Below, piece after piece: positions 1 through 55,314 of a stretch of 55,314 nt of DNA. Position 1 is the first letter of the stretch; every line of letters begins with the position of its first letter. The stretch lies in contig CADCAK010000006.1 in the NCBI GenBank assembly GCA_902799385.1, positions 3,953-59,266 on the forward strand, given 5' to 3'. The notes beneath the pieces were generated by a model. That model did no database searches and was not told the DNA's origin. It saw only the letters and a program-made list of their open reading frames with translations. The stretch comes from an uncultured bacterium (GTDB taxonomy: Bacteria; Verrucomicrobiota; Kiritimatiellia; RFP12; UBA1067). Made by a program: the position numbers and the translations under genes.

Positions 1-6
1 AACAAG

Positions 7-699
7 ATGAAGGCAAAGTTCATAACGGTGAAGGGCTCGGAGCATTTGGGCCATGAGCCGTTCTATTTGGGCATCCTGCAGCACGAGCGCACGATGTCCA
101 GGCGAGAGGCGTACGAATACGTCGCGGAGAAGACCGGCTACAAGCCGACTGCCGTCCGCGCCGTGTTCATGGCCGTCGCTGAGTACATCCGCGAGAACCA
201 GGCGAGGGGCAACATTACGTTCGTTGACGGGGTGGCGTCCATCCGCAACTCCGTGCGCGGCGCGTTCGAGGGGCTGACGGGCCCGTGGGTCAAGGGGCGC
301 AACATCCTCATGGTCAACGCCGTTGAGATGGAGCCGTTCAAGACCATCCTCGCGGCGGTCGTCCCCGAGAACAACACCGAGGGCGCGAAGCCCGTCATAA
401 ACACGGTCCTCGACGAGACCACCCGCGTCTACGACGAGATCACCGGCACGGACGTGTTCTCCATCGCCGGCGCGAACCTCGCGCCGGACGAGACGAAGGA
501 CGACGAGTACGTCGCCCTCGTCGATGCGCACGGCGTCGAGACGAAGGCGACCATGACGTTCTCCGACTTGCAGAACGTCAAGGCGCACCTCGAAGCGGCG
601 CTTCCCGCAGGGGAGTACACGCTCAAGGTCTACACGAGGAGCGGCCTCGGCGACCAGTTCGGCGTGACCGTCGCGACGCGGAAGGTGGTAGTTGGGTGA
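7..699 (+). CDS. HU-like DNA-binding protein with C-terminal Ig-like domain
   Basis: A 230-residue protein. Residues 1 to about 115 resemble the HU/IHF-like fold of the family often annotated as DNA-binding domain plus DUF4469: a short beta start, a helical region around TMSRREAYEYVAEKTG, and a strand pair near NITFVDGVASI. Residues 130-230 look like an Ig-like beta sandwich, with the pattern VFSIAGANLAP and PAGEYTLKVYTRSG. The following gene has the same architecture and a recognisably related C-terminal domain, so the two probably form an operon of paralogues. The likely role is nucleoid or DNA binding, but no target can be read from the sequence. Only six bases precede the ATG in the window, so the ribosome site and promoter cannot be judged. 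Family assignment is by pattern recognition only. Confidence 0.6.
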   Translation: MKAKFITVKGSEHLGHEPFYLGILQHERTMSRREAYEYVAEKTGYKPTAVRAVFMAVAEYIRENQARGNITFVDGVASIRNSVRGAFEGLTGPWVKGRNILMVNAVEMEPFKTILAAVVPENNTEGAKPVINTVLDETTRVYDEITGTDVFSIAGANLAPDETKDDEYVALVDAHGVETKATMTFSDLQNVKAHLEAALPAGEYTLKVYTRSGLGDQFGVTVATRKVVVG

Positions 700-702
700 T
701 GA

Positions 703-773
703 TTAGCCACAAAGAACACAAAGACCACAAAGAGTTTTCTATGTGCCTCTATGTGTTCTATGTGGCAAAAAAC
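703..773. repeat. Dispersed palindromic repeat (AGCCACAAAG family), copy 1
   Basis: It begins TTAGCCACAAAGAACACAAA and ends with the inverted form (CTATGTGGCAAAA), so the ends can pair as TAGCCACA with TGTGG. The interior is rich in CACAAAG and its complement. Related copies lie at 17609-17673, 17685-17759, 52325-52423 and 52451-52510. This copy lies between two co-directional genes and ends just upstream of the ribosome site of the next one. Confidence 0.85.
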
Positions 774-790
774 AAGAAAGGAAAATTACA

Positions 791-1789
791 ATGGCAAGGC
801 ATGAAGTCGTAATACACGAGAACACGGGTGCGACAAAGGAGTCCGCTCCGTATCTCGGAAGCTACATCGCAAAGGAAACGGTGGCGATGGCCGCGTTTGC
901 GGCGGTCGTCGGCGCGAAGTGCGGACTGCCGCCCATACAGGTGATGGCGATCCTCGGCGGCGCGTTCGAGGCCATCGAGGCGATGGAGAAGGAGTCGCTT
1001 GTGCGCGTCCACACCGACATCGGCGTCGTCTGCGGCGTGATCACGGGGTCGTTCCCGACGTCCGACGCGGCGTTCGACCCAGAGAGGAACTCGCTAGAGC
1101 TTGCGCTGCGGCTCGATGAAGGCTTGCGCCTCTCCCTTGCGGACGAGACAGCGAAGATAATCACCGACGCGGACATCACGAAGGTGCGCGTCGACAACGT
1201 GATGGACGTCGAGGAGCAGAAGCCGATGAACCTCATCCACGGGAAGCACGTCTTCCGCGTGTCGGGGTTCAACATGGTGCTCTCTGACGAGGGCGGGGCG
1301 GTGTTCCTCCAGAACTCGCAGGGGACGACGTTCCCCGTGGCGGTCGACGAGGTGATCTCGAAGCAGCTCTTCACGGCCCACACCGCAGAGCTTCTTGAGG
1401 CGGGCGACTACAAGCTCGTCGTCAAGTCGCGCGGCGGCGACGCGGAGGGCCCGCTCCAGACCTCGTTCCGCAGGGTCAAGTACCTGCACGCGGAGGACCC
1501 CGTTCCGGCGCCGACGATCACGAGCGCGGGGACGAGGGGCGACGGCGACGGCTACGTGAACGTCACCGACTCGACGCTCGACGTGACGGGCGAGAACATC
1601 GAGACGGCGACGCAGATCGAGCTGCTCACCGACACGGGCGCGTTGTGGCACGCGGTCCAGGCGGCCTACGCCGACGGCAAGCTCACGGCCCGGCTCAACT
1701 TCGGCGAGCCTCCTTGCGAGGACGGCGCCGTTCGCGTGACGACCGCTGGCGGCAGCGCACTGTACGAAGTGGAGTACGGCAGCCACTAA
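791..1789 (+). CDS. HU-like DNA-binding protein, paralogue with two Ig-like domains
   Basis: A 332-residue protein. I chose ATG 791 because AAAGGA lies 8 bases upstream. An in-frame start at 743 would translate part of the palindromic repeat and is unlikely. The N-terminal ~135 residues resemble an HU/IHF-like domain (GSYIAKETVAMAAFAAVVG). They are followed by an Ig-like segment, FRVSGFNMVLSDEGGAVF with AGDYKLVVKSRGG, that matches the pattern of the upstream gene's C-terminus. A second beta-rich segment, about 250-332, ends the protein. It likely works with or duplicates the role of the preceding gene, and a strong terminator follows. DNA binding is inferred from family resemblance. Confidence 0.6.
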   Translation: MARHEVVIHENTGATKESAPYLGSYIAKETVAMAAFAAVVGAKCGLPPIQVMAILGGAFEAIEAMEKESLVRVHTDIGVVCGVITGSFPTSDAAFDPERNSLELALRLDEGLRLSLADETAKIITDADITKVRVDNVMDVEEQKPMNLIHGKHVFRVSGFNMVLSDEGGAVFLQNSQGTTFPVAVDEVISKQLFTAHTAELLEAGDYKLVVKSRGGDAEGPLQTSFRRVKYLHAEDPVPAPTITSAGTRGDGDGYVNVTDSTLDVTGENIETATQIELLTDTGALWHAVQAAYADGKLTARLNFGEPPCEDGAVRVTTAGGSALYEVEYGSH

Positions 1790-1815
1790 CGCACGTTAGT
1801 GTCGATGCGCTATGG

Positions 1816-1844
1816 CGGGCGGGCTTTAAGCCCGCCCGTTTTTT
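1816..1844 (+). terminator. Rho-independent terminator
   Basis: An 11-bp perfect inverted repeat, CGGGCGGGCTT / AAGCCCGCCCG, around one central T is followed by six T. It closes the HU-like gene pair. Confidence 0.9.
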
Positions 1845-1860
1845 GCGTTTACGACACATT

Positions 1861-1915
1861 GAGGGGAACGGGGAACGGCCTGCAATCCTCCATTCCCCAT
1901 TCCCCCTCTCTCCGC
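1861..1915. repeat. Low-complexity GGGGAACGG-type repeat
   Basis: GAGGGGAACGGGGAACGG is followed by its pyrimidine-rich complement type (CCATTCCCCATTCCCC). The same GGGAACGGG motif occurs inside two coding sequences at 28841-28870 and 44766-44795. From 1845 to 2056 I see no gene. Confidence 0.6.
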
Positions 1916-2056
1916 GCCTCCGCGTGAGAATAATAACGAAATCGTAGGGGTCAGAAATGTCCTCCGTCTCATGGACTTTCGCCACGGATTATGTTAGACT
2001 GTCTACGCTCTCTTATTAGGGATACTGTGCCCTGAAACAGAAAGCGACGTAGAAAA

Positions 2057-2227
2057 ATGGCAACATCAAGCATAACGGCGAACTTTGCGATTCGCGACGA
2101 GAAAGAGGCGAAAGCCTTTATCTCGGCGCTGTTGTCGGATTCTCGTTCGATGGTTCCCCCTGCCCGCAAGCGGAACTGGAAATTTGTTGGTAGCGTCAGG
2201 GAGATTGAGGAGGTGCCCTATGCCTAA
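2057..2227 (+). CDS. Small protein, possible third member of toxin-antitoxin operon
   Basis: A 56-residue ORF beginning MATSSITANFAIRDEKEAKA. Its stop overlaps the start of the next gene by 8 bases, which suggests translational coupling. The opening pattern (SITANFAIRD, then a helix with KAFISAL) resembles short VapB/Phd-type antitoxins that sit upstream of PIN toxins. It ends abruptly, and the next gene is the more convincing partner of the toxin because it is conserved in both tandem modules. It may be a residual antitoxin fragment or a genuine third component. It is too short to assign to a family with certainty. Confidence 0.45.
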   Translation: MATSSITANFAIRDEKEAKAFISALLSDSRSMVPPARKRNWKFVGSVREIEEVPYA

Positions 2228-2498
2228 ACTGATGGAACGCGAAGAGTGGACGACTGCACTGGAAAGCGCGAGGCGTTCTAACCGTGTTTGGCGCCAACGT
2301 GTGGTCGGTTCTGGAGGTGAAACTCTTCTTGCTTTGCCCGAAACCGGCTCTTTCGATGTAATCTTCGTGGAAATAGCCGCGCCCGCCGAAAAACGGCGCA
2401 AGACATCGGCAAGGGATATGATAGGGTTCGGGAAGAGGTTTCATGCACCAAGGCCGACAGAGGAATGGATGAAAGAACTCCGCGAGGGTGAAGACTGA
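2220..2498 (+). CDS. Putative antitoxin of PIN-domain module 1
   Basis: A 92-residue protein starting MPKLMEREEW and ending WMKELREGED. I chose ATG 2220 because the second module has a clear homologue with the same beginning (MPRLMEKKDW) and end (IMKELREGEE). Its stop overlaps the start of the PIN gene by one base (TGATGG). Gene order, small size and tight coupling are typical of type II toxin-antitoxin pairs. I do not recognise the DNA-binding fold, so the antitoxin role is inferred from context and from co-duplication with the toxin. Confidence 0.65.
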   Translation: MPKLMEREEWTTALESARRSNRVWRQRVVGSGGETLLALPETGSFDVIFVEIAAPAEKRRKTSARDMIGFGKRFHAPRPTEEWMKELREGED

Positions 2499-2926
2499 TG
2501 GATTGGGTCGTCGATACTTGTGTTCTTCTGGACATCCTAGACGAAATGCAGCCTTTTGCAGAGGCGGCGGCAGAGGCGTTGGACGAGAAAGCGGAAGAGG
2601 GTGAATTGACTGTTGCGCCCATAACATACGTGGAGTTGTCGCCAGCGTTCAACGGAGACCGAGCTATGCAGGATTTGTTCCTTCGTAATGTTGGTGTGAA
2701 CATTGATTTTGGAGGGAACGCCGCCGCAGTCTTTACCGCGCATAAAGCTTGGTACGAGCACATTCTGCGCATACGTTCCGGCACGGGGAAGAAACGTCCT
2801 ATCGCCGATGTAATGATAGGTGCTTATGCGATGCAAAAAGGCGGTCTCATTACCCGTAACGAGGCGGATTTCAAGACCATTTATCCAAGCCTGACGATCT
2901 TCAATCCTGTTTCGCCAGCATCGTGA
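2498..2926 (+). CDS. PIN-domain toxin (VapC-like), module 1
   Basis: A 142-residue PIN-domain protein. The family acidic residues are visible: Asp in WVVDTC near the N-terminus, Glu in TYVELS, Asp in RPIADVMIGAYA, and Glu/Asp in RNEADF near the C-terminus. PIN toxins are Mg-dependent ribonucleases, and VapC members usually cut tRNA or rRNA to halt growth until bound by their antitoxin. The last third is nearly identical at DNA level to the second PIN gene at 3432-3860, and the identity continues past the stop codon, indicating recent duplication or gene conversion. PIN membership is clear; the RNA target is unknown. Confidence 0.85.
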   Translation: MDWVVDTCVLLDILDEMQPFAEAAAEALDEKAEEGELTVAPITYVELSPAFNGDRAMQDLFLRNVGVNIDFGGNAAAVFTAHKAWYEHILRIRSGTGKKRPIADVMIGAYAMQKGGLITRNEADFKTIYPSLTIFNPVSPAS

Positions 2927-2982
2927 ATCTCAAACCGTGAAACTGCAAATGAAAGGAATAACCCCATAGACAGTTAAAACGA
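2831..2982. repeat. Direct repeat, copy A (3' end of PIN gene 1 plus flank)
   Basis: About 152 bp, nearly identical to 3765-3916 at a constant offset of 934 bp. It covers the last ~32 codons of each PIN gene and ~55 bp of downstream non-coding DNA ending CAGTTAAAACGA. The stretch from ATGCAAAAAGG to the FNP codons shows no differences that I can find, while scattered differences occur afterwards. Confidence 0.9.
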
Positions 2983-3110
2983 TAAGGCGGCAACCGTGAA
3001 ACAACAATTTGATGTTGCAAGCTGTCGCTACGAAAATATGGTGTAATATCACGCAGTACAAGATGTCGCTTTTGCTGGACACAATCCAACAAGTGCGCGA
3101 CGTTGAGATA

Positions 3111-3119
3111 TGGTATAAT
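3111..3119 (+). promoter_or_regulatory. Extended -10 promoter for module 2
   Basis: TGG-TATAAT (hexamer 3114-3119), 25 bases before ATG 3145, with a ribosome site AAGGAGGG between. There is no convincing -35. A weaker look-alike, TGGTGTAAT, lies about 75 bases upstream. Confidence 0.75.
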
Positions 3120-3144
3120 AACTGGTGTCAAGGAGGGAAGAAAC

Positions 3145-3435
3145 ATGCCAAGACTGATGGAGAAAAAAGATTGGATGCAAACCGTAGCAGATGTCGGTTC
3201 TGCTGATGGTGTCTGGTACGAAAACGTATCGGTTGACGCCGGACATTTTCAGCTTTCCGCGCCACATAGCGGCCTGTATCGTGTAATTCTAGTCAAGGTT
3301 GGCAATGCCCTTTCTAATGAGAAGCCTCGTCAAGTGAAGACGGCGCATGACTATATTGGCTTTTGCCGTAGAAATTACAATGGCAGCACCACCACCGCCG
3401 AAATCATGAAAGAGCTTCGCGAGGGAGAGGAATGA
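3145..3435 (+). CDS. Putative antitoxin of PIN-domain module 2
   Basis: A 96-residue homologue of the 2220-2498 protein. Start and end motifs are conserved (MPRLMEKKDW and KELREGEE) while the middle has diverged. The start ATG follows a strong AAGGAGGG ribosome site, and the stop overlaps the toxin start by four bases (ATGA). Unlike module 1 it has no small ORF upstream. Sequence divergence between the two antitoxins while the toxins remain partly identical may reflect insulation of partner specificity, which is inference. Confidence 0.65.
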   Translation: MPRLMEKKDWMQTVADVGSADGVWYENVSVDAGHFQLSAPHSGLYRVILVKVGNALSNEKPRQVKTAHDYIGFCRRNYNGSTTTAEIMKELREGEE

Positions 3436-3860
3436 GCAAGTGGGTTGTAGACACGTGCGTAATCATCGACGTGCTTAGCGGTGACAGTGCGTTTTCGACG
3501 AAGTCAGCCGATGCCATCGACGCGAAGCGTGCCGAGGGTCTTGTCATAGCGCCTGTAACATACGTAGAACTGGCGCCTTCGTTCCTTGGAGATGTTGCGA
3601 AGCAAGATATGGTTCTTTCCGACTTGGGAATAGAATTTGATTTTGCGGGAAGCAGAGGGACTGTTCTTGCCGCGCACAAGGCATGGTATGAACATGTGTT
3701 GCGCAAACGACTTGGAGAGACAGCCAAACGTCCGATTGCTGACATTCTTATCGGTGCATACGCCATGCAAAAAGGCGGTCTCATTACCCGTAACGAGGCG
3801 GATTTCAAGACCATTTATCCAAGCCTGACGATCTTCAATCCCATTTCGCCAGCGCCATGA
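3432..3860 (+). CDS. PIN-domain toxin (VapC-like), module 2
   Basis: A 142-residue PIN-domain protein, same length as the first toxin. Conserved acidic residues are visible in VVDTCV, TYVELA, RPIADILIGA and NEADF. The N-terminal two thirds differ moderately from toxin 1, whereas the final ~30 residues are essentially identical. Translation is coupled to the antitoxin through an ATGA overlap. It is expected to be a ribonuclease toxin like its neighbour. Two adjacent related modules can be redundant, serve different targets, or form a decoy. The sequence does not say which. Confidence 0.85.
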   Translation: MSKWVVDTCVIIDVLSGDSAFSTKSADAIDAKRAEGLVIAPVTYVELAPSFLGDVAKQDMVLSDLGIEFDFAGSRGTVLAAHKAWYEHVLRKRLGETAKRPIADILIGAYAMQKGGLITRNEADFKTIYPSLTIFNPISPAP

Positions 3861-3916
3861 ATCTCAAACCGTGAAACTGCAAATGAAAGGAATAAGCCCG
3901 TAGACAGTTAAAACGA
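3765..3916. repeat. Direct repeat, copy B (3' end of PIN gene 2 plus flank)
   Basis: Second copy of the repeat described at 2831-2982, offset 934 bp. It marks the right edge of the duplicated toxin-antitoxin unit. Confidence 0.9.
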
Positions 3917-4011
3917 ACCTCCTTCGCGTTGACGGGCTACGGGGGATAAATAACGCGGCTGTGAAGCAACAATCATAGGGCGCAAAGATACGTGTAAACG
4001 GCAGTTGGATA

Positions 4012-4020
4012 TGGTATAAT
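4012..4020 (+). promoter_or_regulatory. Extended -10 promoter and strong ribosome site for GspG-GH2 fusion
   Basis: TGG-TATAAT (hexamer 4015-4020), then GGAGGAGG at 4031-4038 and ATG at 4044. No clear -35. Confidence 0.75.
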
Positions 4021-4043
4021 ACCGGAAAAAGGAGGAGGATTGT

Positions 4044-6935
4044 ATGGTTGACTACGGCGCGTTGAAGAGGAAGTTCCCGGCGAAGGACCCCCAGAGAAGG
4101 AAGAAGATTGCCGCCATCAAGGCGATAAAGCGCGAGTATGCCGCGAAACGCGCGGCTCTCGCCGGCGGTGCGCCGACGTTTAAGAAGGGCATTGTATTCT
4201 ACGCCGTCGTAATAATGGGTCTGGCCATCCTCGGTTCGCTCGTCCTCTCCGCCGTCGGCAGGGGCGGCCCGAAGGAAATCTCCCGCGCGCAGTTGCTCGC
4301 GCACAGGTCGGTAGATGCGATCGCCGTGGCGCTTGGCCGCTACCGCTACCATGTCGGAAGATATCCGTCGAACGAAGAGGGGCTTGAGGCGCTTGCGGCG
4401 ATTACGCCGCAGAAGAAGGGCTGGAACGGCCCGTACGTCAACCATGTCGTGAAGGATCCATGGGGGCACGACTACGTGTACGTCAACAACGGCGAGGGCG
4501 AATACCCGACGCTCTACTCCAGAGGCGTGGACGGCAAGGCTGGAACGACTGATGACGTCCTTCCCGACGGCGCCCTCTATGACGCCCCCTTCAAGGACAC
4601 GTCGTGGACGAAGGGATGGATGCCGTACTATCTGCGCGGCTATGTGCTCGCGTCCGACAAGCGTGCGAAGTCCGCGATCGAGGATGAGGTCAAGGCCGTG
4701 CTCGCGGCGGAGCGGGGTCCTTCGGAGGGCGAGTTTGTCCTGCGCGACGGATGGGAGTTTTCGCGCGACCGGAAGGAATGGAAGTCCGTCCGCGTTCCGC
4801 ACGACTGGGCGATCTCCGGACCATTCGACATAAAGCTCGACGGCAATACCGGCAAGCTCCCGTGGAAGGGCGTGGGATACTATCGCCGCACGATAGAACT
4901 GCCGTTCGACGCGGCCGGCAAGTTCGTCGCGCTCAGGTTTGGCGGCGTGATGGCGAGCCCAGAGGTGTTCCTCAACGGCGAGAAGGTGGGCGGCTGGGAC
5001 TACGGCTACATGTCGTTCGAGGTTGACATCTCCGCGAAACTGAAGTTCGGCGAGAAAAACGAGCTTCTTGTAAAGGCCGACACGACAAGGCACAATAGCC
5101 GCTGGTACCCTGGTGCAGGGCTTTACCGCGACGTCAAGCTCGTCGTCGAGGACGCGGAGGACCGCGCAATCTGGGGCTCGGTCAAGATCACCACTCCCGA
5201 AATCACGCCCGAGCGCGCGAAGGTGCGCGTCGAATATCTCACGCCCGTGAGCGCAACCCCGATTGTCAACGAGTTCGAGGTCGAGGCGCCGGTGCTCTGG
5301 GACGTGGCCAACCCGAAGCTCTACGAGACGACGATCTGCGGCAAGAAGTACCGCTATGGCTTCCGCACCGCCGAGTTCACGGCGAACGACGGCTTCCACC
5401 TGAACGGTCGCCGCGTGCAGCTCAAGGGAGTGAACCTGCACTCCGACCTCGGGCCGCTCGGCATGGCGTTCGACAAGGGCGCGATGCGCCGCCAGCTCGA
5501 GATCATGAAGGACATGGGCGTGAACGCCCTCAGGACTTCGCACAACGCGCCCGCCGAGGAAGTGCTCGACCTCTGCGACGAGATGGGTATCGTCGTGTGG
5601 GACGAGTGCTTCGACAAGTGGAATGGAACGGCTGGGCTTGCGCCGGGCGAGCCGCCCGAAGAGCTCGTCTCGCGCAACCTCAAGGCATTCGTGCGCCGCG
5701 ACCGCAACCATCCGTGCGTCGTCGTCTGGTCCATTGGAAACGAAATCCCGCCGCGTAGCGAGAAGAACCCGGCGGGAGTTTACGATGAGCGCTGCAAGCT
5801 CTTTCGCGAAGTCGTCCTTTCAGAAGACACCACGCGTCCCGTCGGCATCGGCTGCTGCCATGAGCAGTCCGCTGGCCGCGGCGACTACGCCTCGATGGAC
5901 CTGACGGGATGGAACTACAACGCGCGTTACATGCCAATGCGCGAGAAATACCCTGACAAGCCGATCGTATACTCCGAGTCCGCGTCCGCATTCTCGAGCT
6001 GGGGCTATTTCCCCGACGTGCCGACGGCGAATCCAACGGGCTACGACCCGAAGACGGTCGTGGACATCGACTCTTACGACCGCTGCTCCGCAAGGTGGTC
6101 GGACATCCCGGACATGGAGTTTGCGAGGATGGAGCGCGACCGGTTCATAGCGGGCGAGTTCGTCTGGACGGGCATCGACTACCTCGGCGAGCCGACGCCG
6201 AACCCGAACTTGTGCAGAAGCTCCTTCTTCGGGATCTGCGACCTCTGCGCGATGCCGAAGGACCGCTACTGGCTCTACCGCTCGTACTGGAACGACAGGA
6301 AGGACACTGTCCACCTTCTGCCGCACTGGAACTGGGACGGGCGCGAGGGCGAGAAGGTAACGGTAATGTGCTACACGAGCGGCGACGAGGCGGAGCTTTT
6401 CGTAAACAGCGAGAGCGCCGGCCGCAGGAAGAAGGTCAAGGACGCCGGCGCCATAGTCAAGAAGGGCGATCCAAACTACTACAAGGTGACGGAGCGCTAT
6501 CGCCTCGTATGGGAAGTCCCGTACGAGCCTGGCGAGATCAAGGTCATTGCGTTCAGGAACGGCCGTCCCATAGGCGAGGACTTCCGCAAGACTGCGTACA
6601 AGGCGGCGGCAGTGAAGTTGACGCCCGAGCAGACGGATCTCGCGGATGGAGAGCTCGGTTTCGTGAAGGTCGAGCTCGAGGACGAAGACGGCACGGTGCT
6701 TCCGCTCGCGAAGGACCGCGTGAACTTCAGTCTTGAGGGGCCGGGGGAGATCGTCGCCGTCGGCAACGGCTCGCACGACGGGCTCGATTCGTTTACGGAC
6801 ACCTCGTCGCATCCGCTCTACTACGGGCGCGCGCTCGTGGTCGTCCGCAGGACGGGCGGTTCGGGGCTTCCGCTGAAGCTCACGGCGTCCGTCTCGGGCG
6901 TCCGTCCCTGCTCCGTGTCGTTCGTCCGCAAGTAG
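4044..6935 (+). CDS. Membrane-anchored pseudopilin-domain / GH2 glycosidase fusion
   Basis: A 963-residue protein. Residues 1-48 are basic and are followed by one transmembrane helix (about 49-69, IVFYAVVIMGLAILGSLVL). Residues ~80-190 match the C-terminal domain of type II secretion pseudopilin GspG: the pattern YPSNEEGLEAL, then GPYV, DPWGHDYVY, and LYSRGVDGKAGTTDD. The rest is a family GH2 enzyme (beta-galactosidase/glucuronidase type): sandwich domain near RVPHDWAISGPFD and a TIM barrel with HNAPAEEVLDLCDEMG. The expected acid/base is Glu567 in SIGNEIPP and the nucleophile Glu645 in IVYSESAS. There is no classical prepilin cleavage site (G-FTLIE), so it probably stays membrane anchored with the enzyme outside the cytoplasm. 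The substrate is not determined. A single intact frame with no internal stop argues against a chance join. Confidence 0.85.
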   Translation: MVDYGALKRKFPAKDPQRRKKIAAIKAIKREYAAKRAALAGGAPTFKKGIVFYAVVIMGLAILGSLVLSAVGRGGPKEISRAQLLAHRSVDAIAVALGRYRYHVGRYPSNEEGLEALAAITPQKKGWNGPYVNHVVKDPWGHDYVYVNNGEGEYPTLYSRGVDGKAGTTDDVLPDGALYDAPFKDTSWTKGWMPYYLRGYVLASDKRAKSAIEDEVKAVLAAERGPSEGEFVLRDGWEFSRDRKEWKSVRVPHDWAISGPFDIKLDGNTGKLPWKGVGYYRRTIELPFDAAGKFVALRFGGVMASPEVFLNGEKVGGWDYGYMSFEVDISAKLKFGEKNELLVKADTTRHNSRWYPGAGLYRDVKLVVEDAEDRAIWGSVKITTPEITPERAKVRVEYLTPVSATPIVNEFEVEAPVLWDVANPKLYETTICGKKYRYGFRTAEFTANDGFHLNGRRVQLKGVNLHSDLGPLGMAFDKGAMRRQLEIMKDMGVNALRTSHNAPAEEVLDLCDEMGIVVWDECFDKWNGTAGLAPGEPPEELVSRNLKAFVRRDRNHPCVVVWSIGNEIPPRSEKNPAGVYDERCKLFREVVLSEDTTRPVGIGCCHEQSAGRGDYASMDLTGWNYNARYMPMREKYPDKPIVYSESASAFSSWGYFPDVPTANPTGYDPKTVVDIDSYDRCSARWSDIPDMEFARMERDRFIAGEFVWTGIDYLGEPTPNPNLCRSSFFGICDLCAMPKDRYWLYRSYWNDRKDTVHLLPHWNWDGREGEKVTVMCYTSGDEAELFVNSESAGRRKKVKDAGAIVKKGDPNYYKVTERYRLVWEVPYEPGEIKVIAFRNGRPIGEDFRKTAYKAAAVKLTPEQTDLADGELGFVKVELEDEDGTVLPLAKDRVNFSLEGPGEIVAVGNGSHDGLDSFTDTSSHPLYYGRALVVVRRTGGSGLPLKLTASVSGVRPCSVSFVRK

Positions 6936-6991
6936 CGCGGCGGGCCTACGTCTCTTCATTTTCTGGGCGGGCGAATTTCATGTCGTGGTTT

Positions 6992-7000
6992 TGGTATAAT
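6992..7000 (+). promoter_or_regulatory. Extended -10 promoter for der
   Basis: TGG-TATAAT (hexamer 6995-7000), followed by ribosome site AAGGAG at 7009-7014 and ATG 7021. Confidence 0.75.
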
Positions 7001-7020
7001 ACTCCGCCAAGGAGCCAGAG

Positions 7021-8379
7021 ATGAACGTCGTATCACTTGTAGGCAGGCCCAACACGGGCAAGAGCGCGCTTTTCAACCGCATCGCGAGGAAGCGCGTCGC
7101 CATCGTATTCGACCAGCCAGGCGTGACGCGCGACCGCGTGACGCGCGAGGTGGACGTCCTTGGTCGCAAGATAATGCTCGTCGACACCGGCGGCATCGCG
7201 TTCGACCGTAGCGTCACGCACGACCCCCTCGACGAGGAGACTAAGAGCCAGGCCGCGCTCGCGGTTGAGGACTCCGCCGTGTGCGTCGTGGTGGTGGACG
7301 CTCGCGCGGGCATCACGCCGCTCGATTCCGAAGTCATCCAGCGCGTCCGCAAGTCGGGCGTCCCCTGCGTCATCGCGGCGAACAAGTGCGACACTCCCGA
7401 CAACGACTGGCGCGCAGCGGAGTTCGAGAGGTTCGGGCTTCCCGTGTTCGCGACGAGCGCGGAGCACGGACGCGGCGTAGAGGCGCTTGTGAGGGACTTC
7501 GTCGCGAAGCTCCCGCCGGTCGCGCCGGAGGAGGAGTCTGGCAGGCGGCCGCTCAGGGTCGCGGTGGTCGGCCGCCCGAACGCCGGCAAGTCATCGTACA
7601 TAAACCGGCTGCTGAACGCGCCGCGCGTCATTGTCTCGGAAATCGCGGGCACTACGCGCGACGCCGTCGAGGTTCCCTTCACGATCGGCTCGGGGCCGGA
7701 GGCGCGGCGCTACATGCTCGTCGACACGGCGGGCATGAAGCCGCACACGAAGATGTCGAAGACCTCCGTCGACAATTTCTCCCTCTTCCGCTCGGAGCAG
7801 GCGATCGAGGAGGCCGATGTCGTGATCCTCCTCCTCGACCCGGTGATGGGGCCGACGATGCAGGACAAGCGCATTGCGGGCAAGATCCTCGACGCGCACA
7901 GGGCGTGCGTCCTCATGCTCAACAAGTGGGATCTCGCCATTGAGAAGGGGATAACGAGCGAGAAGGACGCGGCAGGGGCCGTCCGCAAGATGATGCCGTT
8001 CCTGAACTTCGCGCCGATAGTCTTCTGCTCCAATAAGTCCGGCTACAACATCCGCCGCACCGTTGAAGCGATCGACCGCGCCGCCGCGTCGGCGAGCGAG
8101 AGGATCCCGACCGGCATGCTAAACAACGCCATCGTCAAGGCGACCAAGAAGACCGTCTCGCCGATGGTCAGGGGCAGGCGGCTCAAGATCTACTATGGGT
8201 TGCAGGTATCGACGAATCCGCAGACGATACGTCTTTTCGTGAACGACCCGAAGCTCGTCACGCCCGCTTACCTAAGCTACATCGAGAAGAACATCCGCGC
8301 GCGCTTCGGGCTCGAAGGCGCACCGCTCAGGATATTCCTCAAGGCGCGAACCCGCAATACGGCCAAAATTGTGGTATAA
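7021..8379 (+). CDS. der: GTPase Der (EngA), ribosome assembly
   Basis: A 452-residue double-GTPase. The first G domain has P-loop GRPNTGKS at residues 8-15, switch VTRDRV, DTGG and NKCD. The second has GRPNAGKS near 184-191, GTTRDAV, DTAG and NKWD. A C-terminal KH-like domain follows, with the usual RGRRLKIYY motif. Der acts in maturation of the 50S ribosomal subunit and is near-universal in bacteria. Length and motif order are standard. The gene's stop codon TAA lies inside the -10 hexamer of the next gene's promoter, so the two genes abut yet are separately transcribable. Confidence 0.97.
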   Translation: MNVVSLVGRPNTGKSALFNRIARKRVAIVFDQPGVTRDRVTREVDVLGRKIMLVDTGGIAFDRSVTHDPLDEETKSQAALAVEDSAVCVVVVDARAGITPLDSEVIQRVRKSGVPCVIAANKCDTPDNDWRAAEFERFGLPVFATSAEHGRGVEALVRDFVAKLPPVAPEEESGRRPLRVAVVGRPNAGKSSYINRLLNAPRVIVSEIAGTTRDAVEVPFTIGSGPEARRYMLVDTAGMKPHTKMSKTSVDNFSLFRSEQAIEEADVVILLLDPVMGPTMQDKRIAGKILDAHRACVLMLNKWDLAIEKGITSEKDAAGAVRKMMPFLNFAPIVFCSNKSGYNIRRTVEAIDRAAASASERIPTGMLNNAIVKATKKTVSPMVRGRRLKIYYGLQVSTNPQTIRLFVNDPKLVTPAYLSYIEKNIRARFGLEGAPLRIFLKARTRNTAKIVV

Positions 8380-8380
8380 T
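8372..8380 (+). promoter_or_regulatory. Extended -10 promoter for argG, overlapping der stop codon
   Basis: TGG-TATAAT (hexamer 8375-8380). The der stop TAA is 8377-8379. A ribosome site AAGGAG lies before ATG 8413. Confidence 0.75.
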
Positions 8381-8412
8381 ATCCTCCAAATTTCATAAGG
8401 AGAGACAAAACA

Positions 8413-9645
8413 ATGAAACTTGCTGATCTCAAGGGCAAAACCGTCGGCGTCTGCGTCTCTGGCGGACTCGACTCGAAGACAATCTGCTGCGTCCTTCAGG
8501 ATGCGGGCGTCAAGGTAAAGGCGTTCAGCGCGAACGTCGGACAGCCCGACGAGAAGGACATCAACGACATCAAGAAGAAAATGGCGCCCACGGGCGTCCA
8601 GACGACGATCGTCGACGTCACGAAGGAAATGGCCGACATCTGCTTCGAGACGGTCAAGTGCCAGGCGATGTACGACGGCGGATACTGGAACTCCACCGGA
8701 ATCGCGCGCGCGGTCACTGTGCAGAAGCTCCTCCCCGCGATGAAGAAGGCGGGTTGCGTTGCCCTTGTCCACGGCGCGACGGGCCGCGGCAACGACCAGA
8801 TGCGCTTCGAGCGCTACACGAACGTTATGGACCCGAAGTTCGGTGTCTATGCTCCGTGGCGCGACGCCGACCTCCTCGCGAAGTTCCCCGGCCGCACGCA
8901 GATGGTCGAGTTCCTCGCGAAGCGCGGCATCGTCGCTTTCGTCGGCACGAAGAAGAAATACTCGACCGACGCTAACCTCGCGGGGCTCTCGCACGAGGCG
9001 GAAGACCTCGAGTCGATGGAGACTTCGATGCGCATCGTGAAGCCCACGATGGGCGTGTGGCCCGAGAAGGCGCCGAACAAAGTCGAGAAGATCACGCTTT
9101 CGTTCGTCAAGGGCCGTTGCGTCGCGATCAACGGCAAGAAGATGACGCCCTACCAGGTCATGCTCGCGGCGAACAAGATCGGTGGCCGCAACGGCATCGG
9201 CATGAAGCACGCGCTTGAGAACCGCATCATCGGCACGAAGTCGCGCGGCGTCTACGAGGCGCCCGGAATGGAAGTCCTATCGTGGGGGCTCAAGTACATC
9301 TATGAGGGCATTATGGACCGCCGCTCCACCAAGATGTTCCAGGAGCTCTCCAAGTTCGTCGCCGACCAAATCTACGACGGACGCTGGTTCGACCCCGCGA
9401 CGCAGGCGGCGCGCGCGGCGATTCAGGTGTGGGCCGACAAGGCGACTGCCGACGTCACGCTCGGGCTCTACAAGGGCAACATCTTCTTCGAGTCGCTCAA
9501 GGGCCTCAAGGCTACGATCTACAACGAGGCCGACAGCTCCATGGAAGCTTCGAACGGCTTGAACCCGCACAGCTCCCAGGGCTTTGCCGAGATTCAGTCG
9601 GTCGAGGCCAAGATGCTTGCTAAGGCAGGGCAAGTGAGAGTGTAA
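8413..9645 (+). CDS. argG: Argininosuccinate synthase
   Basis: A 410-residue enzyme that condenses citrulline and aspartate with ATP, the penultimate step of arginine synthesis. The N-terminal PP-loop SGGLDS is at residues 16-21. Substrate-pocket motifs include YWNSTGIARA, HGATGRGNDQMRFE and a C-terminal YEAPG. It has its own promoter within the der stop codon and a good AAGGAG ribosome site. No other arginine genes are near. Length is typical of the family. Confidence 0.93.
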   Translation: MKLADLKGKTVGVCVSGGLDSKTICCVLQDAGVKVKAFSANVGQPDEKDINDIKKKMAPTGVQTTIVDVTKEMADICFETVKCQAMYDGGYWNSTGIARAVTVQKLLPAMKKAGCVALVHGATGRGNDQMRFERYTNVMDPKFGVYAPWRDADLLAKFPGRTQMVEFLAKRGIVAFVGTKKKYSTDANLAGLSHEAEDLESMETSMRIVKPTMGVWPEKAPNKVEKITLSFVKGRCVAINGKKMTPYQVMLAANKIGGRNGIGMKHALENRIIGTKSRGVYEAPGMEVLSWGLKYIYEGIMDRRSTKMFQELSKFVADQIYDGRWFDPATQAARAAIQVWADKATADVTLGLYKGNIFFESLKGLKATIYNEADSSMEASNGLNPHSSQGFAEIQSVEAKMLAKAGQVRV

Positions 9646-9677
9646 AGTTAAAAGTGTAAAGTTGAAAGTTTGAAGTC
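9640..9677. repeat. Low-complexity AAAGTT-type repeat between argG and grpE
   Basis: Tandem-like TGTAAAGTTAAAAGTGTAAA then GTTGAAAGTTTGAAG. The complementary type (CCAAAACT units) occurs at 11672-11705, and CAACTCC units occur inside the beta-galactosidase gene at 28073-28112. Confidence 0.6.
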
Positions 9678-9682
9678 GAGTG

Positions 9683-10312
9683 ATGGCAGAAGAAAAGATA
9701 GAGAAAGAGACCGAGAAAACGGCAGAAGTTGAAGAGGCGGCCAAGCCCGAGGGTGAGTCTGGCGCTGAGGCGGCGGTGCCCAAGGATTCTGGCGACGAGG
9801 CCAAAGCCGAGACGCCCGCCGAGGAAGAAAAACCGGCTGAATCCGAAAAGCCCGCTGAATCCGAAAAGCCGGTCGAGCCTGACTGGAAGGCGCTCTACGC
9901 ACTGACTCTCGCAGACTTCGACAACTACAAGAAGCGCGCGGCGCGTGACCGCGAGGACACATACCGCTATGCGGAGATGGACATCCTTAAAGACGTCCTT
10001 CCCGCCGTGGACAACCTCTCGCTTGCGCTCGCCAACGCGACGGCGAACAAGGACGATCCCTTCGTTAAGGGCGTCCAGCTCGTCTACGACACTCTTCTTA
10101 AGTCGCTCAGGGAACACGGCGCCGAGCCGTTTGATTCCGTCGGCAAGGATCTCGACACCGAGAAGATGGAGGCGATTGCCACACTTCCGTCGCCCGATGT
10201 CCCTGAAGGCAAGGTCTCCATCGAGTCGAAGAAGGGCTGGATGCTGAAGGACAAGGTCCTGCGCGTCGCGCAAGTCGTCGTGTCGTCGGGCAGGCCCGGC
10301 GGGGAAAAGTGA
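9683..10312 (+). CDS. grpE: Nucleotide exchange factor GrpE
   Basis: A 209-residue protein. The first ~65 residues are acidic and low complexity, with three near-copies of a PAESEK unit. A conserved GrpE core follows: DFDNYKKRAARDRED, a long coiled coil, LPAVDNLSLAL, and a C-terminal beta domain. GrpE releases ADP from DnaK. It is followed with six bases between by dnaJ, giving a chaperone operon; dnaK is not in the window. ATG 9683 overlaps an alternative GTG at 9680, and the choice changes one residue. Confidence 0.92.
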   Translation: MAEEKIEKETEKTAEVEEAAKPEGESGAEAAVPKDSGDEAKAETPAEEEKPAESEKPAESEKPVEPDWKALYALTLADFDNYKKRAARDREDTYRYAEMDILKDVLPAVDNLSLALANATANKDDPFVKGVQLVYDTLLKSLREHGAEPFDSVGKDLDTEKMEAIATLPSPDVPEGKVSIESKKGWMLKDKVLRVAQVVVSSGRPGGEK

Positions 10313-10318
10313 TTGGGT

Positions 10319-11509
10319 ATGGCGGATAAGAGAGACTACTACGAGGTGCTTGGAGTCGCGAAGACTGCGACGGCGGACGAGATAAAGTCCGCCTACCGCA
10401 AGCTTGCGATGAAGTACCACCCCGACCGCAATCCCGGCGACAAGGCGGCGGAGGAGAAGTTCAAGGAGGCGGCTGAGGCATACGACGTCCTGCACGACCC
10501 TGAGAAGCGCCAGCGCTACGACCAGTTCGGGCATCAAGCGTTCGAGGGCGGCGGTGGCGGCGGCTATGGTGCCGGCGGCATGAGCATGGACGACATCTTC
10601 GCGGCCTTCGGCGACCTCTTCGGCGGGCGTGGCGGCGGCGGCTTTGGCGGCTTCGAGGACTTCTTCGGCGGCGGCAGGTCTCGCAGGGCGGCGAATCCAA
10701 ATGCGCCGCGACGCGGCGACGACATGACTTTCCGCCTCGACATTGATTTCGACGAGGCGCTTTTCGGCTCGACGCGCACGATAGACATCACGCTCCCCGA
10801 GCAGTGCGGCGAATGCCATGGAACCGGTGCCGCGAAGGGTTCGCAGCGCGTGACGTGCAAGACCTGCGGTGGGCACGGCGTCGTAATCGGCGGCTCGGGA
10901 TTCTTCCAGGTGCGCCAGACGTGCCCGAACTGCGGCGGAGAGGGGTCTGTTCTCGAGAAGCCGTGCCGCGCGTGCCGCGGCACCGGTCACGTCACGAACA
11001 GGCGGCACATTTCGCTCAAGATTCCCGCCGGCATCGACAACGGCTCGCGCCTCCGTCTCGCTGGGAAGGGCGGCGGCGGTCTTCGCGGCGGCGAGAACGG
11101 CGACCTCTACGTTCACATCGGCGTCAGGGAAAGCGACATCTTCGACCGCGACGGCCTCGATCTCGGCGTGGACATCCCGGTCTCTCCCGTCCTCGCGGCT
11201 CTTGGCGGGACGGTCGACGTACCGACGCCTCAGGGCACGGCGCAGCTGACGCTTCCCGCAGGGACGCCGAACGGAAAGGTGTTTCGCCTGCGCGGCAAGG
11301 GTGTCCCGTCGCTGCGCGGCGGCACGCCCGGCGACCTTCACGCCCGCATAGTCTTTGAAGTCCCCTCAAACCTCGACCGCAGGCAGCGTGCCGCGCTCGA
11401 GGAGTTCCAGAAGATGTCGACGCCGGGGAACTTCCCCGAGGCGCAGTCGCTCGCGAACAAGACGAGGGTGTTCTTCGCACATCGCGACAAGCTTCGCCGC
11501 GACGGTTGA
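10319..11509 (+). CDS. dnaJ: Chaperone protein DnaJ
   Basis: A 396-residue class I Hsp40. The J domain has His34-Pro35-Asp36 in KYHPDRNPG. A Gly/Phe-rich linker runs about 75-125, followed by four CxxCxGxG-type zinc motifs (CGECHGTG, CKTCGGHG, CPNCGGEG, CRACRGTG) and the C-terminal substrate-binding domains. It stimulates DnaK ATPase and delivers unfolded clients. ATG 10319 is preferred over an in-frame TTG at 10313. It sits in an operon with grpE. Confidence 0.96.
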   Translation: MADKRDYYEVLGVAKTATADEIKSAYRKLAMKYHPDRNPGDKAAEEKFKEAAEAYDVLHDPEKRQRYDQFGHQAFEGGGGGGYGAGGMSMDDIFAAFGDLFGGRGGGGFGGFEDFFGGGRSRRAANPNAPRRGDDMTFRLDIDFDEALFGSTRTIDITLPEQCGECHGTGAAKGSQRVTCKTCGGHGVVIGGSGFFQVRQTCPNCGGEGSVLEKPCRACRGTGHVTNRRHISLKIPAGIDNGSRLRLAGKGGGGLRGGENGDLYVHIGVRESDIFDRDGLDLGVDIPVSPVLAALGGTVDVPTPQGTAQLTLPAGTPNGKVFRLRGKGVPSLRGGTPGDLHARIVFEVPSNLDRRQRAALEEFQKMSTPGNFPEAQSLANKTRVFFAHRDKLRRDG

Positions 11510-11513
11510 TTTC

Positions 11514-11594
11514 GCACCTGTGGTGGAATGGCAGACACGCTGGATTTAGGTTCCAGTTCCGCAAGGAGTGTGGGTTCAAGTCCCACCAGGTGCA
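11514..11594 (+). tRNA. tRNA-Leu (anticodon TAG)
   Basis: The acceptor stem GCACCTG pairs with CAGGTGC. The anticodon stem CTGGA/TCCAG encloses TAG at 11547-11549. The T-arm is GTGGG TTCAAGT CCCAC, and the long variable arm is typical of tRNA-Leu. The 3' CCA is not encoded (CGG follows the discriminator), unlike the other two tRNAs in the window. Confidence 0.95.
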
Positions 11595-11660
11595 CGGCTT
11601 GCGGCGCTTGGCGCAAGCATCGGGCGAAAATAACGGTTGCCTTGTTGTGCGGGCATATAG

Positions 11661-11666
11661 TATAAT
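11661..11666 (+). promoter_or_regulatory. Putative promoter for sialidase block
   Basis: TATAAT at 11661-11666, with a possible -35 TTGCCT 18 bases upstream. It lacks the TG extension seen elsewhere. The 5' leader contains CCAAAACT repeats (11672-11705). Confidence 0.55.
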
Positions 11667-11671
11667 TACCT

Positions 11672-11705
11672 AAACTTCCAAAACTCCAAAACTCCAAAAC
11701 TCAAA
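11672..11705. repeat. CCAAAACT tandem repeat in sialidase leader
   Basis: Three imperfect CCAAAACT units between the promoter and the sialidase start. They are complementary in style to the AAAGTT repeat at 9640-9677. Confidence 0.7.
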
Positions 11706-11717
11706 CGGGGGCATCAT

Positions 11718-13604
11718 ATGGACAAAATAAAGAAGGCGTTTGCTGTTCTCGCGCACTGCATCGCGGTATCTGCGGTTGCGGCTCCAGGTCCGACGTCCGC
11801 GCGTTCGGTGCACATGTGGCATCCCGCCCCGGCCGCCGAATGGGTCTATGGCGAGGTGACGGTCGAGAAGTCCGTTCCCGGGAGCTACTTCGCCACCATC
11901 TGCTTCAGCTGCGGCTACTGCGGCATTCAGGAACTCTACGACGGCAAGAAGGTCGCGATCTTCTCCGTGTGGGATCCGGGCGATCCGTTCGACTTCAAGG
12001 CGCGGCCCGACAGCGTAGACGAGAAGGTGCGCACGAAGAACCTGTATGCGGGCGAGGGCGTGTCGATCAGCCGCTTCGGTGGCGAGGGCACCGGCGGGAA
12101 GTCCGTTATGCCCCTTGACTGGAAGGAGGGCGAGACGTACCGTTTCGCCGTGCACGCCCGCCAAGACGGCGACTACAGGACGGCGTTCACGGGCTACCTC
12201 TTCCGCGACGGCGCCTGGTTCAAGATCGCGACTTTCAGCACGCTTCAGACGAAGGGCGCGCACGCCGTAAGGGGCGTCTACAGTTTCGTCGAGGACTTTC
12301 GCCGCACCGAGGAGTCGCGCGGGCAGGTTCGCCGCGCGAAGTTCACGAACTATTTCGCAAAGCCGATTGGCGGAGAGTGGAAGGCGATCGAGGACGGATG
12401 CTTCACCGCCGACCGCAACCCGATTATGACGATCGATGCCGAGGTGGTCGAGAACGGCTTTGCCCTCACGACGGGGGGTGACACCGAGAACAAGAACATT
12501 AAGCTGTCGGCAAACGCAAAGACGAAGGTCGGCCCCCGTCCTGACGCCTGTAGTGCGCTTGACGCGCTCGTGGATTCAAAGCAGGTCCTCTTCAAGAGCA
12601 ACGACTCCGTCGAGGGCGTCAAGACAGCCGTCTACAGGATTCCGGCGCTCTGCACTGCGCCAAACGGCGACCTCGTCGCGGTATGCGACGCGAGGCACGA
12701 AGGCGGCGGCGACCTGAACCACGCGAGGCCGATCAACATTGCCGTTCGCCGATCGTCCGACGGCGGCAAGACGTGGACTGAGCCGGTCTTCACCTGGAAG
12801 TGGGCGTGGAACGACAACGAGCACTGGGCGGGGTCGGACCCGTCGTTCATCGTCGACGCGGATACGAAGAAGATCTTCCTTTTCTACAACGTGTGGGAGT
12901 CGAAGAAGCGTCACGGCGTGTTCCAGTTCTACGTCCAGGAGTCCGCCGACAACGGCAAGACGTGGTCCGAGCCCCGCGACATCTCGAGCGACATCGCTTT
13001 CCCCGAATGGCCGTTCGGGAAGCGCGACAGCGAGGGCGGCTTTATCTTCATCACGTCCGGCTCTGGCATCCAGACGAAGGACGGCACGCTTCTCCACACG
13101 ATTGTCCACGTGAACGACGGCAACGCGCTCTTCGGCTCGGACGACCACGGCAAGACGTGGAAGCCCTTCGGCAAGCCCGTCAAGAACGGCGACGAGTGCA
13201 AGGTCGTGGAGCTTTTGGATGGCTCGTGGATGATCAACTCGCGCTGGAGCGGCGGCGGGCGGCAGATCCACGTCACGAAGGACCGCGGCAAGACGTGGGA
13301 GTCGCGCTACGACAAGACGCTCGAGGATCCCCAGTGCAACGCGCAGATCATGCGCTATGGCAAGGCACTTCTTTTCTCCAACTGCAAGAGCCCGAGCCGC
13401 CGTGCGCTTCTCTACATCCGCGCGTCGGCCGACGACGGCAAGACGTGGACTGACGGCCTTTGCATCGAGCCGAAGGGCGCGGCGTACTCCGACATGACCA
13501 TTCTCCCAAACGGCGACATCGGCATCCTCTACGAGGGCGCTGGCTACGCGACGATCAATTTCACCACTGTGCCGAGAGACGACGTGCTCAAGGCGGTGAA
13601 GTGA
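11718..13604 (+). CDS. Secreted sialidase (GH33-type) with N-terminal DUF3472-like domain
   Basis: A 628-residue protein with an N-terminal signal-like segment. Residues ~30-245 resemble DUF3472/DUF5077-type domains of carbohydrate-active proteins. The remainder is a six-bladed sialidase: the YRIP motif near residue 305 (the active-site Arg), then DARHEGGGD. Five Asp-box motifs follow: SSDGGKTW, SADNGKTW, SDDHGKTW, TKDRGKTW and SADDGKTW. Sialidases release terminal sialic acid from glycoproteins such as mucins, outside the cytoplasm. Two genes downstream lies a Kelch-epimerase/sodium symporter fusion, consistent with sialic acid being taken up after release. The domain assignment of the sialidase part is secure; that of the N-terminal part is tentative. 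Confidence 0.9.
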   Translation: MDKIKKAFAVLAHCIAVSAVAAPGPTSARSVHMWHPAPAAEWVYGEVTVEKSVPGSYFATICFSCGYCGIQELYDGKKVAIFSVWDPGDPFDFKARPDSVDEKVRTKNLYAGEGVSISRFGGEGTGGKSVMPLDWKEGETYRFAVHARQDGDYRTAFTGYLFRDGAWFKIATFSTLQTKGAHAVRGVYSFVEDFRRTEESRGQVRRAKFTNYFAKPIGGEWKAIEDGCFTADRNPIMTIDAEVVENGFALTTGGDTENKNIKLSANAKTKVGPRPDACSALDALVDSKQVLFKSNDSVEGVKTAVYRIPALCTAPNGDLVAVCDARHEGGGDLNHARPINIAVRRSSDGGKTWTEPVFTWKWAWNDNEHWAGSDPSFIVDADTKKIFLFYNVWESKKRHGVFQFYVQESADNGKTWSEPRDISSDIAFPEWPFGKRDSEGGFIFITSGSGIQTKDGTLLHTIVHVNDGNALFGSDDHGKTWKPFGKPVKNGDECKVVELLDGSWMINSRWSGGGRQIHVTKDRGKTWESRYDKTLEDPQCNAQIMRYGKALLFSNCKSPSRRALLYIRASADDGKTWTDGLCIEPKGAAYSDMTILPNGDIGILYEGAGYATINFTTVPRDDVLKAVK

Positions 13605-13650
13605 GGTTGTCTTTGCTGTTTTTTACGGACATTCCCCAAAGGAGTCAGAG

Positions 13651-14889
13651 ATGAATGCAAAATTGCTGCTTGTGATTGCAGGTACGGCCTGCGCCTTTGG
13701 CGCCATTTCGGCGACGCTGCCTGAATGGGCGGTCGGCACATACAGGGGCTCGGTCGAGAACTGGTGCAACGACTCTAGTTTTAGTGCGTCGGGGTCGGCG
13801 GTGATTGCGATTTCCGATACGGGCATCGCGTCAGGGAGCATCACGTTCTCTGACGGCGCAAGCGGAAAGGCGACGGGAAAGTCCAAATCGATGACAGTCG
13901 CCGATGGCGAGGTCAGGATGATGGTAGGGTTCAAGTGGTATGACGAGCGCGGGAAGGTCGATGGCTCGTCGTGGAGTTCCATTTCGATATATCGGACTTC
14001 CTCGGGCGCAATCATGGAATTCGAGGATGACGACGAAGAAGAGGATGACTGGTCCGACAAGTGTCCTGTCTCGGGAAGTCTGGAGAAGACGAGTTCAGGC
14101 GACGGCGTTCCATCTGCCTGGAAGAAGGCGAGGACGCTGAACGGGGTGTTCGGCGAAGTATGCGATCTCATTGACGGCACTGCGACGCTTAAATGCGGCA
14201 AGGCAAACAAGAAAGGAATCGCCAAGGTCTCGCTGACCATTACGCCTCTTAACGGTAAGAAGCGTTCGTACAAGGGTGTATCGGTGGATGTCACCCAGGG
14301 TGGTCCAATAGAGGTCCGCTGGCCTCGGCAAGGCTATTATGTGAGGATAGACGGAGACGATTTCTTCGGCGAACCGATCTACGCCGGCGCGCGCCCCGCG
14401 TGCTCGCCGAATGCCGTGTGGAGCGCCGACGTAGGCGGCCAGCTCTATGGAACGGCCATGTTCGATTTTGGTTACGATGAAATATTCGAGCTGGGGTACG
14501 ATTATGATTTAGCTGAGTATGTGGTTGACTCTGAGCATTATGGCGAATATCTGCTACTTCCGCTATTCGAGCCTGTCGAGGTGAAAATGAACGGGACAAA
14601 ATGGGTTCTGCCTAAGGCTGCAAAAGTCAAGTGGAAGGCGTGCCCCAGAAACGCCGAGTGTATTGGAGACTGGCTTGCGGACACGAATGGAGGGGTTGGC
14701 AACCTGTCGGGACTCAAGCTCTCGTACGATGCGAAGACAGGCGTGTTCAAGGGCAGCTTCAATCTGTTCAGCATGCTTGGCAAGAAGTATACGGTAAAAG
14801 TGAATGGGCTTGTGATTGATGGTTGCGGTATTGGCGTGGCGTCTTGCCCAAAGATTTCTTCCGAGACATGGAGCGTCTTCGTTGAGTGA
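13651..14889 (+). CDS. Secreted protein of unknown function
   Basis: A 412-residue protein with a signal peptide (MNAKLLLVIAGTACAFGAIS). An N-terminal module begins GTYRGSVENW. A strongly acidic patch, EDDDEEEDDW, lies near residues 129-138. A C-terminal module has the pattern GVFKGSFNLF, KKYTVKVNGLVIDGCGIG and SCPKISSETWSV. I recognise no catalytic motif. Its place between the sialidase and the symporter suggests a surface or periplasmic helper in glycan capture, but that is guilt by association. AAAGGAG precedes the ATG by 8 bases. Confidence 0.6.
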   Translation: MNAKLLLVIAGTACAFGAISATLPEWAVGTYRGSVENWCNDSSFSASGSAVIAISDTGIASGSITFSDGASGKATGKSKSMTVADGEVRMMVGFKWYDERGKVDGSSWSSISIYRTSSGAIMEFEDDDEEEDDWSDKCPVSGSLEKTSSGDGVPSAWKKARTLNGVFGEVCDLIDGTATLKCGKANKKGIAKVSLTITPLNGKKRSYKGVSVDVTQGGPIEVRWPRQGYYVRIDGDDFFGEPIYAGARPACSPNAVWSADVGGQLYGTAMFDFGYDEIFELGYDYDLAEYVVDSEHYGEYLLLPLFEPVEVKMNGTKWVLPKAAKVKWKACPRNAECIGDWLADTNGGVGNLSGLKLSYDAKTGVFKGSFNLFSMLGKKYTVKVNGLVIDGCGIGVASCPKISSETWSVFVE

Positions 14890-14932
14890 GGGCTGACTCC
14901 GGTGTTGTAATTTGGCAACTAGAAATGGAGAC

Positions 14933-17608
14933 ATGAATATGTTCGACGCAATCAAGATGATAGTTCTGTTTGCTGCGGCGTCCGTCGCTTCTGCCGTTTT
15001 TGCCACGCCCGTAGAGGTTGACTGGAAGGCGGGCGAGGCAGCCCCCGCAAAGGTCGCAAGGCCGTTCGCTGGCTTTTTGCCCGACGGGCGGTTCATAGTG
15101 GCGGGCGGCAGCTATTTCGAGGGCGGGAAGAAGATGTATAGCGCGGACATAAATGTCCGCGAACAGGACGGCAAGTGGTCGAAGGTCGGCGAACTGCCGC
15201 ATCCCATCGCCGAAGGCGTCTGTTGCGAGACGCCATTTGGTCTTTTTTGCGCGGGCGGAACTGACGGCGAGACGGTGTTCACCAACACATTTGACATTGT
15301 CGGCAATATGCTTACCGAGGATGGCGGCAAGAGATTTGATGTCGTCAGGGGACTGCGGTTGCCCAAACCCGTCAAGATGGGGGCGGCTGCATATCACGAC
15401 GGTCTGTATTTCGTAATTGCGTCGAAGGACGTTTATGGTATAGACCTCAAGAGGGGTGCAAGCAGGTTTGTGAAAATAGGCGAAATGCCAGGACCTGCCC
15501 GCGAGCAGATTGTGGCGGCCGTCCAGAACGGCGACCAGAAGGAGAAGATGCTAATTGTCGCAGGTGGCTACGACAAGGAGACGAAGAAGCCGCTCAGGGA
15601 CGTCTATGGGGTTGTTCTTTCAAGCGTACGCATGCCGTGGAGCGAGAGCAAGGAAGGCAACCCCAAACTCAGACTTGACGATGTATACGACAATCCCGAC
15701 TTTATTTCCCATCCCGCCCAGATGAAATGGAAGAAGCTCGCCGACCTACCGGAGGGCGTGACCACCATCGGTGCGGCGTTTCTGCCGAGCGGGCATCAGC
15801 ACATTCTTCTCGTCGGCGGGTTCGGAGAGAAGGGGTGGATTGACCGCGCGGTAAGCGGCTCTACGGAAACCGACCCCGTGAAGCTCGGATGGCAGAGGAA
15901 GATATACGCATACAACTGCGTGACCGACGCATGGTGCGAATACGGCGAGATCGCCCCTGACGACTCCCCGCGCTGCGGGGCGGCCGCGGGCATCAAGCCC
16001 GGCAAGACGCCGGGGGAATACACGATTATCATCGCGGGCGGCGAAGTCGCGCCCATGAAGCGCACGGACGCCGTGTCGATAGCGAGCTTCAGGAAGACCG
16101 GCAAGTTCGGCGCGACGGCATGGGCGGTCGTAGGAGTGTATGCCCTTTTGATGGTGGGGATGGCGGTGTACTTCATCCGCAAGAAGAAGGACGAGAACGA
16201 CTACTTCCGCGGAGGAAACCGCATCCCGTGGTATGTCGCCGGAATGTCGATCTTCGCCACGATGCTCTCGTCCATAACGTTCATCGCGATTCCGACGCAG
16301 GCGTATCTCCAGGACTGGCGCTACTTCGTGATGGCGTTCTTCATCATCGGCATGGCGCCTGTGGCGATATACTACTACCTGCCGTTCTTCTGCCGCCTCG
16401 GAATCACGAGCGCATACGAGTATCTCGAGAAGCGGTTCAACCTCGGTGTGAGGCTCTTCGGGTCGGCGGCGTTCGTCGTGTTCATGGTGTGCCGCGTGGC
16501 GGTCGTTACGCTGCTCCCCGCGATTGCGCTCAACGCCGTTACGGGAATCTCCATCGATGCATGCATTCTCATCTGCGGCATCCTCACGATGATCTACTGC
16601 TCGCTCGGCGGGCTTGAGGCGGTCATCTGGTCCGACTTTGTCCAGGGCATTGTCCTTATGGGCGGCGCGGTATCGGTTCTTGTTCTTCTCATCATGAAGA
16701 CGGGCGGTGACGGTGCGCATTTCTCGACGTTCTGGAACGTCGCGAGCACCTACAACAAGAACACAATGTGGGATTTCCGCTTCATCCTGACGCAGCCCGT
16801 CTTCTGGGTCGTCGCGGTGCAGGGACTTATCTCGAACCTCTCTTCCTACACGAGCGACCAGTGCGTCATCCAGCGCTACATCGCGACGCCCGACGAGAAC
16901 GCGACCAAGCGCTCGCTCTGGTTCAACGGCTGCATGAGCGTCTTCGCGCAGATCGTCTTCTACGGAATCGGCATGGCGCTCTTCGCATTCTACCACACTC
17001 ACCCCGAGGCGATGGACGTCACGATGCCGAAGGGAGACTCGGTTCTCCCGATCTTCATGGCGACCGAGATGCCGCCGTGGCTTGCGGGGCTCGTCATCGC
17101 GGCGGTCTTCGCGGCGACCATCTCGACCCTCTCGGCGAACCTCTCTTCCGCATCGACCGCCGTCGTCACCGACTTTGTGAAGCGCTTCAATCCGGGGATC
17201 TCTGGCAAGGCGCAGATCAGGTGCGGGCAGGTCTGCACGTATGTCGTCGGCATCATCGGCATCATGGCGGCCTTGACTCTTGCGAGGATGGAGTCCTCGG
17301 CGCTCTTCGACAACTTCAACAAGTACATAGCGATGCTGACGGCGGGACTTACGGGGCTCTTCTTCATGGGCGTGTTCATGCCGCGCGTGAAGGGGATTGC
17401 GGCGGTTCTCGGACTTGCGGCGAACTACTTCGTCTGCTTCAGCTGCGAGATACTTCACTGCGATGTCTTTGGACTCAAGTTCCATCCGTTCCTCTTGGGC
17501 GGAATCGGACTTGTCGTCTGCGTCGCCGTTGCTTACATCGCGTCGTTTATTCTTCGCGAGAAGGGTAAGGATCTTGCTGGTCTTACTCTGAAGACGTTAA
17601 AACATTAA
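14933..17608 (+). CDS. Kelch (N-acetylneuraminate epimerase-like) / sodium:solute symporter fusion
   Basis: About 891 residues from ATG 14933, which has GGAG three bases before it. A signal-like helix is followed by Kelch-type repeats to about residue 380 (DGRFIVAGGSYFEGG, GLFCAGGTDG, KMLIVAGGYDKETK, HILLVGGFGEKGW). These resemble periplasmic sialic-acid mutarotase NanM. From ~390 onward there are about 13 transmembrane segments of the sodium/solute symporter family, with FRGGNRIPWYVAGMSI and LGGLEAVIWSDFVQG. The fusion would convert alpha-sialic acid at the outer face and import it with sodium. The specific substrate is inferred from the sialidase upstream and the Kelch type. No nan catabolic genes are visible here. 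Confidence 0.82.
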   Translation: MNMFDAIKMIVLFAAASVASAVFATPVEVDWKAGEAAPAKVARPFAGFLPDGRFIVAGGSYFEGGKKMYSADINVREQDGKWSKVGELPHPIAEGVCCETPFGLFCAGGTDGETVFTNTFDIVGNMLTEDGGKRFDVVRGLRLPKPVKMGAAAYHDGLYFVIASKDVYGIDLKRGASRFVKIGEMPGPAREQIVAAVQNGDQKEKMLIVAGGYDKETKKPLRDVYGVVLSSVRMPWSESKEGNPKLRLDDVYDNPDFISHPAQMKWKKLADLPEGVTTIGAAFLPSGHQHILLVGGFGEKGWIDRAVSGSTETDPVKLGWQRKIYAYNCVTDAWCEYGEIAPDDSPRCGAAAGIKPGKTPGEYTIIIAGGEVAPMKRTDAVSIASFRKTGKFGATAWAVVGVYALLMVGMAVYFIRKKKDENDYFRGGNRIPWYVAGMSIFATMLSSITFIAIPTQAYLQDWRYFVMAFFIIGMAPVAIYYYLPFFCRLGITSAYEYLEKRFNLGVRLFGSAAFVVFMVCRVAVVTLLPAIALNAVTGISIDACILICGILTMIYCSLGGLEAVIWSDFVQGIVLMGGAVSVLVLLIMKTGGDGAHFSTFWNVASTYNKNTMWDFRFILTQPVFWVVAVQGLISNLSSYTSDQCVIQRYIATPDENATKRSLWFNGCMSVFAQIVFYGIGMALFAFYHTHPEAMDVTMPKGDSVLPIFMATEMPPWLAGLVIAAVFAATISTLSANLSSASTAVVTDFVKRFNPGISGKAQIRCGQVCTYVVGIIGIMAALTLARMESSALFDNFNKYIAMLTAGLTGLFFMGVFMPRVKGIAAVLGLAANYFVCFSCEILHCDVFGLKFHPFLLGGIGLVVCVAVAYIASFILREKGKDLAGLTLKTLKH

Positions 17609-17673
17609 TTAGCCACAAAGAACACAAAGTTCACAGAGGGCTTTTGTGTTTTTTGTGTACTATGTGGCTAAAA
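17609..17673. repeat. Dispersed palindromic repeat, copy 2
   Basis: It runs from TTAGCCACAAAGAACACAAA to TATGTGGCTAAAA. The ends are perfect inverted repeats (TTAGCCACA / TGTGGCTAA). It lies immediately after the symporter stop codon and may act as a bidirectional transcription end. Confidence 0.9.
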
Positions 17674-17684
17674 CTTAAAAGGAA

Positions 17685-17759
17685 TTAGCCACAAAGAACA
17701 CAAAGAGCACAAAGTACACAGAAGGCTTTTGTGTCCTTTGTGTACTATGTGGCTAAAAT
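17685..17759. repeat. Dispersed palindromic repeat, copy 3
   Basis: A second copy, 11 bases after copy 2 and in the same orientation, again with TTAGCCACA / TGTGGCTAA ends. It ends exactly at the stop codon of the convergent lipase gene. Confidence 0.9.
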
Positions 17760-18692
17760 TCAGTCATCGAATAAGTCTCGGAGCCAGCCAGCCCTGCGAC
17801 CCTCCGCGCGGCGGCGCATGTCTATGAGCAGTCCGTCGATAGAGTGGTTCGCGAAGCGGAGATTGTCCACTTCGAAGATATCCCCGACGAGCTGCGTCCC
17901 TGGAATCGCGGAGACGGGGTCGCCTTTGCTGCGGATGTTGGAAATGCGCTTTGCCGCTTCTGCAGTGACGTCTTTCGGAAGGGTGAGCAGAGTTATGCTT
18001 GAAATTCCCGCCGCGTTGTAGGTGGTGCAGAGAATGTCGCCAGGGCTCGGAAGGTTGATCGTCGAATACGCGGCGATTCCGCCGCCGAGGGAGTGGCCTG
18101 CGACGACGAGCTTGGAGTCTGGGAACGCGCGTCTGACGGCAGAGAGTATTTCCGAGCCGTGCAGATACTGTTTCGGCGTTCCGCCACCGCCTTGCTGGGC
18201 GTCGACAACCCAGTCCTGCATCCAATGTTCGTCCTCGCCGGGCGCGTTTGATCCCCTGAATGCGACGACAGCAGTGTCTTCATTCTCGGCGTGGGAGAGC
18301 CGCACGCCGAAGCCCGCGCCTTCCGCATCTTCGACAAACCCAGTCTCTGGTTCGTAGCTATAGAGTTGCGAGGGGAGCGCAAGTTTCTCGAACTCGGCTG
18401 GCGAAAGTGGGCGATATCCTTCGGGGAGGTCTGGATGGCCGCGGTAGGCGGCAGCGGCGTGCTCGCCTATCGAGATGAAAAGTTTTTGCCTGTCCGCGTC
18501 GAGATCGTCACCGAAGGACATCACTTTCGCCCCTGCCCAGGCAATTGTCGACTTTGCCGCGCCGGTCGTGGCGGAGACGGCGTCGGCAGACGAGCGGACA
18601 ACGATGTTGTCGTCGCCGTAGCCAGTTTCAAGAATGCGGCATCCGCAAGAAGCCGTCATTGCGATTGCCATAAGTGCAGCGCGTCGTTTCAT
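17760..18692 (-). CDS. Lipoprotein-type class 3 lipase/esterase
   Basis: A 310-residue alpha/beta hydrolase, the only real - strand gene in the window. The N-terminus MKRRAALMAIAMTASCGC resembles a lipoprotein signal with the acylated Cys at 16. The class 3 lipase pattern is clear: VVAFRGS before the oxyanion region, the nucleophile elbow GHSLGGG, and a downstream Asp and His in SKGDPVSAIPG and FANHSI. It would hydrolyse acyl esters at the envelope or outside the cell. Start codon 18692 is chosen because it begins the signal sequence; longer in-frame versions would run into the bioA promoter. It is divergent from bioA and convergent with the symporter. Confidence 0.82.
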   Translation of the reverse strand: MKRRAALMAIAMTASCGCRILETGYGDDNIVVRSSADAVSATTGAAKSTIAWAGAKVMSFGDDLDADRQKLFISIGEHAAAAYRGHPDLPEGYRPLSPAEFEKLALPSQLYSYEPETGFVEDAEGAGFGVRLSHAENEDTAVVAFRGSNAPGEDEHWMQDWVVDAQQGGGGTPKQYLHGSEILSAVRRAFPDSKLVVAGHSLGGGIAAYSTINLPSPGDILCTTYNAAGISSITLLTLPKDVTAEAAKRISNIRSKGDPVSAIPGTQLVGDIFEVDNLRFANHSIDGLLIDMRRRAEGRRAGWLRDLFDD

Positions 18693-18788
18693 GCGGGGAA
18701 TTATATTCAATTTTGCTCCAAAGGTCAACCGCACTTCGCCTAATGGCGCTTGGCGGCGGAGCATGTTGTACACATGGCGCAGAGATTG

Positions 18789-18797
18789 TGGTATACT
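18789..18797 (+). promoter_or_regulatory. Extended -10 promoter for bioA, predicted leaderless
   Basis: TGG-TATACT (hexamer 18792-18797), then 7 bases, then ATG 18805. No room exists for a ribosome site in the transcript. Confidence 0.7.
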
Positions 18798-18804
18798 GTG
18801 CTGC

Positions 18805-20136
18805 ATGACAAAGCAGTTCCTTGAATCGCAAATGACGCCGCTTGAGTACGACCGCGAGAGAATCTGGCATCCATACGCTTCGCTTGGCAATCCGCCGCCG
18901 GTTCTTCATGCGAAGTCGGCCTCCGGCGTGGCGATAGTGACTGCCGACGGTCTGAAGCTCGTTGACGCCGTGTCGAGCTGGTGGTGCGTCGCCCATGGCC
19001 ACAACCATCCTGCAATTGTCGAGGCGATCCGCCGTCAGTCGGAGAAGATGTGCCATGTGATGTTCGGCGGTTTCACCCACGATCCCGCCGTCGAACTCGC
19101 AGAGAAGCTTGCTGCGATTGCGCCGCCCGGTCTTGATCGCGTGTTTTTTGCAGACTCTGGTTCCATTTCCGTCGAAGTCGCCGCAAAGATGGCTGTCCAG
19201 TACCAGAACGCGCTTGGGCACCCAGAGCGCAACCGCCTTCTCGCGTTGAAGGGCGGCTACCACGGCGACACCTCGCTCGCAATGGCGCTCTCCGACCCCG
19301 ACGGAATGCATACTCTTTTCAAGGGGATAATGACGAAGCACTTCTTCGCGGAGAAGCCGACCATCTCGACATGGGGCGAATGGAATGACGCAGACGCCGA
19401 GTCTCTTCGCCGCGTAGTCGACGAACACGGCGGCGAAATCGCCGCGATCATCTGCGAGCCGGTCTTCCAGGCGGCGAACGCGATGAACTTCTACCACCCT
19501 GAGTATTTGCGCGAGATGCGCCGCATCTGCGACGAGCGCGGGATGCTGCTCATCTTCGACGAGATTGCGGCGGGGTTTTACAGGACAGGCCCATTGTGGG
19601 CCCATTCGCGTGCAAACATTGTGCCTGACATCATGACTGTCGGCAAGGCGCTGACTGGTGGGCACATGACACTTGCGGCGACGCTTGCGAGCGGGAAAGT
19701 CGCGGACACGATTTCCAATGGTCGTCCGTCGGCATTCATGCACGGGCCCACCTACATGGCCAATCCCCTCGCCTGCGCTGCGGCCTGCGCCTCGCTCGAT
19801 CTTTTCGCAAAGGGCGACTACGAGGCGAACGCCAAACGGATCGAAAGCGTCTTCGCCCGCCGGGTCATGCCGCTTAAGGCTTTGCCCAACGTAGTGGATG
19901 TGCGCATTCTTGGAGCAGCGGCCGTCGTGGAAGTGCGGCGCATGCCCGCGCAGTCCGACATCTCGCGCGTCATCCGCCATTCCGGCGTCTGGCTTCGTCC
20001 GTTCGGCAATTTCATATACTCAATGCCGCCCCTTGTTGCGGACGACCGAACCATCGACCGCATCGGCTTTGCGCTTATGAACCTCGCGGCCTCGCCGCCC
20101 GGCCCGCCGCCGGAGGATGGTGATTTCCATGAGTGA
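18805..20136 (+). CDS. bioA: Adenosylmethionine-8-amino-7-oxononanoate aminotransferase BioA
   Basis: A 443-residue fold-type I PLP enzyme making 7,8-diaminopelargonate in biotin synthesis. BioA signatures include RIWHPYASLGNP, the conserved SSWWCVAHGHNHP, FADSGSISVEVA and GGYHGDT. The PLP lysine is Lys281 in TVGKALTGGHM, with FMHGPTYMANPLAC after it. ATG 18805 is the first residue consistent with the family and lies 7 bases after a -10 box. Its stop overlaps the start of the bioW-bioF fusion, so the two form an operon. bioB and bioD are not in the window. Confidence 0.94.
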   Translation: MTKQFLESQMTPLEYDRERIWHPYASLGNPPPVLHAKSASGVAIVTADGLKLVDAVSSWWCVAHGHNHPAIVEAIRRQSEKMCHVMFGGFTHDPAVELAEKLAAIAPPGLDRVFFADSGSISVEVAAKMAVQYQNALGHPERNRLLALKGGYHGDTSLAMALSDPDGMHTLFKGIMTKHFFAEKPTISTWGEWNDADAESLRRVVDEHGGEIAAIICEPVFQAANAMNFYHPEYLREMRRICDERGMLLIFDEIAAGFYRTGPLWAHSRANIVPDIMTVGKALTGGHMTLAATLASGKVADTISNGRPSAFMHGPTYMANPLACAAACASLDLFAKGDYEANAKRIESVFARRVMPLKALPNVVDVRILGAAAVVEVRRMPAQSDISRVIRHSGVWLRPFGNFIYSMPPLVADDRTIDRIGFALMNLAASPPGPPPEDGDFHE

Positions 20137-22030
20137 GACGTATTCCGTAAAGATGCGCGCGTCGAGCGACGGGCGCCATGTCTCCGGCGCGGAGAAGATC
20201 GTCCCTGCGGCGTCGATTTCGAAGGTTGCGTCGCGACTCGTCGAGCGCGCCTTGTCGCACGAGCGCGGCACGCCCGATTTCATCAACGTCAAGATTGAGT
20301 CTCTTCCCGCAGAGATTCTTCGTCTCAAGGCGCTTCCTGTCAAGACGCATGTCGTCGCAACGCCGGTTGAAGGGCGCGCACTCGCCGCACGGCTCTTGGC
20401 TGAAGCGGGAATCGGCAATGCCGACGAAATCATGGCGCGGTTTTCCGAGACGCATTCGCTTCGTGGCGCGATGCTGCTCGATGCCGACACTCTCGAGCGG
20501 CTTGAGCCGGATCGGTCGCGTGGCGTCCGTGCGACATATATGGACGACGCCGCGTCGCTTGCAATGGGAACGGCTGGCGTAAAGAACCACTATGCCGAGG
20601 CGATCGTCCTAGCTACAAAGGTCCAGAATGCGCCTAACATAATAGCCGAAATCTGCGTGTCGGACGACCCTGACTATGTGACGGGGTATGTCGCGACTCG
20701 TGAACTCGGCTACCGGCGAATCACCGTCCTCAAGGAGAGGGGCGACCCGAACGGCGGACGCATTTTCCTCTATCGCGGCCCGCGCGACGGAGTCGCAAAG
20801 ACGATTGAGTTTCTTGAAAAGACTCCTGTCCTCGTCGATGACGTTCCGACGCTTTCGTCTGCGGCAAAAGCGCCGCGAAGATTCGATAGTCTTGCGGATG
20901 CGCTCGACGCGCGTGAGGCAGCCGGTCTTTCGCGCCGGTGTCGTACGCTGGAAGGGCCGACAGGACCGACGGCGATTGTCGACGGTCGCGAGCTCGTCGT
21001 TTTCGCATCTAACGACTATCTCGACCTCGCGCGAGATTCCCGCGTCGTCAAGGCGGCGGCGGATGCCGCGAGCAAGTTTGGCGCAGGCTCGGGCGGCGCG
21101 CGTCTCACGACCGGCACGCAGCCGCCGCATGTGCGGCTCGAAAGCGCGCTTGCAAAGTTCAAGGGCTCGGAAGCCGCGCTCCTCTACGGTACTGGCTACA
21201 TGGCGAACGTGGGTGCGATCTCCGCGCTCGTCGGGAAGGGCGATGCCGTCCTCTCCGATGAATTGAACCATGCCTCGATCATCGACGGCTGCCGTCTTTC
21301 GGGTGCAGATGTGCTTGTCTATCGCCATGGCGACATGGAGGACTTGGACCGAAAGCTTGGCGCCTGCCGCGAACATCGCCGTCGCCTAGCAGTTTCGGAT
21401 GGCGTCTTCTCTATGGACGGTGACATTCTTGATTTGCCGCGCTTTTTGGAGGTGACACGCCGCCACGATGCATTCTCCATGGTGGACGAGGCGCATGCGA
21501 CTGGCGTCGTCGGCCGCACGGGGCGCGGGCTTGCGGAGCATTTTGGCTGCGACCTTCCTGATGTCCTTATGGGAACTCTCTCGAAGGCGCTTGGGTCGGA
21601 GGGTGGCTTTGTCTGCGGGTCGAAACTTCTTGTGGAGTATCTTCGCAACATGTCGCGGCCGTTCGTCTTCTCGACGGCGCCGGGTGCGCCTGCGATGGCG
21701 GCGGCGCTTGCCGCGCTTGAGGTTCTTGTAGCCGAGCCGGAGCGCGTGGCAAAGCTGCGGGAGAATGTCGCGCTTTTCGTCTCGGAACTTGCGCGTCACG
21801 GCGTCGCCGTCTGCGGCGAGACTGCTATCGTTCCTGTCGTCGTGGGCGATGAGAAAAGGGCGCTGGCGGCGAGCGCGGCGCTCGAGGACCTCGGCTTTCT
21901 CGTCCCCGCGATACGCTACCCGACGGTCGCACGCGGCGCGGCGCGCCTTCGCGTCGCCCTGATGAGCGCCCACACGCCAGGACAGCTCCGATCCGCCGCC
22001 GCTGCGGTTGTTGATATCTTGAGCAAGTAA
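20129..22030 (+). CDS. 6-carboxyhexanoate-CoA ligase / 8-amino-7-oxononanoate synthase fusion (BioW-BioF)
   Basis: A 633-residue bifunctional protein. Residues 1 to ~245 match BioW (pimeloyl-CoA synthetase): YSVKMRASSDGRHVSGAEKI, KIESLPAE, LRGAMLLD, LEPDRSRGVRATYMD. Residues ~270-633 match BioF: FASNDYLDLARD, GSGGARLTTGT, DELNHASIIDGCRL, VDEAHATGVVGRTGRG and PLP Lys486 in GTLSKALGSEGG. The protein would convert pimelate to pimeloyl-CoA and then condense it with alanine, channelling the intermediate. ATG 20129 has GGAGG 12 bases upstream and overlaps the bioA stop. An ATG at 20117 sits directly on that GGAGG and is less likely. Confidence 0.93.
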   Translation: MSETYSVKMRASSDGRHVSGAEKIVPAASISKVASRLVERALSHERGTPDFINVKIESLPAEILRLKALPVKTHVVATPVEGRALAARLLAEAGIGNADEIMARFSETHSLRGAMLLDADTLERLEPDRSRGVRATYMDDAASLAMGTAGVKNHYAEAIVLATKVQNAPNIIAEICVSDDPDYVTGYVATRELGYRRITVLKERGDPNGGRIFLYRGPRDGVAKTIEFLEKTPVLVDDVPTLSSAAKAPRRFDSLADALDAREAAGLSRRCRTLEGPTGPTAIVDGRELVVFASNDYLDLARDSRVVKAAADAASKFGAGSGGARLTTGTQPPHVRLESALAKFKGSEAALLYGTGYMANVGAISALVGKGDAVLSDELNHASIIDGCRLSGADVLVYRHGDMEDLDRKLGACREHRRRLAVSDGVFSMDGDILDLPRFLEVTRRHDAFSMVDEAHATGVVGRTGRGLAEHFGCDLPDVLMGTLSKALGSEGGFVCGSKLLVEYLRNMSRPFVFSTAPGAPAMAAALAALEVLVAEPERVAKLRENVALFVSELARHGVAVCGETAIVPVVVGDEKRALAASAALEDLGFLVPAIRYPTVARGAARLRVALMSAHTPGQLRSAAAAVVDILSK

Positions 22031-22134
22031 GCGGTGTTTGCGCTTTGTTTTGACCGTTTCCGCAGGTGTTGGCAACCTGTTTACATCTGTTAGATACTTG
22101 TAGACATCAGCGACGATTATATTCTGCCGCTATA

Positions 22135-22143
22135 TGCTATAAT
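22135..22143 (+). promoter_or_regulatory. Extended -10 promoter for dnaB, predicted leaderless
   Basis: TGC-TATAAT (hexamer 22138-22143), 7 bases, then ATG 22151. The preceding 100 bases hold no gene. Confidence 0.7.
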
Positions 22144-22150
22144 TGCCCGC

Positions 22151-23638
22151 ATGAACGACATGAAGACGCCGCCACACAACATCGACGCCGAGCGGGCCGT
22201 GCTCGGCTCGATCTTGCTAGACACGACGGGGCGCGAAGAGCGCGTTATGGACGTCTGCCAATCGGCGGGCGTCGTCCCGGAGACTTTCTTCGATCCGCGC
22301 AACAGGGCGATATACGGGGAGATGACGGCCATGGCGCGCGCATCGAGGCCGCTCGATGCGCTGACGCTTGCCGAGGAGCTTTCGCGCGACGGGCGTCTTG
22401 ATGCCGTCGGCGGCGCCGCGTACGTCCAGTCGCTCATCGACCAGACTCCTACGACCGCCCACGCGGAGTACTACATCGGCATAATCCTCGCGAAGCAGCT
22501 GAGGCGCACGATGATCGACCGCGCGACGGCGACGATAGAGAAATGCTACGACGAGGGCGAGTACCCGGACGCGCAGGCCGTCCTCGGGGACGCGGAGAAG
22601 TCCTTCATCGAAATCGGGCTCAGGCGCGACTCGACGATGCCATGGGCTTCCGCCGTGGACGAAAGCTACAGGCACATCGACGCGATGTTCGACTCCAACG
22701 GAAGGTCGCTCGACGGCCTTGCGACGGGCCTCACGCACCTCGACGAGAAGCTTCAGGGGCTCAAGAACTCCGAAATGGTGGTCATCGCCGCCCGTCCGTC
22801 GGTCGGCAAGACGTCGCTCGCGATGAACATAGCCGAGAGCTGCGCGCTTGGGATGGACATGAACAACGTGCCGGTGAAGTCCGACGGCGGCAAGCGCCAT
22901 CCCGTGATGATCTTCTCGCTCGAAATGCCGATAGAGGCGTTGACGAGGCGAATGATCGCAGGGCGCGCGCACGTGAACATGTGGCGCCTCAATCGCGGCC
23001 TCTGCGCCAAGAGCGAGAAGCAGATGCTCATCTCGAACCTGTCCATAGCCGCCGAGGAGTTGAAGGGCGCGCCGATCTACGTGGACGACACGGCGGCGCT
23101 CGACGTGATGGACCTTCGCGCCCGCGCAAGGCGCGCGAAGAGGCAGCACGGCATAGAGCTGATCGTCATAGACTACCTGCAGCTGTGTACGTGCCGCGAG
23201 GCCGCGCGCATGGGAAGCCGCCAGATAGAGGTCTCGATGATATCCCAGCAGATAAAGGCGATGGCGAAGGAGCTGAAGATTCCGGTGATTGTCCTCTCCC
23301 AGCTTTCCCGCGCTAACGAGCAGCGCGGCGACAAGGAGGAGAAGCCGAAGCTTTCGGACCTCCGCGACTCGGGCGCGATCGAGCAGGACGCGGACGTGGT
23401 GTTTCTCCTCCGCCGCCCGTCGCGCACGACGACGTCGAAGGACGCCGGTGACGAGCAGCTCGCGATAATCGACGTCGCGAAGAACCGCAACGGCGAGACG
23501 GGCGAGGTGAAGGTCAACTTCTACCGCGAGTTCACGCGCTTTGGCGACCGCGAGATAGAGCGCACGGGCGTTGACGACTACAGGACTTCGGAGCCGCCGC
23601 CGGAGCAAGGCGAGTTCTCGCCCGATCCCATGATGTAG
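22151..23638 (+). CDS. dnaB: Replicative DNA helicase DnaB
   Basis: A 495-residue hexameric helicase. The N-terminal domain begins PPHNIDAERAVLGSILLD. A linker and a RecA-like core follow, with Walker A ARPSVGKTS near residue 215, FSLEMP, Walker B LIVIDYLQL, and SQLSRANEQRGDKE with LRDSGAIEQDADVV. It unwinds DNA ahead of the replication fork. Length and motifs are standard. A leaderless start is predicted from the -10 spacing. Confidence 0.96.
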   Translation: MNDMKTPPHNIDAERAVLGSILLDTTGREERVMDVCQSAGVVPETFFDPRNRAIYGEMTAMARASRPLDALTLAEELSRDGRLDAVGGAAYVQSLIDQTPTTAHAEYYIGIILAKQLRRTMIDRATATIEKCYDEGEYPDAQAVLGDAEKSFIEIGLRRDSTMPWASAVDESYRHIDAMFDSNGRSLDGLATGLTHLDEKLQGLKNSEMVVIAARPSVGKTSLAMNIAESCALGMDMNNVPVKSDGGKRHPVMIFSLEMPIEALTRRMIAGRAHVNMWRLNRGLCAKSEKQMLISNLSIAAEELKGAPIYVDDTAALDVMDLRARARRAKRQHGIELIVIDYLQLCTCREAARMGSRQIEVSMISQQIKAMAKELKIPVIVLSQLSRANEQRGDKEEKPKLSDLRDSGAIEQDADVVFLLRRPSRTTTSKDAGDEQLAIIDVAKNRNGETGEVKVNFYREFTRFGDREIERTGVDDYRTSEPPPEQGEFSPDPMM

Positions 23639-23699
23639 CCGCCCGGATCCGCATTTTCATTTTTTCGAATTTTCCCCCTTGCGCGTGTGCGGAGAATTA

Positions 23700-23708
23700 T
23701 GGTATACT
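23700..23708 (+). promoter_or_regulatory. Extended -10 promoter for tRNA pair
   Basis: TGG-TATACT (hexamer 23703-23708), 21 bases upstream of tRNA-Asp. Confidence 0.7.
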
Positions 23709-23729
23709 ATCGCCACTTTTCGGAGAAAC

Positions 23730-23806
23730 GGGGTTGTGGCGCAATTGGTTAGCGCACTGGACTGTCGATCCGGGGGTTGCGGGTTCGAGCCCCGTCGACC
23801 CCGCCA
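23730..23806 (+). tRNA. tRNA-Asp (anticodon GTC)
   Basis: The acceptor GGGGTTG pairs with CGACCCC. The anticodon stem CTGGA/TCCGG encloses GTC at 23764-23766. The T-arm is GCGGG TTCGAGC CCCGT, and CCA is encoded at 23804-23806. Confidence 0.97.
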
Positions 23807-23825
23807 ATCTGAAAAGAAAGGCGTT

Positions 23826-23899
23826 TGCCTCGTGGTGTAATGGTAGCACCGCAGATTCTGATTCTGCTTGTTGGGGTTCGAGTCCCTGCGAGGCAACCA
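23826..23899 (+). tRNA. tRNA-Gln (anticodon CTG)
   Basis: The acceptor TGCCTCG pairs with CGAGGCA. The anticodon stem GCAGA/TCTGC encloses CTG at 23858-23860. CCA is encoded at 23897-23899. It is 19 bases after tRNA-Asp and so probably co-transcribed. Confidence 0.95.
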
Positions 23900-23916
23900 G
23901 CTCACGAAGAAAAAAA

Positions 23917-23942
23917 CCTCGGCCACAAGCTGGGGCTTTTTT
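23917..23942 (+). terminator. Terminator of tRNA operon, abutting next promoter
   Basis: Stem CCTCGGC / GCTGGGG (with two G-T pairs) and loop CACAA are followed by six T. The last T of the run is also the T of the next extended -10 (TGCTATAAT). Confidence 0.7.
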
Positions 23943-23950
23943 GCTATAAT
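23942..23950 (+). promoter_or_regulatory. Extended -10 promoter for short-chain dehydrogenase
   Basis: TGC-TATAAT (hexamer 23945-23950), 10 bases before ATG 23961, leaving at most a 3-4 base leader. Confidence 0.7.
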
Positions 23951-23960
23951 CCCCTTCAAC

Positions 23961-24722
23961 ATGAATGTCCTCGTAACCGGCGCAAGTTCTGGAATCGGCG
24001 AGGCGCTTGCGATTGAATGCGCGAAGCGCGGCGACAGGCTTTTCCTCTGTGGGCGTGACCGTGCGCGGCTCGACGCCGTGGCAGACGCATGCCGCGCGGC
24101 CGGCGCGGTGGTTCGCGCCGACACGGTCGATGTGGCCGACGAGTCGGCGATGCGCGGCTGGATCAGGTCGTGCGACGCCGAGGCGCCGCTCGGGCGCGTC
24201 TTTGCGAATGCTGGGGTTGGGACGGGGGTCGAGGACGAGGCGAACGTCCGGCGCACCTTCGCGACAAACATCGGCGGCGTTGTCAATGCCGTCCTTCCGT
24301 CGATCGAGGCGTTCCGACGCCGTGGCGGCGGGCAGATCGCGATTACCGCCTCGATCGCGGGCTACGGCCCCTTGAAGAGCTGCCCCGCGTATTCCGCGAC
24401 GAAGGCCTGCGTCAAGACATGGGGGCTCGCCTTGCGCGGCATGCTGCGCCGCGAGGGGATAAAGGTGTCCGTCGTCTGCCCGGGGTTCGTCCGCTCGCGC
24501 ATCACGGAGAGGAACACGTGTCCAATGCCGTTTTTCATGGAGGCCGACAAGGCCGCCCGCATCATCCTGCGTCGCGTCGATCGCGACGTCGGCCTTGTCG
24601 CGTTTCCGTGGCCGATGCGCCTTGCCTCGTGGGTCCTGTCCGTCCTGCCGTTCCGGATGAACGAGTTTGTCAACCGCATGCTGCCCGAAAAGGTCGCCGC
24701 CGGGAGGCCGAAGGTGCTGTGA
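23961..24722 (+). CDS. Short-chain dehydrogenase/reductase
   Basis: A 253-residue classical SDR. The nucleotide-binding motif TGASSGIG is at residues 6-13, NAG follows in VFANAGVG, the catalytic Ser in ITASIAGYG, and Tyr144-x3-Lys148 in YSATK. The C-terminus (MRLASWVLSVLPF) is hydrophobic and may touch the membrane. The substrate is unknown; related proteins act on lipids or sugars. Its stop overlaps the GTG start of the phosphoesterase, so the two are co-expressed. The start is fixed by the promoter immediately upstream. Confidence 0.88.
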   Translation: MNVLVTGASSGIGEALAIECAKRGDRLFLCGRDRARLDAVADACRAAGAVVRADTVDVADESAMRGWIRSCDAEAPLGRVFANAGVGTGVEDEANVRRTFATNIGGVVNAVLPSIEAFRRRGGGQIAITASIAGYGPLKSCPAYSATKACVKTWGLALRGMLRREGIKVSVVCPGFVRSRITERNTCPMPFFMEADKAARIILRRVDRDVGLVAFPWPMRLASWVLSVLPFRMNEFVNRMLPEKVAAGRPKVL

Positions 24723-25804
24723 AGTACGCGGTTGTCTCAGACGTCCACGCCAACCTTGCGGCGTTCCGGAACGTCCTCGCAGATGCGCGGGCGTGCGGAG
24801 CGGAGAAGGTCGTCTGCCTTGGCGACGTGGTCGGCTACGGTCCGCTTCCTGCCGAGACGGTTGCGCTTGCGAGGGAGGAATGCGCCATAGTCCTCGCCGG
24901 GAACCACGACGACGCCGTTTCGGGGCGCGGCGACGCATCGACTTTTGTCGACCTTGCCAAGGAGGCCGTCGCACGCCATCGCGCCGTGCTGTCGGGTGAC
25001 GACTTGGCATGGCTGAGGTCGCTTCCCTACACATGCACGCTCGACGGGGCGGTGGCCGCGCACGGCGACGTATTCGATCCGCCGAAGTTCTACTACATCC
25101 TCGACGAAAAGGGCGCGGAGGCGAACTTCGCGAAGAGCGACGCGCGGCTCGTCTTCGTCGGCCACACGCACGAACCGGCGATTTTCCTGACCGGACGCTC
25201 CGGGGCGGTCTACAAGACGGCTCCGCAGGACTTCACCGTCGAGGACCACAAGCGGTACATCGTCAATCCCGGCTCGGTCGGCTATCCAAGGGACTCCGAA
25301 GGCCAGTGTTATTCGTCCTACGTCCTATACGACTCGGACGAGAGGACGGTCACGTTCCGCCGCCTGCCGTTCCAGGTCTCGAGCGTCATGCAGCGCGGAG
25401 AGGCGAAGAAGACCGTCGGGAAGCGCCTTGTCGCGGCAATCGTCGCCGGAGTCGCGCTCGTCGTTGCGATCGCGGTCTGGGCGCTCGCGCCGGAGGCCGC
25501 CGATGTCGTGGACGACCCTGCGCTCGTGGTGGCCGAAAAGTCGATGCCCATCGACCCCGACCTCAGGCATGTCAGCGTAAACATGGCGCTTGCCAGGGGT
25601 TCAGCCCCCGTCCAGATGCGAATCGTCTTCGAATCGCCATCTGGCGCCGTCGTCGGGGTGAGGTCGCTCACGGTGAAGCAGTCGTCGAAGAAGGGATACA
25701 GGATACCCGAAGGCACGGCGCGCGCCCGCTTCATTGCGCTGAAGGCGCAACGGGACGATTCTCCCGCCATATTGCTTTTCGCCCCGGCTGCCTCGGTCAA
25801 GTGA
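24719..25804 (+). CDS. Metallophosphoesterase with membrane-anchored C-terminal extension
   Basis: A 361-residue protein starting at GTG 24719 (KYAVVSDVHAN follows), overlapping the upstream stop by four bases. Residues 1-215 form a YfcE/MJ0936-like calcineurin phosphoesterase: SDVHAN, LGDVVGYGP, AGNHDDAV and VGHTHEP supply the metal ligands. A transmembrane helix (about 227-249, LVAAIVAGVALVVAIAVWAL) and a ~110-residue beta-rich tail follow, which the simple family lacks. The enzyme would face the cytoplasm and the tail the periplasm. It probably cleaves phosphodiesters or phosphoproteins; the substrate is unknown. Confidence 0.83.
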   Translation: MKYAVVSDVHANLAAFRNVLADARACGAEKVVCLGDVVGYGPLPAETVALAREECAIVLAGNHDDAVSGRGDASTFVDLAKEAVARHRAVLSGDDLAWLRSLPYTCTLDGAVAAHGDVFDPPKFYYILDEKGAEANFAKSDARLVFVGHTHEPAIFLTGRSGAVYKTAPQDFTVEDHKRYIVNPGSVGYPRDSEGQCYSSYVLYDSDERTVTFRRLPFQVSSVMQRGEAKKTVGKRLVAAIVAGVALVVAIAVWALAPEAADVVDDPALVVAEKSMPIDPDLRHVSVNMALARGSAPVQMRIVFESPSGAVVGVRSLTVKQSSKKGYRIPEGTARARFIALKAQRDDSPAILLFAPAASVK

Positions 25805-25872
25805 CTGCCATGGGGCCTTTATGCGTCCTTTCCCGCCTTGGGCTTCCGCTGGTTGAGCTGGCCGCCGCGTGC

Positions 25873-25901
25873 TTGTTGCCGAGGGCGAAATATGGTAACA
25901 T
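25873..25901 (+). promoter_or_regulatory. Putative promoter with -35 for transglycosylase-like gene
   Basis: TTGTTG at 25873-25878, a 17-base spacer, then TAACAT (25896-25901) preceded by TGG. It is one of the few promoters here with a plausible -35. Confidence 0.55.
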
Positions 25902-25940
25902 AGTGGAGTGGTACACATGGCGGAACAGGGAGTTCAAGAC

Positions 25941-30736
<4,796 letters not shown>

Positions 30737-30814
30737 CTTTCCGTCGATCGCGCGCGGGGCTACTACGCCGAGTCCCGTCCGTCCCGGCTGCCCAATGAGT
30801 GCCGCGCTGTCAGG

Positions 30815-30839
30815 GGTAGCGCTACCTTTGGCGAAAGGT
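30815..30839. other. Adjacent hairpins downstream of beta-galactosidase
   Basis: GGTAGCGCTACC is a perfect 12-bp palindrome and is followed by ACCTTT-GGCG-AAAGGT, a 6-bp stem sharing ACC. They lie in the otherwise empty 30737-30909 interval. No T-run follows, so it is not a standard terminator. Confidence 0.5.
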
Positions 30840-30909
30840 CCGGGGACCATGGAGAAGGGGCGGTGCGGTGAGAAAAATTCATTTTGATACGGCATTGTCC
30901 GCGAAGATA

Positions 30910-30918
30910 TGATATAAT
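30910..30918 (+). promoter_or_regulatory. Extended -10 promoter for G-tract leader ORF, predicted leaderless
   Basis: TGA-TATAAT (hexamer 30913-30918), 7 bases (ACGCGGC), then ATG 30926. The core TATAATACGCG-R-CATGAC recurs at 40597-40613. Confidence 0.7.
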
Positions 30919-30925
30919 ACGCGGC

Positions 30926-31030
30926 ATGACCACCTATCTCCATCATCGCGACGGGAGAGGCGTCGCCGTTAATGCGCGTAGGACGCGCGTGGCGCGCGCC
31001 GTCGCTAGGATAGGGGGGGGGGGGCTCTAA
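30926..31030 (+). CDS. Leaderless short ORF with 12-G run (candidate leader peptide)
   Basis: A 34-codon ORF starting MTTYLHHRDGRGVAVN, rich in Arg (RRTRVARAVARI) and ending with four GGG codons then Leu-stop. The G run is 31013-31024, an exact 12-mer. In the present length translation stops at 31028-31030. If one G were lost, the frame would stay open to a TGA at 31227-31229 that overlaps the ATG of the next gene. If one G were gained, it would stay open to a TAA at 31198-31200. An attenuator-like hairpin lies within that extension. No database family is recognised. Coding status is supported by the promoter spacing only and is uncertain. Confidence 0.5.
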   Translation: MTTYLHHRDGRGVAVNARRTRVARAVARIGGGGL

Positions 31031-31081
31031 GCAGAGAACGCGCGTTAGCGGCTCTCCAAGCGGTCATATACGCGATTTCAG

Positions 31082-31120
31082 ACGACGGGTGGCATCCAAG
31101 GATGCTTCGCCCGTCGTTTT
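31082..31120 (+). terminator. Attenuator-like hairpin upstream of FAD/GH97 gene
   Basis: Outer stem ACGACGGG (31082-31089) / CCCGTCGT (31110-31117) and inner stem GCATCC / GGATGC are followed by TTTT and a T-rich stretch. It lies between the G-tract ORF and the start codon at 31226. Confidence 0.7.
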
Positions 31121-31210
31121 GCTTTCTTGTACATACAAATCTGAAAGCCATTTCTACTTTGTTGGAATCCGTCACCGTGCTGGAGGCGGACACAGTCTAA
31201 CAAGCAACTC

Positions 31211-31270
31211 AAAGGAACAACAAACATGAAGACACCAACAAAACGGGCGACGCGCCGTCTTGCTGCGTCA
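31211..31270. repeat. Ribosome-site/signal-peptide cassette, copy 1
   Basis: 60 bp, with about two differences from 34916-34975. It covers AAAGGAACAACAA, the start codon and the first 15 codons (MKTPTKRATRRLAAS). Confidence 0.95.
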
Positions 31271-34200
31271 GCTGCGCTTGCCATTTCCATGAGTTGTGCG
31301 TATTCCGCCGAGACGACGTGCGACATCGTTATCTACGGCTCAAGCCCCGCTGCGATTTCTGCGGCGGTGCAGGCGAAGCGCATGGGCAGGTCTGCCGTGA
31401 TCGTCTCGCCCGAGACGCGCATCGGCGGACTCACGACGGGCGGCCTCGGACAGACAGACATCGGCAACAAGTCCGCGTTTGGCGGCATTGCGCTCGAGTT
31501 CTACCGCGACATCGCCAAGTGGTACGCCGACCCAGCGCACTGGACACGCCAGACGTCTGCGGAATACCGTCCCAGCGGCCAGACCGCAGGCACCATGGGC
31601 GCGGACTCGATGTGGACGTTTGAGCCGTCCGCCGCGCTTGCGATTCTTGAAGTATGGGAGAAGCGCGACAAGCTCGACATCAGGCGCGGTGAATGGCTCG
31701 ACCGCGAGAAGGGCGTCGTGAAACAGGACGGACGCATTGTCACATTCAAGACTCTTTCCGGCAATGTCTATCGCGGCAAGGTCTTCATCGACGCGACCTA
31801 CGAAGGCGACCTAATGGCGGCGGCGGGCGTTTCCTACACCGTTGGACGCGAAGCGAACAGCGTCTACGGCGAGACAATCAGCGGTGTCCAGTTCCGCGAG
31901 GCGAAATTCCACCAACTGAAGTGGTACGTAAGCCCATACGTGGTGGAGGGTGATCCAAACAGCGGACTTCTCCCAGGAATCGAGCCGTTCAACCCGAACG
32001 AAAAGGACGGCGACGGCGACAAGCGCGTGCAGGCGTACAACTTCCGCATGTGCCTCACCGACGACCCGGAGAACCTCATTCCGTTCAAGAAGCCCGCGAA
32101 CTACGACGAGCGTGAATACGAGCTTCTCTTCCGCAACTTCGCGAAGGGCGAGTCAGCAATCCCGTGGATCAACTCGAAGATGCCGAACTGCAAGACCGAC
32201 ACGAATAACAAGTTGGGCTTCTCGACTGATTTCATCGGGCGCAACTACGAGTGGCCCGAGGCGACATACGAACGCCGCGCCGAAATCTTTAAGCAGCATC
32301 TCGACTATCAGCAGGGGCTAATGTGGACGCTTGCCAACCACGAGCGCATCCCTGAGAAGATCCGCAAAGAGGTGTCGCGCTGGGGAACTTGCAAGGACGA
32401 GTTCAAGGACGGCCCGGGCGACGGATGGCAGAGCCAGCTTTACGTCCGCGAGGCGCGGCGAATGGTCGGCGACTACGTGATGACCGAGCACGAGTGCCGC
32501 GGTGACCGCACAGCGCCGCATCCCGTCGCGATGGGCGCATACACGATGGACTCGCATAACGTCCGCCGCGTCGTCACGGAAAGGGGCAACACCAAGAACG
32601 AGGGCGATGTGGAGGATAGCCGCCGCTACAGCGCATGGGGGCCTGATGCTGCAAAGCGCGCCAAGGGCGGCAGGATGAAGCCCTACGGCATCGACTACGG
32701 CGCAATCACGCCGAAGCGCGGCGAATGCGCCAATCTGCTCGTGCCCGTCTGCCTCTCCGCCTCGCACATGGCCTTCGGCTCAATCCGCATGGAGCCGGTC
32801 TTCTTCGCGCTTGGACAGGCCGCCGGAACCGCCGCGTCGATGTCTGTCGCGAATGGCGCCGCCGTTCAGGATGTGCCCTACGCGGAACTGCGCGAGCGCC
32901 TCCTTGCCGACGGGCAGGTGGTAAGCCATGAAAAATCCGCATCGGCGCTCATCCCCGCGCCGCGAGAGATGACGCTTGTGAACTCTGCCGTTTCTCCCGA
33001 CGGGAAGAACGAGATGCGGCTTTATTCCAATCCACTCGCCTACGAGGTCATGCGTGATGGAGTTGTCGTTGTCGCCAAGACCGAAATCGGGCTTAAGATG
33101 AACGGCAAGTGCGTCAAGGAAGGAGTCACGAAACCTTGCGCCGTGTGCCCTGCGAAGTTCAGCGGCTTTGCGCCGACGTCGGTCTACAAGAAGGGCAAGC
33201 TCGATCTCTCGGGAAATGAAACTTTGATAGACTTTGGCGATTGGGCTGTTCGTCTCGCCGCGCGCAACGATGGCGTCGCCTACCGCTTCGAGACTAAGAA
33301 GTCGGGCATCGTAGACTGCGAGAAGGCAGACATAACGCTTCCAAAGGGCGCTCGCTGCTGGTTTAACCGCACAGTTCGCGGTACGCTCGGCTGCGAGGGG
33401 AAGATGCCCGAGTTTGCTGATGCGTCCGCACTCAAGACCGACGCCGGCAAGGCGATCTATCTCCCGTTCGTATACTCAACCGGGGTCAATGGCAAGACCG
33501 TCGCCGTCGTTGACGCCGATCTCCACGACTATCCGATCTGGAACTTTGGCGACATAGAGCAGACCGAGGGCGGCACAAAGATCAAGTCGCTCTTCGCCAA
33601 GTACCCTAAGACGACCGAGCGCGTCGGCGGCTGGGGCAAGAAACCGGAAGAAAAAGGCCTTGCGAAGGGCGGCCGCTGGGTGACGGTCAAGGAGACGGAG
33701 GACTTCATCGCCAAGGCCGATGCGCCGCGTGCGTTCCCCTGGCGCGCCTTCGCGCTCGCCGACGCGCCTTCCAAGCTTTGCGAGGCAGACATCTTCTATG
33801 CGCTCGCGACGCCTGCCGCGAAAGGCGCCGACTTCTCCTGGGTGAAGCCAGGCAAGGTCGCGTGGGACTGGTGGAGTAACTTTGACAACGGCAAGGGCTG
33901 CACGACCAAGACCTACGTCCGTTTCATCGACTTCGCCGCGAAGAACGGCGTCGAATACGTAATCTTCGACGAGGGCTGGAGCGCCAGGCTCGACATCTGG
34001 AGGTACAGCCCGAAAGTCGATGTTCCCTACCTTATCGACTATGCGAACAAGAAGGGCGTCGGGATCATCCTCTGGATGGCGTGGGCGCAGGTGTACGGCG
34101 AGGAAGAGAAAGTCGCCGAGCACTTCTCGAAGCTCGGCGCAAAGGGCTTCAAGGTGGACTTCATGGACCGCGGCGACGCGGAGATTGCGAACTTCATTGA

Positions 34201-34909
34201 GAAGTTCGCCGCTGCTTGCGCGAAGCACAGGATGCTCATCGACTACCACGGCTCGTATCGCCCTGTCGGCCTCCAGCGCACATACCCGAATGTCCTCACC
34301 TTCGAGGGCATCCACGGGCTTGAGCAGATGAAGTGGGGCAAGAAGGACAAGGACATGTGCTACAACGACGTCGCATGCTTCTTTATCCGCATGACCGCCG
34401 GCCCGATGGACTATACGCCCGGCGCGATGGACAACTACAAGATCGGCGACTACAGGGGCAACGGCACGAATCCCGGCTCGGTCGGGACGCGCTGCCACCA
34501 GATGGCGCTAATGGCGCTCTACGAGTCGCCGCTCCAGATGCTGAGCGACTCGCCGACGAAGTACGAGAAGAACATGGAGTGCTTCGCGTTCATGGCGAAG
34601 ACGCCCGTCGTCTGGGACGATACCATTGGCTTGGGCGGCTGCCCCGAGTCGTTCGCGGCGGTTGCAAGGAAGGCCAAGGACGGCTCGTGGTACGCGGCCG
34701 GAATCACGAACAAGGAAGCGTGCGACTTCGCGTTCAAGACATGCTTCTTGGGCGATGGCGAGTGGAAGGCCGAAATCTTCCGCGACGCGGACGATGCTGG
34801 CGAAAACCCGACGAAGTACATCCACGAGACGACGGCTGTCAAGGCAGGCGAAGAGCTCTCTTTCCACATGGCCTCGGGAGGTGGCTTCATCATCAAGTTC
34901 TCAAAGTAA
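31226..34909 (+). CDS. Secreted FAD-dependent oxidoreductase / GH97 glycosidase fusion
   Basis: A 1,227-residue protein. A Tat/Sec-like basic signal (MKTPTKRATRRLAASAALAI) is followed by a large FAD-dependent oxidoreductase domain, residues ~32-565: dinucleotide-binding IYGSSPAAISAAVQAKRMG, then RIGGLTTGGLGQTD, and a C-terminal FAD contact region near FALGQAAGTAASM. Residues ~580-1227 match family GH97: an N-terminal beta domain, VAWDWWSNFDNG, VEYVIFDEGWS, candidate retaining nucleophile Asp978 in FKVDFMDRGD, and TAGPMDYTPGAM. GH97 enzymes are alpha-glucosidases or alpha-galactosidases; an Asp here fits the retaining alpha-galactosidase type. The oxidoreductase partner is rarely linked to GH97 as far as I know, and its substrate is unknown. 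Confidence 0.87.
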   Translation: MKTPTKRATRRLAASAALAISMSCAYSAETTCDIVIYGSSPAAISAAVQAKRMGRSAVIVSPETRIGGLTTGGLGQTDIGNKSAFGGIALEFYRDIAKWYADPAHWTRQTSAEYRPSGQTAGTMGADSMWTFEPSAALAILEVWEKRDKLDIRRGEWLDREKGVVKQDGRIVTFKTLSGNVYRGKVFIDATYEGDLMAAAGVSYTVGREANSVYGETISGVQFREAKFHQLKWYVSPYVVEGDPNSGLLPGIEPFNPNEKDGDGDKRVQAYNFRMCLTDDPENLIPFKKPANYDEREYELLFRNFAKGESAIPWINSKMPNCKTDTNNKLGFSTDFIGRNYEWPEATYERRAEIFKQHLDYQQGLMWTLANHERIPEKIRKEVSRWGTCKDEFKDGPGDGWQSQLYVREARRMVGDYVMTEHECRGDRTAPHPVAMGAYTMDSHNVRRVVTERGNTKNEGDVEDSRRYSAWGPDAAKRAKGGRMKPYGIDYGAITPKRGECANLLVPVCLSASHMAFGSIRMEPVFFALGQAAGTAASMSVANGAAVQDVPYAELRERLLADGQVVSHEKSASALIPAPREMTLVNSAVSPDGKNEMRLYSNPLAYEVMRDGVVVVAKTEIGLKMNGKCVKEGVTKPCAVCPAKFSGFAPTSVYKKGKLDLSGNETLIDFGDWAVRLAARNDGVAYRFETKKSGIVDCEKADITLPKGARCWFNRTVRGTLGCEGKMPEFADASALKTDAGKAIYLPFVYSTGVNGKTVAVVDADLHDYPIWNFGDIEQTEGGTKIKSLFAKYPKTTERVGGWGKKPEEKGLAKGGRWVTVKETEDFIAKADAPRAFPWRAFALADAPSKLCEADIFYALATPAAKGADFSWVKPGKVAWDWWSNFDNGKGCTTKTYVRFIDFAAKNGVEYVIFDEGWSARLDIWRYSPKVDVPYLIDYANKKGVGIILWMAWAQVYGEEEKVAEHFSKLGAKGFKVDFMDRGDAEIANFIEKFAAACAKHRMLIDYHGSYRPVGLQRTYPNVLTFEGIHGLEQMKWGKKDKDMCYNDVACFFIRMTAGPMDYTPGAMDNYKIGDYRGNGTNPGSVGTRCHQMALMALYESPLQMLSDSPTKYEKNMECFAFMAKTPVVWDDTIGLGGCPESFAAVARKAKDGSWYAAGITNKEACDFAFKTCFLGDGEWKAEIFRDADDAGENPTKYIHETTAVKAGEELSFHMASGGGFIIKFSK

Positions 34910-34915
34910 CATGAA

Positions 34916-34975
34916 AAAGGAACAACAACCATGAAAACACCAACAAAACGGGCGACGCGCCGTCTTGCTGCGTCA
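34916..34975. repeat. Ribosome-site/signal-peptide cassette, copy 2
   Basis: Second copy of the 60-bp module described at 31211-31270. The downstream coding sequence is unrelated to that of copy 1. Confidence 0.95.
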
Positions 34976-37900
34976 ATCGCAATCGCCACTGCACTGGCAG
35001 CGTCCAGCACATGGGCGGGGGATCGCACAATCAGCGAGAACTACACGCTGACAGACTACGAGACTGTCGATGGCGTTCTCACAGTCGCGAGCGGTGTGAC
35101 GGTCGATCTCAAGGGATACCACCTCACAGTGCAGGGACTTGCCGGAGACGGTACGATCACCAACAGCGCGAACTACAGTTCCGACCTGACTTCGCCGGAT
35201 ACGACCCAGACGCATGTGACGTGGGTTACGAAATTCGGCACTGGCAACGATGTCGCCAACGGCAACCTCAGGGACAACACCACCACGCCGCGCAATCTTT
35301 TCAACGACTCCGAGCTGGTTGCAGAAACGAATGACAACGACAAGAGAATACTTGTTGAGAAAGCAAATCTGCCGCTTGCAGTTACATACGACTTCGGCGA
35401 GGGCGAGCAAAAGAAAGTCGGCAAGTACAGATTGTATATGACACGTAACAGCACAAAGACCAAATACTATAGCAGAGGGCCGAAGGCGTGGACGTTTGAG
35501 GGGTCGAACGACAATGCAACATGGACATCGCTCGATTCAAAGTCCGACATTACATGGGCGGCATACAATGCCAGTTCCAATCCATATAAAGAAGAATACG
35601 TTATCGGCAACGAAGCTTCGTACCGTTACTATCGCATCACATTCACGTCGTCGAACGACGGCTCTTTTTTGGAACTGAACCGCCTGGAATACTTCTCTTC
35701 CCCAGAACTGCACGTTGCGGTTGCAGCGGGCGAATCCGTCACTAACTCCACTGTCGCCATCGCGGGCAGCGTCAAGGTCGTGAAGGATGGCGAGGGCGAG
35801 TTTGCAATGGCGAAGGACGAGACCTACACTGGCGGCACCGTTCTTGCGGAGGGAACGCTTGCGCTCACCGGCACGGTGGGTTCGTTCGACTGGTCGAAGT
35901 TCACGTTCGGCACGGACGCGTCGAAGCCCGTTACCCTGCGTGTCGGCGAAGGCGCAACGCTCTCCCCAAGTGCCACGATGTCGATTGGCACCGTCGCCGG
36001 CTGCTCTTCCAAGCTCGTCGTGGACGGCGGCACGGTAAGCGCGGCCGCCATGCATATCGGCGAGAGTTCTGGCAGTGTCGGCCTTGTTGAGGTCAACGGC
36101 GGAACCTTGAGTGTTCCAAACGATATCTATATGGGCTTCGCTGACAACTCCACGGCAACACTGACGATAAATGGGGGCACGGTCGAAGTCGGTTCCAGCT
36201 ACCAGTTGTTTTCTGCTAATGCAAGCGGCAGCCATGGCACGATAAACCTCAACGGTGGCATCCTTATGACGAGACGTATTGCCCATTACAGGGGGAGCTG
36301 CACCATCAATTTCAACGGCGGAACGCTTCAGGCGAATGCCGGAAATGCAGATTTCATCAAGAGCGGCACTACGGTCAATGTCGGCGCGGACGGCGGCACG
36401 ATCGACAGTGGCAATTTCGCAGTCTTGGCCAATGCGCCCATCGTCGGCACTGGCGCGATGACGTTCAAGGGCGGCGGTTCAATTACGCTCGGCGACGTAC
36501 CGGCATATACCGGTGGAACGGTTGTCGAGGCGGGAACGACTCTCAAACTCTCGGCGGCGGCTATGACTGCGCTTGCAGCCAATCCTGTTGCGATGAACAT
36601 TCCCGTCGGCGGCGCTGCGGACGGCACTGTGGTGTTTGAAGTGACGGACAGCGACACGTTCACCCAAGCCGAGGTCGATGCAATGGGCGTCACGGGGACA
36701 GATGCGAGCCGCTACGCTCTTGCGCTTGCCGAGGGCGGCACGAAGGTCGTAGTTGTCGATACGTATGCTGGCGAATACGTGTGGAACGGCGGCTCGTCCG
36801 GCGCATCGTGGAAGGCCTCAGGCAACTGGTCGAAGAATGGCGCACCCGGCAACTGGTACGACTCCACGCGGGCGGTCTTCGAGCATGACGGCGACGCGGC
36901 ATCGGTCGATTCTGCCGTCACGGCGGCTTCCGTCACGTTCCGCGCCGATGCAACCGTCTCCGGCTCTGCGGCACTGGCCGCCTCCGAGATTGTCGTGTCG
37001 AACGGCGTTTCGGCGACTGTCTCCGCGCCCACGGCCGGCGTGATTGAAAAGACTGGGCCAGGCACTCTGACGCTTTCGCAAGACCGTACGGATGCGGCGA
37101 CTACGCTTTCCGAAGGAACGCTTGCGCTTGCGGGCACGGCTGCGCTCGACTGGTCGAAGTTTACGTTCGGAACGGACGCGTCGAAGCCCGTCACGCTGCG
37201 AATCGGCGAAACTGCAACGCTCGCCAACATCCCAAGCGGTGAAAACGAGTGGCATCTCGGGACCGTGGCGACTTCCACCGTGTACAAGGCCGGGGGCGAC
37301 TGGAGTCTCTCCGGCAGCAAATTCTCCCTTGGCGCACCTGGTGCACTTGCATCGTTCTACCACGAAGGCGGCACGATCACGACGGCAAGCCGGTTTGCCA
37401 TAGGCGACGCTTTAGGTCGCGGCTACTTTGAAATCAGCGGAGGAACCATCAAGACGACAGGTGGCGATACAGGCAGAAGGACGTTGATTGGCAACACTGC
37501 GGAAGGAACGATGGTTGTCAAGAGCGGTGGCAACCTTGTTGTCGAGAACAATGGTCTGTTCGTAGGTGTCAGTCAGGGAGGCGTCGGCGTTCTGACCGTC
37601 GATAACGGCGGCACGGTCTCGGTGGCCAGTTCGGTTGTATTCAACCTCAATAGCGCCGATTCCTCCGGCACTGTCAATCTCAAGAGCGGCGGCGTTTTGT
37701 CCGCCCATAGAATGTATCGTAACATAGACGGATTGGCGACGTTCAACTTCGACGGTGGCACGCTTGTCATCACCGGCAACAACGCGGCTGACAAGCTCTT
37801 TTCAAAACAGGACGGTAGCGGCGTGGTGACGGTCACGGTGAGCGAGAACGGCGGCACGATCGACAACGGCGGCAATGCAAACAGCTCGGCGATTGCCAAT

Positions 37901-39559
37901 ACGATCACGGGCGCGGGCGGCTTGACGTTCACCGGCACCGGCACGACGAGGGTGTTCGCCGACCAGTCGTATCTCGGCACGACCACAGTCTCGAGCGGCA
38001 CGACGCTTTCCGTCACCACTGTCACCTTCGCGGGGCCGGTGGCGTTTGCGGCTGGCTCGATATTGAATGTTGCTGCGTATACTGCCGGCGTTGTGCCGCT
38101 CTCGGCAAGTGTACTGACGCTTCCGGCGGAAGGCACGGTCGGCCTCACGCTGAACGGCGGCGCGTTCCCTGTTGGTGTTTACTCCATCTGCTCCGTGGCA
38201 GGCGTGACGGCGGCGGACGGCGCGAAGTTCGCGCCCTCCACCGGTTGTGAAACGGCAAGCTGGAAGGTTGTCGGCGACACGCTGGTTCTCACGGTCGGCA
38301 CGGTTGCGGACAACTACTGGACGGGATTTGCAGGAGACGGCAAGATGTCCACGCCCGGCAACTGGGCGGGCGGTACCGCTCCAACAGACGGCGAGGATGT
38401 CGATTTCTCCAGTGTGACGGTAACGACGAGGATCAACGCCGACATTGCAAACGCCACGTTCGGCGCCGTGACGATGGGGTCGGGGCCTGTCATCTTCACG
38501 AACGACAACATGAAGGCGACGTCGTTCAGCGATCTGGAAAAGGTCGCGGTCGCTGAAAACTCCACCGTCACGCTCGATGGCGACCTCGTGTTCGGCATGG
38601 ACGTTGAGTCCCACGTCTGCAGATATGTCTTTGAAGGCGGAAAATTCGTTGTCACCGGAAAGATCATTGCAACGCCCGAACAGACGGGAAATCTCTATCC
38701 GTGCGAGAACGCGCCAGGCTGGATTTCGGCCAAGGGGCTTGTCAATAACGCAGCCGCCAACAACTTCTACCTTGTTCAAGCGCAAAATTGGCAGGCAAAT
38801 TGGATGATCGGGGAAGACGGCATTTCCGGGTCGCGGAGATTTTTCGTCGGGAGTTCTGGCAAAGGCACCGCGACAATCAAGGCGACGGCGGATTTCTCCG
38901 TCTCCGCCGGCATCATCCAGTACAACAACCTCGTGCTCGAGCCTGACGGGCATAAAATCACGCTCGGCACGAACGTGACCGTCTTTGCGGGTGGCATCTA
39001 CGGCGGCGGCGCGAACGGCTTGACGACCGTAAAAGGCCCCGGCAAGGTTGTCGTCAACTACAACGTAACCGATCTCACGTCTAACGCCAATTCGCTAAAG
39101 AATGCGTTTAGGGTCGCCGACGGCGGAACGCTCGCCATCGTCCCCGGCGCCAATCCCAGCGTCAGCACCGACAACAACGGCACGCTCACGGTCAATTCCG
39201 GCGCGACGCTTGAAGTTGCAGAATCCGGCACGGTCGCGCCCGGCGGCAACCTTACGCTTGCCGACGGCGCGGCGCTCGCGTTCAACTTCACGGAGAATAA
39301 GGTGGCGCCGGTGCTGGACGTGACGGGCAAGACTGTAACGGTGGCTGGTACGGTGAATGTCAAAATAGCGGCGGCATCTGGCATCCGGCCTGTCACTGCG
39401 GGCGGCAAGTTCACGTTGACCTCCGGCGGCAAGTTCGCTGGTGTGACAGTTTCACTTGATGAAACCAACAAGCCTGATTGGGCACTGGGTGTTTCGGTCG
39501 AGAACGGCAACGTCGTCCTCGACGTCAGGCCGCTGGGCACGATATTCCTCATCAAGTAA
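34931..39559 (+). CDS. Giant secreted beta-helix (passenger-like) protein with discoidin-like domain
   Basis: A 1,542-residue protein. Its first 15 residues equal those of the upstream gene, and a signal cleavage near AASSTWAG is likely. Residues ~75-260 resemble an F5/8-C discoidin-like carbohydrate-binding domain (AVTYDFGEGEQ, KYRLYMTRNS, WTFEGSNDNATWTSLDS, YYRITFTS). The rest is rich in Gly, Thr and Val with autotransporter-passenger-like repeats, for example TYTGGTVLAEGTLAL and GTTTVSSGTTLSV. A block DWSKFTFGTDASKP is present twice, 420 residues apart. No C-terminal outer-membrane barrel, PEP-CTERM or LPXTG-type signal is visible (it ends RPLGTIFLIK). Only 21 bases separate it from the FAD/GH97 gene, so they are likely co-transcribed. 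It may be an adhesin or glycan-binding surface layer. Confidence 0.75.
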   Translation: MKTPTKRATRRLAASIAIATALAASSTWAGDRTISENYTLTDYETVDGVLTVASGVTVDLKGYHLTVQGLAGDGTITNSANYSSDLTSPDTTQTHVTWVTKFGTGNDVANGNLRDNTTTPRNLFNDSELVAETNDNDKRILVEKANLPLAVTYDFGEGEQKKVGKYRLYMTRNSTKTKYYSRGPKAWTFEGSNDNATWTSLDSKSDITWAAYNASSNPYKEEYVIGNEASYRYYRITFTSSNDGSFLELNRLEYFSSPELHVAVAAGESVTNSTVAIAGSVKVVKDGEGEFAMAKDETYTGGTVLAEGTLALTGTVGSFDWSKFTFGTDASKPVTLRVGEGATLSPSATMSIGTVAGCSSKLVVDGGTVSAAAMHIGESSGSVGLVEVNGGTLSVPNDIYMGFADNSTATLTINGGTVEVGSSYQLFSANASGSHGTINLNGGILMTRRIAHYRGSCTINFNGGTLQANAGNADFIKSGTTVNVGADGGTIDSGNFAVLANAPIVGTGAMTFKGGGSITLGDVPAYTGGTVVEAGTTLKLSAAAMTALAANPVAMNIPVGGAADGTVVFEVTDSDTFTQAEVDAMGVTGTDASRYALALAEGGTKVVVVDTYAGEYVWNGGSSGASWKASGNWSKNGAPGNWYDSTRAVFEHDGDAASVDSAVTAASVTFRADATVSGSAALAASEIVVSNGVSATVSAPTAGVIEKTGPGTLTLSQDRTDAATTLSEGTLALAGTAALDWSKFTFGTDASKPVTLRIGETATLANIPSGENEWHLGTVATSTVYKAGGDWSLSGSKFSLGAPGALASFYHEGGTITTASRFAIGDALGRGYFEISGGTIKTTGGDTGRRTLIGNTAEGTMVVKSGGNLVVENNGLFVGVSQGGVGVLTVDNGGTVSVASSVVFNLNSADSSGTVNLKSGGVLSAHRMYRNIDGLATFNFDGGTLVITGNNAADKLFSKQDGSGVVTVTVSENGGTIDNGGNANSSAIANTITGAGGLTFTGTGTTRVFADQSYLGTTTVSSGTTLSVTTVTFAGPVAFAAGSILNVAAYTAGVVPLSASVLTLPAEGTVGLTLNGGAFPVGVYSICSVAGVTAADGAKFAPSTGCETASWKVVGDTLVLTVGTVADNYWTGFAGDGKMSTPGNWAGGTAPTDGEDVDFSSVTVTTRINADIANATFGAVTMGSGPVIFTNDNMKATSFSDLEKVAVAENSTVTLDGDLVFGMDVESHVCRYVFEGGKFVVTGKIIATPEQTGNLYPCENAPGWISAKGLVNNAAANNFYLVQAQNWQANWMIGEDGISGSRRFFVGSSGKGTATIKATADFSVSAGIIQYNNLVLEPDGHKITLGTNVTVFAGGIYGGGANGLTTVKGPGKVVVNYNVTDLTSNANSLKNAFRVADGGTLAIVPGANPSVSTDNNGTLTVNSGATLEVAESGTVAPGGNLTLADGAALAFNFTENKVAPVLDVTGKTVTVAGTVNVKIAAASGIRPVTAGGKFTLTSGGKFAGVTVSLDETNKPDWALGVSVENGNVVLDVRPLGTIFLIK

Positions 39560-39590
39560 TTCGCTGCGGGCTTCTTCCCGCACCACTCCA

Positions 39591-39614
39591 ATCCCCCGTC
39601 ATCCGACGGGGGAT
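39591..39614 (+). terminator. Hairpin after beta-helix gene
   Basis: A 10-bp perfect stem ATCCCCCGTC / GACGGGGGAT with loop ATCC, followed by a weak TTTG. The next extended -10 starts four bases later. Confidence 0.65.
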
Positions 39615-39617
39615 TTG

Positions 39618-39626
39618 TGCTATAAT
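39618..39626 (+). promoter_or_regulatory. Extended -10 promoter ahead of VapBC remnant
   Basis: TGC-TATAAT (hexamer 39621-39626), then GGAGGAAATGACATG with a good ribosome site for ATG 39649. Confidence 0.65.
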
Positions 39627-39648
39627 ATGCGGAGTCGGAGGAAATGAC

Positions 39649-39790
39649 ATGCTGGTGGGCGCACTCTTGGAGGGTACGAGGATGGATTCTACATGGCACC
39701 TGATTTTGACGAACCGTTGGAGTGTTTCAAGGAGTACATGTGAAATACCTTCTTGATACGAATGCGCTGCTGTACATCTTTATCGAATAA
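39649..39790 (+). pseudogene. Remnant of a VapBC toxin-antitoxin module
   Basis: ATG 39649 begins MLVGALLEG. Another frame, open from 39648 to a stop at 39741-39743, reads YEDGFYMAPDFDEPLECFKEYM in two parts, which resembles the usual C-terminus of short Phd/VapB antitoxins (DFDEPLE-FKEYM). The two halves join only if the frame shifts near 39675, and most of the antitoxin is missing. The last residue overlaps a GTG at 39740 that starts KYLLDTNALLYIF, the canonical N-terminus of a VapC PIN toxin, which hits TAA at 39788-39790 after 16 codons. The promoter and ribosome site survive. The identification rests on short motifs, but both halves and their order agree. Confidence 0.6.
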
Positions 39791-39794
39791 TGTC

Positions 39795-40601
39795 ATGGAC
39801 AAGTTTAGCGCCAGACATCCTATTCTCTTTCAACTGCTGGTTTTCATTGCCGCGTTCATCCTTGTGCTGGTCGTTTCCCTCGGCGCGAGCGTGACGTGCT
39901 CCGCAGAAGCGGAGGCCCAGAATATGCACGTGGCGATAGGACGCTTGATTGCGGGCGGCGTTTTGTTTCTGGTATTTATACGCTACTTCAATATCAAGAA
40001 GCAGCTTTCAGGCATTGTCGTCATGCTACCTGCCTTGCTTTTCGCAGTATGGAACATCGTCTTGCACTTTTCGACGGGTGGCGTTCGTGCAGAGAACTAT
40101 GCATGTGCGCTTATACTCGGGCTTGCGCCTGCTGTTTTCGAGGAGGTAGTGTTCAGGGGTGTATTCATCCACAACCTGAGGGCGAACGGCCGCAGTCCGA
40201 TGTCTGCGCTTTTGATTTCGGCCATCTTCTTCGGTGTCGTCCACATGACAAATCTTCTCGGCTCGCAACATATTATCAACGTGATAATCCAGGTGAGCTA
40301 CTCCATTGTGGTCGGTCTGGTGTTCGGCGCGATCTACATCAGGACGGGTGACTTGGTATCCGTCATCGTTGCCCATGCCATAATTGACATCTCTTCCAAG
40401 ATTCTCCCGAGCGGTCAGGTAATCGCGTTTCAGTGGTGTATTGCCCTGATCGCACTCCTAGTCGTGGAAACGTTTTATGCCGTCCATTTGATGCATTCAA
40501 TGGCTGCGGACTCAACAAGCGCGAGCAGGTCGGGCAAGTCTGCCGCGCTTCGGCTGAAATGCTCGCCAATTTCCGCTCAGACGCGCGGCAATTTGGTATA
40601 A
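39795..40601 (+). CDS. CPBP-family intramembrane metalloprotease
   Basis: A 268-residue membrane protein with about seven or eight hydrophobic segments. The CPBP (Abi/Rce1-like) motifs are present: Glu116-Glu117-xxx-Arg121 in FEEVVFRGVF, then FFGVVHM with a conserved His, and HAIIDISS near the C-terminus. Such proteins cleave or modify prenylated or membrane peptides; some protect against bacteriocins. The gene starts 4 bases after the VapC remnant stop. Its own stop TAA is embedded in the -10 hexamer of the next promoter (TTG GTA TAA T). Confidence 0.85.
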   Translation: MDKFSARHPILFQLLVFIAAFILVLVVSLGASVTCSAEAEAQNMHVAIGRLIAGGVLFLVFIRYFNIKKQLSGIVVMLPALLFAVWNIVLHFSTGGVRAENYACALILGLAPAVFEEVVFRGVFIHNLRANGRSPMSALLISAIFFGVVHMTNLLGSQHIINVIIQVSYSIVVGLVFGAIYIRTGDLVSVIVAHAIIDISSKILPSGQVIAFQWCIALIALLVVETFYAVHLMHSMAADSTSASRSGKSAALRLKCSPISAQTRGNLV

Positions 40602-40602
40602 T
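40594..40602 (+). promoter_or_regulatory. Extended -10 promoter overlapping CPBP stop, predicted leaderless
   Basis: TGG-TATAAT (hexamer 40597-40602), 7 bases (ACGCGAC), then ATG 40610 of a 9-codon ORF. It also serves the thioredoxin-like gene at 40665. Confidence 0.7.
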
Positions 40603-40609
40603 ACGCGAC

Positions 40610-40639
40610 ATGACGAACGTCGGCGACTTGCCGACGTAA
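40610..40639 (+). CDS. Nine-codon leaderless ORF (candidate leader peptide)
   Basis: ATG ACG AAC GTC ... TAA encodes MTNVGDLPT. It starts 7 bases after the -10 hexamer, and its start context matches that of the G-tract ORF at 30926. A hairpin GTCGGC-GACTT-GCCGAC lies within it. It may regulate or simply precede the thioredoxin-like gene. Nothing beyond position and spacing supports translation. Confidence 0.35.
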   Translation: MTNVGDLPT

Positions 40640-40664
40640 AACTGCAAACAAAAGGAATACGACC

Positions 40665-41597
40665 ATGACGATTAAAAATCTGCTGTCTGCCGCTGCCGCA
40701 GTCTCCACTTGCGCACTCTTCGCCACGTCTACGCCCGATGGCTGGACCGACGACTTCGACGCTGCAAAGGCCCAGGCGAAGTCCGAAGGCAAGCTCCTTC
40801 TCGTTGACTTCTCCGGCAGCGACTGGTGCGGCTGGTGCAAGAAGCTCGACAAGGAGGTCTTTGCCACGTCCGAGTTCCTCGGCGGAGTGACGAACGACTA
40901 CGTCCTCGTCATGATCGACTCGCCGAGCAACAAGTCGCTCCTCTCCGAAAAGGCGAAGGAGCAGAACCCGAAGCTCGCCAGGAAGTACAAGGTGTCCGGC
41001 TACCCGACCGTGCTGATCATGGATTGCGAAGGCGAGGTCGTCGAGAAGACCGGCTACCGCAGGGGCGGGCCCCAGCCGTATGTCGAATACCTGCAGGGGG
41101 TGAAGAAGTCCGCAGCTGGGTTCATTGCGCTTTCCGCAGAAATCGCCAAGCTCAAGGAGGGCGACCCGGCGCGTCTTGCGAAGATCGACAAATTCCTGTC
41201 GGGGCTTGACAACGAGCAGCTTGAGAGCCGTGCGAAACTGGCTGACGAGCTGTTGGCCAACGACCCAGACGGAAAGTACGCCGCGAAGTATCCGGTCATT
41301 TCGGTTGTGAAGCCGGTCAGGGAAAAGATGCGCAAGATCTTCTCCGGTCTGAATGGCGAATTCACCACGCGCATTTCCGCCGCTGCGAAGGAGGCGGGCG
41401 TCAAGCCCAAGGACCTTTCCGAGCAGAAGCGGAAGGAAATCGAAAAGGAGGTGGATGCCCTTGCCTTCGAGCGGCTGACCGCCCTCAAGTCTGAGATCGA
41501 CGCCGCAAAGGCAAAGGCCCCGGCGTCCGTCGAGGGCGACTTGCAGGCCATTGACGACCAGGTCGCACGCATCCTCAAGAACATCAAGAAAGACTGA
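40665..41597 (+). CDS. Secreted thioredoxin-like protein
   Basis: A 310-residue protein with a signal peptide (MTIKNLLSAAAAVSTCALFA). A thioredoxin fold occupies ~25-150. The redox motif Cys55-Gly-Trp-Cys58 is preceded by DFSGSDWCGWC, and the cis-Pro segment is KVSGYPTVLIMD. The C-terminal ~150 residues are Lys/Glu-rich and helical, probably coiled coil, and unassigned. This fits the periplasmic thioredoxin-like disulphide reductases or isomerases common in PVC and Bacteroidetes. AAAGGA lies a few bases upstream of the ATG. Confidence 0.82.
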   Translation: MTIKNLLSAAAAVSTCALFATSTPDGWTDDFDAAKAQAKSEGKLLLVDFSGSDWCGWCKKLDKEVFATSEFLGGVTNDYVLVMIDSPSNKSLLSEKAKEQNPKLARKYKVSGYPTVLIMDCEGEVVEKTGYRRGGPQPYVEYLQGVKKSAAGFIALSAEIAKLKEGDPARLAKIDKFLSGLDNEQLESRAKLADELLANDPDGKYAAKYPVISVVKPVREKMRKIFSGLNGEFTTRISAAAKEAGVKPKDLSEQKRKEIEKEVDALAFERLTALKSEIDAAKAKAPASVEGDLQAIDDQVARILKNIKKD

Positions 41598-41647
41598 TTC
41601 TGAAGGGCCGTTCGGGAGGACGCTCGTCCAAGAGAAAGGTTTATTGT

Positions 41648-41932
41648 ATGGAAAACGACGTGACTGTTGCGAATCGGAACACCAAGGCGAAGCTTTCGGA
41701 GTTTCGATGGTTTGGGGCATGGATTGTCTTTTACCTGTCGTCGGTAATCGGCGGGACGATGATGGGGCTCGTTGCCGGCGCCGCCGTCGGGGCGATCCTT
41801 GGCATTCTCGGATTTGACACGAAGGTTATTGCCGCCATTTGCGCGGTGCTTGGATTTGTCCTTGGCGCGATCCTGTCGTACACCCTGTTTCGTATCCTCG
41901 TCCAGAAGATGATCGTCGACAAGATCGTCTAG
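41648..41932 (+). CDS. Small two-helix membrane protein of unknown function
   Basis: A 94-residue protein. A charged N-terminus (~22 residues) is followed by two or three hydrophobic segments rich in Gly and Ala (GTMMGLVAGAAVGAILGILGF and AAICAVLGFVLGAIL). Glycine-zipper-like patterns (GxxxG) are visible. No family is recognised. It is 50 bases downstream of the thioredoxin-like gene and probably in the same transcript. Confidence 0.55.
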   Translation: MENDVTVANRNTKAKLSEFRWFGAWIVFYLSSVIGGTMMGLVAGAAVGAILGILGFDTKVIAAICAVLGFVLGAILSYTLFRILVQKMIVDKIV

Positions 41933-42010
41933 AGTCAAGAAGGCAAGTGCCCATGTGAGTCCAAAGGGCATAAACTGCCCTAGGCGTGATCGGCTTCGAT
42001 CGCTCACAGT

Positions 42011-42042
42011 CGCCGTCGACGCCAACGTCGCGGCGGCTTTTT
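42011..42042 (+). terminator. Terminator abutting cysS promoter
   Basis: A 10-bp stem, CGCCG-t-CGACG / CGTCG-CGGCG, with one bulged T and loop CCAA, then GC and five T. The T-run continues into TGGTATAAT. Confidence 0.75.
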
Positions 42043-42050
42043 GGTATAAT
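42042..42050 (+). promoter_or_regulatory. Extended -10 promoter for cysS, predicted leaderless
   Basis: TGG-TATAAT (hexamer 42045-42050), 7 bases (ATATGGC), then ATG-ATG at 42058. Confidence 0.75.
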
Positions 42051-42057
42051 ATATGGC

Positions 42058-43419
42058 ATGATGAATGTCTATAACTCGCTGACGCGCAGGGTCGAGGAGC
42101 TTAAACCCCTTGTGGGGAACGAAATCCGCCTCTACACTTGCGGTCCTACAGTCTACAATTTCGCGCATATCGGCAACTTCCGCGCCTACGCCTTCGAGGA
42201 CATCCTGCGCCGCGTCGTCCAGTTCAACGGCATGAAGATCCGCCAGGTGATGAACTTGACCGACGTGGACGACAAGACGATACGCGGCGCAAACGCCGCA
42301 GGCGTCGCGCTCACGGACTACACGAAGACGTACAAGGACGCGTTCTTCGCGGACCTCAAGAAGCTCAACATCCAGCCGGCCGAGGTCTATCCCGCCGCGA
42401 CGGACCACATCCCCGAGATGATCGCGCTCGTCTCGAAGCTGATGGAGAAGGGCGTCGCCTACCAGAGCGAGGACGGCTCGGTATATTTCAAGGTCCGCGA
42501 GTTCCCGGGCTACGGCAAGCTCGCCCACATCGACTTCGACAACCAGCGCACGGGACTTCGCTGCGCGGCTGACGAGTACGACAAGGAGAACGTCGGCGAC
42601 TTCGCGCTCTGGAAGGCGTGGGAGGAATCCGACGGGCCCGTCGGCTGGGATTCCCCGTGGGGACGCGGCCGCCCCGGCTGGCACATCGAATGCTCCGCGA
42701 TGTCGATGAAGTACCTCGGCGAGACGTTCGACCTGCATACGGGCGGCATAGACAATCTCTTCCCCCACCACGAAAACGAGATCGCCCAGGCAGAGGCCGC
42801 GACGGGCAGGGAGTTCGTGAGGACCTGGATGCACTGCGCGCACCTGCGCGTGAACGGCGAAAAAATGTCGAAGAGCGCGGGCAACTTCTTCACTCTCCGC
42901 GATCTTCTCGAAAAGGGATACACCGGACGCGAAATCCGCTATGTCCTGATCAACGCGCACTATCGCACGGGACTCAACTTCGCGTTCTCCGCGCTTGAGG
43001 ACGCGAGAAAGGCGCTCGACAAGATCGACCGCTGCGTTGAGCAGGCGACCGACGGCGAGGCGCCGGAATGGGCGACGAAGCACCTTCAGGACTTTGCTGA
43101 CGCCGTAAACGACGACCTCAACCTGCCGCGTGCGTTCGCGGCGCTCTTCGAGCTCGTCCGCGACGCAAACGGAAAGGGCGCTGCGGGAACGCTCGGCGTG
43201 TTCAAGCGCATGGATGAGGTGCTTGGCGTAATCTTCTTCGAAAACGAGAAGAAGGAAGAGGAGATTCCCGCCGAAGTCAAGGCATTGCTCGACGAACGCG
43301 CCGAGGCGAGGAAGGCGAAGAACTGGGCGGAGTCCGACCGGCTCCGCGACGCAATCGCCGCGCTCGGCTGGGCCGTCAAGGACTCCAAGGAAGGCCAGTC
43401 CTGCGCCAAGAAGCAGTAA
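42058..43419 (+). CDS. cysS: Cysteinyl-tRNA synthetase
   Basis: A 453-residue class Ia synthetase. LYTCGPTVYNFAHIGN contains the zinc Cys and the HIGN variant of HIGH at 37-40. Further zinc ligands lie in GWHIECSAM and HHENEIAQ, and KMSKS is at 269-273. It charges tRNA-Cys with cysteine. ATG 42058 is followed by a second ATG at 42061 that could also serve. The stop overlaps the dxr start (TAATGG). Confidence 0.95.
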   Translation: MMNVYNSLTRRVEELKPLVGNEIRLYTCGPTVYNFAHIGNFRAYAFEDILRRVVQFNGMKIRQVMNLTDVDDKTIRGANAAGVALTDYTKTYKDAFFADLKKLNIQPAEVYPAATDHIPEMIALVSKLMEKGVAYQSEDGSVYFKVREFPGYGKLAHIDFDNQRTGLRCAADEYDKENVGDFALWKAWEESDGPVGWDSPWGRGRPGWHIECSAMSMKYLGETFDLHTGGIDNLFPHHENEIAQAEAATGREFVRTWMHCAHLRVNGEKMSKSAGNFFTLRDLLEKGYTGREIRYVLINAHYRTGLNFAFSALEDARKALDKIDRCVEQATDGEAPEWATKHLQDFADAVNDDLNLPRAFAALFELVRDANGKGAAGTLGVFKRMDEVLGVIFFENEKKEEEIPAEVKALLDERAEARKAKNWAESDRLRDAIAALGWAVKDSKEGQSCAKKQ

Positions 43420-44507
43420 TGGCGAAGAAGATAGTCATACTCGGGGCGACGGGGTCGATTGGCATGAATGCGATCGACGTCGTCCGCTCGCATCCCGACG
43501 ACTTCAAGGTCGTCGCGCTTGCGGTGCGCAATTCGCGCGGGCAGTGCGAGGCGCTTGCGCGCGAGCTTGGCGCGAAGGCGTACTGCGGCGAAGACGCGGC
43601 GGTTCGCGCCGTCGAGGAGAGTGACGCCGACGTATGCCTCGTCGCGACCGTCGGGATGTCGGGCCTTAAGCCGACCATGGCCGCCGTCGAGAGGGGGATG
43701 GATGTCGCGCTCGCCACGAAGGAAGTCATGGTGATGGCGGGCGAGTTCGTCACGCGCCGCGCCAGGGAAAGGGGCGCGCGGCTCCTTCCCGTGGACAGCG
43801 AGCATTCGGCGATCTTCCAGTGCCTGCAGGGATCGCCGCGCGAATCTGTCGAGCGGCTTGTCCTGACGGCGAGCGGCGGGCCGTTCCTCGACGAGCCCGC
43901 CGACCTTTCGTCCGTCGCGCCCGCGCAGGCGCTCAACCATCCGCGCTGGAAGATGGGGCCAAAGGTGACGATTGACAGCTCCACGATGATGAACAAGGGC
44001 TTCGAGGTCCTTGAGGCGCACTGGCTCTTCGACGTGCCCGTCGGGAAGATTGACGTCGTCGTCCATCCTGAGTCGATCGTCCACTCACTCGTCACATTCT
44101 CCGACGGCGCGACGCTTGCGCAGCTGTCGCCGCCCGACATGCGCGTCGCGATACAGTATGCGCTGACATGGCCGGGCCGCCTCGCGTCGAAGCGCGAACG
44201 GCTCGACCTCGCTGCGCTCGGCTCGCTTACGTTCCGCGCGCCCGATCCGGTGCGGTTCCCCTGCCTGCGGCTCGTAAAGGAGGCGTGCGAGCGCGGAGGA
44301 TGCTCTACGGCCGTTCTCGCGACGGCCGATGAACTTGCGGTAAAGGCGTTCCTCGACGGCAGGATCAAGTACACCGACATCGCGGCGACGGTCGCAGACT
44401 GCCTGGAGCATGCGCCCGAAATCCCATGCGATTCCCTTGACGCGGTCTGGGCGGCTAGCGACTGGGTTGTTTCACACCTGCAGTCAAGTATTTGGTATAA
44501 TAAATAA
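43419..44507 (+). CDS. dxr: 1-deoxy-D-xylulose 5-phosphate reductoisomerase
   Basis: A 362-residue NADPH enzyme making MEP, the first committed step of the non-mevalonate isoprenoid pathway. The nucleotide motif GATGSIG is at 9-15. NKEVMV-like ATKEVMVMAGEF, VDSEHSAIFQCL, TASGGPF and HPRWKMGPKVTIDSSTMMNKG are all present. The length is slightly short of the usual ~390. Its last codons (WYNK-stop) encode the -10 box of the next promoter. It forms an envelope/isoprenoid cluster with rseP and ispG. Confidence 0.95.
   Translation: MAKKIVILGATGSIGMNAIDVVRSHPDDFKVVALAVRNSRGQCEALARELGAKAYCGEDAAVRAVEESDADVCLVATVGMSGLKPTMAAVERGMDVALATKEVMVMAGEFVTRRARERGARLLPVDSEHSAIFQCLQGSPRESVERLVLTASGGPFLDEPADLSSVAPAQALNHPRWKMGPKVTIDSSTMMNKGFEVLEAHWLFDVPVGKIDVVVHPESIVHSLVTFSDGATLAQLSPPDMRVAIQYALTWPGRLASKRERLDLAALGSLTFRAPDPVRFPCLRLVKEACERGGCSTAVLATADELAVKAFLDGRIKYTDIAATVADCLEHAPEIPCDSLDAVWAASDWVVSHLQSSIWYNK
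44493..44501 (+). promoter_or_regulatory. Extended -10 promoter inside the 3' end of dxr
   Basis: TGG-TATAAT (hexamer 44496-44501) encoding Trp-Tyr-Asn of dxr. ATG 44511 follows 9 bases after the hexamer. Confidence 0.7.
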
Positions 44508-44510
44508 ATC

Positions 44511-45686
44511 ATGGAGATTTTAATCACAATCGGGTACATTGCGCTTTGCGTGCTCTTCTTTTCGCTCGCAATCGCCATCCACGAGTTTGGGCATTTCATC
44601 GTCGCGCTTAAGCTTGGGCTCAGGGTCGAGCGGTTCTCGATTGGCTTCGGTCCGGCCATTTGGAAGAAGACCTGGCGCGGGGTGGAGTATCGCGTCAGCT
44701 GGATTCCGCTTGGCGGCTATGTCATGATTCCCGACGTCGATCCGGAAGGCACGAAGGTGATAGAAGGGGGAACGGGAAACGGGAAACGCGGAACTGAAAA
44801 GAAAGAGATTTCGCCGTGGAAGGAGATCGCCGTCGCGGCCGCCGGCCCCGGCATGAACGTGCTTCTTGCCTTTGTGATCGCGCTTGTACTTTCGGCATTG
44901 CCTTCGGAAAGGTTTGGGGAGCTTCCGTGCGAGATCTTAAGTACGCTCGAAGGCAGCCCCGCTGAAAAGGCCGGCATCAAGCCCGGGGACACTGTTCTGT
45001 CGGTCGGCGGCAAGAAGGTTTCGACATGGTCCGAGATGCAGGTCGAGGTGCAGATCGCGGGGTTGAAGGAGACAGAATTCGCCATTCGCGACAGGGAAGG
45101 CGCGGAGCGGACTGTGCTTATCTCGCCCATGCAGGATGCGGTTACGGGGGTTTTCGCAATCGGCGCGCTGAGCATGCCGAAGGAGAATGGCATGACGCAC
45201 TGGCTGCCGCAGAGGAATCCGTTCAGGCAGCTCGCGTGGGACGCAGGGTCGATCTTCCGCGTCCTAAAGGGGCTTGTGACGCCCAAGGAGATGAAGAACA
45301 CGGCGAAGGCGCTTGGCGGGCCGCCCTTGCTCGTCGAGCTCATCTACAAGTCGGTGCGGAACGACTTCTGGGACGGACTTGGGTTCCTGCGCTACCTCAA
45401 CGTAAACCTTGCGGTCCTGAACCTCCTGCCGATACCAGTTCTCGACGGCGGGCTGATAATGTTCGCTCTCCTTGCGCTTGTTTTCCGCAGGCGCATCCCC
45501 GAGAAGGTCGTCTCCGCGCTTTCGATGACGTTCATGGTTCTTCTCCTCGGCGCGATGGCGATACTCATCTTCCGCGACGCCCAGCGCAGCTGGCGCATAC
45601 ACACCTACAAGCCGACGGCCGCAGAGAAGGCGGTCACGAATGCGATTACGACAGTCACGAATGAGACGGACAACGCGAGCGATTAA
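44511..45686 (+). CDS. rseP: Site-2 membrane metalloprotease RseP
   Basis: A 391-residue zinc protease. HEFGH at 24-28 lies in the first transmembrane helix, with GGYVMIPD after it. A single PDZ domain runs near ~145-230 (GSPAEKAGIKPGDTVLSVGG). The third zinc ligand region is NLLPIPVLDGG near the C-terminus. RseP cleaves anti-sigma factors or remnant signal peptides in the inner membrane. A GGGAACGGG-type repeat (44766-44795) sits in frame in the loop between the first helix domain and the next membrane segment. Its 3' end overlaps the start of ispG. Confidence 0.92.
   Translation: MEILITIGYIALCVLFFSLAIAIHEFGHFIVALKLGLRVERFSIGFGPAIWKKTWRGVEYRVSWIPLGGYVMIPDVDPEGTKVIEGGTGNGKRGTEKKEISPWKEIAVAAAGPGMNVLLAFVIALVLSALPSERFGELPCEILSTLEGSPAEKAGIKPGDTVLSVGGKKVSTWSEMQVEVQIAGLKETEFAIRDREGAERTVLISPMQDAVTGVFAIGALSMPKENGMTHWLPQRNPFRQLAWDAGSIFRVLKGLVTPKEMKNTAKALGGPPLLVELIYKSVRNDFWDGLGFLRYLNVNLAVLNLLPIPVLDGGLIMFALLALVFRRRIPEKVVSALSMTFMVLLLGAMAILIFRDAQRSWRIHTYKPTAAEKAVTNAITTVTNETDNASD
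44766..44795. repeat. GGGAACGGG-type repeat inside rseP
   Basis: GGGGGAACGGGAAACGGGAA, then ACGCGGAACTG, encodes a Gly/Asn/Lys loop (about residues 86-96) without breaking the frame. Confidence 0.75.
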
Positions 45687-46731
45687 GGTCGGTGCGCTGA
45701 CCATCGGCGGCGGAGCGCCGGTGAGCGTCCAGACGATGGCGAACGTCGATCCGCACGACGCGGCGGCGCTCGTCGGGCAGGTCCGCTCGTGCGCGGCGCT
45801 CGGTTGCGACCTCTTCCGCCTCACGGTCCCCGATGTCGAGGCCGCCAGGGTCCTCGGCGAGGTGAAGAAGTCGTCTCCCGTCCCGCTCGTCGCCGACATT
45901 CACTTCGACTACCTCTGCGCGCTTGCGGCGATAGAGGCGGGGACTGACGCGCTCAGGCTGAACCCCGGCAACATCGGCTCGCGCGACAGAGTCCAGGCCG
46001 TTGTCCGCGCGGCGAAGGGGAAGGGGATCCCGATCAGAATCGGCGTAAACCTCGGCTCCCTTGAAAAGCCGCTCCGCGAAGAGCTCGACGCGGGCCGCGT
46101 GGACGTCCCCGAGGCGCTTGTCCGCTCGGCGCTCGGGCACCTCAAGATACTTGAAGACGAGGGTTTCCGCGACGTCGTGATTTCCGCAAAGGCGTCGAAC
46201 GTCCCCGAGACGCTTGCGACGTACCGGCTTCTCGCGGAGCGCACGGACTGCCCGCTCCACGTTGGCGTCACCGAGGCGGGGACGCTCATCCCCGGCGCGG
46301 TCAGGAACTCGGTCGCGCTCGGCATCCTGCTTGGCGAGGGCATAGGCGACACGATCCGCGTCTCGCTCACTGCGAAGCCCGAGAAGGAAGTCAGGGTCGG
46401 GATGGAAATACTCCGCGCGCTCGGCCTCAGGGAGCCTGGCCCCGCGATAACGTCGTGCCCTACCTGTGGGCGTACCAAGGTCGACTTGATGCATGTCGCC
46501 TCGCAGGTCGAGATTGCGCTCGAGACTCTTGCGAAGGACGGCGTGAGGCTCCCCCGCGTCGCCGTCATGGGCTGCGCCGTCAACGGCCCCGGCGAGGCGA
46601 AGGGCGCCGACGTCGCGCTCTGCGGCGGAGACGGGGATTTCGTCCTTTACGTACATGGAAAGCAGGTTTGCAGGGTGTCCGAAGAGGACGCCGCAGGAAA
46701 GGTGATTGAATATGCGCTATCTCTACGATAA
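45661..46731 (+). CDS. ispG: (E)-4-hydroxy-3-methylbut-2-enyl-diphosphate synthase IspG
   Basis: A 356-residue 4Fe-4S enzyme of the MEP pathway. Conserved pieces: VSVQTMANVDPHD, PLVADIHFDY, RLNPGNIG, IRIGVNLGSLE, HVGVTEAGT. The cluster cysteines lie in SCPTCGR and MGCAVNGPGEA. It is the short form of the family, without the insert found in some bacteria and plants. ATG 45661 overlaps the end of rseP by 26 bases; an upstream ATG at 45640 is possible but would add residues not in the family. Confidence 0.94.
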   Translation: MRRTTRAIKVGALTIGGGAPVSVQTMANVDPHDAAALVGQVRSCAALGCDLFRLTVPDVEAARVLGEVKKSSPVPLVADIHFDYLCALAAIEAGTDALRLNPGNIGSRDRVQAVVRAAKGKGIPIRIGVNLGSLEKPLREELDAGRVDVPEALVRSALGHLKILEDEGFRDVVISAKASNVPETLATYRLLAERTDCPLHVGVTEAGTLIPGAVRNSVALGILLGEGIGDTIRVSLTAKPEKEVRVGMEILRALGLREPGPAITSCPTCGRTKVDLMHVASQVEIALETLAKDGVRLPRVAVMGCAVNGPGEAKGADVALCGGDGDFVLYVHGKQVCRVSEEDAAGKVIEYALSLR

Positions 46732-48361
46732 CGTCGTCGTACTCGCAGTGTTTTTCGTCCTGGCCGCGTTCGCGTGGCTTTTCGGCGGCACGCGCGCCGA
46801 GTACACCGTCTCGGTCATGCCGTGGCTCACGGCGATTCTCGTCGAGGCGATGCTGTGCTTCCCGCAGCAGCGCGACGGCGAGACTTCCTACGAGGCGCGG
46901 GCGAGGGTGTGGTCCGCAATGAGGAAGGACCCGCTCGTGTGGACGGTTCTCGTGCTCATCGGGATTCTGTCGATTCCGTTCCTAAACGTCGGCCTCTGCC
47001 CCGTGTGCGACTATCCCGCGATAGCGGCAGGCGTCGATCCTAGCCCGACGATACCATTCTTCCCGTTCTGCGTCGACAGGACGCAGCACCTCGACGTCGT
47101 CATGTGGTTTGTGCCGTCGCTTGTCGCGCTCGTCGCGACGAAGCACGCGATGCTGAGGCGGGGCAAGCGCGCCCTCCTTGAGCTCGTCGTGTGGAACGGC
47201 CTTGCGCTCGGCATCGTCGGCGCGATCCAGCAGGTGGCGCATGCGAAGGGGCCGCTTTGGGTCGAGGAGTATGTCCAGGGGACGTACTTCTTCGCGACGT
47301 TCGGATATCCCAACATGGCGGGCGACTACTTCACGACGCTGTTCTGCCTTTCCGTGGGACTCTGGCGCTGGCAGCTCGACGACGTGCGCCGCAAGGAGTC
47401 GGAGGTGGAGATTTCCGTCTCCCGCTCGCCGGCGAAGGCGCCCGACGCGAACGGCGCCTGCGAAAAGCCGGCGGAGGCCGATGGCGCCGGCGGCGGAAGC
47501 GGCGCCAGCGGCGCGGGCGCGTCCAAGCGCCACCATCGCCACCATGGTTCGCACGGTGCCAGGAATACGGCGCCGTTCTGGGAGAGGCACTACTACCTGA
47601 TTCCCGCGTTTATATTCTTCTTCTGCGCTCTGGACACGCTGTCCCGCGCCGCTGTGATGCTCGTCACGGGGCTTGCGGTCGTGTTCTTCCTGCATACCTT
47701 CGTGTGCCTCTTCGCGAAGATGAAGAAGTCGCAGCGCGTGAAGGTCACGGTCTTCAGCGCCATTGCGCTTACGCTGATATCGCTCTGCGCCGTGACGTTC
47801 ATGCCCGACGACCTGCACCGCGAAGTGGACACGCTCGACACGACGGGAGTCCTCGATCGCGTCACTGGCAAGGGCCAGTACCACGTGCGCGTCGCGACGG
47901 AGATCTGGAAGTCCCATCCGATATTCGGCGTCGGCGGGTGGGGGTACAAGCATTTCTGCCTGCAGTACATGACCGACAAGGAGCTACGTCAGCTGCAGAT
48001 GGTCGGCGGCGTCAACGTCCACAACGACTACCTGCAGTTCCTTGCGGAGCACGGCGTCGTCGGGCTTGGCCTCATAGTGGCCATCGTCATGATGACAGTG
48101 TGGCCGATAGGGAAGGTCTGGCGGGCGCTCGTCGCCGCCTACCGCTTCACCCCGCCGAAGGACCAGCCGCCGCAGCCGATGCAGATATTCGTGCTGCCCG
48201 CCCCAGTGTTCTGTATCCTGATGGCCGCAGTCGCCACGTTCATACACGGCTTCGGCGACTGTCCGCTGAGGTCCCCGGCGGTGCTATCGCTGTTCTTCGT
48301 GTCCCTCGCGACCATAGACGGCTACATGCCGCGCATAAAGAAGGGCAGCCACCATCGATAA
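46712..48361 (+). CDS. O-antigen ligase/polymerase-like membrane protein
   Basis: A 549-residue protein with about ten to twelve transmembrane helices. The diagnostic C-terminal region reads HPIFGVGGWGYKHF, then NVHNDYLQFLAEHGVVG, as in the Wzy/WaaL (O-antigen ligase) superfamily. A hydrophilic insert around residues 225-290 is rich in Gly, Ser and Ala and carries a His-rich patch (KRHHRHHGSHGARN). It probably attaches or polymerises a surface polysaccharide at the periplasmic face. ATG 46712 overlaps the end of ispG by 20 bases; TTG 46706 is an alternative. Confidence 0.75.
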   Translation: MRYLYDNVVVLAVFFVLAAFAWLFGGTRAEYTVSVMPWLTAILVEAMLCFPQQRDGETSYEARARVWSAMRKDPLVWTVLVLIGILSIPFLNVGLCPVCDYPAIAAGVDPSPTIPFFPFCVDRTQHLDVVMWFVPSLVALVATKHAMLRRGKRALLELVVWNGLALGIVGAIQQVAHAKGPLWVEEYVQGTYFFATFGYPNMAGDYFTTLFCLSVGLWRWQLDDVRRKESEVEISVSRSPAKAPDANGACEKPAEADGAGGGSGASGAGASKRHHRHHGSHGARNTAPFWERHYYLIPAFIFFFCALDTLSRAAVMLVTGLAVVFFLHTFVCLFAKMKKSQRVKVTVFSAIALTLISLCAVTFMPDDLHREVDTLDTTGVLDRVTGKGQYHVRVATEIWKSHPIFGVGGWGYKHFCLQYMTDKELRQLQMVGGVNVHNDYLQFLAEHGVVGLGLIVAIVMMTVWPIGKVWRALVAAYRFTPPKDQPPQPMQIFVLPAPVFCILMAAVATFIHGFGDCPLRSPAVLSLFFVSLATIDGYMPRIKKGSHHR

Positions 48362-48382
48362 CCCCCAATCCACTGTAATGCC

Positions 48383-49606
48383 ATGCTGCACGTAAACGAA
48401 AACTACTCCAAGATACAGGCGAGCTACCTCTTTACCGAGATAGCCCATCGCGTCGCCGCGCACCAGGCGGCGAATCCCGGCGCGAAAGTCATACGCCTCG
48501 GCATAGGCGACGTCACGGAGCCGCTTTGCGACGCCGTCGTGAAGGCCATGCACAGGGCCGTTGACGACGAGGCGACGCGCGAGGCCTTCCACGGGTACGG
48601 CCCCGAGCAGGGCTACGCGTTCCTGCGCGAGAAGGCGGCTAAGGTCGACTTCCAGGACCGGGGCGTGGACATCGCGGCCGACGAGATATTCGTCTCGGAC
48701 GGCGCGAAGTGCGACTGCGGCAACATCCAGGAGCTCTTCGGGCCCGACGTCAAGATCGCGGTCGGCGACCCCGTGTACCCCGTCTATGTCGACACGAACG
48801 TGATGGCGGGCCGCACGGGCGCGAACGACGGCGGGCGGTATGCGGGGCTCGTCTACTTGACGTGCGATGCGTCGAACGGCTTTGTTCCGGGTCCGGAGTC
48901 CGCCGAGGGTGCCGACGTCGTATACCTCTGCTACCCCAACAACCCTACGGGCGCCGTCGCAACGAAGGAGCAGCTTCAGAAGTGGGTTGACTGGGCGAAC
49001 GCCAGCAAGTCGCTCATCCTCTTCGACGCCGCGTACGAGGCGTTCATAAGGACGGACGGCATTCCCCGCTCGATCTACGAGTGCGAGGGCGCGCGCGGCT
49101 GCGCGATAGAGTTCCGCAGCTATTCCAAGACGGCGGGCTTCACCGGCGTCAGGTGCGGCTACACGGTGGTTCCGAAGGGGCTCGTCGCCTATGCGAAGGA
49201 CGGCTCGCCCGTCGAGCTGAGGCCCATGTGGACGCGCCGCCAGACGACGAAGTTCAACGGCGCGAGCTACATCACCCAGCGCGGCGCCGAGGCGATCTAC
49301 TCGCCGGAGGGACAGGCGCAGACGAAGGCAACGGTCGACTTCTACCTCGAGAACGGGCGGCTCATGAAAGAGGCGCTTTCGGCCCTCGGCTACGATGTCG
49401 CGGGCGGCGGCAACTCGCCGTACCTCTGGGTCAACGTGAAGGGCGACAGCTGGGAGTTCTTCGACAGGCTCCTTAAGGAGGCGAACGTCGTCACGACGCC
49501 CGGCGCCGGTTTCGGCAGGGCGGGCGAGGGATACATAAGGATTTCGTCTTTCAACTCGCGCCAAAACGTCCTCGAGGCGGTCGAGCGCATCAAAAAGGTG
49601 CTGTAA
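48383..49606 (+). CDS. dapL: LL-diaminopimelate aminotransferase DapL
   Basis: A 407-residue fold-type I PLP enzyme. Signatures: [62 protein letters not shown]. The PLP lysine is Lys249 in [10 protein letters not shown], and the C-terminal motif is [15 protein letters not shown]. It converts tetrahydrodipicolinate to LL-diaminopimelate in one step, the lysine/peptidoglycan route used by chlamydiae, other PVC bacteria, cyanobacteria and plants. This route supports a PVC assignment. Confidence 0.95.
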
Positions 49607-49631
49607 AAACACAAACAGGAGGTCAAGTAAA

Positions 49632-50795
49632 ATGAAAAAGCTGATGATAGCCGCCGCCGCTGCGGCGCTTCTTGCCGGGTGCCAGAAGGAGGCCGCGAGG
49701 TTCGGCTACAAAGGGGCCGATCTCGCAGACGATGACAAGATGTTCTTCACGACGGGTTCCGCCGTGACGAACTGGGTCCCCACGCGCGTGTTGAGCGTCT
49801 GCGAGGAGTACCCCATGAGCGCGGATGAGGCCGCGGTAATCGCGTCCGCTGGTGTCATAACGCCCGGCGAGTCGTTCGCGACCGTGCCGGAGGGCTACGC
49901 AAGGACTTCCGAGGAGCCCTGGTTCGTCATGTGGACCAAGGAGTCCGAGAACCTGGGGCGCAAGGGCGTAAACGGCTTCATCTCGCACTTTAACGAGGAC
50001 AAGAACGTCTGGGAGACGAGCGAGACGTACTTCTCGTCCTACTATCCCGACGAGGCCGGGGCCCTGGCCGCCCTTGCCGATACGCGCAAGATCTTCTGCG
50101 AGAAGTTCTCGCCGAAGAGGTTCCACGACTTCGACAACTGCTGGATCGCCGAGTACCTGCGCCTGCGCGTCATGTGCATAGTGGGCCAGAAGCCCGACGG
50201 CACGTGGTCGTGCATGCTCGACATAAGCGACAAGTGCCGCCTGGGATGCGGCCAGTGGGAGCCCCTGGAAGAGCAGGCCGAGCGCCTTGCCGAGTACAAG
50301 TACCGCAAGGCGATGGCCGCGTGGAAGGAGGCCAGGGAGAAGGCCCTCGAAGGTAACCACGCCGCCGTCGAGAAGGCGCGCGTCGCGAAGGGGCTGCCGC
50401 TCCTCGGCGACGAGGCGAAGGAGTTCGAGTCCCAGGACGGCCGCAAGGCGTACGCCCGCATCGGCACCTGCGATGCAGCGTCCGTGACGAACAGGGTCGA
50501 ATTCCTCATGGAGAAGGCCGCGTCTCTCGCCGCCGCCACGGGCGTGTCCTTCGAGGGCGAGCCGACGAGCGAGGCGGATCCCTCGGGATACGTGGCATTG
50601 AGCCTTGTCGCGTCGAGCGACCTCTACGACGTGCGCATCGACGTCGCCTTCCCGCCGGACGCCAAGGAGAATGCGGAAGTCGAGGGCGAGTCCGAGCCCG
50701 CGCAGGTTATGCCGGTCGAGTGGCGCGAAGTGTGCATTGAGAGGATGCAGCCCGGCTTCGAGGTTCCGCCGCGTCCCCAGCCGCCCGTGCACTGA
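49632..50795 (+). CDS. Lipoprotein of unknown function
   Basis: A 387-residue protein with a clear lipoprotein signal ([17 protein letters not shown], acylated Cys17). The middle contains several cysteines ([30 protein letters not shown]) that could form disulphides in the periplasm. Residues ~205-255 are a highly charged helix. The C-terminal ~100 residues are beta-rich. No known family is recognised. AGGAGG precedes the ATG. It lies 25 bases after dapL in the same direction. Confidence 0.6.
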
Positions 50796-50836
50796 GCGGC
50801 GCGCCGCGGCATTGCGAGAAACGGCAGGACGCTTCC

Positions 50837-51415
50837 ATGAAGAAGAGGACGGCGAAGGCGCCGGACGAGGCGAAGATCGCGAAGCTCGTGAGGGAGCTTC
50901 TCGTCGAGCTCGGCGAGGATCCCGGGCGCGACGGGCTCAGGAAGACTCCCGAGAGGGTCGCGAGGTCGCTTGCGTTCCTGACGCGCGGCTACAGGCAGGA
51001 CATCGCCAAGGTCGTGAACGGCGCGCGGTTCAAGTCGGGCACGAACCACATGGTGATCCTCAGGGACATCGAGCTCTACTCGCTCTGCGAGCACCACATG
51101 CTGCCTTTCTACGGCAAGTGCGCAATCGGCTACATATCCCAGGGCAAGGTGCTCGGCGTCTCGAAGCTCGCGCGCATAGTTGACATGTACGCGCGGCGGC
51201 TTCAGATACAGGAGCGCATGACCGAGGAGATCGCGGACGCGGTGATGGCCGAGACGGGCGCGGAAGGCGTCGGCGTCGTCATCAAGGCGAAGCACCTCTG
51301 CATGATGATGCGCGGCGTCGAGAAGCAGAACAGCGAGATGACTACCTCGGCTGTTCTCGGCACGTTCAGGACCGACGAGAAGGTGCGCCAGGAATTCCTG
51401 TCGCTCATCAAGTGA
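50837..51415 (+). CDS. folE: GTP cyclohydrolase I
   Basis: A 192-residue enzyme converting GTP to dihydroneopterin triphosphate, the first step of folate (and queuosine) synthesis. Typical motifs: [27 protein letters not shown] with zinc-binding Cys and His, GLSKLAR-like [15 protein letters not shown], and [15 protein letters not shown]. The length is normal for the single-domain form. No other folate genes are adjacent. Confidence 0.95.
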
Positions 51416-51425
51416 AAGGCCTAGG

Positions 51426-52256
51426 ATGAAACGGCTTCTTACGATACAGGACATTTCTTGCGTCGGGCAGTGCTCCACCACTGTCGCGCTTCCGCTCGTC
51501 TCCGCATGCGGCGTCGAGTGTGCGGTGCTGCCGCCCGCGATTCTCTCGAACCACACTGGCGGCTTCAAGTCGTGGACCTTCGCCGACTTGACGGGCGAAC
51601 TTGCCAAGGTCGAGGCGAAGTGGGTCGAGCACGGCATCCGCTTCGACGCGTTCTACACGGGCTATGTCTGCGAGAGCCACATCGACCCGATTCTCTCGAT
51701 CTTCAAGACGTGCGCCGAGAGGGGCGCGATTCGCGTCGTCGATCCTGCGATGGCAGATAATGGCGTTCTCTACGCTGGTTTTGCCGCAGACTTCCCCTCG
51801 AAGATGGCGCGGCTTGTCGATGGCGCGGACTACATTCTCCCCAACCTCACCGAGGCGGCGCTGCTCGTCGGCGAAAAGCCGAAGCTCTCCGGCTACACGA
51901 AGGGCGAGCTTGAGTCGCTTATCGCGAAGCTCCACTCGCTCGGCGCGAAGAACGTCGTCCTCACGGGCGTAAGCTTCTCGCCGGACGAGCTTGGGAGCGC
52001 CGTTTCCGACGGTTCGACGGTGCAGTACGATTTCAATCCAAAGCTTGAGAAGATGAGCCACGGCACGGGCGACGTCTATGCGTCTGTCTTCGCAGGCGCG
52101 GTGCTGCGCGGCAAGACGGCGCTTGAGGCCGCAGCTCTCGCCGCCGACGTCGTCTGCGAGGCGATCAAGGCGACCGACGATGGCCATTGGTACGGCGTCA
52201 GCTTCGAGCGCGCCATCCCGTTTCTCGTCCAGCGGCTTTCTGGGAGCGGTTTTTGA
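51426..52256 (+). CDS. Pyridoxal/pyridoxine kinase family protein
   Basis: A 276-residue ribokinase-fold PdxY/PdxK-like kinase. It has QDISCVGQCSTTVALPL at the N-terminus, FYTGYVCESHID, VVDPAMADNG, NLTEAALLVGE, and the anion-hole/catalytic GTGD in SHGTGDVYAS. It would phosphorylate vitamin B6 vitamers to make PLP, the cofactor of DapL, BioA and BioF encoded nearby. The substrate could differ slightly within the family. Confidence 0.83.
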   Translation: MKRLLTIQDISCVGQCSTTVALPLVSACGVECAVLPPAILSNHTGGFKSWTFADLTGELAKVEAKWVEHGIRFDAFYTGYVCESHIDPILSIFKTCAERGAIRVVDPAMADNGVLYAGFAADFPSKMARLVDGADYILPNLTEAALLVGEKPKLSGYTKGELESLIAKLHSLGAKNVVLTGVSFSPDELGSAVSDGSTVQYDFNPKLEKMSHGTGDVYASVFAGAVLRGKTALEAAALAADVVCEAIKATDDGHWYGVSFERAIPFLVQRLSGSGF

Positions 52257-52324
52257 TCGCTTGAATTGTTCGATTGCGGTCGCTGAGTGGCGGGAAATAT
52301 CTCACGCGGATGCCCTCATGTTAT

Positions 52325-52423
52325 TTAGCCACAAAGAACACAAAGTTCACAAAGAAGCTGGGGTGTTACCCCAGACCCCAAAACACTCTGTGACTCTTTG
52401 TGTTTTCTTTGTGGCAAAAAACA
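52325..52423. repeat. Dispersed palindromic repeat, copy 4
   Basis: TTAGCCACAAAGAACACAAA and the inverted end CTTTGTGGCAAAA flank a nested hairpin, CTGGGG-TGTT-ACCCCAG with flanks. It is longer than copies 2 and 3 because of that insert. Confidence 0.85.
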
Positions 52424-52450
52424 AAAAGGAGGCGGCTTGTGATTTTTTTT

Positions 52451-52510
52451 TAAGCCACATAGAACACAAAGAGCACAAAGAGCTGGGGGCAAGCCCCCAG
52501 ACCCCCACAG
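52451..52510. repeat. Dispersed palindromic repeat, copy 5 (half element)
   Basis: It begins TAAGCCACATAGAACACAAA, then has the same nested type of hairpin (CTGGGGG-CAAG-CCCCCAG, then ACCCCC), but the closing inverted end is missing. The interval 52511-52629 has no gene that I can support. Confidence 0.75.
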
Positions 52511-52629
52511 CGCCGCAGGCATCCAAAACCCTCACCCCTGCTAGGGCATCCGCTTCGCGGACAGCCTTCGGCTGGGGGATACGCGCCTCAGCGTCTCTGC
52601 GCGAGCAAAACAACCCCCCAAAAATTTTC

Positions 52630-52653
52630 ACCGCTCCAATCGGAGCGGTTTTT
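52630..52653 (+). terminator. Terminator abutting next promoter
   Basis: Stem ACCGCTCC / GGAGCGGT with a 4-base AATC loop, then TTTTT (52649-52653). The last T begins TGGTATAAT. Confidence 0.85.
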
Positions 52654-52661
52654 GGTATAAT
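52653..52661 (+). promoter_or_regulatory. Extended -10 promoter for structured RNA or small ORF
   Basis: TGG-TATAAT (hexamer 52656-52661). The predicted transcription start is near 52668. Confidence 0.7.
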
Positions 52662-52667
52662 AACGCT

Positions 52668-53008
52668 GTTCCAAGGGTAACATCCTACGGAGCGTGATCT
52701 TTGATATCGTCCTCTGACGCCGCAAGGGCTATGGAGGACTTCGGGCCGAAGCCGAAAGGCCACGGCGAAGCCGCGCACACTGGCGGCCGAACCGAGGAGC
52801 TGCGGAAACGCATCCGACGCCCGCAGCACGTACGCAATCTTGCGTATTTGGCTTTGAGTGAAAACGACCAATTTGATGCGAAAAAGCCGAGTATGTGAGA
52901 TGCGCTACGTGGCAATCCACGTGGTGTGTCTTTTATTCTTGTTTTTCGCGGGTACTTGGTCGTGCCTCACTCAAGACATGGATTTTAAGGCACGCCACGT
53001 TTTTTTTT
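52668..53008 (+). ncRNA. Candidate structured non-coding RNA (or transcript of a 65-codon ORF)
   Basis: The interval has its own promoter and ends in a T9 run (53000-53008). It contains a series of perfect short stems: CTTCGG/CCGAAG, CGGC-GAA-GCCG, CTGCGG/CCGCAG (52800-52826), TACGCAA/TTGCGTA (52831-52846), ACGTGG-CAAT-CCACGT (52907-52922), and CGTGCC/GGCACG (52961-52994). A long-range pair, ACGTGGC (52907-52913) with GCCACGT (52994-53000), abuts the T-run. It does not match the 6S, tmRNA, RNase P or SRP motifs I know. An alternative reading is a small protein from TTG 52701 to 52898 (65 codons, containing GRTEELRKRIRRPQHVRN). Neither is proven. Confidence 0.4.
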
Positions 53009-53035
53009 CTGCGCCTTGATGCGGCGAGCCTTTGA

Positions 53036-54031
53036 ATGGAGAAGGCGCAGGGAAAGAGAGCGGTAGAAATGACTGCAGGAAAGATAATCCTCCATGATTG
53101 GCGTGACTTTACAAAAGTAATGAAACTTTTGAGTGGAGGAGAGTGGATATTTCGCGGACACAAATCTGCCGATTATCTACTAGATAGCGGGCTGGATCGT
53201 TATATAAAAGACATTGTTTCCGCTCGTCGTTTGCGGGGTATGGATACCGATGTGCAGTCGTTTGTCCTTAATATGTCACGGGCTGAGCATTTTGCCATCG
53301 CAAATTTCAAGGCGAAATCGCAGGAGTTCCAAAAATGGAGTTCAAATGCGGACGCATTACTTGCTATGCAGCATTATGGAGCAAAAACGCGGCTTCTCGA
53401 CTTCAGCACGTCCATAATGGTTGCTTTGTTTTTCGCTTATGAAGAAAAGATGACTGGAAAGCCGCGCGCCATATATGCTGTCAACTACAGAACATTGCTT
53501 GAGCGAAGTGGATGGAGAGAAAAATACTTACAGTATGCAAACAACTCGCATCTGAGATTCAGGGGCGACGAAGAACTTTGGTGGCAGATAGAATCACAGG
53601 TTGAAAACTACTATTTCCATAAGTTTATGTTAGAACAGGCAGAGGATATCATAAACCAAAAGAAGAATATTGGTCTAGGCATCATCCCTCTATATAAGGC
53701 CTGCTTCAATAAGCGGCAGATGGCGCAATCAGGCATTGAACTTATGTCATGTACATTTGACGGATTTTCCAAGAATCTTGCTACCGTTCTTGGTGTTGAG
53801 GAGAAAGAGATTGACAATCCTCCTGACGCAGGAATTGGCCAGATATCGCATATTCCGAATGTTGAGCGGAAGCTCCCATCGTCGCTAATCAAGTTTGAGT
53901 TTGTCCCAGGGATGGAGGACGACGCGTGGCGTATACTTGATCAAGCGAACATTAACGCCGCAACAGTATATCCCGACCTTGAGGGGATTGCGAAAAGTTC
54001 GCGGTATAATGATCGTATACTAGGTGTGTGA
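53036..54031 (+). CDS. FRG-domain protein
   Basis: A 331-residue protein with the FRG domain motifs: WIFRGHKSADYLLDSGLDR near residue 40 and AMQHYGAKTRLLDFSTS near 115. FRG-domain proteins occur in phages, mobile elements and putative defence loci; a general biochemical function is not firmly established to my knowledge. The gene is visibly richer in A and T than its neighbours and uses codons such as AAA, AAT and TTT freely, suggesting acquisition. The start is uncertain: ATG 53036 gives the longest protein, ATG 53069 is an alternative, and neither has a strong ribosome site. A -10-like TATAAT lies within its 3' end (54005). Confidence 0.78.
   Translation: MEKAQGKRAVEMTAGKIILHDWRDFTKVMKLLSGGEWIFRGHKSADYLLDSGLDRYIKDIVSARRLRGMDTDVQSFVLNMSRAEHFAIANFKAKSQEFQKWSSNADALLAMQHYGAKTRLLDFSTSIMVALFFAYEEKMTGKPRAIYAVNYRTLLERSGWREKYLQYANNSHLRFRGDEELWWQIESQVENYYFHKFMLEQAEDIINQKKNIGLGIIPLYKACFNKRQMAQSGIELMSCTFDGFSKNLATVLGVEEKEIDNPPDAGIGQISHIPNVERKLPSSLIKFEFVPGMEDDAWRILDQANINAATVYPDLEGIAKSSRYNDRILGV
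54005..54010 (+). promoter_or_regulatory. Putative -10 within end of FRG gene, for LRR gene
   Basis: TATAAT preceded by CGG rather than TGG. A strong ribosome site AGGAAGGAGG follows at 54058-54067, before ATG 54075. Confidence 0.5.
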
Positions 54032-54074
54032 TGATTTGCATATAGAGAGGGTCATATAGGAAGGAGGTATTGGT

Positions 54075-55314
54075 ATGAGTAAAGGAAGCAATATCATATA
54101 TTTGGCGTTATGCTTGTTTTCGGCGACGTGCTTTGCCGCTACAACATATACCGAAACGGTTGACGGCATAACTTGGACTTATACTGTTGTGGATGGCAGT
54201 GCCAGCGTTGGCGGCGGGTCGTCATCATCGACTGCTGTCTCAAAGTCAACTTCAGGAGCGATAACGATACCGTCCAGATTAGGTGGATATACAGTGACGA
54301 GCATTGTGTCATATGCGTTCTATGGTTGCAGCGGCCTTACTAGTGTGATGATCCCTGACGGTGTAACGAGCATCGGGAATTATGCGTTCCGCAACTGCAG
54401 CGGTCTTACGAGCGTGACGATACCCGACAGTGTGACGAGCATTGGGTCTTCTGCGTTCTACGGTTGCAGCAAACTTACGAGCGTGAAGTTCTGTGGTGAT
54501 GAGCCAATGATAGTAGGGTCTGTGTTTGCTTTTGCTTCTTCCTATTGCGTGGCATATGTACCGTATGGCGCCATTGGGTTTGAGGTTGACGAAACGGGCA
54601 TGTGGAACGGTCTTGTCGTGGAGTATTATATGCCGCCGCTGAAAATTTTCAACGTGACGAGGTATCCATCGAACGCGAACATAAAGGCAATAGCGGGCTT
54701 CGCCTTGACGCCGAAGACGGATGACGGATGGGAAGAGAACTTCAAGCTCACCGGTACGCAGACTCTTCAGCCAGACGGGTTCTGGATGAACAAGTCGTTC
54801 GTTCACCAAGGCCAAGACGCCGAACGGGTGGTCCGCCGAGCAGGGAACGTGGGTTTCCGAAAACTGGGGTCTTACGAACCAGACGAATTTCGCGCTCCAG
54901 ATGGAGGGCGGCGGCAAGGGGTCCGTGACGTTTGACCTGATGCCTACGCCGAACGGGCTTGATACGATCTCGTTCAAGACGAGGCTCGCGCAGTTCCACG
55001 ACCTCGACGACATGGCGTACTGCTTTGCCGACGGCGCGTCGTCTATGACGAACTACACGTTCGTCGCGCAGGCGTGCTTCGACGAGGACGAGGAGTTCAA
55101 GAACTTCTCGGGCGAGGGGTCGGTCTCGCTCTTCGCCGGCTACCGTCCTTCGAGGGGGGCGTACGAGTACAGGGTTTCTGTGTACGACGTGGATACGGCT
55201 GGCGCCGCCTGCTGTCGCCACGCGATATACAAGTGGAAGGTCGAGGGCGGCAGGCTCGTAGCCGTACCTCTCATCGAGTTGCGCGGCGACGAGATAGGGT
55301 GGACCTACAGCAGC
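54075..55314 (+). pseudogene. BspA-type leucine-rich-repeat surface protein, frameshifted and cut by window end
   Basis: A signal peptide ([21 protein letters not shown]) leads to three or four BspA-type LRR units of ~23 residues ([19 protein letters not shown] pattern). The original frame continues through [14 protein letters not shown] to WMNKSF, then runs into an unrelated tail ending at 54935. Another frame is open from 54790 to the window end and reads [16 protein letters not shown], then [13 protein letters not shown] and onward in good coding style. The junction contains a tandem GTTCGTTC (54797-54804); removing one GTTC joins WMNKSF directly to TKAKTP. The gene is therefore intact except for a 4-bp duplication, which may be a mutation, a phase-variable slip or a sequencing error. 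The 3' end lies beyond the window. Confidence 0.75.

Follow-up and report, generated by a model that had tools for sequence, protein, structure and literature searches.

Within the window, by which we mean the whole analysed stretch of 55,314 nucleotides, a 34-codon leader ORF that runs into twelve consecutive G residues precedes a gene for a predicted secreted protein with FAD_oxidored and GH97 domains. We favour, on balance, the interpretation that this is a phase-variable 5' module, in which slippage of the tract in the upstream ORF would set downstream expression by way of a hairpin. The G-run is more than a product of chance, and two components of the proposal, the slippage-prone nature of such tracts and the translation of the leader, are well supported by comparison of copies and relatives. 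More broadly, a genus-wide family of slippage-prone fronts probably switches secreted proteins on and off at random. Contigs of the genome are designated by C-numbers, with the window copy on C6, and genomes by G-numbers; 61 genomes of the genus were scanned. The features of the locus are as follows.

30873-31270, + strand: whole 5' module, comprising promoter, leader ORF, G-tract, hairpin, ribosome-binding site, start codon and first 15 signal-peptide codons
30910-30918, + strand: extended -10 promoter element TGATATAAT, from sequence; the TATAAT-7 nt-RTG arrangement recurs in the family and elsewhere
30926-31030, + strand: predicted leaderless leader ORF, in the G12 state MTTYLHHRDGRGVAVNARRTRVARAVARIGGGGL followed by a stop; homologous to leaders of other species, N/S 0.21 in frame
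31013-31024, + strand: G12 homopolymer tract, from sequence, the proposed slippage site; lengths differ between copies
31025-31229, + strand: continuation frame with one G fewer, 67 codons, its TGA at 31227-31229 overlapping the next ATG
31025-31200, + strand: continuation frame with one G more, 57 codons, beginning LSRERALAALQAVIYAIS, its stop 25 nt before the ATG
31080-31119, + strand: terminator-like hairpin, from folding, then GCTTTC (last stem bases TTT)
31211-31216, + strand: ribosome-binding-like AAAGGA upstream of the next ATG, from sequence
31226-34909, + strand: downstream gene with signal peptide, FAD_oxidored and GH97 (1227 aa), from Pfam
34931-39559, + strand: second gene, a secreted protein with PATR (autotransporter passenger repeat), 1542 aa, from Pfam

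Leader, tract and hairpin at the window locus

The extended -10 element, the ATG 7 nt on, the 34-codon ORF, the exact G12 and the next start at 31226, all reported in a first-pass annotation of this DNA, match the sequence base for base. By direct sequence reading a gap of 7 nt separates TGATATAAT from the leader ATG (30926-30928), the distance from ATG to tract is 87 nt, the tract forms codons 30-33, and CTC TAA at 31025-31030 closes the G12 frame after 34 codons plus the stop. The three-frame arithmetic given earlier (stops at 31030, 31227-31229 and 31200) is also correct, with one codon following the tract in the G12 state, 67 in G11 and 57 in G13. A change in length thus alters the reading frame with a different outcome each time, a property of simple-sequence-repeat contingency loci that this locus shares, along with an overlong homopolymer at the 5' end of a gene or leader.

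Coding constraint and start context suggest that the leader is probably translated from its leaderless start. The leader ORF has a third-position bias in the G-tract copies on C6, C77 and C64, which among them have 12 synonymous versus 7 nonsynonymous pairwise differences in the leader frame (N/S 0.21), against N/S of 1.1 and 3.1 in the other two frames; this signal rests on few changes, as it is weaker when all seven MTT-type copies are compared (0.76 in the leader frame versus 0.55 and 1.21 in the others). Leaderless mRNAs appear to be common in the lineage, since RTG follows at exactly 7 nt at 5 of the 18 TATAAT sites in the window and the same 7-nt TATAAT-RTG spike is seen at loci picked for their tracts (15/83). 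Genes begin exactly 7 nt after TATAAT at window positions 22151 (+), 42058 (+) and 18692 (-), the first presumably dnaB-like and the second cysS-like, names that we take from the protein starts.

The only codon run in the leader is Gly4, which derives from the G-tract (the runs in homologous leaders are of Pro), and no regulatory codon run for a pathway product, the mark of a leader-peptide attenuator, was found in it. A search of 30700-31300 against Rfam returned nothing credible. The NARR-RV codons (window 30970-30992) contain an inverted repeat, GCGCGT/ACGCGC, present in most leaders, and no compensatory changes were found across leaders in the hairpin predicted for the NARRMRV codons.

Between leader and gene, the terminator-like hairpin previously placed at 31082-31120 is present and its bounds are refined to 31080-31119 (-27 kcal/mol, z -4.8), but its tail (TTTTGCTTTC) offers a short T-run rather than a long one, and a scan for consensus terminators did not call it. 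The copies on C77 and C64 retain the hairpin structure with changed loop bases. The short T-run counts against a switch, and so do two further observations: most other leaders have no clear comparable hairpin, and the FAD/GH97 gene has a ribosome-binding-like site of its own.

Homopolymer tracts and leaders in the genome and genus

The dinucleotide statistics of the window itself lead one to expect 2.5 G/C runs of at least 10, and 0.14 of at least 12, in the 2.7-Mb genome. We observed 15 runs of at least 10, of which 14 are credible once a 25-G run at the contig end of C67, a likely artefact, is set aside, and 10 of these reach at least 12. All 14 sit at the 5' ends of genes predicted to encode secreted proteins, 'secreted' here denoting signal-peptide-like N-termini judged by eye rather than by a predictor (C49 is the least certain). 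The tracts lie in leaders before secreted-protein genes (C6, C8, C64, C68, C74, C77, and leader-like on C28 and C49), among the opening codons ahead of a signal peptide (C10, C20, C24, a second tract on C64, C91) or, on C1, 5 nt upstream of the start codon. The excess of runs of at least 12 over expectation, together with five copies of the tract on five contigs and homologous tracts in other species, makes it very improbable that the window tract is a sequence accident or assembly artefact, that is, a chance intergenic G-run, even though the contig-end run on C67 does resemble an artefact.

With respect to those copies, positions 30873-31270 are 97% identical to C77:2798-3195 and 30925-31270 are 95% identical to a stretch of C64, and partial copies around or behind the tract share 152 bp (C68) and 70 bp (C74). 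Tract lengths are G12 on C6, C77 and C68, G13 on C74 and G14 on C64. The genes behind the copies differ (FAD/GH97, PATR-type and large secreted-type proteins), and identity between copies stops inside signal-peptide codons. Combined with a 60-bp stretch at the start of the second gene (34916-34975) that repeats the start region of the FAD/GH97 gene at 97%, this end point indicates that promoter, leader, tract, hairpin, ribosome-binding site and signal-peptide start have been copied together. The DNA immediately upstream of the promoter (window 30745-30870) is itself a dispersed repeat with matches at C64:2653-2777, C10 and C56. FAD_oxidored and GH97 form one protein in the window and are mostly separate in relatives, a gene fusion whose separate close homologues (86-87%) lie at C2 and C19 of the same genome. 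We rejected the idea that the leader is tied to FAD/GH97, as the upstream DNA of two FAD orthologues that we inspected contained no such leader.

Beyond this genome, the pattern TATAAT-7 nt-RTG-65 to 95 nt-C9 has matches in 5 of the 61 genus genomes and none in the reversed control. The leaders in G018, G030, G063 and on C8 of the same genome as the window read V/M-x-x-T-F-H-S-I-x-x-N-A-R-R-M-R-V-E and align with the window leader, which differs from this poly-C type by a 15-nt in-frame insertion; the fifth match, in G033, has a different sequence. Searching with a leader model recovered further copies in G004, G028, G063 and G081, and also a match in G122, which belongs to another genus. Across the family the tract is mostly poly-C, with poly-G in the window lineage and G018 C130. 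The occurrence of G- and C-tracts alike favours slippage over an explanation by an RNA G-quadruplex or by one specific amino acid, and a G-quadruplex as the common function was rejected on account of the C-runs in the mRNA of homologous leaders. The peptide LSRERALAALQAVIYAIS of the G13 frame aligns with post-tract peptides of other leaders (RAVGGLCPAIRAIS, SVCGLYAALQRVLAA, RADGLCAAIQCVLAAS), and in G030 C92 the N-half, tract and C-half share one frame that leads into a hydrophobic segment and a longer secreted-type protein, cut by the contig end. On the simplest history suggested by these alignments, the leader began as the N-terminal part of a secreted, phase-variable gene from which it has since been separated.

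Parts of the leader recur in other settings. L225 (G122) and L141 (G063) have near-identical post-tract modules before different secreted-type proteins, the result of either recent transfer or a misbinned contig. Scanning IMG/VR for the module gave no match, and a wider contig scan gave one, RUG11810, with a G-tract, a similar post-tract motif and an unrelated upstream ORF. At L013:1-741 (-), L012 ~2290 (-) and L011 ~4515 (-), PDDEXK_2 (Rpn-type) genes carry the leader N-half as an in-frame fusion that lacks a tract; by contig, genes of the PDDEXK_2 type share the N-half at C56 and partially at C10 and C68. The leaders on C64 and C68 sit directly behind the ends of PDDEXK_2-type genes; downstream of the leader in the window, no PDDEXK_2 or Rpn nuclease domain was found. 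We tentatively raise the possibility of a transferable phase-variable module in which leaderless ORF, homopolymer, hairpin and signal-peptide start travel jointly from one secreted-protein gene to another, both inside a genus and across genera, perhaps helped by the adjoining Rpn-type nuclease genes. Each copy would then turn its own passenger on or off, independently of the others, by way of the upstream-ORF frame.

Instability of such tracts is suggested by length differences between near-identical sequences. A G9 tract shortly behind an SD-ATG is found in 19 of the 61 genus genomes, with fewer matches in the reversed control. Near-identical gene fronts carry G9 versus G11 (G015 C81/C104 versus G015 C82 and G033 C100), G10 and G11 (G008 C87, G064 C35), and G9 and G11 (G008 C134, G068 C52). 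The first of these sets is a repeated front of SD, ATG and G-tract present in two species. Among tracts of at least 11 in relatives, 24 of 68 have an assembly N-gap within 80 nt, a weak sign of instability since poly-G is also hard to sequence. The earlier proposal of tract slippage is supported insofar as the tract is of an unstable kind, with near-identical copies and fronts that differ in length; attenuation and an effect on FAD/GH97 are the inferred part of it.

Slippage might instead take place during transcription or translation, in which case a fixed G12 would yield mRNAs or frames of mixed kinds and the leader would act as a constant throttle and not as a heritable switch. Long homopolymer runs do provoke polymerase slippage, and the DNA length differences come from copies and relatives rather than from 31013-31024. 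We nevertheless consider this improbable, given that lengths differ at the DNA level among near-identical copies here and in relatives, and that the N-gaps near tracts are what mixed lengths would produce, with the same reservation about sequencing poly-G.

Proposed switch and constraint on its frames

We posit that slipped-strand mispairing at replication would add Gs to the tract or remove them. In the G12 state ribosomes would terminate at 31030, 50 nt short of the hairpin, which could then form and end transcription, and with no ribosome arriving at the next start the FAD/GH97 and PATR genes would be down. After loss of a G, ribosomes would cross and melt the hairpin and end on the FAD/GH97 start, and after gain of a G they would cross it and end 25 nt before that start; with ribosomes across the hairpin, initiation may be coupled and both genes up. 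The leader would have descended from the N-terminus of phase-variable secreted proteins, and the module, with its first signal-peptide codons, would have been copied before several unrelated genes. The steps that we infer are thus that the window tract slips, that transcription ends at the hairpin, that initiation is coupled through the ATGA and that expression changes at all, and the leader's control of the FAD/GH97 gene belongs with them.

The frames behind the tract bear on this proposal. The G11 continuation frame is open on C6, C77 and C64, and on C68, where the DNA at the junction to the gene is different, it likewise ends on ATGA. The G13 frame, which is that of the family and the current frame of the C64 copy, is shut by TAA after 10 codons on C77, C68 and C74. 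The claim that two of three tract lengths carry ribosomes across the hairpin thus holds at the window but not at C77 and C68, where this TAA leaves one length in three. The ATGA overlap is a mechanical outcome when an open frame meets a gene starting with MK (P ~0.3). Taken alone, the open frames that reach the next start do not exceed chance, as 29-37% of dinucleotide shuffles of the interval have one, and we rejected the overlap alone as evidence because 29% of shuffles reach it here.

Two comparisons across loci speak for a role of the frame. At 10 of 12 loci some frame comes to within 35 nt of the next start, with about 6 expected from summed per-locus shuffles. In four leaders with interrupted tracts, which are less prone to slippage (G063 C139, G004 C14, G004 C65, G081 C10), the present frame in every case reaches or enters the next gene, compared with 2 of the 10 evaluable leaders with uninterrupted tracts (hypergeometric 0.015, copies not independent); two acceptable frames exist at 2 of the 4 interrupted loci. 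Against such a role, no frame-specific constraint was detected in the post-tract frames, with N/S of 0.55-0.57 in all three.

The main rival to a leader switch driven by DNA slippage regards the leader as a relic. The N-terminus of a phase-variable secreted gene, now decayed, would have travelled with the promoter, ribosome-binding site and signal-peptide start as these were duplicated in front of new genes; its tract would still slip, but the new genes would use their own ribosome-binding sites and not respond. We accord this a real but minor likelihood. The TAA in the family frame on C77, C68 and C74 fits decay and counts against a switch, and the undetectable frame-specific constraint after the tract, open frames that are no rarer than in shuffles and the two FAD orthologues that lack the leader point the same way. 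Decay is harder to reconcile with constraint on the translated N-half (N/S 0.21), with five copies that keep uninterrupted tracts of 12-14, with a hairpin between leader and gene with which the downstream genes must cope, and with interrupted tracts elsewhere that are all fixed in the connecting frame.

If the leader does act as a switch, an uncultured gut-type genus would control glycan enzymes and autotransporter-like proteins by many homopolymer switches, a subset of which would act through upstream ORFs rather than within the regulated gene. Simple-sequence phase variation would thereby come to include action at a distance in leaderless mRNAs, and the clonal heterogeneity of carbohydrate use could be accounted for in this way. 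The switch predicts mixtures of tract lengths at the named sites in existing metagenome reads.

Relation to known switches and attenuators

The first-pass annotation knew of no described system with such a layout. None was found in our literature search either, in that open-licence literature on phase variation, leader peptides, premature termination and Kiritimatiellae/Verrucomicrobia yielded no leaderless upstream-ORF switch before a hairpin on a module common to unrelated genes; contingency loci, however, are common in the genus, and on the sequence comparisons above the layout is a derived form of these homopolymer loci.

Several known systems share parts of the proposed arrangement. The meningococcal capsule polymerase gene siaD combines poly-C switching with premature, Rho-dependent transcription termination, the tract lying inside the regulated gene. 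Slippage, an early translation stop and loss of the transcript would be common to both, whereas the present tract belongs to a leader that precedes a hairpin of the intrinsic type. Leader-peptide attenuators of the trp/tna type consist of a translated leader, a terminator-like hairpin and structural genes behind, the same layout as the predicted translated leader, hairpin and genes here; the present leader differs in having no regulatory codon run, and it would respond to tract length, which changes at random and heritably, and not to a metabolite.

The flagellar switch of Clostridioides difficile reportedly has a link to Rho. It resembles the present case in phase variation upstream of genes, with premature termination discussed, and differs in that DNA inversion operates there and homopolymer slippage with a translated leader would operate here (PMC5386303). 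A further parallel is offered by the poly-G/poly-C contingency loci of Campylobacter and Neisseria, whose phasomes have been surveyed (PMC6321876, PMC5953494). These loci likewise have long homopolymers in surface- or secreted-protein genes, a reading frame that decides between on and off, and many loci per genome. The window locus departs from them in that its tract is part of a distinct leaderless ORF, upstream of the gene on which the frame is proposed to act across a hairpin, and in that the module is copied between genes in an uncultured lineage.
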